This document shows, piece after piece, positions 1 through 39,660 of a DNA stretch of 39,660 nt. The DNA lies in the IMG/VR virus record IMGVR_UViG_3300008108_000736, positions 1 through 39,660 of that record. One strand, 5' to 3'. A program made the translations under genes and the position numbers. The stretch is from a virus. Below the pieces are notes generated by a model that was not told where the DNA came from, did not search any database, and saw nothing but the letters and a program-made list of their open reading frames with translations. Within the stretch, counting starts at the first letter, position 1. Each line of letters begins with the position of its first letter.

Positions 1-105
1 GCTATTAACCCATGGGGTTCGTTTATCTTCGCATACATTCTTGTGTTTGTGTGCCTATATTCAGCATCGTTCGGTGACCTAAGCGAAAAAGAAAATAAAA
101 ATTGA
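1..105 (+). CDS. C-terminal end of a membrane protein (partial)
   Basis: An open frame runs from base 1 to a TGA at 103-105 and gives 34 residues. It contains a hydrophobic stretch (FIFAYILVFVCLYSASF) followed by a charged tail (DLSEKENKN), as expected for the last membrane helix and cytoplasmic tail of a small membrane protein. The start lies outside the window, so neither function nor family can be given. The TGA overlaps a TTGACA-like sequence, and a stronger promoter follows at 124. Confidence 0.5.
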   Translation, partial: AINPWGSFIFAYILVFVCLYSASFGDLSEKENKN

Positions 106-123
106 CATGTGGTGATTTTTTTC

Positions 124-152
124 TTGACAAACGATTTTGAATGATATATAAG
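124..152 (+). promoter_or_regulatory. sigma70-like promoter upstream of the 5' non-coding region
   Basis: TTGACA at 124-129, a 17-nt spacer and TATAAG at 147-152. It points into about 650 nt of hairpin-rich DNA and then the first tRNA block, so it probably drives an untranslated transcript. Confidence 0.7.
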
Positions 153-247
153 AGTGATTGTGTTGATGAGAAGTGTTGTTTTAGCAGAAATCGCCAAAAA
201 CACCCTTTAAATGAGCATAATTTAAACCAGGACTAAATAACTTTACT

Positions 248-388
248 ATGACTAACACTTGTAACATATCGCTGAAACAGCATACACTTTGGGGACAATT
301 AGCTCCTATGGGTATGGTCGTGGCAGCGTATAATACAAGCATTCGCGGCGACTTTACCCCATCATTGGAACAAGTGCCCGGTGGATAA
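248..388 (+). CDS. Possible 46-aa small protein
   Basis: ATG at 248 to TAA at 386-388. There is no Shine-Dalgarno sequence, but TAAATA lies at 234-239, the arrangement seen before several better-supported genes here. The product has no signal peptide and no recognised domain. It may be chance coding inside a structured RNA, so support is weak. Confidence 0.2.
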   Translation: MTNTCNISLKQHTLWGQLAPMGMVVAAYNTSIRGDFTPSLEQVPGG

Positions 389-418
389 GTAGACATAGTA
401 TAAACTAGTTTATTTAGG

Positions 419-454
419 CCCCGGGGACGATAAAGTTCTTGGGGTTTTCCTTTT
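419..454 (+). terminator. Rho-independent terminator-like hairpin
   Basis: CCCCGGGGAC (419-428) pairs with GTTCTTGGGG (435-444) over 10 bp when G:U pairs are allowed. The loop is GATAAA and a T-rich tract (TTTTCCTTTT) follows at 445-454. It may end the transcript started at 124. Confidence 0.5.
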
Positions 455-801
455 ACAGTGCAAGTCGGAACGAGCCTGCAAAGCACTATAAAAAAAGAAG
501 GGGCGGTGATAGGGATGAAATCTGCGGAGAGAACGCAGAGAGTAAAAACTTTCAGTAGAGGACATAGTGATCCTCTATAAGCGGTCAAGTCTGAAATGCC
601 AGACAACATAGATCGCTTATCAACAAAAGGCTAACCTATATCAAGATTTACAAAACAGTGCCGACACCCAGTGGGGGTGCCCGTGAAGACCACACATCTT
701 GTTATACACATACATTATTTAAGAACATGAGAGAAGAATACACCGCACCAGACTGCGAATCTGACTGTGCCTCAAGTGTTCTTTAGTAATTGATGTTTCA
801 T

Positions 802-875
802 TGCCCTTTCCTCTAATGGTAAGAGAGCGGACTCTGACTCCGTCAATCAAGGTTCAAGTCCTTGGAGGGCATCCA
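802..875 (+). tRNA. tRNA-Gln(CTG)
   Basis: Acceptor TGCCCTT/GAGGGCA with encoded CCA. The anticodon loop CTCTGAC gives CTG, and the T-loop is standard. First tRNA of the array; reads CAG. Confidence 0.93.
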
Positions 876-926
876 AAATATTTGACAGTGCTTCGTTAAG
901 CATATATAATACGCACAAGTTAACAC

Positions 927-1002
927 TGCCCCGTGGTGCAATTGGTAGCACGTCGGATTTTGATTCCGCAGGTTCCAGGTTCGAGCCCTGGCGGGGCATC
1001 CA
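927..1002 (+). tRNA. tRNA-Gln(TTG)
   Basis: Acceptor TGCCCCG/CGGGGCA, loop TTTTGAT (anticodon TTG), T-arm CCAGG/CCTGG, encoded CCA. With the CTG tRNA it covers both Gln codons. Confidence 0.93.
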
Positions 1003-1009
1003 AATTAAT

Positions 1010-1085
1010 GCTGTTGTAGCTCAGTGGTAGTAGCACTTCATTGGTAATGAAGAGGTCGAGAGTTCAATCCTCTCCAACAGCACCA
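1010..1085 (+). tRNA. tRNA-Thr(GGT)
   Basis: Acceptor GCTGTTG/CAACAGC, anticodon stem CTTCA/TGAAG, loop TTGGTAA, ACCA end. Only 7 nt after the previous tRNA, so probably one precursor. Confidence 0.95.
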
Positions 1086-1095
1086 TTTCTTATTT

Positions 1096-1172
1096 GGTTC
1101 CTTAGTTCAGCTGGATAGAGCGTCTGTCTTCGAAACAGAATGTCGGGGGTTCGAATCCCTCAGGGACCACCA
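1096..1172 (+). tRNA. tRNA-Arg(TCG)
   Basis: Acceptor GGTTCCT/AGGGACC, anticodon stem TCTGT/ACAGA, loop CTTCGAA, encoded CCA. Reads CGA. Confidence 0.95.
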
Positions 1173-1180
1173 AATATCAC

Positions 1181-1257
1181 GCAGCCATAGCTCAACTGGA
1201 TAGAGCATCGGTCTACGAAACCGAAGGTTAAAGGTTCAAGTCCTTTTGGTTGCACCA
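1181..1257 (+). tRNA. tRNA-Arg(ACG)
   Basis: Acceptor GCAGCCA/TGGTTGC, stem TCGGT/ACCGA, loop CTACGAA. A34 would need deamination to inosine by host TadA for full CGN reading. Confidence 0.95.
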
Positions 1258-1327
1258 GTTGGGGGAATATGGACCGGCGCCATATTCAGTGTCATGCGCG
1301 GTGGGGCTAAGACACATTCAGTTTCAT

Positions 1328-1402
1328 TGGCTAATAGCATAATGGTAATGCACTTCGCTGTTAACGAAGGTTATGTAGGTTCGAGTCCTACTTAGTCAGC
1401 CA
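1328..1402 (+). tRNA. tRNA-Asn(GTT), copy 1
   Basis: Acceptor TGGCTAA/TTAGTCA, stem CTTCG/CGAAG, loop CTGTTAA, GCCA end. A second, different Asn(GTT) gene lies at 8226. Confidence 0.95.
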
Positions 1403-1487
1403 GTTTCTTATGGTACGTGTCCCGTTTAAATTGTAACCAATGCTTCATTGTTCGTCAATGGCCCATACTTGCGTTACAGCCATTCAT

Positions 1488-1561
1488 ATGCCCTAAGTGT
1501 TACGGTAGCACTCCTGGTTCCAACCCAGGCAGCGTGGGTTCGACTCCTACAGGGTATGCCA
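1488..1561 (+). tRNA. tRNA-Trp(CCA), copy 1
   Basis: Acceptor ATGCCCT/AGGGTAT, anticodon stem CCTGG/CCAGG, loop TTCCAAC, GCCA end. A second Trp tRNA lies at 9424. Confidence 0.9.
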
Positions 1562-1566
1562 ATTAT

Positions 1567-1642
1567 GGTGTCGGTAGCTCAGTGGTAGAGCGGCGGTTTG
1601 TGGTACCGCATGTCGGGAGTTCGATCCTCCTCCTTCACCCCA
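1567..1642 (+). tRNA. tRNA-His(GTG)
   Basis: Anticodon stem GCGGT/ACCGC and loop TTGTGGT give GTG. The His-specific extra G(-1) appears encoded at 1567, opposite C73 at 1639. The acceptor GTGTCGG/CCTTCAC has two pyrimidine mismatches, so it may be weakened. A HisRS-like gene is present at 21095. Confidence 0.85.
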
Positions 1643-1649
1643 GTTTCAT

Positions 1650-1724
1650 GCACCCTTAGCTCAGCGGTAGAGCATCGCTTTGACTCAGCGAAGGTCATCT
1701 GTTCAAACCAGATAGGGTGTACCA
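1650..1724 (+). tRNA. tRNA-Val(GAC)
   Basis: Acceptor GCACCCT/AGGGTGT, stem TCGCT/AGCGA, loop TTGACTC, ACCA end. Reads GTC and GTT. Confidence 0.95.
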
Positions 1725-1740
1725 TTTTTAAGGATAATTT

Positions 1741-1932
1741 ATGCCATTGCAAGAACCTCATTATCACGAAGATAAGAAGACTGGACTGTTAGTTCGTTGT
1801 ATGAATTCGTGTTCAAATTTGATTACTGATTATAGATTTTGGATTGGCGTAACTATCAGCTATCCACTAGAACACTTTCTCTGGGAACATGTCTGGCCCT
1901 TCAAGCTAGTAATGCAGTTTCTCGGAATTTAA
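1741..1932 (+). CDS. Small hypothetical protein, 63 aa
   Basis: ATG at 1741 is preceded by AAGGA six bases upstream, a good ribosome-binding site, just after tRNA-Val. The product starts MPLQEPHYHEDKKTG, is rich in aromatic residues in its C-terminal half (WIGVTISYPLEHFLWEHVW) and has one CxxxC pair. No domain is recognised. The site and its position in a gap between tRNAs favour a real phage gene; function unknown. Confidence 0.55.
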   Translation: MPLQEPHYHEDKKTGLLVRCMNSCSNLITDYRFWIGVTISYPLEHFLWEHVWPFKLVMQFLGI

Positions 1933-2070
1933 CTTATGGCGGCGAGTGATACCCACTACAATAGTGACGAACAAACGTTACCGCTGCCCCCTTCTTATGC
2001 GCCCGTATGTATGGACTACCTTCCGAAAGTAGCCCCAGTATAGAAAAATAGCGGGCGCGCCATATCAATG

Positions 2071-2076
2071 TAAATA
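2071..2076 (+). promoter_or_regulatory. T4-type late promoter motif, 5 nt before ATG 2082
   Basis: TAAATA is followed by GATGA and the ATG. In T4 late promoters transcription starts about this distance downstream, so the mRNA would begin at or next to the start codon. Confidence 0.55.
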
Positions 2077-2081
2077 GATGA

Positions 2082-2642
2082 ATGTCAGATAAGCTAAAAA
2101 AACTAAGAGAAGCCCTAATCAGCGAAAAGAAAGGCGCCAATCGCCCTAGGATTCTATCATCTAAGGTATGGCGAACAAAAAACGACACTGATATTACTAT
2201 TCTTCTTGATACCCCCAAACGATTTGCATATTTAAAAAGTACCGAATGGGTAGCTAAGAAGAAATGGTGGTGGTCAATTTATTTTAAAAATAATAAAACT
2301 GCTAAATGCGAACTTTGTCACTGCGTAGATTCCGCTCTACAACTACATCATCACACCTATAAGCGATACTACGGCAACGAAAGGTATGAGGATTTAGTGC
2401 AGTTGTGTCACGATTGTCACGTTGTTCTTCATGGGTATGTAAAATTGTTTGGCTTCTTACATGGTAAAGGCGGCGGAAATAACTTATGGAATCTATCACA
2501 TAAGTTTATTAATTCTGCTAAGAAACTGAAGGACCCTAAGAGTAAATTACCCTCTTGGCAAAAATCATCTATTAAGATGGTAGTAGAGCATCCTAACATT
2601 CAAGCAAAACTCAAGAATAAAAAATGGATTTATCCATACTAA
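2082..2642 (+). CDS. HNH endonuclease
   Basis: The 186-aa protein carries an HNH nuclease core. C76xxC79 and C109/C112 form a zinc knuckle pair around LHHHTYKRYYGNERYEDL (His89-91, Asn99), followed by C-HDCHVVLH (residues 109-117). These small nucleases are often mobile homing enzymes in phages, or accessory nucleases. The N-terminal 70 residues are basic (KKLRE, KKWWW) and may bind DNA. There is no Shine-Dalgarno; the start is supported by the late motif 5 nt upstream. It sits alone between tRNA-Val and tRNA-Ser, typical of insertion into a tRNA array. Confidence 0.85.
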   Translation: MSDKLKKLREALISEKKGANRPRILSSKVWRTKNDTDITILLDTPKRFAYLKSTEWVAKKKWWWSIYFKNNKTAKCELCHCVDSALQLHHHTYKRYYGNERYEDLVQLCHDCHVVLHGYVKLFGFLHGKGGGNNLWNLSHKFINSAKKLKDPKSKLPSWQKSSIKMVVEHPNIQAKLKNKKWIYPY

Positions 2643-2653
2643 GCTAAACAGTT

Positions 2654-2743
2654 GGAGTCGTGACAGAGCGGCCGATTGTGACACCCTGGAAAGGTGTTGT
2701 ACCTGCAAGGGTACCGTGGGTTCAAATCCCACCGACTCCGCCA
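2654..2743 (+). tRNA. tRNA-Ser(GGA)
   Basis: Class II tRNA. Acceptor GGAGTCG/CGACTCC, stem ACACC/GGTGT, loop CTGGAAA, long variable arm, GCCA end. Confidence 0.95.
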
Positions 2744-2750
2744 ATATTAT

Positions 2751-2844
2751 GCAGTTTAGACGAACGTTACGGTGGTGGAAGTGGATAGACACGCCGGTTT
2801 CGCAACTGGCCCTTGCGGGTTCGAATCCCGCCCGCCTAAACTGC
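2751..2844 (+). pseudogene. Degenerate tRNA-like element inside a 9-bp inverted repeat
   Basis: The 3' half is tRNA-like: T-arm GCGGG-TTCGAAT-CCCGC at about 2815-2831 and a D-arm-like TGGTGGAAGTGG near 2774. The anticodon region GCCGG-TTTCGCAA-CTGGC would make an 8-nt loop, the 5' acceptor strand does not pair properly with CCGCCTA, and no CCA is encoded. The element is closed by GCAGTTTAG (2751-2759) and CTAAACTGC (2836-2844). It is either a decayed tRNA with an insertion in its 5' strand or an unusual structured RNA. Confidence 0.45.
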
Positions 2845-2929
2845 ATTTTTAACTTATCGCCTGCGCTGCTATGACATACTGTTTATATGGTTCTAGTAGC
2901 ATGAAACATAATGCGGGCGGCCATTTCAA

Positions 2930-3006
2930 CGGGGTATAGCGCAGCCTGGTAGCGCACTTGTCTGGGGGACAAGTGGTCGTCGGTTCAAATCCGGCTACCC
3001 CGACCA
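2930..3006 (+). tRNA. tRNA-Pro(GGG)
   Basis: Acceptor CGGGGTA/TACCCCG, stem CTTGT/ACAAG, loop CTGGGGG, ACCA end. Confidence 0.95.
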
Positions 3007-3022
3007 CTTAAAGGAAATCATT

Positions 3023-3169
3023 ATGAAGTCTGATTTACCCGACTTTAGCAACTACACGAGTAACCGTGTGTTTGAGGGCGTAAAGGTTCTCAAAGGTAAA
3101 GAAGCAGAAGAAACTAAAGCACGGATGAAACGTGCATTTGATAGATTAAAGAATAACAACGGGAAGTAG
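3023..3169 (+). CDS. Small basic protein, 48 aa, ending inside tRNA-Pro(CGG)
   Basis: ATG at 3023 follows AAGGA at 3011-3015. The product MKSDLPDFSNYTSN... ends in a basic helix (KARMKRAFDRLKNNNGK). The stop TAG (3167-3169) is the conserved U8-A9-G10 of the next tRNA, so the coding sequence overlaps that tRNA by 10 nt. No family is recognised. Good start signal and a clean fill of the inter-tRNA gap support a real gene. Confidence 0.65.
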   Translation: MKSDLPDFSNYTSNRVFEGVKVLKGKEAEETKARMKRAFDRLKNNNGK

Positions 3170-3235
3170 CTCAGGTGGGAGAGCGCGGCGTTCGGGACGC
3201 CGAGGTCGCAGGTTCAATCCCTGTCTTCCCGACCA
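3160..3235 (+). tRNA. tRNA-Pro(CGG)
   Basis: Acceptor CGGGAAG/CTTCCCG, stem CGGCG/CGCCG, loop TTCGGGA, ACCA end. Its first 10 nt also encode the end of the upstream small protein. Confidence 0.95.
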
Positions 3236-3381
3236 GGTTAAAGAGGTACTCTCTATGAAGCGTTGCACAATAGCTTTGTGGAGGAAGGGGGACAGTGCAA
3301 CTCCCCCGAGAGTTTAAGAGGTTAGAGCGTTGTGGGTATAGCTGTAAAAAAGCCGCTTATGCGATGATTGATTGGGAACCC

Positions 3382-4119
3382 TCACTCATTCCAAACTTTA
3401 GTCATTTTGTTTGCAAAGCTTTGTAGAGAACGAAGTCCTTTTACTTCACTGACTTTTCGTTTAAATGTTACTAAATCGCTGGTTAAGTTTTCATATGAAA
3501 AGCATTCATTGAACAATGCATTAACCTCATCCTTTAAGTGATAGTTGGTTATGAGTTCATTGTAGTTAAGATTGCTATCCTCAGTAACGCTTTGCTTCTT
3601 ATCAAATTCCTTAGCACTTTCATATGTGTGCAATGTAAATTTTAAATTGTTCTCTATTATGTAACGCTTAAACTTAATATATGTATCAACATATTCTGCA
3701 CCTTCTTTGATATTGCCTAAGGTCACTTTGCTTCTTAGCTTTCTTACGCCATCATACTCTTTGGCACCACTATTTTCTATATCATTTCGTAAATGATATA
3801 AATTAGTTCGGCGCGCTATGTGCCAACTACATGCTTGTTCAAAAAAGTCGTGGCGCTCAATTAGATGAAGTTCGTCATATTCTTCAAATCTAAAAACCGA
3901 TGGGTCATACCCTTCATAAAGATTGCATGACATTATCTTAATGACAAAATTCTCTTTTTGCATAAGTTCTTCGGTAAGGCTTACTAAATCAGATTTGCCT
4001 TCCCAATTTAATTCTGTATAATACTCTCTGCAATATTCTGTTTCGCGGTGAAGTTCATGCAGATAAAGTGCTACTAAAGTGCATCTACTTCTGCCGGTGC
4101 TTACTACTGCAATTTTCAT
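3382..4119 (-). CDS. P-loop protein, possible sulfotransferase-like
   Basis: The 245-aa product begins MKIAVVSTGRSRCTLVALYL. The glycine/serine-rich turn after a hydrophobic strand (TGRSRCTLV) resembles the 5'-phosphosulfate-binding loop of sulfotransferases (TxRSGSTxL); the remainder has no sure motif. On the minus strand, GGAG lies about 8 nt before the start with a TAAATA-type late motif further upstream. It is flanked by plus-strand tRNAs and so is separately transcribed. The sulfotransferase assignment rests on one motif and is tentative. Confidence 0.5.
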   Translation of the reverse strand: MKIAVVSTGRSRCTLVALYLHELHRETEYCREYYTELNWEGKSDLVSLTEELMQKENFVIKIMSCNLYEGYDPSVFRFEEYDELHLIERHDFFEQACSWHIARRTNLYHLRNDIENSGAKEYDGVRKLRSKVTLGNIKEGAEYVDTYIKFKRYIIENNLKFTLHTYESAKEFDKKQSVTEDSNLNYNELITNYHLKDEVNALFNECFSYENLTSDLVTFKRKVSEVKGLRSLQSFANKMTKVWNE

Positions 4120-4175
4120 TCGTTTCTCCGTTATATGATATTTAACGTAGCAGAAACGTACAGGTAAAAATATTC

Positions 4176-4251
4176 GGGGCCTTAGCTCAGTTGGGAGAGC
4201 GTTTGTCTGGCAGACAAAAGGTCAAGGGTTCGATTCCCTTAGGCTCCACCA
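4176..4251 (+). tRNA. tRNA-Ala(GGC)
   Basis: Acceptor GGGGCCT/AGGCTCC, stem TTTGT/ACAAA, loop CTGGCAG, ACCA end. Confidence 0.95.
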
Positions 4252-4257
4252 ATACAT

Positions 4258-4332
4258 GGCCCGGTCGTCTAGTGGCTAGGATACCTCCCTTTCAAGGAGA
4301 AGAAGCGGGATCGAAACCCGTTCGGGCTACCA
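4258..4332 (+). tRNA. tRNA-Glu(TTC), copy 1
   Basis: Acceptor GGCCCGG/TCGGGCT, loop CTTTCAA (TTC). Its body is nearly the same as tRNA-Glu(CTC) at 20062, so the two look like a duplication with a changed anticodon arm. Confidence 0.93.
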
Positions 4333-4362
4333 AATAATACTGACAGCAGCAGTTTCTAAATG

Positions 4363-4368
4363 TAAATA
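4363..4368 (+). promoter_or_regulatory. Late promoter motif, 5 nt before ATG 4374
   Basis: TAAATA then GATAC and ATG. No Shine-Dalgarno intervenes, so a leaderless mRNA is predicted for the QueC-like gene. Confidence 0.5.
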
Positions 4369-4373
4369 GATAC

Positions 4374-5000
4374 ATGACTCCTAAAATAGAATTGTTGCTG
4401 TATGATAACACTGCTTTTAAACTGCAACTGTCTTTACTTAGACGAAGAATTGCAGTTTTAGTCAGCGGTGGACTAGATAGCGCACTGCTCTATTATCTCG
4501 TGAAAAAGCTTTCACTAGAAGATGATAGATACGTTGTTACTCCATACACATTAGAGCGACAAGATGGTTCTAAAAATCATGCACAGTTGGTAATAGACTA
4601 CGTGCATGATACGCTGCAAGCTGACAGAACAACTACCAACTACATACCGATAGTTAGTACAGATAGTAATCTTCAAGTAGCAGAAGGTATGAGTGTAGTT
4701 CTAAAAGAACCTAGCAACATACTTTATATGGGGCATATAAAGATATTAGCTGAACATGCACTGCATGGTGTTCCTACTCCATATGTTCCTGTAGATAAGG
4801 AATTTGTAAAAAATCCTCTTAAAGATTTGACAAAGGCACATGTCGTTGATATGATAACAAAGTTGAATATTGAACAGCTTTTTCTATTGACACATAGTTG
4901 CGTATACAATATAGATGGTAGATGCAATGGGTGTAATAGGTGTAATGAAAGAGCTTGGGCATTTGATCAGTTAGGTTTGGTTGATCCAGGTATAAAATAA
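4374..5000 (+). CDS. queC: QueC-like 7-cyano-7-deazaguanine synthase (PP-loop ATPase)
   Basis: The 208-aa protein has the PP-loop SGGLDS at residues 31-36 and a C-terminal four-cysteine zinc site (C176, C184, C187, C190 in HSCVYNIDGRCNGCNRC). This is the pattern of QueC, which converts CDG to preQ0. Length is slightly under the usual 220-230 aa. PreQ0 feeds queuosine in tRNA and, in several phages, deazaguanine bases in DNA that block restriction. No DpdA, FolE, QueD or QueE is visible here, so which use applies is unknown. Divergence leaves another PP-loop adenylating activity possible. Confidence 0.72.
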   Translation: MTPKIELLLYDNTAFKLQLSLLRRRIAVLVSGGLDSALLYYLVKKLSLEDDRYVVTPYTLERQDGSKNHAQLVIDYVHDTLQADRTTTNYIPIVSTDSNLQVAEGMSVVLKEPSNILYMGHIKILAEHALHGVPTPYVPVDKEFVKNPLKDLTKAHVVDMITKLNIEQLFLLTHSCVYNIDGRCNGCNRCNERAWAFDQLGLVDPGIK

Positions 5001-5003
5001 AGG

Positions 5004-5032
5004 TTGACATAACATAGTGAACCTGCTATAAA
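5004..5032 (+). promoter_or_regulatory. sigma70-like promoter of the tRNA-Phe transcript
   Basis: TTGACA 5004-5009, 17 nt, TATAAA 5027-5032. The transcript begins with a hairpin and a boxA-like element. Confidence 0.75.
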
Positions 5033-5040
5033 GAGAACAT

Positions 5041-5093
5041 AGAGAGCGTCGGAAAGTCTTAGTTAGTTTCGCTCTCTATGCTCTTTGACATTG
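5041..5093 (+). promoter_or_regulatory. boxB/boxA-like antitermination leader
   Basis: AGAGAGCG (5041-5048) pairs with CGCTCTCT (5070-5077). TGCTCTTTGACATTG follows at 5079-5093, close to the bacterial rRNA boxA core TGCTCTTTA. The order promoter-hairpin-boxA-stable RNA matches rRNA leaders. Confidence 0.55.
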
Positions 5094-5104
5094 TGATAAT
5101 TTTT

Positions 5105-5180
5105 GCACGGGTAGCTCAGTTGGTAGAGCATTTGGTTGAAGCCCAGAGTGTCGGCGGTTCGAGCCCGTCTCCGTGCACCA
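5105..5180 (+). tRNA. tRNA-Phe(GAA)
   Basis: Acceptor GCACGGG/TCCGTGC, stem TTTGG/CCAGA, loop TTGAAGC, ACCA end. It lies directly after the boxA-like leader. Confidence 0.95.
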
Positions 5181-5317
5181 GATTTTACTCGTGTGTGTAC
5201 GGTATGCCGTATGTGACCTTGCTCTATTCTCAATCCGAGCGAGAGTGTACCCGAAGGCCGTAGCAGTAGTTGAGAGAGACTACCAGTGACTTAATTTGAG
5301 ATACGAGTCACGGCGAG

Positions 5318-5323
5318 TAAATA
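5318..5323 (+). promoter_or_regulatory. Late promoter motif, 4 nt before ATG 5328
   Basis: TAAATA-CATT-ATG, the same spacing and sequence as before 25211 and, on the minus strand, 13024. Confidence 0.55.
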
Positions 5324-5327
5324 CATT

Positions 5328-5855
5328 ATGTTTGATGATGAAGTAACAATCATTGATGATGTTTTGAGCATTGAGGATTGTAATAGCTTGATAGACTATT
5401 ACTCAAGTTCTCTGTTAGGAACAGATTACGGATATAACTATCCTTTCAAAGCGATTGTACCTCATTATACACGTAAGCCAGTAGATGATTTTATTAAAGA
5501 GAAAGTTTCTCTTATAATGAAACATGTACCTGACAATCTAATGGTTCAACGTGCCCACATTGAGTGCCGGCAGAATGAGCATATGGCTCACTTTGATATG
5601 CAAGCAGGTGAATGGGGGCTTTGCACTAGCGTTCTTTATCTTAATGATGATTTTGATGGGGGACACACGTTTATTAACAAGAGTAACGGGGAACGAGTTG
5701 AAGTTCACCCCAAACCCGGTAGGATTGTAGCATATAATGGTCATAAACTTGAGCATGGTGTTACACAAGTTAGTAACGGATTAAGATATACGTTGCCTAT
5801 ATGGTATACGATCAGACCACAAGATTTACCTAAAAGTCTATTGTGGTGGTTATAA
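5328..5855 (+). CDS. 2-oxoglutarate/Fe(II)-dependent oxygenase (prolyl 4-hydroxylase-like)
   Basis: The 175-aa single-domain protein has the iron triad H88-x-D90 (HFDM) and H143 (KLEHGV), with R153 ten residues later positioned to bind 2-oxoglutarate; GGHTF at 111-115 is the usual central strand. The double-stranded beta-helix size fits the 2OG-FeII_Oxy_3 group. Such enzymes are common in T4-like marine phages with unknown substrates (protein, nucleic acid or small molecule). The start follows the late motif by 4 nt with no Shine-Dalgarno, implying leaderless late expression. Confidence 0.85.
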   Translation: MFDDEVTIIDDVLSIEDCNSLIDYYSSSLLGTDYGYNYPFKAIVPHYTRKPVDDFIKEKVSLIMKHVPDNLMVQRAHIECRQNEHMAHFDMQAGEWGLCTSVLYLNDDFDGGHTFINKSNGERVEVHPKPGRIVAYNGHKLEHGVTQVSNGLRYTLPIWYTIRPQDLPKSLLWWL

Positions 5856-5858
5856 ATA
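5851..5858 (+). promoter_or_regulatory. Full T4-type late motif before tRNA-Leu(TAG)
   Basis: TATAAATA, followed by G, 10 nt before the tRNA. It overlaps the end of the oxygenase gene. If used, it would give late expression of this tRNA. Confidence 0.4.
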
Positions 5859-5868
5859 GAGTTAACAT

Positions 5869-5953
5869 GCGGATGTGGCGGAATTGGTAGACGCACCAGG
5901 TTTAGGTCCTGGCGATTCACATCGTGGGGGTTCGAGTCCCTTCATCCGTACCA
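5869..5953 (+). tRNA. tRNA-Leu(TAG)
   Basis: Class II. Acceptor GCGGATG/CATCCGT, stem CCAGG/CCTGG, loop TTTAGGT, ACCA end. Reads CTA. Confidence 0.95.
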
Positions 5954-6093
5954 AGTTTCAGAAATCGGAAGAGATAACATTCCGGAGTGTTATTTCAAGG
6001 CACACTATGAGGGTCACTTAACATAGAACCCAAACTGCTGAACCGATACTGCGCCGCCCGTATGCAGTATAACAATCCCGGGCCTAGTTTATT

Positions 6094-6178
6094 GCCCCGA
6101 TGGTGGAATCGGTAGACGCGGAAGACTCAAAATCTTTTGCCTTCGGGCGTGGGGGTTCAAGTCCCTCTCGGGGCACCA
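6094..6178 (+). tRNA. tRNA-Leu(CAA)
   Basis: Class II. Acceptor GCCCCGA/TCGGGGC, loop CTCAAAA, variable arm TGCCTTCGGGCG, ACCA end. Reads TTG. Confidence 0.95.
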
Positions 6179-6182
6179 ATAT

Positions 6183-6283
6183 TGCAGCGTGGTGTAATGG
6201 TAGCACAGGAAGTCCGAGAGTCCGGAAGGATGGGTAGGCATCAAGAGGCCAGGAGTTGGGTTCGATTCCCAACGTTGCATTTA
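6183..6283 (+). pseudogene. tRNA-like element with abnormal middle and no CCA
   Basis: Acceptor TGCAGCG/CGTTGCA (6183-6189 / 6273-6279), D-arm-like GTGTAATGGTAGCAC and T-arm TTGGG-TTCGATT-CCCAA are intact. The region between them is about 45 nt, with no standard anticodon stem; it instead forms TCCG/CGGA and GATG/CATC hairpins. The 3' end is TTTA rather than NCCA. It is a decayed or rearranged class II tRNA, or a tRNA-shaped RNA with another role. Confidence 0.45.
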
Positions 6284-6554
6284 GAGTTTGTAGCGTAGCT
6301 GTACGGTATATCCCAGAAGTCGCACGTACATACGGAAGCTGGGTCGCTACATCAAGTTTGTAATGGGTGTTGGAAGTAATAGTCACAGAGGCTAGAATGG
6401 CCGTTTGAATCTTTGTAAAGGGTGACGGTGCAAGTACGCAACATAGAAACCGCCTGACAACGACTTCAACAACGTACCCTACTGAGAGGGCCCTTTAATT
6501 TCTCGGTAATGCTGTCAATGTTGTGGTGACAGGCCCATTATAAATATATTCAAT
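6284..6554 (+). other. Non-coding stretch with hairpins
   Basis: No gene seen. TAGCG (about 6292) pairs with CGCTA (about 6346) around an inner CCCAG/CTGGG stem. A TATAAATA late motif at 6539-6546 lies just before tRNA-Thr(CGT). It may be the tail of the preceding tRNA transcript or a separate small RNA. Confidence 0.3.
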
Positions 6555-6630
6555 GCTCTATAAGCATTGCTGGCGATGCGCCGGATTCGTAACCCGGAGA
6601 TAACAGGTTCGACTCCTGTATAGAGCACCA
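6555..6630 (+). tRNA. tRNA-Thr(CGT)
   Basis: Acceptor GCTCTAT/ATAGAGC, D-stem GCAT/ATGC, loop TTCGTAA, ACCA end. The anticodon stem CCGGA/CCCGG has an A31-C39 mismatch. Confidence 0.9.
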
Positions 6631-6660
6631 TATTACTAAATAGTAATGTGGGAGACAATA

Positions 6661-7314
6661 ATGAAAAAACTTATTTTAGCAATAGCATTACTATTCTCTT
6701 TCCCTGCACATGCACAGGTTGAGAGAGAAACATCAGGTTCGTTAGGTGGCACGATTATCAATGATGATAACATCGTACTCACTGGAGCCTTCAAACATGT
6801 TACTGACACAGGTCCTAGAGAATATTCATTTGAAAGTGACATTCTATACAAGAGTAGTAATGGCGTAGCTTCTAGAGAGCAGATCAACGCTTTTGCTAAG
6901 ATCAATCAGGACATTCATCCCGACCATTATGTTCAAGTCGGTATTCGCTATAGACATGATCCTAGAACATTTGCAGAAGATCAAGTAGTTTATAGCATCG
7001 GACACGGGTTTAGAATCGTAAAGAACGATAGAACTAGAATATCTAATGAACTTAGTGTAGGTTACAAGCACGGTACAGGTGGATATAGCGACATAGTAGT
7101 TCGTGAAAGCTTATGGATTAGTCATAAGTTAAACAAGAAGCTTACTGTAAGCAATCAATTTTTGATTGAGCAGGGTTCAAGAACCTTCATTCAGAATAGA
7201 GCAGAAATAAAATACAAGCTTTCAGAGAAGACGAGTTTTTCAATTCAAGACTTGTACACGAAAGACTGGCGTGAAGATAACACGCTTAGTTTTGCATTCA
7301 CATTTAAAATCTAA
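6661..7314 (+). CDS. Outer-membrane beta-barrel protein, DUF481-like
   Basis: Start taken at the ATG at 6661, seven bases after GGAG, rather than the in-frame ATG at 6646. The 217-aa product has a signal peptide (MKKLILAIALLFSFPAHA, likely cut before QVERE). The rest alternates polar and hydrophobic residues as in transmembrane strands (YVQVGIRYRHD, RISNELSVGYKHG, SLWISHKLNKKLTV) and ends in a typical barrel C-terminus with aromatic residues (LSFAFTFKI). The strand pattern resembles the DUF481/YdiY group. An outer-membrane barrel in a phage may change the surface of the infected cell. tRNA starts 1 nt after the stop. Confidence 0.65.
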   Translation: MKKLILAIALLFSFPAHAQVERETSGSLGGTIINDDNIVLTGAFKHVTDTGPREYSFESDILYKSSNGVASREQINAFAKINQDIHPDHYVQVGIRYRHDPRTFAEDQVVYSIGHGFRIVKNDRTRISNELSVGYKHGTGGYSDIVVRESLWISHKLNKKLTVSNQFLIEQGSRTFIQNRAEIKYKLSEKTSFSIQDLYTKDWREDNTLSFAFTFKI

Positions 7315-7315
7315 T

Positions 7316-7406
7316 ACTCCTGTAGCTTAACGGTAGAGCGGCCGGATTTATATCCCGGAGCCCAGATTAGGGGACGGTCTCGGTTCAAATCCGAGCAGGA
7401 GTACCA
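7316..7406 (+). tRNA. tRNA with long variable arm, anticodon probably TAT (Ile)
   Basis: Acceptor ACTCCTG/CAGGAGT, T-arm CTCGG-TTCAAAT-CCGAG and ACCA end are sound. The loop reads TTTATAT (TAT, reading ATA). The stem CCGGA/CCCGG has an A31-C39 mismatch. A 20-nt variable region with a CCC/GGG stem is class II-like, which is not normal for Ile. Confidence 0.7.
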
Positions 7407-7414
7407 AATTAATT

Positions 7415-7500
7415 GCCCAGGTGGTGGAATGGTAGACACGCAACGTTGAGGTCGTTGTGGGCGAAAGCCCGTGAAAGTTCGAGTCTTTTCTTGGGCACCA
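7415..7500 (+). tRNA. tRNA-Leu(GAG)
   Basis: Class II. Acceptor GCCCAGG/CTTGGGC, stem CAACG/CGTTG, loop TTGAGGT, variable arm GGGCGAAAGCCC, ACCA end. Confidence 0.95.
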
Positions 7501-7538
7501 GTTTTTTACAAGGCTGATAATGTATTTATAAATTATGG

Positions 7539-7567
7539 TTGCATTAAGTCCAATCATAGTGTATATA
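7539..7567 (+). promoter_or_regulatory. Probable promoter of the HNH gene at 7608
   Basis: TTGCAT 7539-7544, 17 nt, TATATA 7562-7567 (TATAAT is available two bases on). AGGAG follows at about 7597. Confidence 0.5.
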
Positions 7568-7607
7568 ATAATGACAGTCTAAATATTTCAAAAGACAGGA
7601 GCATAAC

Positions 7608-8174
7608 ATGGCAGTACTAGCCTTAGACATATCGGGTATCCCGCGCACGTGGGTCTCCCACGACGAAGCAATTTCGTATCACGCAAAGAACCTGGTAGCA
7701 TGGACTCTAGGTGATGTAGTTGCCAGATACCGCGGTGGTATTCAAAGCAACGGTGAGCAGAGTTATCTTGAGACTCCCAGTATTATCGCTGTTAAGGGTA
7801 ATGGCTTTGATTTCAAGAAGCACAACAAGGTCATCTTGACTAACCAAACGTTGTTCGCTCGTGACCGTCATATCTGTGCTTACTGTGGAAAGCACTTTGT
7901 AAGCAAGTATGATTTGAGTCGTGACCACATTGTTCCTCGTTACCACGGTGGTGAGGACACGTGGATGAACGTTGTTACTGCTTGCTTTAACTGTAACCAA
8001 AAGAAGGGCTGTAAGTCTCTTAAGGAATCGGGTATGGAATTGAGATATGTCCCCTACGAGCCGAATCACTATGAGAGTTTGATTTTGCAGAATCGCAGTA
8101 TTCTTGCAGATCAGATGGACTACTTGATTTCAGGTGTCCCAAAGCACAGTAGAATCTTGCAATTAGCGGCTTGA
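7608..8174 (+). CDS. HNH endonuclease (McrA/HNH_5-like)
   Basis: The 188-aa protein has a textbook HNH core: C90xxC93, DHIVPR (D106-H107), Asn121 (TWMNVV) and C126xxC129N, in the order CAYCG ... SRDHIVPRYHGGEDTWMN ... CFNCNQKKG. The domain makes nicks or double-strand breaks with one metal ion. The N-terminal 80 residues are typical of T4-like and cyanobacterial homologues and have no other domain. AGGAG lies about 7 nt before the ATG. The TGA stop lies inside the next promoter's TTGACA. Confidence 0.9.
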   Translation: MAVLALDISGIPRTWVSHDEAISYHAKNLVAWTLGDVVARYRGGIQSNGEQSYLETPSIIAVKGNGFDFKKHNKVILTNQTLFARDRHICAYCGKHFVSKYDLSRDHIVPRYHGGEDTWMNVVTACFNCNQKKGCKSLKESGMELRYVPYEPNHYESLILQNRSILADQMDYLISGVPKHSRILQLAA

Positions 8175-8199
8175 CATTTATTTGTCAAGCTGCTATAAG
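8171..8199 (+). promoter_or_regulatory. sigma70-like promoter before tRNA-Asn
   Basis: TTGACA 8171-8176 (overlapping the HNH stop), 17 nt, TATAAG 8194-8199. Confidence 0.75.
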
Positions 8200-8225
8200 C
8201 AGATTAAATAGTTCAAACAGTTCAT

Positions 8226-8300
8226 TCCCTGATGGCGCAGCGGTAGCGCAGTTGACTGTTAATCAATTGGTCGTAGGTTCGAATCCTACTCAGGGAGCCA
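8226..8300 (+). tRNA. tRNA-Asn(GTT), copy 2
   Basis: Acceptor TCCCTGA/TCAGGGA, stem GTTGA/TCAAT, loop CTGTTAA, GCCA end. The body differs from the copy at 1328, so this is not a recent duplication. Confidence 0.95.
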
Positions 8301-8306
8301 AATATT

Positions 8307-8382
8307 GCCCGTATGGCACAGCTGGTAGCGCAACTGCCTTGTAAGCAGTAGGTCGGCGGTTCGAATCCGTCTGCGGGCACCA
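8307..8382 (+). tRNA. tRNA-Thr(TGT)
   Basis: Acceptor GCCCGTA/TGCGGGC, stem ACTGC/GCAGT, loop CTTGTAA, ACCA end. Confidence 0.95.
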
Positions 8383-8395
8383 TACAAAAAAGGTT

Positions 8396-8429
8396 AAGTC
8401 AACGGCAAAAAACTGTTGACTTTTCCTTT
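8396..8429 (+). terminator. Terminator-like hairpin overlapping the next promoter
   Basis: AAGTCAAC (8396-8403) pairs with GTTGACTT (8415-8422), followed by a T-rich tract. Its 3' arm contains the TTGACT -35 of the following promoter. Confidence 0.5.
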
Positions 8430-8444
8430 AAGACATACTATATT
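8416..8444 (+). promoter_or_regulatory. sigma70-like promoter before tRNA-Arg(TCT)
   Basis: TTGACT 8416-8421, 17 nt, TATATT 8439-8444. Confidence 0.65.
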
Positions 8445-8462
8445 GATAAAGAATTAGAGATT

Positions 8463-8539
8463 GGCCCCGTAGCTCAACTGGATAGAGTACGAGTCTTCTA
8501 AACTTGGGGTTGCAGGTTCGAGCCCTGCCGGGGTCGCCA
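8463..8539 (+). tRNA. tRNA-Arg(TCT)
   Basis: Acceptor GGCCCCG/CGGGGTC, stem CGAGT/ACTTG, loop CTTCTAA, GCCA end. Reads AGA. Confidence 0.95.
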
Positions 8540-8567
8540 TTCTTTTTGTTTGAGGATATTAGTAAGT

Positions 8568-8575
8568 TATAAATA
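8568..8575 (+). promoter_or_regulatory. Full late motif before tRNA-Ala(TGC)
   Basis: TATAAATA, followed by G, ends 7 nt before the tRNA 5' end. Confidence 0.4.
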
Positions 8576-8582
8576 GTTTCAT

Positions 8583-8658
8583 GGGGAATTAGCTCAGATG
8601 GGAGAGCGCCTGATTTGCATTCAGGAGGTCAGCGGTTCGATCCCGCTATTCTCCACCA
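8583..8658 (+). tRNA. tRNA-Ala(TGC)
   Basis: Acceptor GGGGAAT/ATTCTCC, stem CCTGA/TCAGG, loop TTTGCAT, ACCA end. Confidence 0.95.
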
Positions 8659-8752
8659 AAGATAGGTTTGATACTTCCTCAAAAAGTATCTGGCGAGGGT
8701 GATAGCCCCACTGTCGTGTAGCGCAGTCTAAAATGCTACACAGAGTTTAGTA

Positions 8753-8829
<77 letters not shown>

Positions 8830-8837
8830 TATATAGA

Positions 8838-8912
8838 GCCTCGTTAGCTCAGCGGTAGAGCAGGACCTTTACACGGTCAAGGCCGGCGGTTCAATCCCGT
8901 CACGAGGTACCA
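8838..8912 (+). tRNA. tRNA-Val(TAC)
   Basis: Acceptor GCCTCGT/ACGAGGT, loop TTTACAC, ACCA end. The outermost anticodon-stem pair is G-A. Confidence 0.93.
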
Positions 8913-8923
8913 TATTCAAGAAG

Positions 8924-8955
8924 AACTACAGATTTAATATCTGTAGTTTTTCCTT
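8924..8955 (+). terminator. Rho-independent terminator ending the tRNA-Asn to tRNA-Val block
   Basis: AACTACAGAT (8924-8933) pairs perfectly with ATCTGTAGTT (8939-8948), followed by TTTCCTTTTG. Confidence 0.75.
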
Positions 8956-9013
8956 TTGTGATAAATATTATTTCGCTGTCTGACAGTAAAATTGAAACGA
9001 AAGGTTTTATGAG

Positions 9014-9415
9014 TTGGCTCAAGTTAATAAGCATGTCCTTATCACAGGATACCTAGCAGAGGCACCCGGCCCTGCATTCGTCCCCGCACTTCACGATTGG
9101 TTTCTCCGTTTGGTAGAAGCAGTGGATATGAAGGTGCTAATTGATCCTATTTGCGTCTGGTGTGATGATGAAGGTAACGAAGGCGTTACTGGAATGGTAG
9201 GAATCACTACTAGTCATAGTAGTATACATTTTTGGGGGAGCGAGGACGACAAGCCAGCTTTCTATAAGTTTGATCTTTACAGTTGCAAAGACTTTCAGCT
9301 AGAAGATGTTGCTGAAATGCTCAAGGAGTTCGGTACAACTAAGATTACATATACTGTAGTTGATCGCACAGATGATGAGCATCCGGTCATTGACTCAGGT
9401 GTAATTCACTTTTAA
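9014..9415 (+). CDS. speD: SpeD-like S-adenosylmethionine decarboxylase family protein
   Basis: The 133-aa frame matches the small bacterial SpeD layout: GVTGMVGITTSHSSIHFW (residues 57-74) corresponds to the GVTG...ESHISIHTWPE region where the chain self-cleaves before Ser to make the pyruvoyl group; here S67 follows T66 instead of Glu, and H68 is kept. FDLYSC at 86-91 corresponds to the DxFxC strand with the catalytic Cys (C91). SpeD makes decarboxylated SAM for spermidine and occurs as a metabolic gene in some phages. The start is awkward: this frame needs a TTG at 9014, 10 nt after AAGG, while an ATG at 9009 leads into a 15-codon dead end. Confidence 0.6.
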   Translation: MAQVNKHVLITGYLAEAPGPAFVPALHDWFLRLVEAVDMKVLIDPICVWCDDEGNEGVTGMVGITTSHSSIHFWGSEDDKPAFYKFDLYSCKDFQLEDVAEMLKEFGTTKITYTVVDRTDDEHPVIDSGVIHF

Positions 9416-9423
9416 AATTTCGT

Positions 9424-9498
9424 GCAGGTGTGATGTTAACGGTAGCATGACGGTCTCCAAAACCGTTCGTCCGGGTTCAAATCCTGGCACCTGTGCCA
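9424..9498 (+). tRNA. tRNA-Trp(CCA), copy 2
   Basis: Acceptor GCAGGTG/CACCTGT, stem ACGGT/ACCGT, loop CTCCAAA, GCCA end. Distinct in sequence from the Trp tRNA at 1488. Confidence 0.95.
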
Positions 9499-9517
9499 AA
9501 CTTTTTGAAAAAACTTC

Positions 9518-9546
9518 TTGACATTCATCCTAACATGTCGTATATT
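9518..9546 (+). promoter_or_regulatory. sigma70-like promoter of the tRNA-like/tRNA-Leu transcript
   Basis: TTGACA 9518-9523, 17 nt, TATATT 9541-9546. Confidence 0.75.
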
Positions 9547-9554
9547 CAGAACAT

Positions 9555-9584
9555 AGTCAAGCAATTGACTGTTCTTTGACATTG
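9555..9584 (+). promoter_or_regulatory. boxB/boxA-like antitermination leader
   Basis: Hairpin AGTCAA-GCAA-TTGACT (9555-9570), immediately followed by GTTCTTTGACATTG (9571-9584). The core differs from the leader at 5079 by one base. Confidence 0.5.
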
Positions 9585-9586
9585 TT

Positions 9587-9692
9587 GATTTTTTTGATAT
9601 ACGCTGTGATGGTTCTTATAGGTTCGATTCCTATGCAACTGAGTAGCTGGTGTGAAAGGGTTCGATTCCCTTGCAGCATATATCAAAAAATC
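9587..9692 (+). pseudogene. D-arm-less tRNA-like element inside a long inverted repeat
   Basis: Acceptor-like ACGCTGT (9601-9607) pairs with GCAGCAT (9673-9679) with one C-A mismatch. An anticodon-like arm ATAGG-TTCGATT-CCTAT (CGA, Ser-type) and a T-arm AAGGG-TTCGATT-CCCTT are present, with about 20 nt between them. There is no D-arm and no CCA. GATTTTTTTGATATA before it and TATATCAAAAAATC after it extend the stem to about 20 bp. It may be a broken tRNA-Ser or a structured RNA. Confidence 0.45.
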
Positions 9693-9714
9693 ATTTGATT
9701 TTTTAGTTTGATAT

Positions 9715-9800
9715 GCGAGTATGGCGGAATAGGTAGACGCCCGAGACTTAAAATCTTGTGTCCTTTGGACGTGCCGGTTCGAGTCCGGCTACTCGTACCA
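9715..9800 (+). tRNA. tRNA-Leu(TAA)
   Basis: Class II. Acceptor GCGAGTA/TACTCGT, stem CGAGA/TCTTG, loop CTTAAAA, ACCA end. Confidence 0.95.
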
Positions 9801-9875
9801 AGTTTATGAAATGGGGTTGCTACCTAATAGGCACGTGAGGAGTCACGGTTAGCTCCTCAAACACTTTTATTATTT

Positions 9876-9951
9876 GGCCCCTTCGTCTAGAGGCCTAGGA
9901 CACTGCCCTTTCACGGCAACGACACGGGTTCGAATCCCGTAGGGGTCACCA
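9876..9951 (+). tRNA. tRNA-Glu(TTC), copy 2
   Basis: Acceptor GGCCCCT/AGGGGTC, stem CTGCC/GGCAA, loop CTTTCAC, ACCA end. Confidence 0.95.
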
Positions 9952-9972
9952 ATTAGAGAAAGAAAAGAGAAT

Positions 9973-10143
9973 ATGAAGAAGATCGCAACTATCGCTGCTA
10001 TTGCAGCATTTACTACTCTCGCTGCTTGCAGCAAGGAAGAAGCACCTGCTGAGGCCCCTGCAACTGAGGCGCCTGCTGGCGCTGATAATGGCGCTACTAC
10101 AGAGACTGGCGCAGAATCAGAAGCTACTGTTTCTCCTAACTAA
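9973..10143 (+). CDS. Small lipoprotein, 56 aa
   Basis: ATG at 9973 gives a signal peptide (MKKIATIAAIAAFTT) with lipobox LAAC at residues 17-20, so Cys20 should be lipidated and the protein membrane-anchored. The mature part is a low-complexity Ala/Glu/Thr chain (KEEAPAEAPATEAPAG...), as in entericidin-like small lipoproteins and phage Rz1-type spanins, though no Rz partner is seen next to it. AGAGAA is a weak ribosome-binding site. The AAGGAG for the next gene lies just past the stop, so the two are probably co-transcribed. Confidence 0.7.
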   Translation: MKKIATIAAIAAFTTLAACSKEEAPAEAPATEAPAGADNGATTETGAESEATVSPN

Positions 10144-10160
10144 GTCTCAAGGAGCCAATC

Positions 10161-10391
10161 ATGAGCAATGTAATTCATGTTGAGTTTGGTAAGAAGAACG
10201 TTGTAGAACAACAGGGAGTGCAGGAAATTCCGCCTAGTCTCACTGCTTATCTAGACAGTTTGCGTAAACAAGGTGTTGATGATGAAGATATCCTTGACAC
10301 TATTGACGCAATCAACGATGTGGATGCATATTTTGCCGCAGACGATGAGGTAAAAAGTTTTGCTGATGGTTGGCTCCATCAGTTTCTATAA
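10161..10391 (+). CDS. Acidic small hypothetical protein, 76 aa
   Basis: AAGGAG at about 10151 supports the ATG at 10161. The product is acidic and helical in its second half (DDEDILDTIDAINDVDAYFAADDEVKSF), with a beta-like N-terminus (MSNVIHVEFGKKNVV). No family recognised. Small acidic phage proteins sometimes act as host-protein inhibitors or DNA mimics, but nothing specific points to that here. Confidence 0.75.
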   Translation: MSNVIHVEFGKKNVVEQQGVQEIPPSLTAYLDSLRKQGVDDEDILDTIDAINDVDAYFAADDEVKSFADGWLHQFL

Positions 10392-10398
10392 AGTTTAT

Positions 10399-10484
10399 GC
10401 GTAGGTGGGTGAGTGGTTAAAACCAGCAGACTGTAAATCTGCCGCAGCAATGCTACGCTGGTTCGAATCCAGCCCTGCGCACCA
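10399..10484 (+). tRNA. tRNA-Tyr(GTA)
   Basis: Class II. Acceptor GCGTAGG/CCTGCGC, stem GCAGA/TCTGC, loop CTGTAAA, ACCA end. Confidence 0.95.
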
Positions 10485-10492
10485 GTTTAAAT

Positions 10493-10567
10493 GCTCTTGT
10501 AGCTCAAAGGTAGAGCTGGCCGCTCATAACGGCTAGGTTGTGGGTTCGAGTCCTGCCGGGAGCACCA
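10493..10567 (+). tRNA. tRNA with CAT anticodon (elongator Met or Ile2)
   Basis: Acceptor GCTCTTG/CGGGAGC, stem GGCCG/CGGCT, loop CTCATAA, ACCA end. No C1-A72 mismatch, so not an initiator. Met and lysidine-modified Ile cannot be told apart by eye. Confidence 0.93.
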
Positions 10568-10638
10568 TCTTTCTTGTGGATAATCGCTCTTAAATGCTGT
10601 TTATTTGCGTTAATGCATAAATAGTATTAAGGAGACGA

Positions 10639-11142
10639 ATGATGAAATGTCAATTCTGTGAGAGAGAAATCAGTAATAAGGGTGGTTTAGTAGCACACCA
10701 AAATTCTTGCGCTGCTAATCCTAACAAGATTACTAGAGTACGATCACCTAATGCAGGTGCTAAGAAGGGTATAGTTCCTTGGAATGCTGGTAAAAAACAG
10801 CCCGAAAAGGTACTAAAGCGTGTAATTGATGCAGTAGAGTCAGGCGCATTATCAGCGTATTCAGAACCTGCTGCTAGAAGAACAGCGAAGTATTATCTAA
10901 TACATACCCAGGGGCATAAATGCAGTGAGTGTGGTATAACAGAATGGATGGGGCATCCTGCTCCGTTAGTTTGTGACCATATCTCAGGTGATAGCACAGA
11001 CAACAGAATTGAAAACTTTAGATTGTTGTGCTGCAACTGCGATTCGCAACAGCCAACATATAAAAGCAAGAATAACGGTAAAGGTAGAGAATACGACCGT
11101 TCGTACAAGCAGAAAAAGTCTGCTGTCTCTCCCTCTACATAA
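10639..11142 (+). CDS. HNH endonuclease with N-terminal zinc finger
   Basis: The 167-aa protein starts with a C2HC finger (C4, C7, H20, C24 in CQFCEREISNKGGLVAH) and ends in an HNH domain: C95xxC98, DHISGDSTDNRIENFRLLC (D113-H114, N122, N126) and a second cysteine cluster at 131-134. This layout is frequent in phage homing nucleases, the finger aiding site recognition. AGGAG lies 7-8 nt upstream of the ATG, and a TAAATA late motif lies at 10618-10623. Unlike the leaderless group, this gene has both a leader and a Shine-Dalgarno. Confidence 0.88.
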   Translation: MMKCQFCEREISNKGGLVAHQNSCAANPNKITRVRSPNAGAKKGIVPWNAGKKQPEKVLKRVIDAVESGALSAYSEPAARRTAKYYLIHTQGHKCSECGITEWMGHPAPLVCDHISGDSTDNRIENFRLLCCNCDSQQPTYKSKNNGKGREYDRSYKQKKSAVSPST

Positions 11143-11152
11143 ATATTAACAC

Positions 11153-11242
11153 GGAAGCGTGGGCGAGTGGTTTATGCCTGCAGTCTTGAAAACTGCCGTA
11201 CTCTAAAAGGTACCGTGAGTTCGAATCTCACCGCTTCCGCCA
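11153..11242 (+). tRNA. tRNA-Ser(TGA)
   Basis: Class II. Acceptor GGAAGCG/CGCTTCC, stem GCAGT/ACTGC, loop CTTGAAA, GCCA end. Confidence 0.95.
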
Positions 11243-11258
11243 ACTATTAGGAATATAA

Positions 11259-11642
11259 ATGTCTTACGTACTGTTTTTAGATGATGAGCGAATGCCCGAC
11301 AAAGTTGATTGGGTTCAATTCCCTCGGTACGAGACAATCTATATCATTCGTGGCTATGAAGGCTTTGTAAAGCAAGTAACTACGTATGGTGTTCCTATGT
11401 TCGTTTGCTTTGATCATGACCTTGCTGACCAGCACTATGTTGCAATGCTTGCAGAAACAGAAGGCAAAGAAGCCGATTATGGTCCTGAAAAGACTGGATA
11501 TGATTGTGCTAAATGGTTAGTTGATTATTGTGCTGACAATGGCTTTAAGTTTCCCCGATACGTAGTTCACTCTATGAATCCTGTCGGTAAGGAACGAATT
11601 GAAGGTTATATTGAAAACGCTAAACAGCATCTAAATATATAA
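11259..11642 (+). CDS. Cyclic-phosphate-processing receiver-like (cREC) domain protein
   Basis: The 127-aa protein has a receiver-like fold signature: LDDERMP (residues 7-13), CFDHDL (50-55) and VHSMNPVG (103-110), with KTGYDCAKWLVDYC between. That set matches the stand-alone cREC family, predicted from domain context to process cyclic-phosphate RNA ends in RNA repair. In this window it lies in a tRNA array alongside RtcB and a HAD-SAK protein, which fits that role. No DNA-binding or output domain is attached, so it is not an ordinary response regulator. Confidence 0.75.
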   Translation: MSYVLFLDDERMPDKVDWVQFPRYETIYIIRGYEGFVKQVTTYGVPMFVCFDHDLADQHYVAMLAETEGKEADYGPEKTGYDCAKWLVDYCADNGFKFPRYVVHSMNPVGKERIEGYIENAKQHLNI

Positions 11643-11648
11643 AGATAC

Positions 11649-11738
11649 GGAGAGTTGGGTGAGCGGCTGAAACCACCTCATTGCTAACGAGACGTACTGT
11701 AAAAGGTACCGAGGGTTCGAATCCCTCACTCTCCGCCA
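11649..11738 (+). tRNA. tRNA-Ser(GCT)
   Basis: Class II. Acceptor GGAGAGT/ACTCTCC, loop TTGCTAA, GCCA end. The anticodon stem CCTCA/CGAGA has mismatches at both ends (C27-A43, A31-C39). Confidence 0.9.
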
Positions 11739-11757
11739 AGTTTTTTGAAAATAACGG

Positions 11758-11786
11758 TTGACATTCGTCCTGAATGTTGATATAAC
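11758..11786 (+). promoter_or_regulatory. sigma70-like promoter before tRNA-Cys
   Basis: TTGACA 11758-11763, 17 nt, TATAAC 11781-11786, 18 nt before the tRNA. Confidence 0.75.
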
Positions 11787-11804
11787 AAATCTATAAAGTT
11801 TAAT

Positions 11805-11886
11805 GCATCGGTGGCAGATTGGGAATGCGGTGGACTGCAAATCCGCTACGCAAGTGAAGTAGGTTCGATTCCTACCCGGTGCTCCA
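11805..11886 (+). tRNA. tRNA-Cys(GCA)
   Basis: Acceptor GCATCGG/CCGGTGC, stem GTGGA/TCCGC, loop CTGCAAA, TCCA end (U73 is the Cys identity base). The variable loop is longer than usual (about 10 nt). Confidence 0.95.
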
Positions 11887-11901
11887 ATTAATAGGTGAAG
11901 T

Positions 11902-12186
11902 ATGAAGAAGATTGCTATTGTTCTTGTTTCTATGTTTGCTCTTACGGCCTGTTCTGCTAATAGGCAGGATCAGTCAGCGGATATGATGAAAGTTCAGGGT
12001 TCTCTTCCCGCAGGTTGCACGTTGCACTATGCAGGAGAAGTTCGTGTAGAGGGCTTTCGTGAAAGTCGTCCTTCTCGTATTTTCTTCACTGTCTGCGGTA
12101 ATACAGTAACTACTAGCGAAACCCACAGCGATCCGCAGGGTAATACTACTGTAGATCAGAATGACGTTACTGTTGTAACTAATTAA
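11902..12186 (+). CDS. Lipoprotein, 94 aa
   Basis: Signal peptide MKKIAIVLVSMFALTAC with lipobox LTAC; Cys17 is the lipidation site. The mature region has a Cys pair (GCTLHY ... FTVCG) that could form a disulfide and a Thr-rich tail (TTSETHSDPQGNTTVDQNDVTVV). AGGTGA lies before the ATG. Probably periplasmic-facing in the infected cell; such phage lipoproteins can act in superinfection exclusion or lysis, but neither is shown by the sequence. Confidence 0.75.
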   Translation: MKKIAIVLVSMFALTACSANRQDQSADMMKVQGSLPAGCTLHYAGEVRVEGFRESRPSRIFFTVCGNTVTTSETHSDPQGNTTVDQNDVTVVTN

Positions 12187-12193
12187 AAATAAT

Positions 12194-12268
12194 GCGCTCG
12201 TAGCTCAGGGGTAGAGCACCGTGCTGATAACGCGGTGGCCGGAGGTTCAAATCCTCCCGGGCGCACCA
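12194..12268 (+). tRNA. tRNA-Ile(GAT)
   Basis: Acceptor GCGCTCG/CGGGCGC, stem CCGTG/CGCGG, loop CTGATAA, ACCA end. Confidence 0.95.
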
Positions 12269-12278
12269 AAAATAATGT

Positions 12279-12354
12279 GGACCCTTAGTTCAGTAGGTAG
12301 AACAACGGGCTTTTAATCCGTGTGTCGCTGGTTCAAGTCCAGCAGGGTTCACCA
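12279..12354 (+). tRNA. tRNA-Lys(TTT)
   Basis: Acceptor GGACCCT/AGGGTTC, stem ACGGG/TCCGT, loop CTTTTAA, ACCA end. It ends 1 nt before the stop of the converging kinase gene. tRNA-Lys is the target of the PrrC anticodon nuclease in T4 biology. Confidence 0.95.
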
Positions 12355-12355
12355 T

Positions 12356-13024
12356 TTATTTCTGTCTAGCTTGAAGCTCGTTCTTGATCCACTCTTTAGC
12401 GATGTGTGATTGGGGAGGAGCTCCTAGCCATTTGTCCATTGACTTCTGAACATATTGAATATCAGGTTCGCCTCTGTTGTTGTCAACAATGAAGAATCTA
12501 TTTCCAAAGATACTCTGCAATTGACCTAAACCCTTCTGCACTCTAAGCCATGTATCTTTAACAAACTTAGGATCAATCTGTCTACCGTAGTCTTTTCCGG
12601 GTGTTTGTGATCTACGTGTAGTGCGTTCAAGGCTAGTATCAAGAGTAGTGTTCACGAATACCATAGCAGTTTCGTAACCTAATTCTTCAAGCTTTGTTTT
12701 AACATCATTCATGACATTTGGGTTCTTGCCGGTACCGTCAATGATCAATCCTAAGCGACCATCAAGATAGTTTTGCTCTCTCATTCTATATTTTTCCCAA
12801 GCAGCAGAATAGTCTTGCTCGGCATCGCCGGTAGCTTTTTGAGACTGTCTTAGGTAGTTGTAGAAATCATCTACATTCAATGACTTGAGACCAGTGCCAG
12901 CAAATAGTTTATTAGCTATTGTGGTTTTTCCCGAACCGGGTGATCCTGCCATAAAGACAGCTTTGAAAATATTCGGATCGTGAACGCCTTCGTCTAGAGG
13001 CTGAGAGAATTCGTTAAAGCGCAT
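12356..13024 (-). CDS. P-loop kinase (polynucleotide kinase/zeta-toxin-like)
   Basis: The 222-aa protein has Walker A GSPGSGKT (residues 27-34), an acidic DD (52-53) as in kinases of the PNK/zeta group, a DGTGKN strand end (96-101) and an arginine-rich lid (RTTRR, 134-138). It may phosphorylate RNA 5' ends or a small molecule. The N-terminus MRFNEFSQPLDEG is amphipathic and resembles capsid-targeting leaders of T4 internal proteins, so it could be packaged. The late motif lies 4 nt before the ATG, divergent to the gene at 13049 with only 24 nt between starts. Confidence 0.72.
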   Translation of the reverse strand: MRFNEFSQPLDEGVHDPNIFKAVFMAGSPGSGKTTIANKLFAGTGLKSLNVDDFYNYLRQSQKATGDAEQDYSAAWEKYRMREQNYLDGRLGLIIDGTGKNPNVMNDVKTKLEELGYETAMVFVNTTLDTSLERTTRRSQTPGKDYGRQIDPKFVKDTWLRVQKGLGQLQSIFGNRFFIVDNNRGEPDIQYVQKSMDKWLGAPPQSHIAKEWIKNELQARQK

Positions 13025-13028
13025 AATG

Positions 13029-13034
13029 TATTTA
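13029..13034 (-). promoter_or_regulatory. Late promoter motif of the kinase gene
   Basis: On the minus strand: TAAATA-CATT-ATG, 4 nt before the start at 13024. It lies back to back with the motif of the divergent gene. Confidence 0.55.
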
Positions 13035-13037
13035 GCA

Positions 13038-13043
13038 TAAATA
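13038..13043 (+). promoter_or_regulatory. Late promoter motif of the ART/KOW gene
   Basis: TAAATA-TATTA-ATG, 5 nt before the start at 13049. The two divergent motifs occupy 13029-13043, leaving no room for leaders. Confidence 0.55.
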
Positions 13044-13048
13044 TATTA

Positions 13049-15280
13049 ATGAAAGACCTACTAGAACAATTAATGAAACTTGATGAAGCACCTGTAAAGC
13101 CCGGTGAACGAAAAGGTATTTCCTTCAAACTAAAGAAGCTGGAGAAACTTAGTAACCAGCTTGACAAGTACAAAAGTTCATTGCATAGCATGAAGTACAT
13201 GGATCTTCCTCCTGCACTCGAAAAGTCTAAGGTCAATGACAGACCTGTTAAAATGGACAATCTGTTCAAGGCTCTAGCAAAGAACTGCAAAGAGATTATA
13301 AAGGTTTACAAGGAACTCAACAGAAACAACTTTGAACGAGAAAAGTTTTTGTTTAGAGGGATTAGATCAAGTGACGATGCATTGTATGGTAAACCGTTTG
13401 AATCACGTAAACCCAAAGATAGCAACCAAGACTTGCATGAATTAGTCAACGGAACCATCAAACACTTAGGTTTTGAAGCTAATAGAGAAAACGCCATGTT
13501 TGTTACTGGTGATAGAAGCCAGGCAAGCGGTTATGGACATTCATTGTACGTATTGTTTCCAGTAGATGGATTCAAGTTTACATGGAGTAAAACAGTAAAA
13601 GATTTGGTCCTAGACAATAATAAAAGAAGGGACCTGTTGGACCAAGAAGTGGTTCCTAAACTTAGAGAAATGGTAAAGAAAGCCAAGGCTGAAAGCAAAG
13701 ATCCATCTACATTTCCTGTATATAACCCGGACGATTTGTTCTACAGTGGATATGAATATGATCGTGACTATGAAAGCGTATCTAGTGCAATTGATCAGGG
13801 ATTGTTACCCGAGGAAGCACAAGATTTATTAGACAATGTTTTAACTAATAAAAGTATTCAGGAACATTTTCAGTTCACTGATCAAGATTTGTTTAGTGCA
13901 ATTCTCTCAGAAAAAGAAATCTATGTCAGGGGAAACTACTATGCTGTTAACATTGAACATAGTAGAGAACTATTCAAGTTCTTAGAGCAAATTAATACTG
14001 ATAATGTTGAGCTTCCAGAAAACTTTGGTGAAGTTCCTAATATCTTGGACAAGGGTGATGTTGTTAGAATACTAGCTGGAAATCATCAGGGTAAGCTAGG
14101 TACGATTACCTATGTATATGGTGACAAGTACGAAGTGTTCTTGACTCAAAAGACCGGTGACATTACTATATCAAAAGATGAGGTAGAATTATACCATCTA
14201 CCTGATGGATCAATTCCTATCTATGAAAGAGACGATAAGATCATTGTTTCTGATCCTGACAGTAGATTATACGGGACAGTTGGCACTGTTAATTTTGTAT
14301 ATGCAAACGGTAAGATTGAGATAGTTGATACAAAAGGTAATCATAGCACTGTATATAAGAATCAACTAGAGAGCTACACTCCCGAACGTGATGAAGAAAT
14401 TCAAAAGGATCTTGCGGGCAAACCTCCTGTTATTGAAAACAATGATGATGTTGTTGTTAGTGATGCTGATAGTGAATACTACGGTGAGCGCGGCCGCGTA
14501 AACTTCATCTACAGCAGTGGAACTATTGAAGTCTATCTTCCAAAGAGAAGCATGTATGTAGACTTTCAACCCAATCAATTAGTATTGCTAAAGAACGCAC
14601 CACCTGAATTATTGAAGAAAGTACCGGGTGAGTATCACTTAGGAGATGCAGTCAAGATTACTAGTGGTGAGTACGCCGGTAGTTCTGGTAAAATTACATA
14701 TCTATACAGCAACGGTACAAAAGCAGAAGTAGATATTGGCACAACACGAGCAGATGTGTACTTGTCGGATTTAGAACACTTTGACCAAGATTCTTCTGAT
14801 TCTACTAATGTCATTAAGGTCGGAGATATCGTCAAAGTTATCAATGACGAGTCAAGCTACTATGGGCAGTCTGGCGAAGTGATTGAAGTAGGAAAGAATC
14901 CTAACGGAAAAGAATGGATTAAATTCAAAAGCCTCACCATATCAGATGGCGTTAAAACTTTCATTGACTGGGTCCAAAAAGTAACCGATGAAGTAGAATT
15001 TAAGTCAGGCGACAAGGTAAAGATTGAATATAATCAAAGTTTATACAACGGCAAAGAAGGTACAGTATCAGCAGGTCCTGATGAAGATGGTGACTATAAA
15101 GTTGTAGTAGGAAAAAACATTACATATGTCCCGGCCGGCGGAATGAAAAAACTTGAGCAAGATTCTACTGCTGCTTCTGCATTTGCAATGGGTGATAAAG
15201 TTAAAATATTAGATAAGTCAAGCGGCTTCTACGGCGACATAGGTGAGATTGAAAGCGGGCCTGATAATGACGGCGATTAG
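13049..15280 (+). CDS. ADP-ribosyltransferase-like protein with KOW-type repeats (amber-interrupted)
   Basis: 743 aa up to a TAG at 15278. Residues 1-15 (MKDLLEQLMKLDEAP) are amphipathic, like T4 capsid-targeting leaders. Residues 100-300 have an ART-like order: FRGIR (R103), FVTGDRSQASGYG (151-163, in place of the S-T-S strand) and ExE-like EKEIYV (E288, E290). From about 333 there are at least seven KOW/SH3-like repeats of the form GDxVxIxxxxSxYYGxxGxVxxxYxxGxxEV. T4 Alt is also a packaged, injected ART, so an injected effector is plausible. The amber replaces the Tyr of the seventh repeat (DGDYK becomes DGD-stop); the frame continues to 15940. The ART call is by eye. Confidence 0.6.
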   Translation: MKDLLEQLMKLDEAPVKPGERKGISFKLKKLEKLSNQLDKYKSSLHSMKYMDLPPALEKSKVNDRPVKMDNLFKALAKNCKEIIKVYKELNRNNFEREKFLFRGIRSSDDALYGKPFESRKPKDSNQDLHELVNGTIKHLGFEANRENAMFVTGDRSQASGYGHSLYVLFPVDGFKFTWSKTVKDLVLDNNKRRDLLDQEVVPKLREMVKKAKAESKDPSTFPVYNPDDLFYSGYEYDRDYESVSSAIDQGLLPEEAQDLLDNVLTNKSIQEHFQFTDQDLFSAILSEKEIYVRGNYYAVNIEHSRELFKFLEQINTDNVELPENFGEVPNILDKGDVVRILAGNHQGKLGTITYVYGDKYEVFLTQKTGDITISKDEVELYHLPDGSIPIYERDDKIIVSDPDSRLYGTVGTVNFVYANGKIEIVDTKGNHSTVYKNQLESYTPERDEEIQKDLAGKPPVIENNDDVVVSDADSEYYGERGRVNFIYSSGTIEVYLPKRSMYVDFQPNQLVLLKNAPPELLKKVPGEYHLGDAVKITSGEYAGSSGKITYLYSNGTKAEVDIGTTRADVYLSDLEHFDQDSSDSTNVIKVGDIVKVINDESSYYGQSGEVIEVGKNPNGKEWIKFKSLTISDGVKTFIDWVQKVTDEVEFKSGDKVKIEYNQSLYNGKEGTVSAGPDEDGDYKVVVGKNITYVPAGGMKKLEQDSTAASAFAMGDKVKILDKSSGFYGDIGEIESGPDNDGD

Positions 15281-15517
15281 ACAGTTATCTTTAACAATGA
15301 TGAAAATGAGTGGTCATATTTTCAGCCAGACGTTTTAGAGAAGGTAGGTAAACCACAAGAGCAACCAAAGTTAGCTGAGGGCGACACAGTTAAGATAACT
15401 GGCCCAAGCGCATATAACAATAGTTCATTCATTGGATATACTGGAACAATTACCTCAGTATCAGACGATGGTAAGTTTGCTGGCGTTCGCATCAACTACG
15501 GCGATGAAGATAATATA

Positions 15518-15940
15518 TTGACATATGACACAAGTAACTTATCAAAGACTGAAGGACCTTCACAACCAAAAGTTACCGAACCTGTTGCTCCTAAATTTGA
15601 AGTCAATGACAGAGTTGAAGTTGTATCAGAGTTTCCAGGACTAATAGGTATGAAGGGGAAGATTACGCAAGTAAATCCTAACTATGGCTTTGTTAGTGTT
15701 TGGCTTGATGGTAACACCGCAGCTAGTTCGTTCCCCGTATCTGCACTCAAGAAGGTTGATGCAAACGACCCTACAGAATTTCATTTAGGTGATATGGTTG
15801 AAGTAACCAACGACTCTCTAGCTTCATATGGGCAGAAGGGCAAAGTCACTGACATGGATGTTACTATGTTAGTGGTTCAGGATTCTACAACCGGCGATGT
15901 ATTCTTCGCAAAAAAAGCTAACGTCAAAAAAATAGGTTGA
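15518..15940 (+). CDS. C-terminal KOW-repeat part of the amber-interrupted protein
   Basis: The frame is exactly that of the upstream gene and is open from the codon after the TAG (15281) to TGA at 15938. Residues coded by 15281-15517 complete the broken repeat (TVIFNNDENEWSYF) and add another (EGDTVKITGPSAYNN...GYTGTI). From ATG 15518 two more repeats follow (EVNDRVEVVSEFPGLIGMKG and LGDMVEVTNDSLASYGQKG). The ATG has no ribosome-binding site, so independent start is doubtful. More likely this is the C-terminus of one roughly 960-residue protein, made by readthrough or lost by mutation or sequence error. Confidence 0.6.
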   Translation: MTYDTSNLSKTEGPSQPKVTEPVAPKFEVNDRVEVVSEFPGLIGMKGKITQVNPNYGFVSVWLDGNTAASSFPVSALKKVDANDPTEFHLGDMVEVTNDSLASYGQKGKVTDMDVTMLVVQDSTTGDVFFAKKANVKKIG

Positions 15941-15965
15941 CAAGCTCCATCTAAACGTGTATAAC
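15937..15965 (+). promoter_or_regulatory. sigma70-like promoter of the ADP-ribosylglycohydrolase operon
   Basis: TTGACA 15937-15942 (overlapping the upstream TGA), 17 nt, TATAAC 15960-15965. AAGGAG follows at 15975. Confidence 0.75.
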
Positions 15966-15986
15966 TTATAATTAAAGGAGTTATAC

Positions 15987-16871
15987 ATGCAAGTTAAAGA
16001 CAGGCTTTTAGGTTCATTCTTGGGCCTCGCAATCGGTGATGCTGTAGGTACTACAGTTGAGTTCCGTGCCCGCGACACATTTGAACCTGTAACTGATATG
16101 GTAGGTAAGGGCCCGTTCAATCTTCCCGCAGGATATTTCACAGATGATACTAGCATGGCATTGTGTCTCGCTGAAAGTCTGATTGAACATCCTCAGCTTG
16201 ATAGAAATGATTTACTGAATCGTTTTAGCAAGTGGTATCGTGAAGGAGTGAATAGCCCGACCGGTCGCTGCTTTGATATTGGTGCTACTACTAGTTCTGC
16301 AATCGTAAATTGGGAGACTACCGGTAGTGTATTGAACAACACTGGTTCTTGGGACGCAGGTAATGGTTCTATTATGCGCCTCGCCCCTGCGGTGATCAAG
16401 TATCACACTGACAATGATATGGCAATTGCTACTGCTATCATGCAGGGCGAAACTACACACGGCTCTGTAGAAGCCTGTGACAGTTGCGATTTGCTTGCTA
16501 GGGTGCTGTTGACTGCATATGTCACTGATGATAAGAACGCAGTATTGAACATTGACCCTCAGGATCATTGGGCAGATAGTGTTAAGAACATTCTCACTAC
16601 ACTTGATGTATCTCGTGATGAAGTCAAGAGTTCGGGCTACGTCATTCATACGCTTCACGCTGCTCTGTGGTGCTTCAAGAACACTGATAACTTCCGTGAT
16701 GCTATTCTGCTTGCTACTAATCTTGGTGAAGATGCCGACACTGTAGCAGCAGTTACAGGGCAAATTGCAGGTGCTTTCTATGGTATGTCAGGTATCCCGA
16801 TCATGTGGCTTGATAAGCTTTACGACACAGCACGTTTTATTGAATTGGTAGATAAGTTAACAAATGAATAA
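15987..16871 (+). CDS. ADP-ribosylglycohydrolase (DraG/ARH family)
   Basis: The 294-aa protein is a full-length ARH. Metal ligands are in FTDDTSMA (TDDT at 52-55) and GEDADTVAAVTGQIAGA (D249, D251, T252 region); GNGSIMRLAP (125-134) and GLAIGDAVGTTVEF (13-26) are the other family blocks. Two Mg ions let it remove ADP-ribose from arginine, from other protein sites, or from nucleic acids. Strong promoter and AAGGAG indicate early expression. Next to an ART-like gene it may reverse the phage's own modification, or undo host DarT-like or effector ADP-ribosylation. It overlaps the next gene by 8 nt. Confidence 0.9.
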   Translation: MQVKDRLLGSFLGLAIGDAVGTTVEFRARDTFEPVTDMVGKGPFNLPAGYFTDDTSMALCLAESLIEHPQLDRNDLLNRFSKWYREGVNSPTGRCFDIGATTSSAIVNWETTGSVLNNTGSWDAGNGSIMRLAPAVIKYHTDNDMAIATAIMQGETTHGSVEACDSCDLLARVLLTAYVTDDKNAVLNIDPQDHWADSVKNILTTLDVSRDEVKSSGYVIHTLHAALWCFKNTDNFRDAILLATNLGEDADTVAAVTGQIAGAFYGMSGIPIMWLDKLYDTARFIELVDKLTNE

Positions 16872-17337
16872 GGTAATTTTTTTAGATATTGATGGTCCAG
16901 TAATTCCCATTGATGTTCCGGTATATGAAAGCGTATACCGCACTACATATAGTTCTAACTCAATTGCATATTTGAACTTGCTGTGCGAGGAGACTGGTGC
17001 TAAGGTTGTTACTAACAGTATGCACAACTATGAAGACTGGATGGGCGGCGATCTTAGAGAAGACCTAGTTGAATGGGGACTTGATGAAAAGTTTGTTCAT
17101 TCTAACTGGCGCACAATCTTTCCTAGGATTGACTACAGTAAGGTAAACAGCCCGGTACGTGGCATCGGAAGATTAGTTGCGATTGAGGATTGGATTAAGC
17201 ATCACGGTGACACAAGTTGGGTATGTTTTGATGATAGAAAGTTTAGCGACATTGCTAATCTAATCCACATTGAAGATGGGCTGGGAATTAAAGAGCATCA
17301 TTTTGATTCGGCTCTTGACATATTGACTATGAACTGA
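16864..17337 (+). CDS. HAD-like phosphatase of the RNA-repair 'Swiss army knife' type
   Basis: The 157-aa protein opens with the HAD motif I FLDIDG (D8, D10 as nucleophile and acid) and continues AYLNLLCEETGAKVVTNSMHNYEDW, which fits the HAD_SAK-type pattern LxxLxxxTGAxIVxSSSWR. CFDDRKFSD near residues 118-126 supplies the acidic motif IV. HAD_SAK domains occur in multidomain RNA-repair proteins and are predicted to remove terminal phosphates from RNA. Translation is coupled to the ADP-ribosylglycohydrolase by an 8-nt overlap. The motif II serine is not obvious in SMHN. Confidence 0.72.
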   Translation: MNKVIFLDIDGPVIPIDVPVYESVYRTTYSSNSIAYLNLLCEETGAKVVTNSMHNYEDWMGGDLREDLVEWGLDEKFVHSNWRTIFPRIDYSKVNSPVRGIGRLVAIEDWIKHHGDTSWVCFDDRKFSDIANLIHIEDGLGIKEHHFDSALDILTMN

Positions 17338-17361
17338 TATAAAGAATGAAAGGAGAAGGTT

Positions 17362-17733
17362 ATGGGCTGGTATGATAATCATGTGACTGTTGACGAAATG
17401 CTGAACCAAACCTTCACCTCGGTTCGTGCAACTAACGATACAGTTACGTTTGAAAATGATGAAGTGCGTTATGTACTTTATCACGATACTGACTGCTGTG
17501 AATCGGTGTACGTAGAAGAAATCATCGGTGATTTGGAAGACTTAGAAAACCTTCCGCTGTTGATTTCTCGTGAAGATACTAATGCAGAAGATCCAGGAAC
17601 CTGCAATGGCGAAAGCTATACGTGGACGTTCTATAACTTCGCAACCTACAAGGGTTATGTGACGATTCGGTTCCTTGGTGAATCAAATGGTTACTACAGC
17701 GAAGAGGTCTACTGCCGAAAGGAAACAGTATGA
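17362..17733 (+). CDS. DUF7448-like phage protein
   Basis: 123 aa, preceded by AAAGGAG. The conserved run YHDTDCCESVYVEEIIGDLEDL (too long for chance) and TWTFYNFATYKGYVTIRFLGESNGYYSEEV match a small phage and bacterial family with a paired-cysteine motif (CCESVY) and no known function. The protein is probably a compact all-beta fold. It ends with an ATGA overlap with the exonuclease gene, so it belongs to the operon starting at 15937. Confidence 0.75.
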   Translation: MGWYDNHVTVDEMLNQTFTSVRATNDTVTFENDEVRYVLYHDTDCCESVYVEEIIGDLEDLENLPLLISREDTNAEDPGTCNGESYTWTFYNFATYKGYVTIRFLGESNGYYSEEVYCRKETV

Positions 17734-18230
17734 ATATTATCGTAGATTGTGAAGCGTCAGGTCCTTGCCCAACAATGGGCGACTTGATTGAATTTGCGGC
17801 AATCGCAGAGAATGGGAAAACTTTCGTATCTGACAAGTTTTCCCCTATCTTTTCCAATTTTGACCAAGGTGCATACAACGCACTTAAGTTGACTAGAGAA
17901 CAGCATCAGGAGTATACTGGTAGTTTTGTCACAGAAGCTAAGCGTTTCAGTGACTGGCTATCACAATTTGATCGTTGTGTTTTTTGGTCTGATAATCCCG
18001 CATTTGATTGGCAGTGGATTAACTGGTTGATGCACACTTATGAAGGTAGAAACCCTTTTGGATTCAGTGCTAGACGTATCGGTGATCTTTATGCAGGATG
18101 CAATAAGAATATCAGGGACCATACGTCTTGGAAGAAGTTTAGAATCACTAAGCATACCCATGATCCGTTAGACGATGTTCGTGGAAACATGGAAGCGTTT
18201 CATCATATCAGAAAAACTTTCAAAATCTAA
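17730..18230 (+). CDS. DEDDh 3'-5' exonuclease-like protein
   Basis: The 166-aa protein shows the DnaQ/RNase T order: motif I VDCEASG (D6, E8), motif II in WSDNPAFDWQWIN (D93) and motif III HDPLDDVRGN (H144, D149). Such enzymes remove 3' nucleotides with two metal ions. The size fits stand-alone oligoribonuclease/RNase T-like phage proteins rather than a polymerase proofreading domain. With RtcB and tRNAs nearby, tRNA 3'-end trimming or RNA salvage is a reasonable guess. It starts in an ATGA overlap and ends the operon. Confidence 0.78.
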   Translation: MNIIVDCEASGPCPTMGDLIEFAAIAENGKTFVSDKFSPIFSNFDQGAYNALKLTREQHQEYTGSFVTEAKRFSDWLSQFDRCVFWSDNPAFDWQWINWLMHTYEGRNPFGFSARRIGDLYAGCNKNIRDHTSWKKFRITKHTHDPLDDVRGNMEAFHHIRKTFKI

Positions 18231-18239
18231 AAAAATTGG

Positions 18240-18268
18240 TTGACATTGTTTGCCCATTTTGCTATAAC
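18240..18268 (+). promoter_or_regulatory. sigma70-like promoter, TGCCCA class
   Basis: TTGACA 18240-18245, 17 nt containing TGCCCA, TATAAC 18263-18268. Nearly identical to the promoter at 33543 through the ribosome-binding site. Confidence 0.8.
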
Positions 18269-18293
18269 AAATATATAGCAAGGAGATAATGAA

Positions 18294-18554
18294 ATGACTG
18301 TCAAGCTTAAGAAGATTGAACAAGAACTTGTCAACTACATGCAGTGGACTCTTGAACACCGGGGTACCACACAGATTGATGTTAATGCAGACGGTCGCAT
18401 TAAGCGCAGTCTTGCTAAGCAGCAAGCCGCGTTGTCCCTTGTTGAAAAGGGTGTTGCTAAGCTCGTGAAGCGTTGGTCCTACGAACAGCCCGATTGGCGC
18501 TGGGGCCCTGCTATCAAGCACAAGTACGATGTAATCACAATTGAACTTGTTTAA
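18294..18554 (+). CDS. Small basic hypothetical protein, 86 aa
   Basis: AAGGAG at 18280-18285 and its own strong promoter support the ATG at 18294. The protein is basic (KLKKIEQ, RIKRSLAKQQ, KLVKRW) with a helical N-terminal half and a WRWGPAIKHKYDVITIELV end that looks like a beta strand. No domain recognised. As a single gene behind an early-type promoter it may be a host take-over factor; this is inference. Confidence 0.75.
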   Translation: MTVKLKKIEQELVNYMQWTLEHRGTTQIDVNADGRIKRSLAKQQAALSLVEKGVAKLVKRWSYEQPDWRWGPAIKHKYDVITIELV

Positions 18555-18562
18555 TTTTTCGG

Positions 18563-18591
18563 TTGACAAGCAACAAGAAGTATTGTATATC
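18563..18591 (+). promoter_or_regulatory. sigma70-like promoter embedded in an inverted repeat
   Basis: TTGACA 18563-18568, 17 nt, TATATC 18586-18591. Part of the -35 and the spacer (18566-18580) is repeated inverted at 18659-18673. It is followed by tRNA-Lys(CTT) at 18686. Confidence 0.65.
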
Positions 18592-18673
18592 TAGTATATC
18601 AAGTGACGAGAAGCCCCGAGTGGGATTTCGTATATTGCTGAATTGCTAGGTGTCCTGGCTTCTTGTTGCTTGT
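18566..18673. repeat. 15-bp perfect inverted repeat, 78-nt loop
   Basis: ACAAGCAACAAGAAG at 18566-18580 and CTTCTTGTTGCTTGT at 18659-18673. Inside the loop AGAAGCC (18610-18616) can compete for GGCTTCT (18657-18663), so two exclusive folds are possible in the transcript. Confidence 0.7.
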
Positions 18674-18685
18674 AACGATATTTAT

Positions 18686-18761
18686 GGACGATTAGCTCAG
18701 TTGGTAGAGCGCGGGACTCTTAATCCTTAGGTCATAGGTTCGAACCCTATATCGTCTACCA
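18686..18761 (+). tRNA. tRNA-Lys(CTT)
   Basis: Acceptor GGACGAT/ATCGTCT, loop CTCTTAA, ACCA end. The outermost anticodon-stem pair is C-T. It sits directly upstream of rtcB. Confidence 0.94.
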
Positions 18762-18823
18762 TTTTTAATGTAGGGTCCTGGGTAAGACGTTAAACTGCCC
18801 ATCCATTTTTAAAGGAAGTAGTT

Positions 18824-20041
18824 ATGCAAGTAATTCAAGGAAACAAGGGTGGTCTTATTAAGGCATGGATCGACGGCGTGACCGTTGAGGATCAAGCCCG
18901 CGCCCAGCTTGACAATATTGCTTCTATGCCCTTTATCCACAAGCACGTAGCAATTATGCCTGATGTTCACTGGGGAATGGGTGCGACTGTTGGTTCGGTT
19001 ATTCCGACCAAGAATGCAATCATCCCTGCTGCGGTCGGCGTTGATATCGGTTGCGGTATGATGGCGCACAAGACCAATCTTCGTGCAGAAGATTTGCCCG
19101 ACAACCTGTTTGGCATTCGCTCTGCAATTGAAGCACGAGTGCCGCATGGTCGTACTGACAATGGTGGCAAGAATGACCGTGGTGCATTCGGTGTTCCTTC
19201 TAGCGAAGCTGCACTTAAGTTTACTGCACATGCGGCTGGTCTTGCTGAAATCGTAGCTAAGCATCCTAAGATTGGTCAGGCAGCAGAACGTGCGCCTCAT
19301 CACTTAGGTACGCTCGGTTCTGGTAATCACTTCGTAGAGATTTGTCTTGATGAAGATGATTACGTTTGGATCATGCTGCACTCAGGTTCTCGTGGTATTG
19401 GTAACCGTATCGGTTCCTACTTCATTGAACTTGCGAAGCAGGATATGCGTAAGTGGTTTATCAATCTTCCGGATATGGACCTTGCGTATCTGCCGGAAGG
19501 CACTGATCACTTCAACGACTACATGCAGGCAGTGTCTTGGGCACAGAAGTTTGCTCGTAGCAACCGTGAAGTAATGATGGAAGCAACTATTGCTGCTATC
19601 CGTTCAGTGATCACGAAGCCGTTCTATAGTGAGTTGATGGCAGTTAACTGTCACCACAACTATGTATCGCACGAAAAGCACTTCGGTGAGGACGTTCTTG
19701 TTACTCGTAAGGGTGCAGTGTCCGCTAAGAAGGACGAAATGGGAATTATCCCGGGTTCAATGGGTGCAAAGTCATTCATCGTTCGTGGTAAGGGTAATCG
19801 TGAATCGTTCTGTTCGTGTTCACACGGTGCAGGACGCTCTATGAGCCGTACCGAAGCGAAGAAGCGTTTCACTCTTGAGGACCATATCGCTGCTACGGCA
19901 GGGGTTGAGTGCCGAAAGGACGCAGACGTTATTGACGAAACGCCGAAGGCGTACAAGGACATTGATGCAGTTATGGCTGCACAGTTTGACCTTGTAGATA
20001 TCGTGCATACGTTGAAGCAGGTAGTTTGTGTCAAGGGGTAA
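18824..20041 (+). CDS. rtcB: RtcB RNA ligase
   Basis: The 405-aa protein is a complete RtcB, which joins RNA 2',3'-cyclic phosphate or 3'-phosphate ends to 5'-OH ends through GMP-His. Visible residues: DVHWGMG (D47, H49), GVDIGCGM (D74, C77), GSGNHFVE (N168, H169, E172), LHSGSRG (H186), NCHHN (275-279) and CSHGAGR, where H334 is the guanylylated histidine. AAGGA precedes the ATG. Adjacent tRNA genes point to repair of tRNAs cut by host anticodon nucleases. No archease is seen nearby, so host or intrinsic activation is needed. Confidence 0.97.
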   Translation: MQVIQGNKGGLIKAWIDGVTVEDQARAQLDNIASMPFIHKHVAIMPDVHWGMGATVGSVIPTKNAIIPAAVGVDIGCGMMAHKTNLRAEDLPDNLFGIRSAIEARVPHGRTDNGGKNDRGAFGVPSSEAALKFTAHAAGLAEIVAKHPKIGQAAERAPHHLGTLGSGNHFVEICLDEDDYVWIMLHSGSRGIGNRIGSYFIELAKQDMRKWFINLPDMDLAYLPEGTDHFNDYMQAVSWAQKFARSNREVMMEATIAAIRSVITKPFYSELMAVNCHHNYVSHEKHFGEDVLVTRKGAVSAKKDEMGIIPGSMGAKSFIVRGKGNRESFCSCSHGAGRSMSRTEAKKRFTLEDHIAATAGVECRKDADVIDETPKAYKDIDAVMAAQFDLVDIVHTLKQVVCVKG

Positions 20042-20061
20042 AACTCTTGACACAACACTGT

Positions 20062-20136
20062 GGCCCGGTCGTCTAGTGGCTAGGACACTTGGTTCTCAAC
20101 CAAGAGAAGCGGGGTCGGAACCCGTTCGGGCTACCA
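20062..20136 (+). tRNA. tRNA-Glu(CTC)
   Basis: Acceptor GGCCCGG/TCGGGCT, stem CTTGG/CCAAG, loop TTCTCAA. Near-copy of the tRNA-Glu(TTC) at 4258 outside the anticodon arm. Confidence 0.94.
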
Positions 20137-20152
20137 TATAAAGGAGAATAAC

Positions 20153-20314
20153 ATGCCAGCTATGACATTAGCTAAGTCAGGCAAGCGTTATACTCACGAG
20201 GAGTGGATCATGATGGATCCTCAAGAACGAGAACTTCTCTTGAGTAGACATGGACCTGCCTACACAGACGAAGCTTGGAAAAATCATTACGGCAATCGAA
20301 AGCCAAGAAAATGA
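20153..20314 (+). CDS. Small hypothetical protein, 53 aa
   Basis: AAGGAG at 20141-20146 lies 6 nt before the ATG at 20153. Product MPAMTLAKSGKRYTHEEWIMMDPQ... is polar with a Trp/Met-rich centre and basic end (NHYGNRKPRK). Its TGA overlaps the next ATG (ATGA), so the two are translationally coupled. It heads a run leading to the peptidyl-tRNA hydrolase. No family recognised. Confidence 0.65.
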   Translation: MPAMTLAKSGKRYTHEEWIMMDPQERELLLSRHGPAYTDEAWKNHYGNRKPRK

Positions 20315-20487
20315 CTAAATGGATTGTAGTATCTAAGACTATACCGATCAACGGCACGCCATTCTCGTCATGGCCTGATGCTAAGTTCTATTCCGAAGAA
20401 GAAGCATTAGCACTTGTTGAGAAAAGAAAAACGCTACGTCCTCAAATGGACTACGTAGCAATTAAGGTAGAGTCTGATGAAATATAA
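20311..20487 (+). CDS. Small hypothetical protein, 58 aa
   Basis: Start taken at the ATG at 20311, in ATGA overlap with the previous gene, not at the in-frame ATG at 20275. The product (MTKWIVVSKTIPINGTPFSSWPDAKFYSEEEALALVEKRK...) has a beta-alpha layout with SEEEALALVEKRK as a clear helix, resembling small phage proteins that present a single-domain fold. It overlaps the next gene by 11 nt. Function unknown. Confidence 0.65.
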   Translation: MTKWIVVSKTIPINGTPFSSWPDAKFYSEEEALALVEKRKTLRPQMDYVAIKVESDEI

Positions 20488-20845
20488 GATGTATTGCGTT
20501 TTCGCAAAAGAATCTGTAGACAAAATTAACGGGGTTCGTGGTAAAATGTGTACGCAAGCAGGTCATGCTTACTTGCATACTTTCATGAACGCTATGGCAG
20601 AGACTCCGGAGCTTGCTAAAGCTTATCTAGACAGTGGACACTCATTCAAGATTACCTTGATTGTAGACACTGTAGAGCAGCTACAGGAGCTTCAAAAAGC
20701 ATACAATGACGTATGCGCTACACAACTAATCACTGACAAAGGATTCACTGTCTTTAAGGAACCTACTACGACTTGTCTTGGTATCGGTCCACTAAGTGAA
20801 GATATGATCGGTGAAGATTTAAAAGCAATTAAAACGTTTTGTTAA
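20477..20845 (+). CDS. pth2: Peptidyl-tRNA hydrolase type 2 (PTH2)-like
   Basis: The 122-aa length and block order fit PTH2: RGKMCTQAGHAYLH (residues 21-34, corresponding to GKxAAQxxHA), SFKITLIVD, then TTTCLGIGPLSEDMIGEDLK (97-116, corresponding to TxTxLxIGP...). PTH2 frees tRNA from stalled peptidyl-tRNA and is usual in archaea and eukaryotes but also occurs in phages. Here it would recycle phage tRNAs when translation is disturbed. It sits in a coupled run of small genes after rtcB and tRNA-Glu. Confidence 0.82.
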   Translation: MKYKMYCVFAKESVDKINGVRGKMCTQAGHAYLHTFMNAMAETPELAKAYLDSGHSFKITLIVDTVEQLQELQKAYNDVCATQLITDKGFTVFKEPTTTCLGIGPLSEDMIGEDLKAIKTFC

Positions 20846-20856
20846 AGGAAAAACCA

Positions 20857-21015
20857 ATGATCTACAAATACACATTATATGGCAAAGTCCATAATTCAGA
20901 ACGAACAGTTTCATGTTCTGCAAGTATTCCATCAGGACTTACCCAAGCGGAGTTATGGGAACGTGTTATGTCTTTTTCAAAGGCATTTGATTTAACTAAG
21001 CTTGAATTGTCCTAA
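20857..21015 (+). CDS. Small hypothetical protein, 52 aa
   Basis: AAAGGAA lies before the ATG at 20857, 11 nt after the PTH2 stop. Product MIYKYTLYGKVHNSERTVSC... starts with beta strands and ends in a helix (TQAELWERVMSFSKAFDLTKL). It appears to be the last gene of the rtcB-PTH2 run. No family recognised. Confidence 0.65.
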   Translation: MIYKYTLYGKVHNSERTVSCSASIPSGLTQAELWERVMSFSKAFDLTKLELS

Positions 21016-21094
21016 CAATAGAGTGTCCTCGTCGGGGACACCAAAAAAGAATGATAGTAAAAACTATCAAGTAAAATATTAAAAGGAATTTGAA

Positions 21095-21725
21095 ATGATT
21101 AAGGGTACACGAGTATTGATGGGTGAACAGGCTTCTCGTTATGTGTCTATGATTGACACGCTACGGAACTGTCTTCATTGATGCAGGCTTTAGTGAAATA
21201 GTTCTTCCCGTGCTATGGGAAACTGACACTTGGATTCAACGTTCAGGTTCAGAAATACAGAATCAGTTGTGGAACTTCAAGGATAAAGGTGATCGTGAGG
21301 TCACGTTGATTCCAGAAGCTACTGCAATGATTCAGCAGATGTACGAACAGAATTGGAAGAATTCACTACCCAAACCAATCAAACTGTTTTATGTCACTCG
21401 TTGCTATCGTTACGAAAGACCACAAGAAGGTAGATACCGTGAGTTTACTCAATTCGGTGTTGAGATTCTAGGTCCTGGCGATTATGAACAAGAGGCAAAA
21501 AATCTCTTGACATTATGCTTGAACGGTAGTAATGTTGAATATGAGTTTGATGAAAACGTCAAGCGAGGATTGAGTTATTATTCCCGCGATGGATTTGAAG
21601 CTAGGTGTGATATACTTGGGGCACAGAAACAAATCGCTGGTGGAGGCACTTATCCTCAAGGATGTGGATGGGCAATAGGAGTTGACAGACTGCTACTTGC
21701 TTTAGAGAAACAAATGGCGCAGTAG
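21095..21725 (+). CDS. Histidyl-tRNA synthetase-like catalytic core, frameshifted near its N-terminus
   Basis: ATG at 21095 after AAAAGGAA gives MIKGTRVLMGEQASRYVSMIDT, matching the HisRS start (KGTRD...). That frame stops at 21182; the rest continues in the +1 frame (open from 21153) as YGTVFIDAGFSEIVLPVLWE. Motif 2 (CYRYERPQEGRYREFTQFG), the HisA-type IAGGGTYPQG, RGLSYYSRDGFEA and motif 3 (GWAIGVDRLLLALE) are all kept. At about 210 aa it lacks the anticodon domain and a central insert. It may charge the phage tRNA-His or be a HisZ-like paralogue. The TAG stop lies inside the next tRNA. Confidence 0.75.
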
Positions 21726-21792
21726 CTCAGATGGTCAGAGCGTGGGTCTCATAAGCCCGAGGTCGGTAGTTCAATTCTACCCTGCGTCACCA
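21716..21792 (+). tRNA. tRNA with CAT anticodon, copy 2 (Met or Ile2)
   Basis: Acceptor GGCGCAG/CTGCGTC, stem TGGGT/GCCCG, loop CTCATAA, ACCA end. Its first 10 nt overlap the HisRS-like reading frame. No C1-A72 mismatch, so not the initiator. Confidence 0.93.
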
Positions 21793-21809
21793 AAGCTTAC
21801 CCAAAACGA

Positions 21810-21838
21810 TTGACTATCGTATTAGAATACATTATAAG
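21810..21838 (+). promoter_or_regulatory. sigma70-like promoter before tRNA-Asp
   Basis: TTGACT 21810-21815, 17 nt, TATAAG 21833-21838. Confidence 0.7.
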
Positions 21839-21858
21839 AAGTATATACAGAGTTTAAT

Positions 21859-21935
21859 GGCTCGTTAGATCAGTTGGTTAGATCGCTAGCCTGTCACGCT
21901 AGAGGCCACGGGTTCAAGTCCCGTACGAGTCGCCA
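21859..21935 (+). tRNA. tRNA-Asp(GTC)
   Basis: Acceptor GGCTCGT/ACGAGTC, stem CTAGC/GCTAG, loop CTGTCAC, GCCA end. Confidence 0.95.
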
Positions 21936-21954
21936 TTTTATAGAGGAAAGAAAA

Positions 21955-22518
21955 ATGCAAGTTTCACTACGCAAGGCAAATGCACTTCAAGTTTTAATCA
22001 ACGAAGCCCTCAAGGGTTTGGAGTTTAAGGCTGATGTTAGCATCAACGAGTTCCAGACTCCTGCAACGGAGATTGAACTTGCCAAGCAGAAGTTTGACCG
22101 TAATGTTCAACGCCGTTGGAATCTAATTGCCGCGCTATATGACATTCGCACTAAGGTTGCCTCTGCTAATGCAGAGAACAACATTGACAATCTTCTTGCC
22201 GATCTTGCCCGCATTGAAAAGGACCTCGTGTTCTTTGCACCGTTTGCTAAGGCAAATGTTCAGACTGACCTTAAGGTCATCGGCGGCAAGCTTGAGAAGA
22301 TTGCTAATCGTGATGGTGAAAGCTATAGCTTTCATTCAAGCGAAGTAAGCACTTCTATCTTCGCTGATAGTGATTTGGAAGATTTCCGAAGCAATCTTTC
22401 ACTTGCTAAGAAGAAGAAGCAAGCATTGCAGGATGCATTGCTTGAAGCTAATGTTCGCACTACAATCGAACTTGCTGCTGGCACTGTTGCAGTTCTCAAG
22501 GCTGAGGACATCATCTAA
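21955..22518 (+). CDS. Helical hypothetical protein, 187 aa
   Basis: Start taken at the ATG at 21955, with GAGGAAAG just upstream; the longer in-frame ORF would begin inside tRNA-Asp. The protein is rich in Ala, Leu, Lys and Glu, with heptad-like helices near residues 40-95 (EIELAKQKFDRNVQRRWNLIAALYDIRTKV) and 140-175 (LSLAKKKKQALQDALLEANVRTTIELA). It resembles phage coiled-coil structural or binding proteins, but no family is recognised. It is co-transcribed with tRNA-Asp. Confidence 0.75.
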   Translation: MQVSLRKANALQVLINEALKGLEFKADVSINEFQTPATEIELAKQKFDRNVQRRWNLIAALYDIRTKVASANAENNIDNLLADLARIEKDLVFFAPFAKANVQTDLKVIGGKLEKIANRDGESYSFHSSEVSTSIFADSDLEDFRSNLSLAKKKKQALQDALLEANVRTTIELAAGTVAVLKAEDII

Positions 22519-22790
22519 GAGTTTGGTAGCGTCCTTTTTGACTCCATCTTGAGGACGTTACCAGGAAGAGAAAGAGAGACGAGAGTAGACACCCTGGTAT
22601 CGGAGATACTGTGTAGCACAGGCGCTTGAAACGCTCCATAATAGCATGACCTAAGCTTTATTCAGATTTGTGAGTTGCCGCTTAGAGATACGTTATTTTT
22701 GCAGCTTGTGTAGTGTTTAGTGTTTATAGACTTTGTCCTTAGGGCGGGTCGCTGTGTATTGCATTGTCTATCACTTGCTTTTTCTCTTCC
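22519..22790 (+). other. Non-coding stretch with a hairpin, no gene seen
   Basis: GGTAGCGTCCT (about 22525) and AGGACGTTACC (about 22552) form an 11-bp hairpin with one mismatch right after the upstream gene, without a strong T tract. The remainder up to the hairpin at 22791 has no ORF with a start signal and no tRNA. Confidence 0.4.
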
Positions 22791-22831
22791 AAACTTTTTT
22801 CACAAATAGGCAAAAAAGTTCTTGACATTAG
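22791..22831. repeat. 41-bp hairpin-promoter direct repeat, copy 1
   Basis: AACTTTTTT (22792-22800) pairs with AAAAAAGTT (22812-22820), then TTGACATTAG. The same 41 bases recur at 23121-23161. Confidence 0.85.
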
Positions 22832-22850
22832 CCTGATATCTTGTTATAAG
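22822..22850 (+). promoter_or_regulatory. sigma70-like promoter of the 22885 gene
   Basis: TTGACA 22822-22827, 17 nt, TATAAG 22845-22850. AAAGGA follows at about 22871. Confidence 0.8.
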
Positions 22851-22884
22851 AGTATATATCAAGAGCAATTGAAAGGACTTACAT

Positions 22885-23121
22885 ATGTCTACTCAACTCA
22901 AGGGCGTCACTGGTAAGACTGGTGAAGTTTCTATGGTTCGCTACTTCGGTGGCAAGGAAGATGGTAAGTGCGTTCAACTGACTTTTAAGAAGCCGGAAGA
23001 AGAACGTAATCGTCCTGATTTCGGTTATTGGTATCTGCAAATGAATAAGTCGCAGGCGCTGGAACTGGCTGCTGCACTGGTTGAGTTTGCTAACGATACC
23101 CGTGAAGAAGTTTACGACTAA
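22885..23121 (+). CDS. Small hypothetical protein, 78 aa
   Basis: Own promoter and AAAGGA support the ATG. The product MSTQLKGVTGKTGEVSMVRYFGG... has a beta-rich first half and a C-terminal helix (KSQALELAAALVEFANDTREEV). It is flanked by two copies of a 41-bp hairpin-promoter repeat, so it is a self-contained expression cassette directly upstream of the large structured RNA. No family recognised. Confidence 0.78.
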   Translation: MSTQLKGVTGKTGEVSMVRYFGGKEDGKCVQLTFKKPEEERNRPDFGYWYLQMNKSQALELAAALVEFANDTREEVYD

Positions 23122-23161
23122 AACTTTTTTCACAAATAGGCAAAAAAGTTCTTGACATTAG
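23121..23161. repeat. 41-bp hairpin-promoter direct repeat, copy 2
   Basis: Identical to 22791-22831. The AACTTTTTT/AAAAAAGTT hairpin may end the upstream mRNA, while the same unit supplies the -35 of the next promoter. Confidence 0.85.
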
Positions 23162-23180
23162 TATCAAGAATAAGTATAAT
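23152..23180 (+). promoter_or_regulatory. Perfect consensus promoter of the large structured RNA
   Basis: TTGACA 23152-23157, 17 nt, TATAAT 23175-23180: all 12 consensus bases match. The only such site found in the window. Confidence 0.85.
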
Positions 23181-23189
23181 GAATTTATC

Positions 23190-23223
23190 AAGACGAGAAA
23201 TCGTCTTAGCTCTTTGAAAATTG
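23190..23223 (+). promoter_or_regulatory. boxB/boxA-like leader of the giant RNA
   Basis: Hairpin AAGACGA-GAAA-TCGTCTT (23190-23207), then AGCTCTTTGAAAATTG (23208-23223). Third instance of this pattern, immediately after the start of transcription. Confidence 0.55.
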
Positions 23224-23671
23224 AATTAAGAATTGGGGGCATAGCCTCACTAGGGTAGCAGGGAGTAATCTCTGTCAAAGCAAGAAAGCCTACGCACTTG
23301 CGCTTGTAGCAATACAAGTCCATCTATGCAAGCCTGAACTAGCCGAAAGGCCCGTCTGACGAAGGCGGTAGGTAGTAAGTCAGGTATGTCGTCCGAAGGG
23401 ATAGGCTACAGAGCCAAATCGGTGAGTAGCTAAGAGGGTTGGCGCCCTCACGATGTGCAGCCAAACTGACGAGTACTGAAAGTTAACAGGTAGTTATTGA
23501 GTCTGACCCTGCAAGGAAAGGCGAGATAGCAATACAAACGGTGAAAGAGGACACTTGCTCTGGAATCGTGAAGTATGGTTGAGTAGCCCGCAAGGCAAAA
23601 GACATGAGGTGTGTTGTATTTTGTAGCTAACAAGCTATGAAGCAACTGGAGCAGCACATCTTGGTAGGTTT

Positions 23672-23747
23672 CGCATTGTAGCTCATTCGGTAGAGCAACA
23701 TTTTGATGTAATGTAGGTAATAGGTTCAACTCCTATCTATGCAACCA
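23672..23747 (+). tRNA. tRNA-Ile(GAT)-like, embedded in the giant RNA
   Basis: CGCATTG/CTATGCA acceptor with C1-A72 and one T-T mismatch, D-arm GCTC/GAGC, anticodon stem ACATT/AATGT, loop TTGATGT (GAT), T-arm ATAGG/CCTAT, ACCA end. It sits at the tip of a GGAGCAG/CTGCTCC stem. The weak acceptor suggests partial decay or a structural use. Confidence 0.75.
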
Positions 23748-24159
23748 TAAAAAGCGAAAGACTGCTCCGGTAACATGTGAAAGACGCTTAATACCACAGT
23801 CGCAAGGCAATGTGGTCTACGGAAGCCCGCAAGGCAGAAGTAGTTGTTCGGAATGAAGGCGTAAGGGTTTAGCGACTCTGAACAGCCCGCAAGGCTGACG
23901 AAAGAATGACTCGTCAAAAAAGGCAGCGTTGAGAGTTACTAACTGACCGTAAAAGGCGTTAGTGGATAACGAGTCAACGGTCCTCGCAAGGGATTCGGTA
24001 CAACTCAAAGACTCTCGTTTAAGGCTGTAATCTCAGGCTTTGTAAGAAATAGACTAAATAATATTAGACTATTTTGATGAATACACTAGAACGTGCCCCT
24101 AGTAGCAGTAGTGAATCAAGGGCAAGATGTTGAGTGTGTTCTTCAAAATAGTTTATTGT

Positions 24160-24238
24160 CGTGGGGTAGAGGAGTCAGGTTGTCCTCGCTGGTCTCATAA
24201 GCCGGAAATCGTCGGTTCAAATCCGACCCCCGCAACCA
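24160..24238 (+). tRNA. Initiator tRNA-fMet(CAT)
   Basis: Acceptor CGTGGGG/CCCCGCA with the initiator C1-A72 mismatch, loop CTCATAA, and the T-arm and 3' end (CCGACCCCCGCAACCA) closely like bacterial tRNA-fMet. It follows the giant RNA directly, and RNase P cleavage would define that RNA's 3' end. Confidence 0.93.
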
Positions 24239-24245
24239 GTTTTAA

Positions 24246-24319
24246 GCGGGATTAGCATAGTGGTAATGCTCCAGCCTTCCAAGCTGATCAGACGGGTTCG
24301 ATTCCCGTATCCCGCTCCA
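24246..24319 (+). tRNA. tRNA-Gly(TCC)
   Basis: Acceptor GCGGGAT/ATCCCGC, loop CTTCCAA, TCCA end. 7 nt after tRNA-fMet. Confidence 0.95.
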
Positions 24320-24336
24320 AATATAAAGGGATTGAC

Positions 24337-24654
24337 ATGTCAGTTACATACGAATGGGTTATTGTAGATTTGCAAGTTGCCCTACTACACGATTCAATGG
24401 TTGACGTTGTAGTAGCAGTGAATTGGCGATATCAAGGAAACGATGGGACTTGTGTTGCTAATGTATACGGACTAACTGAATTAGATCCTGCTGATCCTAA
24501 TGATTATGTCCCATTTGATCAGTTGACCTCTCAACAGGTGATAGATTGGCTGATTCTAAAATTAGGGCAAGAGGCAATCACTGGATTTCAAAATCAGATT
24601 GTGACCGAACTAGCAAATCATAACTATACTGTAGTAACTAGGACGTTAATATAA
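24337..24654 (+). CDS. Conserved-type small phage protein, 105 aa
   Basis: AAAGGGA lies before the ATG. The protein (MSVTYEWVIVDLQVALLHDSMVDVVVAVNWRYQGNDG...) starts with beta strands and has a VPFDQLTSQQVIDWL helix, resembling small proteins found near structural genes of T4-like phages, with no known role. A virion or assembly role is possible but not shown. The gene lies between the two glycine tRNAs. Confidence 0.7.
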   Translation: MSVTYEWVIVDLQVALLHDSMVDVVVAVNWRYQGNDGTCVANVYGLTELDPADPNDYVPFDQLTSQQVIDWLILKLGQEAITGFQNQIVTELANHNYTVVTRTLI

Positions 24655-24658
24655 TAAT

Positions 24659-24733
24659 GCGGGAGTAGCTCAGGGGTAGAGCGTCACCTTGCCAAGGTGA
24701 ATGTCGTGGGTTCGAATCCCATCTTCCGCTCCA
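24659..24733 (+). tRNA. tRNA-Gly(GCC)
   Basis: Acceptor GCGGGAG/CTTCCGC, stem TCACC/GGTGA, loop TTGCCAA, TCCA end. Last tRNA of the array. Confidence 0.95.
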
Positions 24734-24747
24734 AATTTAGGTGAGAT

Positions 24748-25203
24748 ATGGATAGGAGTTGTGATGGCTGCACAAAATGCTGTGATGGTCATCTTACTGC
24801 AAATATATATGGTTATGAAATGGGGCCAGGGAAACCCTGTCATTTTGTAACTAAAAACGGTTGCAGCATTTATTCTAATCGTCCATATGATCCATGCAAA
24901 GGCTTTAAATGTGTATGGAAACAAAATTCAATTGTTCCTGTAAGTTTTAAGCCAGATGTTGTTGGTATGATAATGATCAACAACGTACTAGACGATATTC
25001 CTTATGTCTATATTGTTCCTGCAGGAAAAGAAATATCAATTGATGTTTTAGACTGGGCGGTCAGTGCAGTAATATCAGGTGATGTACCTCATATCGTGTA
25101 TCACAAGGATACTAAAGTCAGAGTTATATCTCAAGATCCTGTATTTGTAGACAAATACTACGCATATATTAATGCGAAAAAGGACAATAACCAGTCTGCA
25201 TAA
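24748..25203 (+). CDS. YkgJ-like Cys-cluster (Zn/Fe-chelating) protein
   Basis: The 151-aa protein starts with CDGCTKCC (C5, C8, C11, C12), followed by GPGKPCHFVTKNGCSIYSNRPYDPCKGFKC: the CxxCxxCC plus PCxFL...GCxIYxxRPxxC layout of the YkgJ/UPF0153 family, which is expected to bind zinc or an iron-sulfur cluster. Function in phages is unknown; in bacteria it has been linked to metal handling and protein modification. AGGTGAG precedes the ATG. The stop TAA is part of the next gene's TAAATA late motif. Confidence 0.75.
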   Translation: MDRSCDGCTKCCDGHLTANIYGYEMGPGKPCHFVTKNGCSIYSNRPYDPCKGFKCVWKQNSIVPVSFKPDVVGMIMINNVLDDIPYVYIVPAGKEISIDVLDWAVSAVISGDVPHIVYHKDTKVRVISQDPVFVDKYYAYINAKKDNNQSA

Positions 25204-25206
25204 ATA
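25201..25206 (+). promoter_or_regulatory. Late promoter motif, 4 nt before ATG 25211
   Basis: TAAATA-CATT-ATG. It includes the upstream stop codon and decides the start at 25211 over the longer ORF beginning at 25172. Confidence 0.55.
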
Positions 25207-25210
25207 CATT

Positions 25211-25702
25211 ATGCTGATTATTTCATACCAGGGTATATATGACGGGCAGAACTTTGAAGATGCCAACACCCCGAATCAGATAGCAAAAGCTTTCAATTCG
25301 GGGTTTTCCTGCATGGTTGATGTATGGAGATTTGATAACAAACTCTATCTTGGCCAAGAGAATGATTGGATAGAAGTTACTGATAGATATTTGCAGGGCG
25401 TTCGTTTTTGGTTGAACTGTCAGAATCAAGACGCATATGACTATCTATTGGCACAGCCCAGAAATCTATATCCAAACGTATTCATATTCAGTAATGTCGC
25501 TACGGAGGCGAGTCCTACAGTTTCTACCGGTGGTCAAACTATCGTTCCTGGAAACGTACCTATCAATAACACCAGTATTGTCTATCTTCCTGAAATCGTT
25601 GATCGTGGATTGATTAGTACTGTAAAATTGCGCTGCTACGGCATCGCAAGTGTCTATTGTACATTCATACGCAGAATGCGTAATGAAGGTGAATGGTACT
25701 AA
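25211..25702 (+). CDS. GDPD/PLC-like TIM-barrel fragment, possible phosphodiesterase-like protein
   Basis: Start at 25211 gives 163 aa. NTPNQIAKAFNSGFSCMVDVWRFDNKLYLGQENDW (first 55 residues) resembles the N-terminal part of glycerophosphodiester phosphodiesterases (ENT...AI..A...G...E.DV......LV..HD). The catalytic Glu/Asp/His positions are replaced (CMVDVW, GQEN), so enzymatic activity is doubtful, and the chain is too short for a full barrel. It overlaps the end of the converging GNAT gene by 4 nt. Confidence 0.45.
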   Translation: MLIISYQGIYDGQNFEDANTPNQIAKAFNSGFSCMVDVWRFDNKLYLGQENDWIEVTDRYLQGVRFWLNCQNQDAYDYLLAQPRNLYPNVFIFSNVATEASPTVSTGGQTIVPGNVPINNTSIVYLPEIVDRGLISTVKLRCYGIASVYCTFIRRMRNEGEWY

Positions 25703-26142
25703 AGATTGATCATGCAATAAGCATTGACGCCGTTTTCACTAACTTCAAACTCACTAGCTAACGCAAACCCTGCTTTACTGTAGGTGGACCAGCTTGTATC
25801 TTTTGGATAGCTCCAGCACATAACCGCACCTTCTAATTTGGCTTGCTCAATCGTAGCTTTCAATAATTCTACGCCGATTCCCCTACCACGATATTTTTCA
25901 AATACATATAATCCTCTAGAACGATAGTGTTTGTTATTACACATGTGCCCGCTGTTTACGCCAGCTATCTCGTTATCTACCATATATGCGAAGAATGTAG
26001 GTGTGGTCTGCATGTTTACTAGATCATAACCTTCCAAAAAACACATTGCGCTATTGGGCGTGATTTCACTAATTCTATTTGGCCAAAGATAGTCTCTCCA
26101 AATAGGAAGTATCTGATCAAAGGTTATTTTCTGTGTGAGCAT
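25699..26142 (-). CDS. GNAT-family N-acetyltransferase
   Basis: The 147-aa protein has the acetyl-CoA loop YRGRGIGVELLKATIEQAK (RGxGIG in the R/QxxGxG/A motif) after strand 4 (RSRGLYVFEKY), and the C-terminal WSTYSKAGFALASEFE that matches the usual Y..GF end. It transfers acetyl from acetyl-CoA to an amine; the substrate is unknown. Expression is opposite to its neighbours, from a late motif 7 nt before the ATG. Confidence 0.82.
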   Translation of the reverse strand: MLTQKITFDQILPIWRDYLWPNRISEITPNSAMCFLEGYDLVNMQTTPTFFAYMVDNEIAGVNSGHMCNNKHYRSRGLYVFEKYRGRGIGVELLKATIEQAKLEGAVMCWSYPKDTSWSTYSKAGFALASEFEVSENGVNAYCMINL

Positions 26143-26149
26143 CGTGTGC

Positions 26150-26155
26150 TATTTA
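26150..26155 (-). promoter_or_regulatory. Late promoter motif of the GNAT gene
   Basis: On the minus strand: TAATAAATAG with TAAATA 7 nt before the ATG at 26142, slightly longer spacing than the 4-5 nt group. Confidence 0.5.
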
Positions 26156-26179
26156 TTATAGCTTGCTTTAGATAAAAGA

Positions 26180-26185
26180 TAAATA
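26180..26185 (+). promoter_or_regulatory. Late promoter motif, 5 nt before ATG 26191
   Basis: TAAATA-GAAGT-ATG; no Shine-Dalgarno in between. It faces away from the GNAT promoter 25 nt to the left. Confidence 0.55.
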
Positions 26186-26190
26186 GAAGT

Positions 26191-26430
26191 ATGCTAGAGA
26201 AACTTAAACACCGACTTGAACATTTGAGGGAATCTGCCAAACCTCTCTCAGAAGAAGAAAGAAATGTTAGGTTTGATGTTTGCCTGACATGCGAACACCT
26301 TATCCATTTGACTAATCAGTGTAAGAAGTGTGGTTGCTTTATGAAGGCTAAGACATATATACCTTCTGCTGAATGCCCGGTTGGTAAATGGGGTAAGTTT
26401 GTAAGAGAATATCAGGATAAAAAGGATTAA
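26191..26430 (+). CDS. Four-Cys zinc-ribbon-like protein, 79 aa
   Basis: The N-terminal 25 residues are a basic helix (MLEKLKHRLEHLRESAK). CLTCEHL and CKKCGCFMKAKTYIPSAECPVGKW follow, giving Cys pairs (CxxC and CxxCxC) plus a final Cys that can bind zinc. Short proteins of this pattern are common in T4-like marine phages next to structural genes and have no assigned function. It lies 5 nt before the subtilase gene. Confidence 0.7.
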   Translation: MLEKLKHRLEHLRESAKPLSEEERNVRFDVCLTCEHLIHLTNQCKKCGCFMKAKTYIPSAECPVGKWGKFVREYQDKKD

Positions 26431-26435
26431 GGTTA

Positions 26436-28070
26436 ATGCAACAATATATTATTGACTTTGTTAACGGCACTACAGAAGTTGAAATCAATGAATACCTAAA
26501 CGCATGCGGTGCAACTGTACTTAAGACATTCAGTGCATTTGAGCAGGTAGTTTTGGTAGAATGCGAATCAGAGCCGCCCGCTAGTGAAATTGTAGAACAC
26601 ATTAAGGATGATGCTGACCACACCAACCACATTAAACTATTAACCACAGTCCCGGTTCAACTTCCTAGTTTATCTGATGAAGGCGCCAAAACAGTAACGC
26701 TTTCTGATCAAAAAGATTGGTGGAAGGTATATAGTGCATCTGTAGTAGACCTAGACGCTGAGACTTACCAGCTACCACTAAGTGGCGCCGGCGCCAATGT
26801 TTATTTGATGGATAGCGGTATTACACTGGATCACCCGGAGTTTGACGGTGCTGATATTGATCTACTATACTCACTGAATGATGATTTTGTAGATAGAAAA
26901 GGACACGGTACCGCACTAGCCAGCCTTATCGTAGGAAAAACTTGCGGTATCACTAACGCTAAGCTTAAGGTAGTAAAAATCTTTGACAAAGATGTTCCCA
27001 CAAAACTAAGTGATTTCTTGGCTGCGTTGGATGCTATCTATACCGATTTCTCACAAACAAATGCGTATGGTGTTATCAATTGTAGTTGGGAAATTGAAAG
27101 AAATGAATATGTTGAATCAAAATTAAGAACTCTTTGGCTTGCTGGCGCCCAGATTGTTGTTGCGGCAGGCAACACCGGCACCGATGTTGGAAACGTTACT
27201 CCGGCAGCAATGGCAGAGGCTTTGGTTGTGGGCGCATATAATGCCTCACTTTCTCCATGTGACTTCTCAGATTATACCGGCGCGCAAGCAATCAGCGTAA
27301 CCGGCGGAACAGTAAATGGCGGTAGACTATCTGGTTGGGCTCCCGGAGAAAATATTTATGTAGCTACCTTGACCGGAGAATATAGTTTTGTATCAGGAAC
27401 CTCAGTTTCCGCCGCAATCCATTCAGCTATTTTAGCATATAACGCTACACTCCCTACTTTTAGATTTGATGATGACATTGACAGTAAGTTTAACCATTCC
27501 ACTGTTAATAGAATGTCTTTCTTCATCAAACACAATTTATTGCTTTTAAATGATCCTAAATATGAAAATTCACCTAATTCAATTAGCACACTGATAACCG
27601 GTTTGATTGATCCGTATTCTAACATTTCTATGGATCCTGAGTTATTTGCTGCTATACCTGTAGGAATGGTTTCTCGTTCCGTTATCTTTAATCCACTGAC
27701 AGTGGCGTCGATAACACTACATGAACCGCTGCCATATAATTTTACCTTTAATGATCATGGTATATTAAGTGGATATGTAGAATCTATTGAGAGTGAAAGA
27801 GAAGATTATTATATTCCTATCACTATAACCAATATTGATGGTACAACGGTTGATGCTGAACTAAATATTGCAATATTGAACACGCATACAGTAGATAAGT
27901 ATCCGTCAGATCCTAATGTTATGATTCCGTATGTACTCAATGGAAATTGCAGTGGCATCGTACCGACCTTCTGTTCAGGAAACCCAAGTGCGTGTAATGC
28001 AGGCGGATGCGGTTTCCCAACAAGTTGTCAATGCGATTTCAATAAAACATTAGATTGCCAATGCCTATAA
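26436..28070 (+). CDS. Subtilisin-like serine protease (peptidase S8)
   Basis: The 544-aa protein has the full catalytic set: D126 (YLMDSGI), H157 (GHGTALAS), N246 (AAGNTG, oxyanion hole) and S323 (SGTSVSAA). Residues 1-72 resemble an I9-type propeptide (QYIIDFVNGTTEVEINEYL...). The region after 400 is beta-rich, with a Cys-rich end (CSGNPSACNAGGCGFPTSCQC). No signal peptide, so it probably acts in the cell or in the virion; subtilases are known virion proteins in T4-like cyanophages. AAGGTTA is a fair ribosome-binding site. Confidence 0.9.
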   Translation: MQQYIIDFVNGTTEVEINEYLNACGATVLKTFSAFEQVVLVECESEPPASEIVEHIKDDADHTNHIKLLTTVPVQLPSLSDEGAKTVTLSDQKDWWKVYSASVVDLDAETYQLPLSGAGANVYLMDSGITLDHPEFDGADIDLLYSLNDDFVDRKGHGTALASLIVGKTCGITNAKLKVVKIFDKDVPTKLSDFLAALDAIYTDFSQTNAYGVINCSWEIERNEYVESKLRTLWLAGAQIVVAAGNTGTDVGNVTPAAMAEALVVGAYNASLSPCDFSDYTGAQAISVTGGTVNGGRLSGWAPGENIYVATLTGEYSFVSGTSVSAAIHSAILAYNATLPTFRFDDDIDSKFNHSTVNRMSFFIKHNLLLLNDPKYENSPNSISTLITGLIDPYSNISMDPELFAAIPVGMVSRSVIFNPLTVASITLHEPLPYNFTFNDHGILSGYVESIESEREDYYIPITITNIDGTTVDAELNIAILNTHTVDKYPSDPNVMIPYVLNGNCSGIVPTFCSGNPSACNAGGCGFPTSCQCDFNKTLDCQCL

Positions 28071-28086
28071 GCATTATCTTTTCTTT

Positions 28087-28977
28087 ATGATAAATCATTG
28101 GGCAAAAGTAGAAGGAACTGTAATTGATTTTACAGTTCCTTCTTTTAAAGAAACAGTCAAAAATCCGTTACACGCTGCTATTGAAGCAGTTGATGACATA
28201 GTAAAAAATTATCCACCTCCTTATAATCTTATGGTCAGTGGCGGGCTAGATAGTCAGGCCATGTTGTATGCGTGGAAAATGTCAGGACACCCGTTTAACG
28301 CATACTGTTTTCGGTACAACGAAACGTTCAACGAGCATGATATCAAGACGCTTCCTATTTTTTGCGAACAGGAAGACATTTCATATACCATAGTAGATTT
28401 TGATTACTTTAAGTTTTTGGAAGAAGAATACGATAGCATAGCAAAAAGATACAAATGTAGCAGTCCTCAAATATCCATGCATATAAGAATGGCAAGCCTC
28501 ATTGAGGGTACCTGTATGTACTCCGGAAATTTTCTAAATATGCAGTCAGCAAGTTTAACGTATGCTTTGTTAGGACTCTACAGATTTAGTCAATCTTCGG
28601 AAGGAAAAAACATTGTACCTTATTTTTTCCTACATACACCGGAGTTAGCATATAGTTTGAATTTTTTAGAGTCTTCCAGCGATACTAAAGCTAACCTTAG
28701 TACTTCACATATAACGTATGCTTATAGGGTTCATCTTTACCAAATGGGAGGGTTTCCGGTTATACCTCAAACAAAAAAGTTGAATGGTTTTGAAAAATTT
28801 AAAGAACACTATGATAGTCATGATTATGTTTTAAAAGATTTCAGAAACAAGATGAAGTGGTACAATAAACCAAGTCATAGACCATTTGATTGGTTATTTC
28901 GTTACCCATATGAAGACCTCTTCGGAGAGCCTGAACTTAAGTTTATTCTAAACAACCTCCCCTATGTCATAAATTAA
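28087..28977 (+). CDS. PP-loop ATPase, asparagine-synthase/ExsB-like
   Basis: The 296-aa protein has the PP-loop SGGLDSQAML (about residues 51-60), followed by a Rossmann-type core (FNAYCFRYNETFNEHDI). It lacks the QueC cysteine cluster, so it is a different branch from the gene at 4374. PP-loop enzymes adenylate a carbonyl before amination or thiolation, e.g. in tRNA modification or amide formation. The Cys residues are scattered (C88, C128), so tRNA thiolation is unproven. No clear ribosome-binding site. A terminator-like hairpin lies inside codons 8-19. Confidence 0.72.
   Translation: MINHWAKVEGTVIDFTVPSFKETVKNPLHAAIEAVDDIVKNYPPPYNLMVSGGLDSQAMLYAWKMSGHPFNAYCFRYNETFNEHDIKTLPIFCEQEDISYTIVDFDYFKFLEEEYDSIAKRYKCSSPQISMHIRMASLIEGTCMYSGNFLNMQSASLTYALLGLYRFSQSSEGKNIVPYFFLHTPELAYSLNFLESSSDTKANLSTSHITYAYRVHLYQMGGFPVIPQTKKLNGFEKFKEHYDSHDYVLKDFRNKMKWYNKPSHRPFDWLFRYPYEDLFGEPELKFILNNLPYVIN
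28110..28147 (+). terminator. Terminator-like hairpin inside the 5' end of the PP-loop gene
   Basis: AGAAGGAACTGTAA (28110-28123) pairs perfectly with TTACAGTTCCTTCT (28130-28143), 6-nt loop, then TTTT. It may end the subtilase transcript or attenuate the PP-loop gene. Confidence 0.55.
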
Positions 28978-28980
28978 TAC

Positions 28981-29009
28981 TTGACACCTTACCCAAAATC
29001 TAGTATAAC
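28981..29009 (+). promoter_or_regulatory. sigma70-like promoter of the metallophosphoesterase gene
   Basis: TTGACA 28981-28986, 17 nt, TATAAC 29004-29009; AAAGGA then ATG 29032. Confidence 0.8.
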
Positions 29010-29031
29010 AAATTATAGAAAGGAATTACTC

Positions 29032-29619
29032 ATGCCAGCAGTTTTTCTGACCAGCGACACGCACTTTGGTCATGCCAACATCTGCAAGTTCACCAACTAC
29101 GATGGTTCGCCTGTTCGTCCCTGGGACTCTGTTGAGGAAATGGACGAAGAAATGATCAAGCGTTGGAACGAGACCGTGGGTCCTAAGGATAAGGTCTATC
29201 ACTTGGGCGATGTTGTTATCAATCGCAGAGCGTTGGCAACACTAGACCGTCTTAACGGTGATAAGGTTCTGATTAAGGGCAACCACGATATCTTTCCGTT
29301 GAAGGATTATGTGAAGTACTTCCGAGACATTCGTGCATATCATGTTATGAACGGTATGATCCTGAGTCACATTCCTGTAAGCAAGGGAAGCATTGCTCGT
29401 TTTGGCACTAACATTCACGGTCACACTCACGGAAATCGTGTAATGAAGACTGTGGGTATATGGCCCTTTAAGAAGCAAGTTATTGATCCTGACTACTTCT
29501 GCGTTTGTGTTGAACAAACAGACTTCCGGCCCATCTTGTTTGAAGACGCAATCCAGCGTATCAAGGATCAGGGAGGTCAAATTGGTTTTAGAAATGGTAA
29601 TGGTCCAATCATTGATTAA
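29032..29619 (+). CDS. Calcineurin-like metallophosphoesterase
   Basis: Start taken at 29032 (AAAGGAATTACTC before it), as the longer ORF overlaps the promoter. The 195-aa protein carries all five blocks: SDTHFGH (D9, H11), LGDVV (D60), KGNHD (N84, H85), LSHIPV (H113) and HGHTHG (H131, H133). These bind two metals for phosphate ester cleavage. Phage homologues of this size act on nucleotides, cyclic nucleotides or RNA ends; a role beside RtcB in clearing cyclic-phosphate termini is possible but unproven. Confidence 0.9.
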   Translation: MPAVFLTSDTHFGHANICKFTNYDGSPVRPWDSVEEMDEEMIKRWNETVGPKDKVYHLGDVVINRRALATLDRLNGDKVLIKGNHDIFPLKDYVKYFRDIRAYHVMNGMILSHIPVSKGSIARFGTNIHGHTHGNRVMKTVGIWPFKKQVIDPDYFCVCVEQTDFRPILFEDAIQRIKDQGGQIGFRNGNGPIID

Positions 29620-29622
29620 ATA
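29617..29622 (+). promoter_or_regulatory. Late promoter motif, 5 nt before ATG 29628
   Basis: TAAATA-GTTGA-ATG. It starts at the last residues of the phosphoesterase stop codon. Confidence 0.5.
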
Positions 29623-29627
29623 GTTGA

Positions 29628-30056
29628 ATGAGCGTTACTGTTAGATTTCCCAAATACCAACAGCCTGACATAGAGAAAGCCAAAGTTGCTACTTCTTTGT
29701 GTCAGGCTGCCTCTTTATATATTTCCCTGCCAAATAATATCATAGTTGAGTTTGTAGATTTGGGTCACAATGCGTATGGTGAGTCCACACTGACATTCAA
29801 TAAGGAAAGCAAGGTCCGTATCAACCTACAGCTATCTACTAAAGAACTGATATATCCACTAGTACACGAGTTACTGCACTTGAATCAGATACACGAGGGT
29901 AGACTGTCAGTAACGAGATTTGGCGACTGTGTATGGGAAGGAAAGACGTACAAGCTGAATCAATCTAAAATGTCATACAAAGAGTATACCCGGCTTCCTT
30001 GGGAACTTGACGTAACCAGCAGAGAACAGCAACTTTTGGCTAACATACTGCAATAA
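29628..30056 (+). CDS. HExxH metalloprotease-like protein
   Basis: The 142-aa protein has VHELLHLNQ (HELLH at about residues 84-88), the zinc-binding HExxH of zincin proteases, and a later PWELDVTSREQQLL that could give the third ligand, as in SprT/ImmA-like families. It is probably a single zinc-protease or de-repressor-type domain acting in the cytoplasm. The substrate is unknown. The end is followed at once by the promoter at 30061. Confidence 0.7.
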   Translation: MSVTVRFPKYQQPDIEKAKVATSLCQAASLYISLPNNIIVEFVDLGHNAYGESTLTFNKESKVRINLQLSTKELIYPLVHELLHLNQIHEGRLSVTRFGDCVWEGKTYKLNQSKMSYKEYTRLPWELDVTSREQQLLANILQ

Positions 30057-30060
30057 ACGG

Positions 30061-30089
30061 TTGACACCACTCCCCTACTATAGTATAGT
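30061..30089 (+). promoter_or_regulatory. sigma70-like promoter with leaderless arrangement
   Basis: TTGACA 30061-30066, 17 nt, TATAGT 30084-30089. The ATG at 30097 is 7 nt after the -10 box. Confidence 0.7.
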
Positions 30090-30096
30090 GAATCTT

Positions 30097-30519
30097 ATGA
30101 ACGATGATGATTACGGTTGGATTAAACAGATTTTCGCCCAGCGTATCTATGGAAAATCTGTGGATAGTATTTGGATAGATGAGGCAAAAGACATGGGTTA
30201 TTCATATTCTAGAGGTTACTACAAGGATACCCGCGGTGATGAAGTCGCTACTGCGGTTCTTGAAGCATACTCTAAGGGCGTTGAATTTGACACCTTGCTC
30301 ACTAAGAACAAGCAAGTGCGTACCTACTGGAACCAAATCCAATCTGAAAAGATTCGTGCTGAACAGGCGAGAGAAAGAGAACGCCAGCGGCAGGCAAAGC
30401 TTGCTGAAAAGCGAGCCATTGAACAGGCTAAGCGTGAAGAGGTTATGACCAAGCTTACTCCTGAGGAGCTTGAAGCATTTGGTCTTGTTAAGAAGCCTAG
30501 AAAGGTTACAAAGCGATGA
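30097..30519 (+). CDS. Coiled-coil hypothetical protein, 140 aa
   Basis: Start taken at ATG 30097, since the longer ORF (TTG at 30061) begins in the promoter. N-terminal half: MNDDDYGWIKQIFAQRIYGK..., mixed alpha-beta. Residues 85-125 are a charged single helix or coiled coil (EKIRAEQARERERQRQAKLAEKRAIEQAKREE), ending KKPRKVTKR. No family is recognised. It starts a four-to-six-gene operon with ATGA and 1-nt overlaps to 31812. Confidence 0.75.
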   Translation: MNDDDYGWIKQIFAQRIYGKSVDSIWIDEAKDMGYSYSRGYYKDTRGDEVATAVLEAYSKGVEFDTLLTKNKQVRTYWNQIQSEKIRAEQARERERQRQAKLAEKRAIEQAKREEVMTKLTPEELEAFGLVKKPRKVTKR

Positions 30520-30857
30520 ACGAAGATACTGAACTACAGATTGCTCCCGAAGTTTATGAAGAAATCCTTCGTAACACTGACAAGAAGAACTATGTCAACC
30601 AAAATGAACGTATTCTGCGTAAGACTATGGTTGCACTAGTTAAGTCAGGTCATGCTACCTTCTTGTTCCTTCGTGATGATGAAAGCCGTAACTGGTGGGG
30701 CAAGATTGTAAAGCAAGCTAATGCTACTGTTGAGAAGCGTAGAGAAGCTTGGAGAATCTACGAAATCAAGAAGAATGCGTGGGACCGTCTTAGTGAAGAA
30801 GATCGCAAGATTCTAAAGATTCGCAAGCCTACTATGCCTAGAGGACCGAGGGTATAA
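30516..30857 (+). CDS. Hypothetical protein, 113 aa
   Basis: ATGA overlap with the previous gene. The protein is helical and basic toward the end (VEKRREAWRIYEIKKNAWDRLSEEDRKILKIRKPTMPRGPRV). RDDESRNWWGKIV in the centre is Trp-rich. No domain recognised; probably partners with neighbours of the operon. Confidence 0.75.
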   Translation: MNEDTELQIAPEVYEEILRNTDKKNYVNQNERILRKTMVALVKSGHATFLFLRDDESRNWWGKIVKQANATVEKRREAWRIYEIKKNAWDRLSEEDRKILKIRKPTMPRGPRV

Positions 30858-31117
30858 TGAATATGTTTGTGCTTTGGCTAGTTATTGCCATCCTTATTTT
30901 TTCTGGTTTGTTATACCTTATCGGAAGACAAACTCATCCTAATGAGGATGATAGGCCAATGATAATGTTTACTGCTTTTATAGCATCCCTAATTTGGCCT
31001 TTGATTCTCATAGTAGGTATTGTTGCCGCCCCATTCTATCTCCCATATAAGCTTGGAGTTAAGCATCGGGAAAAGGATATAAACAAAAAGCGTACTTGGG
31101 AAACGTTGAAGAAGTAA
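30857..31117 (+). CDS. Small membrane protein, two helices, 86 aa
   Basis: Overlaps the previous stop by 1 nt (TAATG). Hydrophobic segments at about residues 3-22 (MFVLWLVIAILIFSGLLYLI) and 38-63 are separated by a short polar loop (RQTHPNEDDRP), with a positive tail (KHREKDINKKR). This predicts both ends on the same side, probably cytoplasmic by the positive-inside rule. Could be a holin or exclusion protein, but no holin family is recognised. Confidence 0.75.
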   Translation: MNMFVLWLVIAILIFSGLLYLIGRQTHPNEDDRPMIMFTAFIASLIWPLILIVGIVAAPFYLPYKLGVKHREKDINKKRTWETLKK

Positions 31118-31118
31118 C

Positions 31119-31358
31119 ATGCCTAAACCGCTTCCGGAACACAAGGACCTTTTGGGTCGCATTCTCAACGTAGGTGATTATGTTGCCTATCCAGACTCTA
31201 ACCAACTTAAGATTGGCAAAATTGACAAGCTTAATCAAAAGATGGTTAGAGTCACGACTGGCAAAGATTGGAGACCTACTACCAATAAGTACCCATCTGA
31301 TACTACTAAGTTAGACGGTCCGGATCTAACTGTCTATTTGTTGACACGCGGAACATGA
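31119..31358 (+). CDS. SH3/KOW-like small protein, 79 aa
   Basis: One base after the previous stop. NVGDYVAYPDSNQLKIGKIDKLNQKMVRVTTG has the GDxVxY...GxI......VxV rhythm of a KOW/SH3-like barrel. Similar small phage proteins are of unknown role. Ends in ATGA overlap with the following short membrane protein. Confidence 0.7.
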   Translation: MPKPLPEHKDLLGRILNVGDYVAYPDSNQLKIGKIDKLNQKMVRVTTGKDWRPTTNKYPSDTTKLDGPDLTVYLLTRGT

Positions 31359-31510
31359 TATCTAAGTTAGAAACTATTCTGATTTTGGCATTAGTTTCGC
31401 TACTATGGCTAGTTGGTTTGGTTATATTCAGTCTTTACTGGATAGCAATTTTGTGTTATATTACATTTAGTGAATCAGTAACAAGGATAAGAAAATGGTT
31501 GAAAATATGA
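31355..31510 (+). CDS. Very small membrane protein, 51 aa
   Basis: ATGA overlap at 31355-31358 sets the start. MISKLETILILALVSLLWLVG... is almost wholly hydrophobic through residue 37, then a basic end (TRIRKWLKI): one long or two short helices. Its stop overlaps the next gene, keeping the coupled chain intact. Function unknown; lysis or membrane-protection roles are possible. Confidence 0.6.
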   Translation: MISKLETILILALVSLLWLVGLVIFSLYWIAILCYITFSESVTRIRKWLKI

Positions 31511-31812
31511 ACGTTTATGAACCCGATCAGCACACTCTTGATAATGACATTGAAGTGTTTCGTGGCTGGCTCAAGGGTGTACTCACTGTGCAGCCAGCTA
31601 CTATCACCTTCACTAAGAAGGATGGTACCGAACGTGTAATGAACTGCACCCTTCGTGGTGATATGCTTCCTGTTGTTGAAATCAAGGAAGACAAGGCCCC
31701 TCGTAAGCAGAATGACAGTGTTCTTTCTGTGTATGATCTTGACGCACAGGGCTGGCGCAGCTTCACTCTATCGTCGGTAAAGCGGGTAGAATTTGTTATT
31801 GACGGCGAGTAA
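31495..31812 (+). CDS. DUF2693-like small protein, 105 aa
   Basis: AAGGA 7 nt upstream favours the ATG at 31495; an alternative ATG at 31507 overlaps the previous stop as ATGA. TITFTKKDGTERVMNCTL and RSFTLSSVKRVEFV are typical of small phage proteins with a V.F.K.DGT.R strand pair and a final RsF.l..V..v strand, a one-barrel fold of unknown function. It ends the operon and overlaps the converging GIY-YIG gene by 17 nt. Confidence 0.7.
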   Translation: MVENMNVYEPDQHTLDNDIEVFRGWLKGVLTVQPATITFTKKDGTERVMNCTLRGDMLPVVEIKEDKAPRKQNDSVLSVYDLDAQGWRSFTLSSVKRVEFVIDGE

Positions 31813-32236
31813 GCTTACTCCTCAAGAGTTCTCGTTTTTTAGAGCCCTTCGTAGATCGCTTAGCAGAAAATTTGGCTTGATTAATTGCATGTCTATTTTT
31901 TCTTCTATCAAGCATATTCTTAATTCCGAGAATAGTTTCATCTTTTATGATATTAATGGAACCGTCGCTGCCCTCCCCAGATTCCGGTATTAAGTTTGCC
32001 CACAGCTTGTTTTCTACTACATTCCACAGATTACTATAGTAAAGGCCCCATTTTTTGACCTCTTCGTTGGTTTCACATTCTTTTAATATAACGGTGGTAA
32101 CATCATATCCGTGCTTTTTTATATGTTTAGACCAATAAACACCCGATCCTTTATACGTAAAAGGATTGCGAGTTGTCTTGCCTAAATATTGTAATCCAGT
32201 TACATTGTGAGTTTTTTTGTATAAGTAAATAGTCAT
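31796..32236 (-). CDS. GIY-YIG endonuclease-like protein
   Basis: The 146-aa protein begins IYLYKKTHNVTGLQYLGKTTRNPFTYKGSGVYWSKHIKKHG: the IYLxK...GLxYLGKT form of GIY-YIG with KGSGxYW, as in T4 Seg-like and other phage nucleases. The C-terminal half is basic (MLDRRKNRHAINQAKFSAKRSTKGSKKRE) and probably binds DNA (NUMOD-like). GAGGAG lies upstream of the start. Likely a free-standing homing nuclease: it is antisense to neighbours and separates two operons. Confidence 0.82.
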   Translation of the reverse strand: MTIYLYKKTHNVTGLQYLGKTTRNPFTYKGSGVYWSKHIKKHGYDVTTVILKECETNEEVKKWGLYYSNLWNVVENKLWANLIPESGEGSDGSINIIKDETILGIKNMLDRRKNRHAINQAKFSAKRSTKGSKKRELLRSKLTRRQ

Positions 32237-32466
32237 AGCTGATGCTCCTCGTAAGCGTTAGAGTAGTCGGAGAGGTTAGAGACTCGCGGACTACACTATT
32301 ATTTATTCCTGGAAAACGACAGGGCGTGTGTCTTTCACGATGAGTGACGACTAAAACCGTAATATAAGTATTTTATACCAGCCCTTAGGGGCTAAGTATA
32401 TATGTCAGTTGTGAGAATTCTGACAGAGGGCTTGACATTCAAGCTGTTTTGATGTAGTGTGATATT
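32237..32466 (+). other. Intergenic stretch, promoter plus hairpins
   Basis: No gene seen until ATG 32467. It contains an AGCCC-TTA-GGGGCT hairpin near 32380 and the promoter at 32432-32460. Confidence 0.4.
32432..32460 (+). promoter_or_regulatory. Weak sigma70-like promoter, leaderless arrangement
   Basis: TTGACA 32432-32437, 17 nt, TAGTGT 32455-32460. ATG 32467 is 6 nt after the -10 box. Confidence 0.5.
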
Positions 32467-32631
32467 ATGAAAAGCGAAATTTTACATATCACACTAGGAC
32501 GTAAAAAGACGAGAGCCTTAGAGTTTTATGCTCATGGTACTCCCTTTAAGCCTAAAGCAGTCAAACTTAAGACTGCATACAAGCGTAAGTCCAAACATCA
32601 AAAGAGAGAAAGTCAAGCTTACATTGACTGA
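32467..32631 (+). CDS. Small very basic protein, 54 aa
   Basis: ATG 32467 lies at the expected transcription start of the promoter just upstream. MKSEILHITLGRKKTRALEFYAHGTPFKPKAVKLKTAYKRKSKHQKRES... is strongly basic (about one third Lys/Arg), suggesting nucleic-acid binding. No family recognised. A terminator-like hairpin follows at 32674. Confidence 0.6.
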   Translation: MKSEILHITLGRKKTRALEFYAHGTPFKPKAVKLKTAYKRKSKHQKRESQAYID

Positions 32632-32673
32632 TTATTTCAGTTAATTGCCACATAGTGTTCACGTAGGACATGC

Positions 32674-32708
32674 ATGACCCTATCATTGATAGGGTCATCC
32701 TATTTTAA
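32674..32708 (+). terminator. Terminator-like hairpin
   Basis: ATGACCCTATC (32674-32684) pairs perfectly with GATAGGGTCAT (32688-32698), 3-nt loop, then CCTATTTT. Confidence 0.6.
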
Positions 32709-32810
32709 CACTATTGGAAGTGCTACTTTAGTAGATAGATAAGGTGTCCCGTAAGAAGGACTAGACAACATGCCTATTGTATCATAAAGCGGCCCAATTA
32801 AGGAAAAATA

Positions 32811-33485
32811 ATGTTATATTCTCAATCTAACGCTACCATAGACGTAGCAAAAACTTGGAAAGTTCTAATTGCCGCACTTTCTGTAATTTTCATTTGGCAA
32901 TTTATTAACACATATACCCCTGCTAGTTTAATGCCTAGCGCAAAGGCGCAAGAGGCTACACAAACTACACAAGTAGATCAAGCAGCTACGCAGATTGAAC
33001 GTCCTAAGCAGGAACCTATACAAACCCCACAACAGAGATTTATGGAAGAATGGAGAAATGCTAAGTTTCTATCCATTGTTGACACGCCTGATAAGATTAG
33101 ATATACAGAAGAGGATATGTTCTGCATGGCAAAGAACATTTATCATGAAGCTGGTAATCAAAGTCGTTTAGGTAAGTTTGCTGTTGCTCAGGTAACTATC
33201 AATAGAATGAAGCACCCTCTTTGGAGAGACACTATTTGCGGTGTCGTATTTGAACCTTATCAATTCTCCTGGGCCAATAATCGTAGCATTCGGTGGACTA
33301 CTCCGCGCTCAAGTGAAGCATGGAGAGAAAGCAGAGAAATAGCCCGAGAAGCACTAACTCACGGCTTTAGGGTAAAGGGACTAGAGGATGCAGTGTATTA
33401 TCATGCAACCTATGTGAGTCCAAATTGGAGAAATGTAGACCGACTCGTTAGAATCGGTGCTCATATCTTCTACGAACGAGCTTAA
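32811..33485 (+). CDS. Cell-wall hydrolase SleB-like endolysin with N-terminal anchor
   Basis: The 224-aa protein has a single hydrophobic segment at about 19-35 (VLIAALSVIFIWQFI), a Gln/Thr-rich linker, and a Hydrolase_2 (SleB/CwlJ) domain from about 100: FCMAKNIYHEAGNQS (catalytic E113), GVVFEPYQFSWANN, and the ALTHGF...YYHATYVSPNW end. SleB domains cut the glycan strand as lytic transglycosylases. The N-terminal segment implies a signal-anchor-release endolysin that uses the host Sec system. AAGG lies before the ATG. Confidence 0.88.
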   Translation: MLYSQSNATIDVAKTWKVLIAALSVIFIWQFINTYTPASLMPSAKAQEATQTTQVDQAATQIERPKQEPIQTPQQRFMEEWRNAKFLSIVDTPDKIRYTEEDMFCMAKNIYHEAGNQSRLGKFAVAQVTINRMKHPLWRDTICGVVFEPYQFSWANNRSIRWTTPRSSEAWRESREIAREALTHGFRVKGLEDAVYYHATYVSPNWRNVDRLVRIGAHIFYERA

Positions 33486-33490
33486 TAAGA

Positions 33491-33523
33491 AAGGTAGGGT
33501 CTTAACCGACTCTACCTTTTTTT
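33491..33523 (+). terminator. Rho-independent terminator after the endolysin
   Basis: GGTAGGGTC (33493-33501) pairs with GACTCTACC (33508-33516), one G:U, followed by seven T. Confidence 0.85.
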
Positions 33524-33542
33524 GTGGCTGGCATCTTTTTGG

Positions 33543-33571
33543 TTGACATTGTTTGCCCATTTTGCTATAAA
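33543..33571 (+). promoter_or_regulatory. sigma70-like promoter, TGCCCA class, copy of 18240
   Basis: TTGACA 33543-33548, 17 nt with TGCCCA, TATAAA 33566-33571. Same spacer as at 18240 and a nearly identical region down to the AAGGAG. Confidence 0.85.
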
Positions 33572-33596
33572 GAATGTATAGCAAGGAGATAATGTT

Positions 33597-33911
33597 ATGG
33601 CGTTTTTCACTATCGTTGGTATGATTGTTTCGGGTATTGTTGCTCTAGCAATTAGCGCACTGATTATCGCTCTAGTTATTAACTTCATCGGTTATCAGAA
33701 GGGCGCTCGTAACATCCGAGATTATCTCTATTACGGTGAAAATCGTAGTCAGTGGTTTTGGACTAAGCATGGTGCTAAGCTTTGGCTCCGTTCTTTCCGC
33801 AAGGGCGGTGGGTGGTTCAGCGAGACTGCTGACCCCGAAGATGATAACTACGATCTAGAAATCTATGAAAATGGTAAGATCGTTCGTAAGCCTACTCGCT
33901 ATCCCGGCTAA
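33597..33911 (+). CDS. Membrane-anchored small protein, 104 aa
   Basis: AAGGAG at 33583 supports the ATG. A long hydrophobic stretch (residues 3-33, FFTIVGMIVSGIVALAISALIIALVINFIGY) forms one or two helices. The rest is basic/aromatic then acidic (WFWTKHGAKLWLRSFRKGG, ADPEDDNYDLEIYENG) and should face the cytoplasm. No family recognised. Being expressed from the same promoter type as 18294, it may belong to the same early programme. Confidence 0.75.
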   Translation: MAFFTIVGMIVSGIVALAISALIIALVINFIGYQKGARNIRDYLYYGENRSQWFWTKHGAKLWLRSFRKGGGWFSETADPEDDNYDLEIYENGKIVRKPTRYPG

Positions 33912-33940
33912 AAATATTTTGCAAAAAGGTCACTTTTTGG

Positions 33941-33969
33941 TTGACAAAGGTGCCCAAACTTGTTATAAG
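33941..33969 (+). promoter_or_regulatory. sigma70-like promoter, TGCCCA class
   Basis: TTGACA 33941-33946, 17 nt with TGCCCA, TATAAG 33964-33969. Confidence 0.8.
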
Positions 33970-34001
33970 AGTATATCAAGAACGAAGAAAGGGTTTACAA
34001 A

Positions 34002-34415
34002 ATGGCTTACGTTTCGCAGCAGATGAAGGCAGAACTCGCTCCCGCAATCAAGTCCATTCTTAATAAGTATGGCGTTAAGGGTTCGCTTGCTGTTAGCAAT
34101 CATTCTACTCTCGTTCTCAATATCAAGTCAGGCAAGATTGACTTCATCAAGAATTATAACGATGTTGTTGATCAGCGTAACGCAGGTGATCTTCGTCAGG
34201 GTTACAAAGCTGACGGCTATATTCAGGTTAATCCTTACTGGACTGATGAACATTTCACTGGTAAGGCTAAGAAGTTCCTCGCAGAAGTCATTGCTGCGAT
34301 GAAGGGCCCGAAGTTCTTTGATCATTCGGATTCTATGACTGACTACTTCCATGTCAGTCACTACATTGACATTAACGTGGGCAAGTGGAATAAGCCCTAC
34401 ATTGTTACTAAGTAA
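34002..34415 (+). CDS. Conserved-type phage protein, 137 aa
   Basis: GAAAGGG lies before the ATG. MAYVSQQMKAELAPAIKSILNKYGVKGSLAVSNHSTLVLNIKSGKIDF is an alpha-beta start with a conserved-looking NHSTLVLNI strand; the centre repeats YIQVNPYW and ADGY, and the end is FDHSDSMTDYFHVSHYIDINVGKW. This pattern is familiar from phage and plasmid proteins of unknown function, including polyvalent-protein domains, but I cannot name the family. Early expression is likely. Confidence 0.75.
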   Translation: MAYVSQQMKAELAPAIKSILNKYGVKGSLAVSNHSTLVLNIKSGKIDFIKNYNDVVDQRNAGDLRQGYKADGYIQVNPYWTDEHFTGKAKKFLAEVIAAMKGPKFFDHSDSMTDYFHVSHYIDINVGKWNKPYIVTK

Positions 34416-34428
34416 GAAAGGTAAACTA

Positions 34429-34578
34429 ATGCATACTTTTTGGGTTATGATTAAGAATTCGTCCGGTATGCCCATGCGGGTAGAACTACAGGCAGAAAAT
34501 AACTTCCGAGCAATTGAACTTGCTAAGGCACTCTATGGCAGGCAGTTGATTTCAGAAGGTGCGAATCTCATTCGCTAA
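34429..34578 (+). CDS. Small hypothetical protein, 49 aa
   Basis: Start at ATG 34429 after AAAGG, 13 nt past the previous stop. Product MHTFWVMIKNSSGMPMRVELQAENNFRAIELAKALYGRQLISEGANLIR is one strand pair plus a helix, like short phage proteins related to ribbon-helix folds, but no family is certain. Co-transcribed with the upstream gene. Confidence 0.65.
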   Translation: MHTFWVMIKNSSGMPMRVELQAENNFRAIELAKALYGRQLISEGANLIR

Positions 34579-34586
34579 AAGTGTTT

Positions 34587-34617
34587 TGGGCACTATGTCA
34601 ATTGACATGGGTGCCCA
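34587..34617. promoter_or_regulatory. Palindrome over the -35 region, possible operator or hairpin
   Basis: TGGGCAC-T-ATGTCAA / TTGACAT-GG-GTGCCCA, centred between 34601 and 34602. All but three central bases pair. It covers the -35 box and the TGCCCA element of the promoter. Confidence 0.6.
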
Positions 34618-34630
34618 TACCTGTTATAAC
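34602..34630 (+). promoter_or_regulatory. sigma70-like promoter, TGCCCA class
   Basis: TTGACA 34602-34607, 17 nt with TGCCCA, TATAAC 34625-34630, followed by a leader of about 47 nt to ATG 34684. Confidence 0.8.
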
Positions 34631-34683
34631 AATAATGTGTAATTGTACACAACTTTTAACTAACTCTTTTTATGGAGAATAAT

Positions 34684-35046
34684 ATGACTTCACAAACTTT
34701 TAAGGTTGTCGGCATTACCGAACACAACGGTAACGTTAAGGTTCGTTTTACGCATGACATGGTCCGCCGTGTCAAGCAGTTTAGTAAGGGCGGCGCAAGC
34801 CGTATTGACTTTATTGAACTTCCTGAGGAAATGACCAAGATTGATGCTCTCAAGTATATGCTTACTTGTCGTGAGTTTTCGTCTGAGGATGATCAGGCAA
34901 CGATTCTTGATACTCTTGCTGACAAGGAAAAGGAAGCACGTAAGGGTGAAGTAAAGGTCAAGAAGAACATTTCTCTTGACGCAATTAAGAATCGTCCGCG
35001 CAAGGACGTTTCTGTTAATGACATTTTGGAGGCAGTAAATGGCTAA
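34684..35046 (+). CDS. Hypothetical protein, 120 aa
   Basis: Two in-frame ATGs exist. The one at 34684 has GGAG six bases before it, so it is preferred over 34672. MTSQTFKVVGITEHNGNVKVRFTHDMVRRVKQFSKGG is beta-rich; residues 80-115 are charged helix (DTLADKEKEARKGEVKVKKN). No family recognised. It overlaps the next gene by 8 nt. Confidence 0.75.
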   Translation: MTSQTFKVVGITEHNGNVKVRFTHDMVRRVKQFSKGGASRIDFIELPEEMTKIDALKYMLTCREFSSEDDQATILDTLADKEKEARKGEVKVKKNISLDAIKNRPRKDVSVNDILEAVNG

Positions 35047-35242
35047 GGCTAAGAAGATTGGCGACAAGCTTGCTAAGGTTGGTGAATGCGTCAACGTCTA
35101 TTTCTATGACAACGCATACATGGTTGAAGCAAACGGTCGTGACAAGAAAGATGATTGGTGTTCAGTCAAGCTAATGTGCAAGGACCTTGATGAAGTTCAG
35201 GCACTTCTACTTGAAGTAGAATCACTTCCCCGTGATAGCTAA
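35039..35242 (+). CDS. Small hypothetical protein, 67 aa
   Basis: Overlaps the previous gene by 8 nt, indicating coupled translation; GGAG lies at about 35027. MAKAKKIGDKLAKVGECVNVYFYDNAYMVEANGRDKKDDWCSVKLMCKDLDEVQALLLEVESL: a basic N-terminus then a beta-beta-alpha layout. Last plus-strand gene before the terminator and the tail-fibre block. Confidence 0.75.
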   Translation: MAKAKKIGDKLAKVGECVNVYFYDNAYMVEANGRDKKDDWCSVKLMCKDLDEVQALLLEVESLPRDS

Positions 35243-35245
35243 AAA

Positions 35246-35272
35246 GAAAGCCCCGAAAGGGGCTTTCTTATT
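35246..35272. terminator. Bidirectional terminator between early and tail-fibre genes
   Basis: GAAAGCCCC (35246-35254), GAAA tetraloop, GGGGCTTTC (35259-35267), then TTATT; A-rich on the other side. It can stop both converging transcripts. Confidence 0.85.
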
Positions 35273-35507
35273 ACCAGCTAGTTGTTCCTGAGAACTTAGC
35301 CCAAGTGTTCGTAGACACGCATACATAGAGATTTCCACCACTATCATATGCAGCTTGTCCTGCTGTTCCTGCGCTTGTATTTGCAATAGGAGCAGTAGTC
35401 CACTGTACTAAGTTAGCGAAAGCAGGACTACCATTAGAGAAGTTGATCTTTAGTGTATTAGATGGTATAGTTAGATTTCCAGAATTGTCAAACTTCCACT
35501 GATTCAC
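35271..35507 (-). CDS. C-terminal tail-fibre piece, 78 aa, probably separated by a frameshift
   Basis: MNQWKFDNSGNLTIPSNTLKINF... repeats the W.F...GNLTIP unit of the large neighbour and ends ...GQAAYDSGGNLYVCVSTNTWAKFSGTTSW, a typical fibre tip. The same frame is open upstream through NVGGLSGNITLYSGV, joining the 1186-aa protein's last residues at about 35545 by a one-base shift. It is therefore more likely the end of that protein than a separate gene; the Met is an internal residue. Confidence 0.6.
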   Translation of the reverse strand: MNQWKFDNSGNLTIPSNTLKINFSNGSPAFANLVQWTTAPIANTSAGTAGQAAYDSGGNLYVCVSTNTWAKFSGTTSW

Positions 35508-35542
35508 ACCTGAATAAAGAGTGATGTTTCCGCTTAATCCTC

Positions 35543-38500
35543 CTACGTTTGCGATGTAGTGACAGTGCCTTCACCTGAGATTATTGAAATGTCTCCGCCG
35601 ATATTTCCACTACCGGAGCCAAGTGCTAGGTATGCACCGTTATTGCCATCGGTTCCTGAGTAAATCTCTAGGTTACTAGTAGAATCAATAATACCATTTG
35701 CTGTTGAAAGCGATATATTTCCAGGTAGTGTCAAGTTACCATCAGTATCAAACGTCCAACTATATTGAGTATTGCCGACTACGTTAGACCAAATCTGAAG
35801 ATTACCATCAGACGCAACTTCACCATCATCAGGGTAAATCTTGATTGCGCTACCACTAGAGCCGGTGAATATAGTATTAAGAGCCGTAATCTCAAGATTA
35901 GCAGGACCTGCTAAACTAACATCTTCTGACAAGATTCTTGGGCTTGCCCCACCACTGATAGTTAAGAAAGGATCAGTGTTGCCTGCTACATCACGTGGGA
36001 AGTTCAAGTTACCATTTTCGTCAAATGTCCAACGAAGGGCTATGCCATCACTTTCTTTTGTGTTTTCAATGTAGACTTGAGGCTTATCTATTAGATTATC
36101 TTTGAAAGATACGTTTAGACGAGAAGCCGCGGTATTAGATCCTGTGATACTATCTTCAACATATAGATCCCATACACCTGCTGTTTGATATTCTACTGTT
36201 TTAACATTGGCAAATGTTGTAGTGAATTGCAATGATGTGTTAGAAGTTATATTACCTGTAGGGAACGTTGTAGTTCCGTCATTACTAAATGTCCAAGTGT
36301 TGCCACCACTGTGAATGTATAAGTTAGGAGCACTACCGTTATAATAACCTACTTCAAAACTTGAATCTTCACCACCTAAGAATATATTAGCATATGGTTC
36401 GTCAATGTTTGCGCCCGGTGCTCGTAAGTGAATATGTCCAGGAGCAGTTGGGTCAAGCACTAATGACTGTGAACTATAGCCAGAGTCTGGTGTAAAGATC
36501 ATCGTACTGACATTTGGATTTAATGGATCCAGTGAACTGTTGATTGGGTTACTAATATAACCATTGCCTGGCAATATTAAGTTACCCGTGTTGTCAAAGT
36601 TCCAATAATTAACCGTAGTTGCGTTATTGCCGACTCCTATGACTAGATTACCAGCACCATTGCCTAATGGATTATTGAAGGCAATAGCTGCCACATTTTC
36701 TGGTCCACTACTATTTGCGGTCCAGCCCACTATCAATGCGCTGTTAGCACCTTCTCCTAAAACTTGAAGAGGTGCATCAAATTGATAGATGCTTGATCCG
36801 CCGGCCCCGTTCGCACCAATTACTAAGTTGCTTGGAATAGTGAGATTACCGTCAGTACCAAATGTAAAAGTATTGCCATTAGCATCAAGTGTGATGTTAC
36901 CATCTAGTGTAGCAATATTAATGATGCTGTTGCCATTTGATAATGGTAATCCACCATTTCCAGCAGCAGTAGTTTGAATGCTACCATCTGGGAACTTAAT
37001 GCCTGAGTTTGCACGAGACAATTCAAATAGATTGTTCGCATCACTGAATCTAGCAATGATATTATCTGTGGTATGTCCACCCGTAGTAAAGATAACGTCT
37101 CTAGTTAAACCTTGACTACCTGTACCTATTACTAAATTACCGCCTGTAGGTAAAGGTGCTTGACCATCAGCATAACCTTCAGTATATAGATATCCATCAC
37201 CCGGACCCATTGCACTATATTCTGGATCACCAAATCCACTACTATTAAATCCTAAATCTACATAGCCTCCTAAGTCGCTTCCCAAACGACCTTGAGCTAC
37301 CCAGTCAGCAGAACCTGCGTCAGACACGTTATTAATAACAGCTTGAACATATGCGTTAGAATTACTACTAATTACAAGGGTTGCGTCTGCTAGGCCCAAT
37401 GTATTTGCGCCTTGACCAACTAAGACACTAGTACCATCTAGAGTAACATTACCTGGTGCAAAGAAATCACCGAATTGATCAAATACGAACTGTCTGCTGG
37501 AGTCATAAATGTCAGTGATAATACGTATGTCAGTGTCAGAGTGCAACACCATTTCACTATTTGGTCCGGTGAATATTGACTTTTCACCATCTCCCGGTAG
37601 ATAGAAAGCGCCACTAGTACCAAAAGTCCATGATGAGTTAGACAATCCGTTCGCAAGGTTGCTACAAGCTACAATCTGTACATTTCCAGTAGCAAGTTCA
37701 GTATTACCAAAATCAGTATTAATTGAAATACCAGCAGTTTGGGTGACACCGTTGGATGTTCTTGCCCAAGTCATTTCAAGACCGCCGTGAGGATCAATAG
37801 TGTCATCCACATGAAGGAAAATGTGATTGTTAGAATCTACATGTATGTTACCTGAGTTACTGCCTACAAGGTTGATATCAGCGTTCGCTATACTAGTTGA
37901 AATAGTAGTATTGCTGAAGGTAATGTTTCCTGTTCCTCCACCACCTCCGGCAGTTGTTTGGATGCTACCATCAGAGAATTGAATGCCTGATCCAGCACGA
38001 GTCAAGTGGAACAAATTGTTTGAATGTTCAATTCTTGCAAACTCATTGTTAGCTAGGAAGCCACCTGTAGCAAATACGATATCTGCGGTATTGCTATGGT
38101 CGCCTGTAGCGAGAACCATGTTGCCGCCTAAACCATTTGCATAACCTTGAACAAATAGATACCCGTCACCTGGCTCAGTAATCGTGTAATTCGCATCATT
38201 GAATGTGTATCCGGCAAAGCCCATATCAGTCCAAGCTTCTTCGTCTCCGCCTCCTGCACCGTCTGCGGATAAATCTGCTGAACCATTTGGATCGTTATTA
38301 ATGATCGCTGCTTGAATATATTGTGATCCTGAATTAGCAATCACTAAAGTTGGATTTAATAGGTTAGCAGCATTCGCAGCATCGGGTCCAACGTTTAATC
38401 TGGATCCTAACAAGTTAACATTTGATGGTGCAGTGAATATGCCGTCACTATCAAAAGTGAAGTGTGAGTTAGCATTGCTGATATCAGTTGAGATAACTAC

Positions 38501-39103
38501 ATTGCTAGTACTCTTAATTTCAAATTCGTTGTCAATATTAGGTTCAATAACCCATTGATTGCCAGCCGAAGCTGGCCAATATAGTGCGCCTCCCTGTGCA
38601 AAGTTAAACACTGCGCCGTTCGCACTGATTTCTACATTGCTTCCGGATGCTGGAGTTGAGGAAATTCTATTAGCACCTACTGTTCCTGTATACGTAGGCA
38701 AGTAGCTAGCCACATTACTATTACCGTAAGTTCCTCCTGGTTGGCTAACCCAACTTAGATTTCCGTTACCGTTTGTTGATAAAAGTTGTCCCGCAGTTCC
38801 GCCAGTGATAGTTATGTTGCCTACAGCACCTAAGTTGACATTTCCTGAAACAACTAGATTTGATAGAGTACCAACACTAGTAATGTTCGGCTGCGCCGCA
38901 TTTGTTACTGACTGTGCTAGTACAGAACGAGCAGCAGGGGCAAAATAAGAACCGCCGGCTCCATTCAGTATTAAGTTTCCTACTATCTGCAAGTTTGCCT
39001 TCTTAGTAGTAGGCGTCCCTGCCATATCTACTACAGGTATTAAAGAACTATAAGCAATATTGTTGCCGATATCTGTTAGTGCGGTTATTCTTATAAAATC
39101 CAT
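35543..39103 (-). CDS. Repetitive tail-fibre protein, 1186 aa
   Basis: The protein is a long chain of Gly/Asn/Ser/Thr-rich repeats. Units such as WTFDTDGNLTLPGN, WNFDNTGNLILPGN and FTFGTDGNLTIPSN recur, and two GSIQTTA motifs (IQFSDGSIQTTAGG and IKFPDGSIQTTAAG) lie within larger duplicated blocks (GDGYLFVQGYANG and GDGYLYTEGYADG). This is the pattern of trimeric beta-helical fibres or baseplate-attached adhesins. AGGG lies before ATG 39103. It seems to lack a chaperone-type cleavable end and to be cut short by a frameshift that separates the tip. Confidence 0.85.
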   Translation of the reverse strand: MDFIRITALTDIGNNIAYSSLIPVVDMAGTPTTKKANLQIVGNLILNGAGGSYFAPAARSVLAQSVTNAAQPNITSVGTLSNLVVSGNVNLGAVGNITITGGTAGQLLSTNGNGNLSWVSQPGGTYGNSNVASYLPTYTGTVGANRISSTPASGSNVEISANGAVFNFAQGGALYWPASAGNQWVIEPNIDNEFEIKSTSNVVISTDISNANSHFTFDSDGIFTAPSNVNLLGSRLNVGPDAANAANLLNPTLVIANSGSQYIQAAIINNDPNGSADLSADGAGGGDEEAWTDMGFAGYTFNDANYTITEPGDGYLFVQGYANGLGGNMVLATGDHSNTADIVFATGGFLANNEFARIEHSNNLFHLTRAGSGIQFSDGSIQTTAGGGGGTGNITFSNTTISTSIANADINLVGSNSGNIHVDSNNHIFLHVDDTIDPHGGLEMTWARTSNGVTQTAGISINTDFGNTELATGNVQIVACSNLANGLSNSSWTFGTSGAFYLPGDGEKSIFTGPNSEMVLHSDTDIRIITDIYDSSRQFVFDQFGDFFAPGNVTLDGTSVLVGQGANTLGLADATLVISSNSNAYVQAVINNVSDAGSADWVAQGRLGSDLGGYVDLGFNSSGFGDPEYSAMGPGDGYLYTEGYADGQAPLPTGGNLVIGTGSQGLTRDVIFTTGGHTTDNIIARFSDANNLFELSRANSGIKFPDGSIQTTAAGNGGLPLSNGNSIINIATLDGNITLDANGNTFTFGTDGNLTIPSNLVIGANGAGGSSIYQFDAPLQVLGEGANSALIVGWTANSSGPENVAAIAFNNPLGNGAGNLVIGVGNNATTVNYWNFDNTGNLILPGNGYISNPINSSLDPLNPNVSTMIFTPDSGYSSQSLVLDPTAPGHIHLRAPGANIDEPYANIFLGGEDSSFEVGYYNGSAPNLYIHSGGNTWTFSNDGTTTFPTGNITSNTSLQFTTTFANVKTVEYQTAGVWDLYVEDSITGSNTAASRLNVSFKDNLIDKPQVYIENTKESDGIALRWTFDENGNLNFPRDVAGNTDPFLTISGGASPRILSEDVSLAGPANLEITALNTIFTGSSGSAIKIYPDDGEVASDGNLQIWSNVVGNTQYSWTFDTDGNLTLPGNISLSTANGIIDSTSNLEIYSGTDGNNGAYLALGSGSGNIGGDISIISGEGTVTTSQT

Positions 39104-39122
39104 TTTATTTTCCCTATTGTTA

Positions 39123-39660
39123 TTATGAGAATACTACTCCATTGTTTCCGATGCAAACCCACTTTGAAGCAATATATTGCAATATGCATCCCGCGCCGTT
39201 GCTCGTAAACGACATGCCGCCTGCTCCTCCCCATGCAGCATTAGTAACTGTGATAGTCATTGTACCTGTTCCGCCAACTCTCATAAACGTTTTAATTTGT
39301 CCATTTGTTCCAGCAGCTAATGTAGCGGTCTCTGAACCTGCTGTAGTAAAATAACTTGTAGTTAGTGCAAGATTTACTGCTGCGCTTGGAGCTAAGTCTT
39401 CGCTGCCATTTGCTATTAGTTTGCCGTTAGCAGTCATATCCTTTACTGCTATATTACCACTTAAAGTAATATCATTTGGTAGATTGACGTTAATGGTTCC
39501 AGCATTCACGACTGGACTGCCGGAAACAGTCAATGTGCTACTCTGTATGCCTACCGAAGTTACAGTTCCACCCAAAGATGCAGCAGAGATTGTTACACTA
39601 CCATTTCCGCTAGATACAAGAATTCCGGGACCCGGATTAATTCTCGTTACCCCGGTGTTA
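39123..39660 (-). CDS. Tail-fibre/tip protein, partial (5' end outside the window)
   Basis: The frame is open from the right edge to its stop at 39123. Visible residues include NTGVTRINPGPGILVSSGNGSVTISAASLGGTVTSVGI..., a Gly-rich beta structure, and the C-terminus NAAWGGAGGMSFTSNGAGCILQYIASKWVCIGNNGVVFS, which is the common phage fibre tip (GxGCxLxYxxxKWxCIGNNG). The protein ends 20 nt before the start of the 1186-aa fibre gene, so both are probably in one late transcript. Full length unknown. Confidence 0.8.
   Translation of the reverse strand, partial: NTGVTRINPGPGILVSSGNGSVTISAASLGGTVTSVGIQSSTLTVSGSPVVNAGTINVNLPNDITLSGNIAVKDMTANGKLIANGSEDLAPSAAVNLALTTSYFTTAGSETATLAAGTNGQIKTFMRVGGTGTMTITVTNAAWGGAGGMSFTSNGAGCILQYIASKWVCIGNNGVVFS

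What the first reader, a model, noticed from the sequence alone, without database searches (positions are those of the whole stretch)
23152..24238. Giant ornate RNA (GOLLD/ROOL-like) with a tRNA at the tip of one stem and an initiator tRNA at its 3' end
About 970 nt with no supported gene lie behind the only perfect TTGACA-17-TATAAT in the window. The region is dense with GNRA-capped hairpins and long-range stems. GGAGCAG/CTGCTCC (23648-23654 / 23762-23768) directly encloses a nearly complete tRNA-Ile(GAT). tRNA-fMet follows at 24160, so host RNase P would cut out the giant RNA's 3' end, and possibly split it at the inner tRNA. GOLLD and ROOL RNAs are known from phages and near tRNAs, and some assemble into RNA-only cages. 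This could be a new member or a new class.
Basis: partly seen in the sequence, partly recalled or inferred. Interest (0 to 1): 0.93.

Follow-up and report, generated by a model that had tools for sequence, protein, structure and literature searches.

The report
Phage GOLLD RNA with tRNA-like arm
This is a new member of a known giant phage RNA family (GOLLD, which can build hollow RNA cages); in its relatives the tRNA-like arm carried inside the RNA is not an ordinary tRNA, and its anticodon loop is repeatedly swapped between near-identical phages, a clue to what these puzzling RNAs may do.

Summary
Rfam's GOLLD model (RF02032) matches 23606-24039 end to end (151.3 bits, cut-off 150), and homologues give massive covariation (156 of 220 predicted pairs with two-sided changes), including the upstream 5' domain. 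So this is a GOLLD RNA from a tRNA-rich phage, not a new class. tRNAs in the GOLLD linker are already reported. New here is how that element behaves in 54 related rows, from viral contigs and cultured phages. It keeps the D, anticodon and T arms but has no complete acceptor stem (0 of 39 distinct elements with 7/7 pairs, against 83% of free tRNAs) and almost never CCA (1 of 39, this window's). It sits on covarying stalk helices. Its body and anticodon loop are exchanged almost independently of the RNA around it: 13 cultured Caulobacter phages differ within the linker at five adjacent bases, all in the anticodon loop. Splitting by RNase P at the inner tRNA is therefore unlikely. I propose a tRNA mimic with an exchangeable anticodon arm, perhaps a bait for anticodon-reading host enzymes (not shown; about 0.3). 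The window's own copy lacks 35 nt that a 99.8-100% identical contig and all other aligned relatives keep: decay or misassembly.

The parts
23121..23161 (+). 41-bp exact repeat (other copy 22791-22831) carrying the -35 element
   Evidence: the repeat finder
23152..23180 (+). sigma70-type promoter TTGACA-17-TATAAT
   Evidence: same spacing 10-12 of 12 in L086, L040, L046, L007, L022, L025; not found in L011, L049, L082
23235..23605 (+). GOLLD 5' domain (beyond the Rfam model), starts GGGGGCATAGCC
   Evidence: homologous and covarying in 27-sequence alignment A1
23606..24039 (+). GOLLD 3' domain, Rfam RF02032 model positions 1-416
   Evidence: cmscan 151.3 bits, E 1.3e-40
23648..23654 (+). linker stalk helix 1, 5' strand (partner 23762-23768)
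   Evidence: 7/7 paired in 52 loci, 10 sequence combinations
23669..23674 (+). linker stalk helix 2 TTTCGC (partner GCGAAA 23754-23759), uses the tRNA's acceptor 5' strand
   Evidence: A1 fold columns 543-548/633-637; TTTGCG/CGCAAA in Caulobacter phages and Phosso, shorter TTGCG/CGCAA in Cp1R7A-A1
23672..23747 (+). tRNA-like domain, anticodon GAT
   Evidence: ARAGORN; Rfam tRNA 55.8 bits; acceptor 5/7 paired
23703..23709 (+). anticodon loop TTGATGT, the switching segment in relatives
23754..23768 (+). 3' strands of both stalk helices (GCGAAA, CTGCTCC)
23908..23909 (+). junction where 35 nt kept by L020 and the other 25 aligned relatives are missing
24061..24159 (+). 99-nt hairpin abutting tRNA-Met
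   Evidence: fold z -6.4; flanking motifs kept in L011, L020, L049, L086, L007 and others
24160..24238 (+). tRNA-Met(CAT), C1-A72 mismatch as in initiators
   Evidence: sequence read directly

Best explanation
The region encodes a GOLLD RNA of a large tRNA-rich phage. It is made from its own sigma70-like promoter, and its 3' end is probably set by processing at the hairpin/tRNA-Met junction. By homology to GOLLD env-38 it should fold into a 5' and a 3' domain and assemble into an RNA cage, with the linker inside. The linker carries a tRNA-like domain whose acceptor stem has been replaced by GOLLD stalk helices, so it is held in the RNA and is not a tRNA to be released. Shown here: family membership, covarying fold, degenerate acceptor, and exchange of the tRNA body and anticodon loop. 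Inferred: cage assembly in this phage. Inferred more weakly (about 0.3): the swapped anticodon arm is a bait for host enzymes that read anticodon loops, such as anticodon nucleases, protecting the phage's tRNA supply. The confidence given is for the identity and anatomy, not for the bait.
For: Rfam GOLLD full-length hit and 192 bits in L020. 156 of 220 pairs with compensatory change. Linker elements: no 7/7 acceptor among 39 distinct, against 317 of 383 free class-I tRNAs; CCA 1 of 39 against 95%. D, T and anticodon stems stay paired through many pair types. Body distance hardly tracks core distance (r 0.21-0.24, against 0.74 between the two core halves); identical bodies occur on cores 25-32% apart and bodies 44-49% apart on cores 3-10% apart. 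At least 23 changes of anticodon loop on the core tree. L007/L022: five of the seven loop bases differ in an RNA otherwise 98% identical. Thirteen cultured Caulobacter phages: five adjacent variable sites in the linker, all in the loop. Leu or Ser anticodons sit on class-I bodies. Cage and linker tRNAs: PMC12286853. Phage tRNA anticodon loops under pressure from anticodon nucleases: PMC10264068. RtcB RNA ligase at 18824-20041.
Against: No expression or structure data for this phage. Bait function is not tested, and an element inside a closed cage may be hard for enzymes to reach. Some linker loops lack U33 or have 8 nt, so not all look like natural nuclease targets. Part of the 3' end of GOLLD is also highly variable, so variability is not unique to the linker. 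The window's copy lacks strands of three conserved helices and may not fold fully.
Confidence: 0.85

Rival explanations
1. The linker is only a tolerant landing pad: tRNA bodies arrive by recombination from neighbouring tRNA islands and have no function in the RNA.
For: Bodies are exchanged between lineages; other GOLLDs have short linkers without a tRNA; reported mycobacterial GOLLDs hold a pseudo-tRNA (PMC6582537).
Against: D, anticodon and T arms stay paired with covariation; the acceptor is degenerate in every lineage while stalk helices are kept; changes confined to the loop in several groups are not what random decay gives. No free tRNA in the fetched loci is closer than 79% to any linker body.
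Confidence: 0.35
2. The inner element is a genuine tRNA-Ile gene cut out of the transcript by RNase P and RNase Z/E, splitting GOLLD in two.
For: ARAGORN and Rfam call it a tRNA and this copy alone among the relatives has an encoded CCA.
Against: Two acceptor mismatches here; no relative has an intact acceptor; the acceptor 5' strand pairs with GOLLD stalk 2; the window already has tRNA-Ile(GAT) at 12194-12268.
Confidence: 0.1
3. The anticodon arm recruits ribosomes or mRNAs to the RNA or its cage.
For: GOLLD was reported to bind ribosomes in pull-downs (cited in PMC12286853); most loops keep U33.
Against: Some loops lack U33 (CGTCTAA, CGTCCTA, CATCCTA) or have 8 nt; no reason why a codon preference should switch between near-identical phages.
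Confidence: 0.12
4. The window copy is a decayed or misassembled GOLLD and makes no working RNA (compatible with the best explanation, which then holds for L020 and the other relatives).
For: Missing 35 nt removes strands of three helices that the other 26 aligned sequences keep, and two substitutions lie in a fourth helix; L020 is otherwise identical.
Against: Promoter, linker and 5' domain are identical to intact L020; cannot be settled without reads.
Confidence: 0.5

Closest known systems
GOLLD RNA (Rfam RF02032; env-38 cage structure, PMC12286853)
   Same: Full-length match to the 3' domain, separate less conserved 5' domain, variable linker at the same place, phage genome beside tRNA island, tRNA in linker reported for some members
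   Different: env-38 has a 42-nt disordered linker; here a stalk-mounted tRNA-like domain with exchangeable anticodon arm. This copy lacks 35 conserved nt
GOLLD of Mycobacterium tRNA arrays (PMC6582537)
   Same: Within a tRNA cluster with an HNH endonuclease gene, pseudo-tRNA inside the RNA, no mature tRNA detected
   Different: Host group; loop switching was not described in the passages I read
GOLLDs of cultured Caulobacter (phiCbK, Karma, BL57), Ruegeria (DSS3P8, V10, MAL1), Phaeobacter MD18, Mesorhizobium Cp1R7A-A1 and Sinorhizobium Phosso phages
   Same: Same RNA; linker tRNA-like domain in all but DSS3P8 and V10
   Different: Different anticodon loops; DSS3P8 and V10 keep only an anticodon-arm-like hairpin
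ROOL RNA
   Same: Giant phage RNA near tRNA islands, forms a cage with internal linker
   Different: No Rfam match to ROOL here

Membership tests
GOLLD (RF02032) | Covariance-model match at or above Rfam's curated score | tested here: met
   151.3 vs 150 bits, model 1-416; intact copy L020 192 bits
GOLLD (RF02032) | Conserved 3' region with its stems supported by covariation | tested here: met
   A1 fold, 156 of 220 pairs with two-sided change over 5' and 3' domains together
GOLLD (RF02032) | Separate, less conserved structured 5' domain, about 800 nt in all | tested here: met
   23235-23605 aligns and covaries; about 805 nt
GOLLD (RF02032) | All conserved 3' stems present in this copy | tested here: not met
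   35 nt missing at 23908/23909, strands of three helices lost; L020, otherwise identical, meets it, so this speaks about the state of this copy and not about the family it belongs to
GOLLD (RF02032) | Phage genome near tRNA genes | tested here: met
   44 ARAGORN tRNA calls in a virus record
GOLLD (RF02032) | Assembles into a 14-mer cage | not testable with these tools
   needs mass photometry or cryo-EM
ROOL | Match to the ROOL Rfam model | tested here: not met
   no match at gathering score
functional tRNA gene (linker element 23672-23747) | Seven-pair acceptor stem | tested here: not met
   5 of 7 here; 0 of 39 distinct elements with 7 of 7
functional tRNA gene (linker element 23672-23747) | Intact D, anticodon and T arms | tested here: met
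functional tRNA gene (linker element 23672-23747) | Maturation by RNase P and aminoacylation | not testable with these tools
   needs Northern blot or tRNA sequencing

The most novel reading that the evidence does not exclude
GOLLD RNAs of this clade hold an interchangeable tRNA-mimic, its acceptor end fused into the cage RNA, and phages swap its anticodon loop under an arms race with host enzymes that recognise anticodon loops; the cage would be a multivalent bait or trap.
Probability: 0.28. Interest if true: 0.88.

Novelty: new member of a known kind. Interest (0 to 1): 0.62.

Why it matters
What GOLLD does is unknown although its cage structure is solved. A linker domain that keeps a tRNA fold, drops the acceptor end and changes its anticodon loop between near-identical phages is a specific, testable pointer to a partner: something that reads anticodon loops. 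The Caulobacter phages (phiCbK against Karma or BL57) are cultured natural variants that differ in this linker at just that loop, so the test can be run in laboratory strains.

Tried and rejected
New RNA class: rejected by the Rfam match. ROOL: no match. Protein-coding region: no supported ORF. Strict 3'-end pattern in viral contigs: no hits, a relaxed one gave two; the linker-side motif gave 91. The same motif in genome contigs gave four matches, of which only L101 is a GOLLD by Rfam. Linker bodies as recent copies of the phages' own free tRNAs: best identity 79%. A partner inside GOLLD for the switching loop: L007/L022 and the Caulobacter set show no compensating block of five bases. Minimum-free-energy folding of the linker alone is not significantly better than shuffles (z -1.7), so the linker fold rests on covariation. 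Weinberg 2009, Weinberg 2017 and Morgado 2020 are not held.

Full report
WHAT IS THERE. The window (a 39,660-base virus record) holds 44 ARAGORN tRNA calls, all on the + strand. Between the small ORF ending at 23121 and tRNA-Met at 24160 there is no plus-strand ORF of 60 aa or more, and the three minus-strand ORFs inside the RNA match no PHROG. Rfam's GOLLD model matches 23606-24039 from first to last position, 151.3 bits with a cut-off of 150, E 1.3e-40. The same model finds this one copy in the record and rings in none of 14 control genomes. The exact promoter at 23152-23180 is confirmed; a second exact match at 882-910 means it is not unique, but two in the window is far more than chance (0.01 expected). 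Several relatives keep the promoter and spacing (L086 12 of 12; L040 and L046 11; L007, L022, L025 10), others (L011, L049, L082) do not show it.

RELATIVES. BLASTN against cultured phages gave 22 records, of Caulobacter, Ruegeria and Phaeobacter phages; the five examined at once are GOLLDs by Rfam. Later searches added Mesorhizobium phage Cp1R7A-A1 and the 469-kb Sinorhizobium phage Phosso (GOLLD in both). A motif on the 3' side of the linker found 91 viral-contig loci. About 40 have short linkers with no tRNA; 54 rows in the pooled set, the window and MAL1/MD18 included, have a tRNA-like linker.

COVARIATION. In an alignment of 27 sequences spanning the 5' domain, linker and 3' domain, RNAalifold predicts 220 pairs, 156 of which have at least one sequence with both sides changed and pairing kept. 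It is not R-scape, and relatedness was not modelled, but the number of pair types per position is large.

THE WINDOW COPY IS DAMAGED OR MISASSEMBLED. L020 is identical over 3,809 bases downstream and 99.8% over 909 upstream, yet has 35 nt (AAGGACGAATAGCATGTTATGACACGAGAAACGCC) that the window lacks between 23908 and 23909. All other 26 aligned sequences keep this segment. It holds one strand of three conserved helices (A1 columns 649-657/799-807, 723-728/790-795, 811-815/826-830). L020 scores 192 bits, so the narrow pass of the window over the cut-off is due to this gap. Two further differences (23877-23878) lie in a neighbouring helix. I cannot tell a real deletion from an assembly error.

THE LINKER ELEMENT IS NOT AN ORDINARY tRNA. 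I parsed all linkers with a script that did not score the acceptor stem. D, anticodon and T arms are almost fully paired and covary. Of 39 distinct elements none has all seven acceptor pairs and only one (window/L020) has CCA; of 383 distinct free class-I tRNAs in the same loci 317 have seven pairs and 95% have CCA. A few linkers with 8-nt anticodon loops are misregistered by the script, which may lower their counts slightly. The acceptor's 5' strand (CGC) also pairs in a second stalk helix, TTTCGC/GCGAAA, seen as TTTGCG/CGCAAA in Caulobacter phages and Phosso. The first stalk, GGAGCAG/CTGCTCC, is fully paired in all 52 loci with ten sequence combinations. Several linkers bear Leu or Ser anticodons (TAG, TGA, CAG) on bodies without the long variable arm that real Leu and Ser tRNAs have (general knowledge of tRNA classes). 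So the tRNA is fused into the giant RNA through its acceptor end. A pseudo-tRNA inside a mycobacterial GOLLD gave no detectable product (PMC6582537).

THE ANTICODON ARM IS SWAPPED. On a tree of the GOLLD core without the linker, the loop sequence changes at least 23 times among 51 rows. L007 and L022 are 98% identical but differ in five of seven loop bases. L084 and L095 have cores about 5% apart yet bodies 49% apart, with unchanged acceptor stubs. L032 and L081 have identical bodies on cores 25-32% apart. Distances of bodies and cores correlate at 0.21-0.24, of the two core halves at 0.74. The clearest case is free of metagenome artefacts: in 13 cultured Caulobacter phages the linker varies at five adjacent sites only, all in the anticodon loop: TCTTA (Karma, Ccr5, Magneto, Swift, RBC57), GTCCT (phiCbK, Ccr2, Ccr10, Ccr29, Ccr32, Ccr34, S2L), ATCCT (BL57). 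From 30 nt before the linker anchor to 493 nt after it only eight other sites vary. Five adjacent changes may be one event, so no p-value is claimed. Ruegeria phages DSS3P8 and V10 lack the tRNA fold but keep a hairpin with the loop TTTAGGA, as in the tRNA-like loop of L033; L029, L044 and L065 also have anticodon-arm-like hairpins. Such short hairpins can arise by chance, so this is only suggestive. A region near the 3' end of GOLLD is also highly variable.

MECHANISM. The solved GOLLD (env-38) is a 14-mer cage with its linker inside; its authors note that phage tRNAs are sometimes in the linker and that ribosomes bind GOLLD in pull-downs (PMC12286853). By homology the tRNA-like domain here would lie inside such a cage; this is inference. 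A domain that keeps elbow and anticodon arm, gives up the charging end, and changes its loop is what one would expect of a tRNA mimic whose partner reads the anticodon loop. Phages face anticodon nucleases, and their free tRNAs carry loop changes that fit escape (PMC10264068). This phage also encodes the RNA ligase RtcB. I rate the bait idea at about 0.3, neutral cassette turnover about as likely, and ribosome recruitment lower.

3' END. A 99-nt hairpin (24061-24159, z -6.4) ends directly before tRNA-Met. Where a tRNA follows within 450 nt in relatives it is usually Met or Ala(TGC). RNase P cutting at that tRNA is a sensible, untested way to make the 3' end.

NOVELTY. The object is a new member of GOLLD. 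The reported presence of tRNAs in GOLLD linkers is prior knowledge. The lost acceptor across many lineages and the loop switching in cultured phages I did not find in the literature I could search; Weinberg 2009, Weinberg 2017 and Morgado 2020 were not readable here, so priority is not certain.

Noticed in passing
window 22791-22831 and 23121-23161: A 41-bp exact repeat with an inverted repeat (AACTTTTTT/AAAAAAGTT) and TTGACATT precedes both a 78-aa ORF and GOLLD; similar modules at 9509 and 21498. Looks like a phage promoter module.
   Followed up: partly
window 882-910: Second exact TTGACA-17-TATAAT, just before tRNA-Gln(TTG) at 927; may drive the first tRNA run.
   Followed up: no
window 12356-13024 (-), 13049-15280, 4374-5000, 28087-28977, 7608-8174: Zeta-toxin/polynucleotide-kinase-like protein, a 743-aa protein with a KOW motif, two ORFs each matching a part of QueC (the second below Pfam's cut-off), and an HNH endonuclease inside the tRNA array.
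   Followed up: no
L002, L003, L006, L004, L005: Cultured relatives carry a permuted tmRNA within about 1 kb of GOLLD (same strand in Ruegeria/Phaeobacter phages, opposite strand in Caulobacter phages).
   Followed up: no
window about 23906 vs L011: L011 is 92-94% identical on both sides but only 79% over 23228-23905: a recombination breakpoint inside GOLLD.
   Followed up: partly
window 24061-24159: Long hairpin between GOLLD and tRNA-Met, with its flanking motifs kept in relatives in front of tRNA-Met or tRNA-Ala; not in Rfam.
   Followed up: partly
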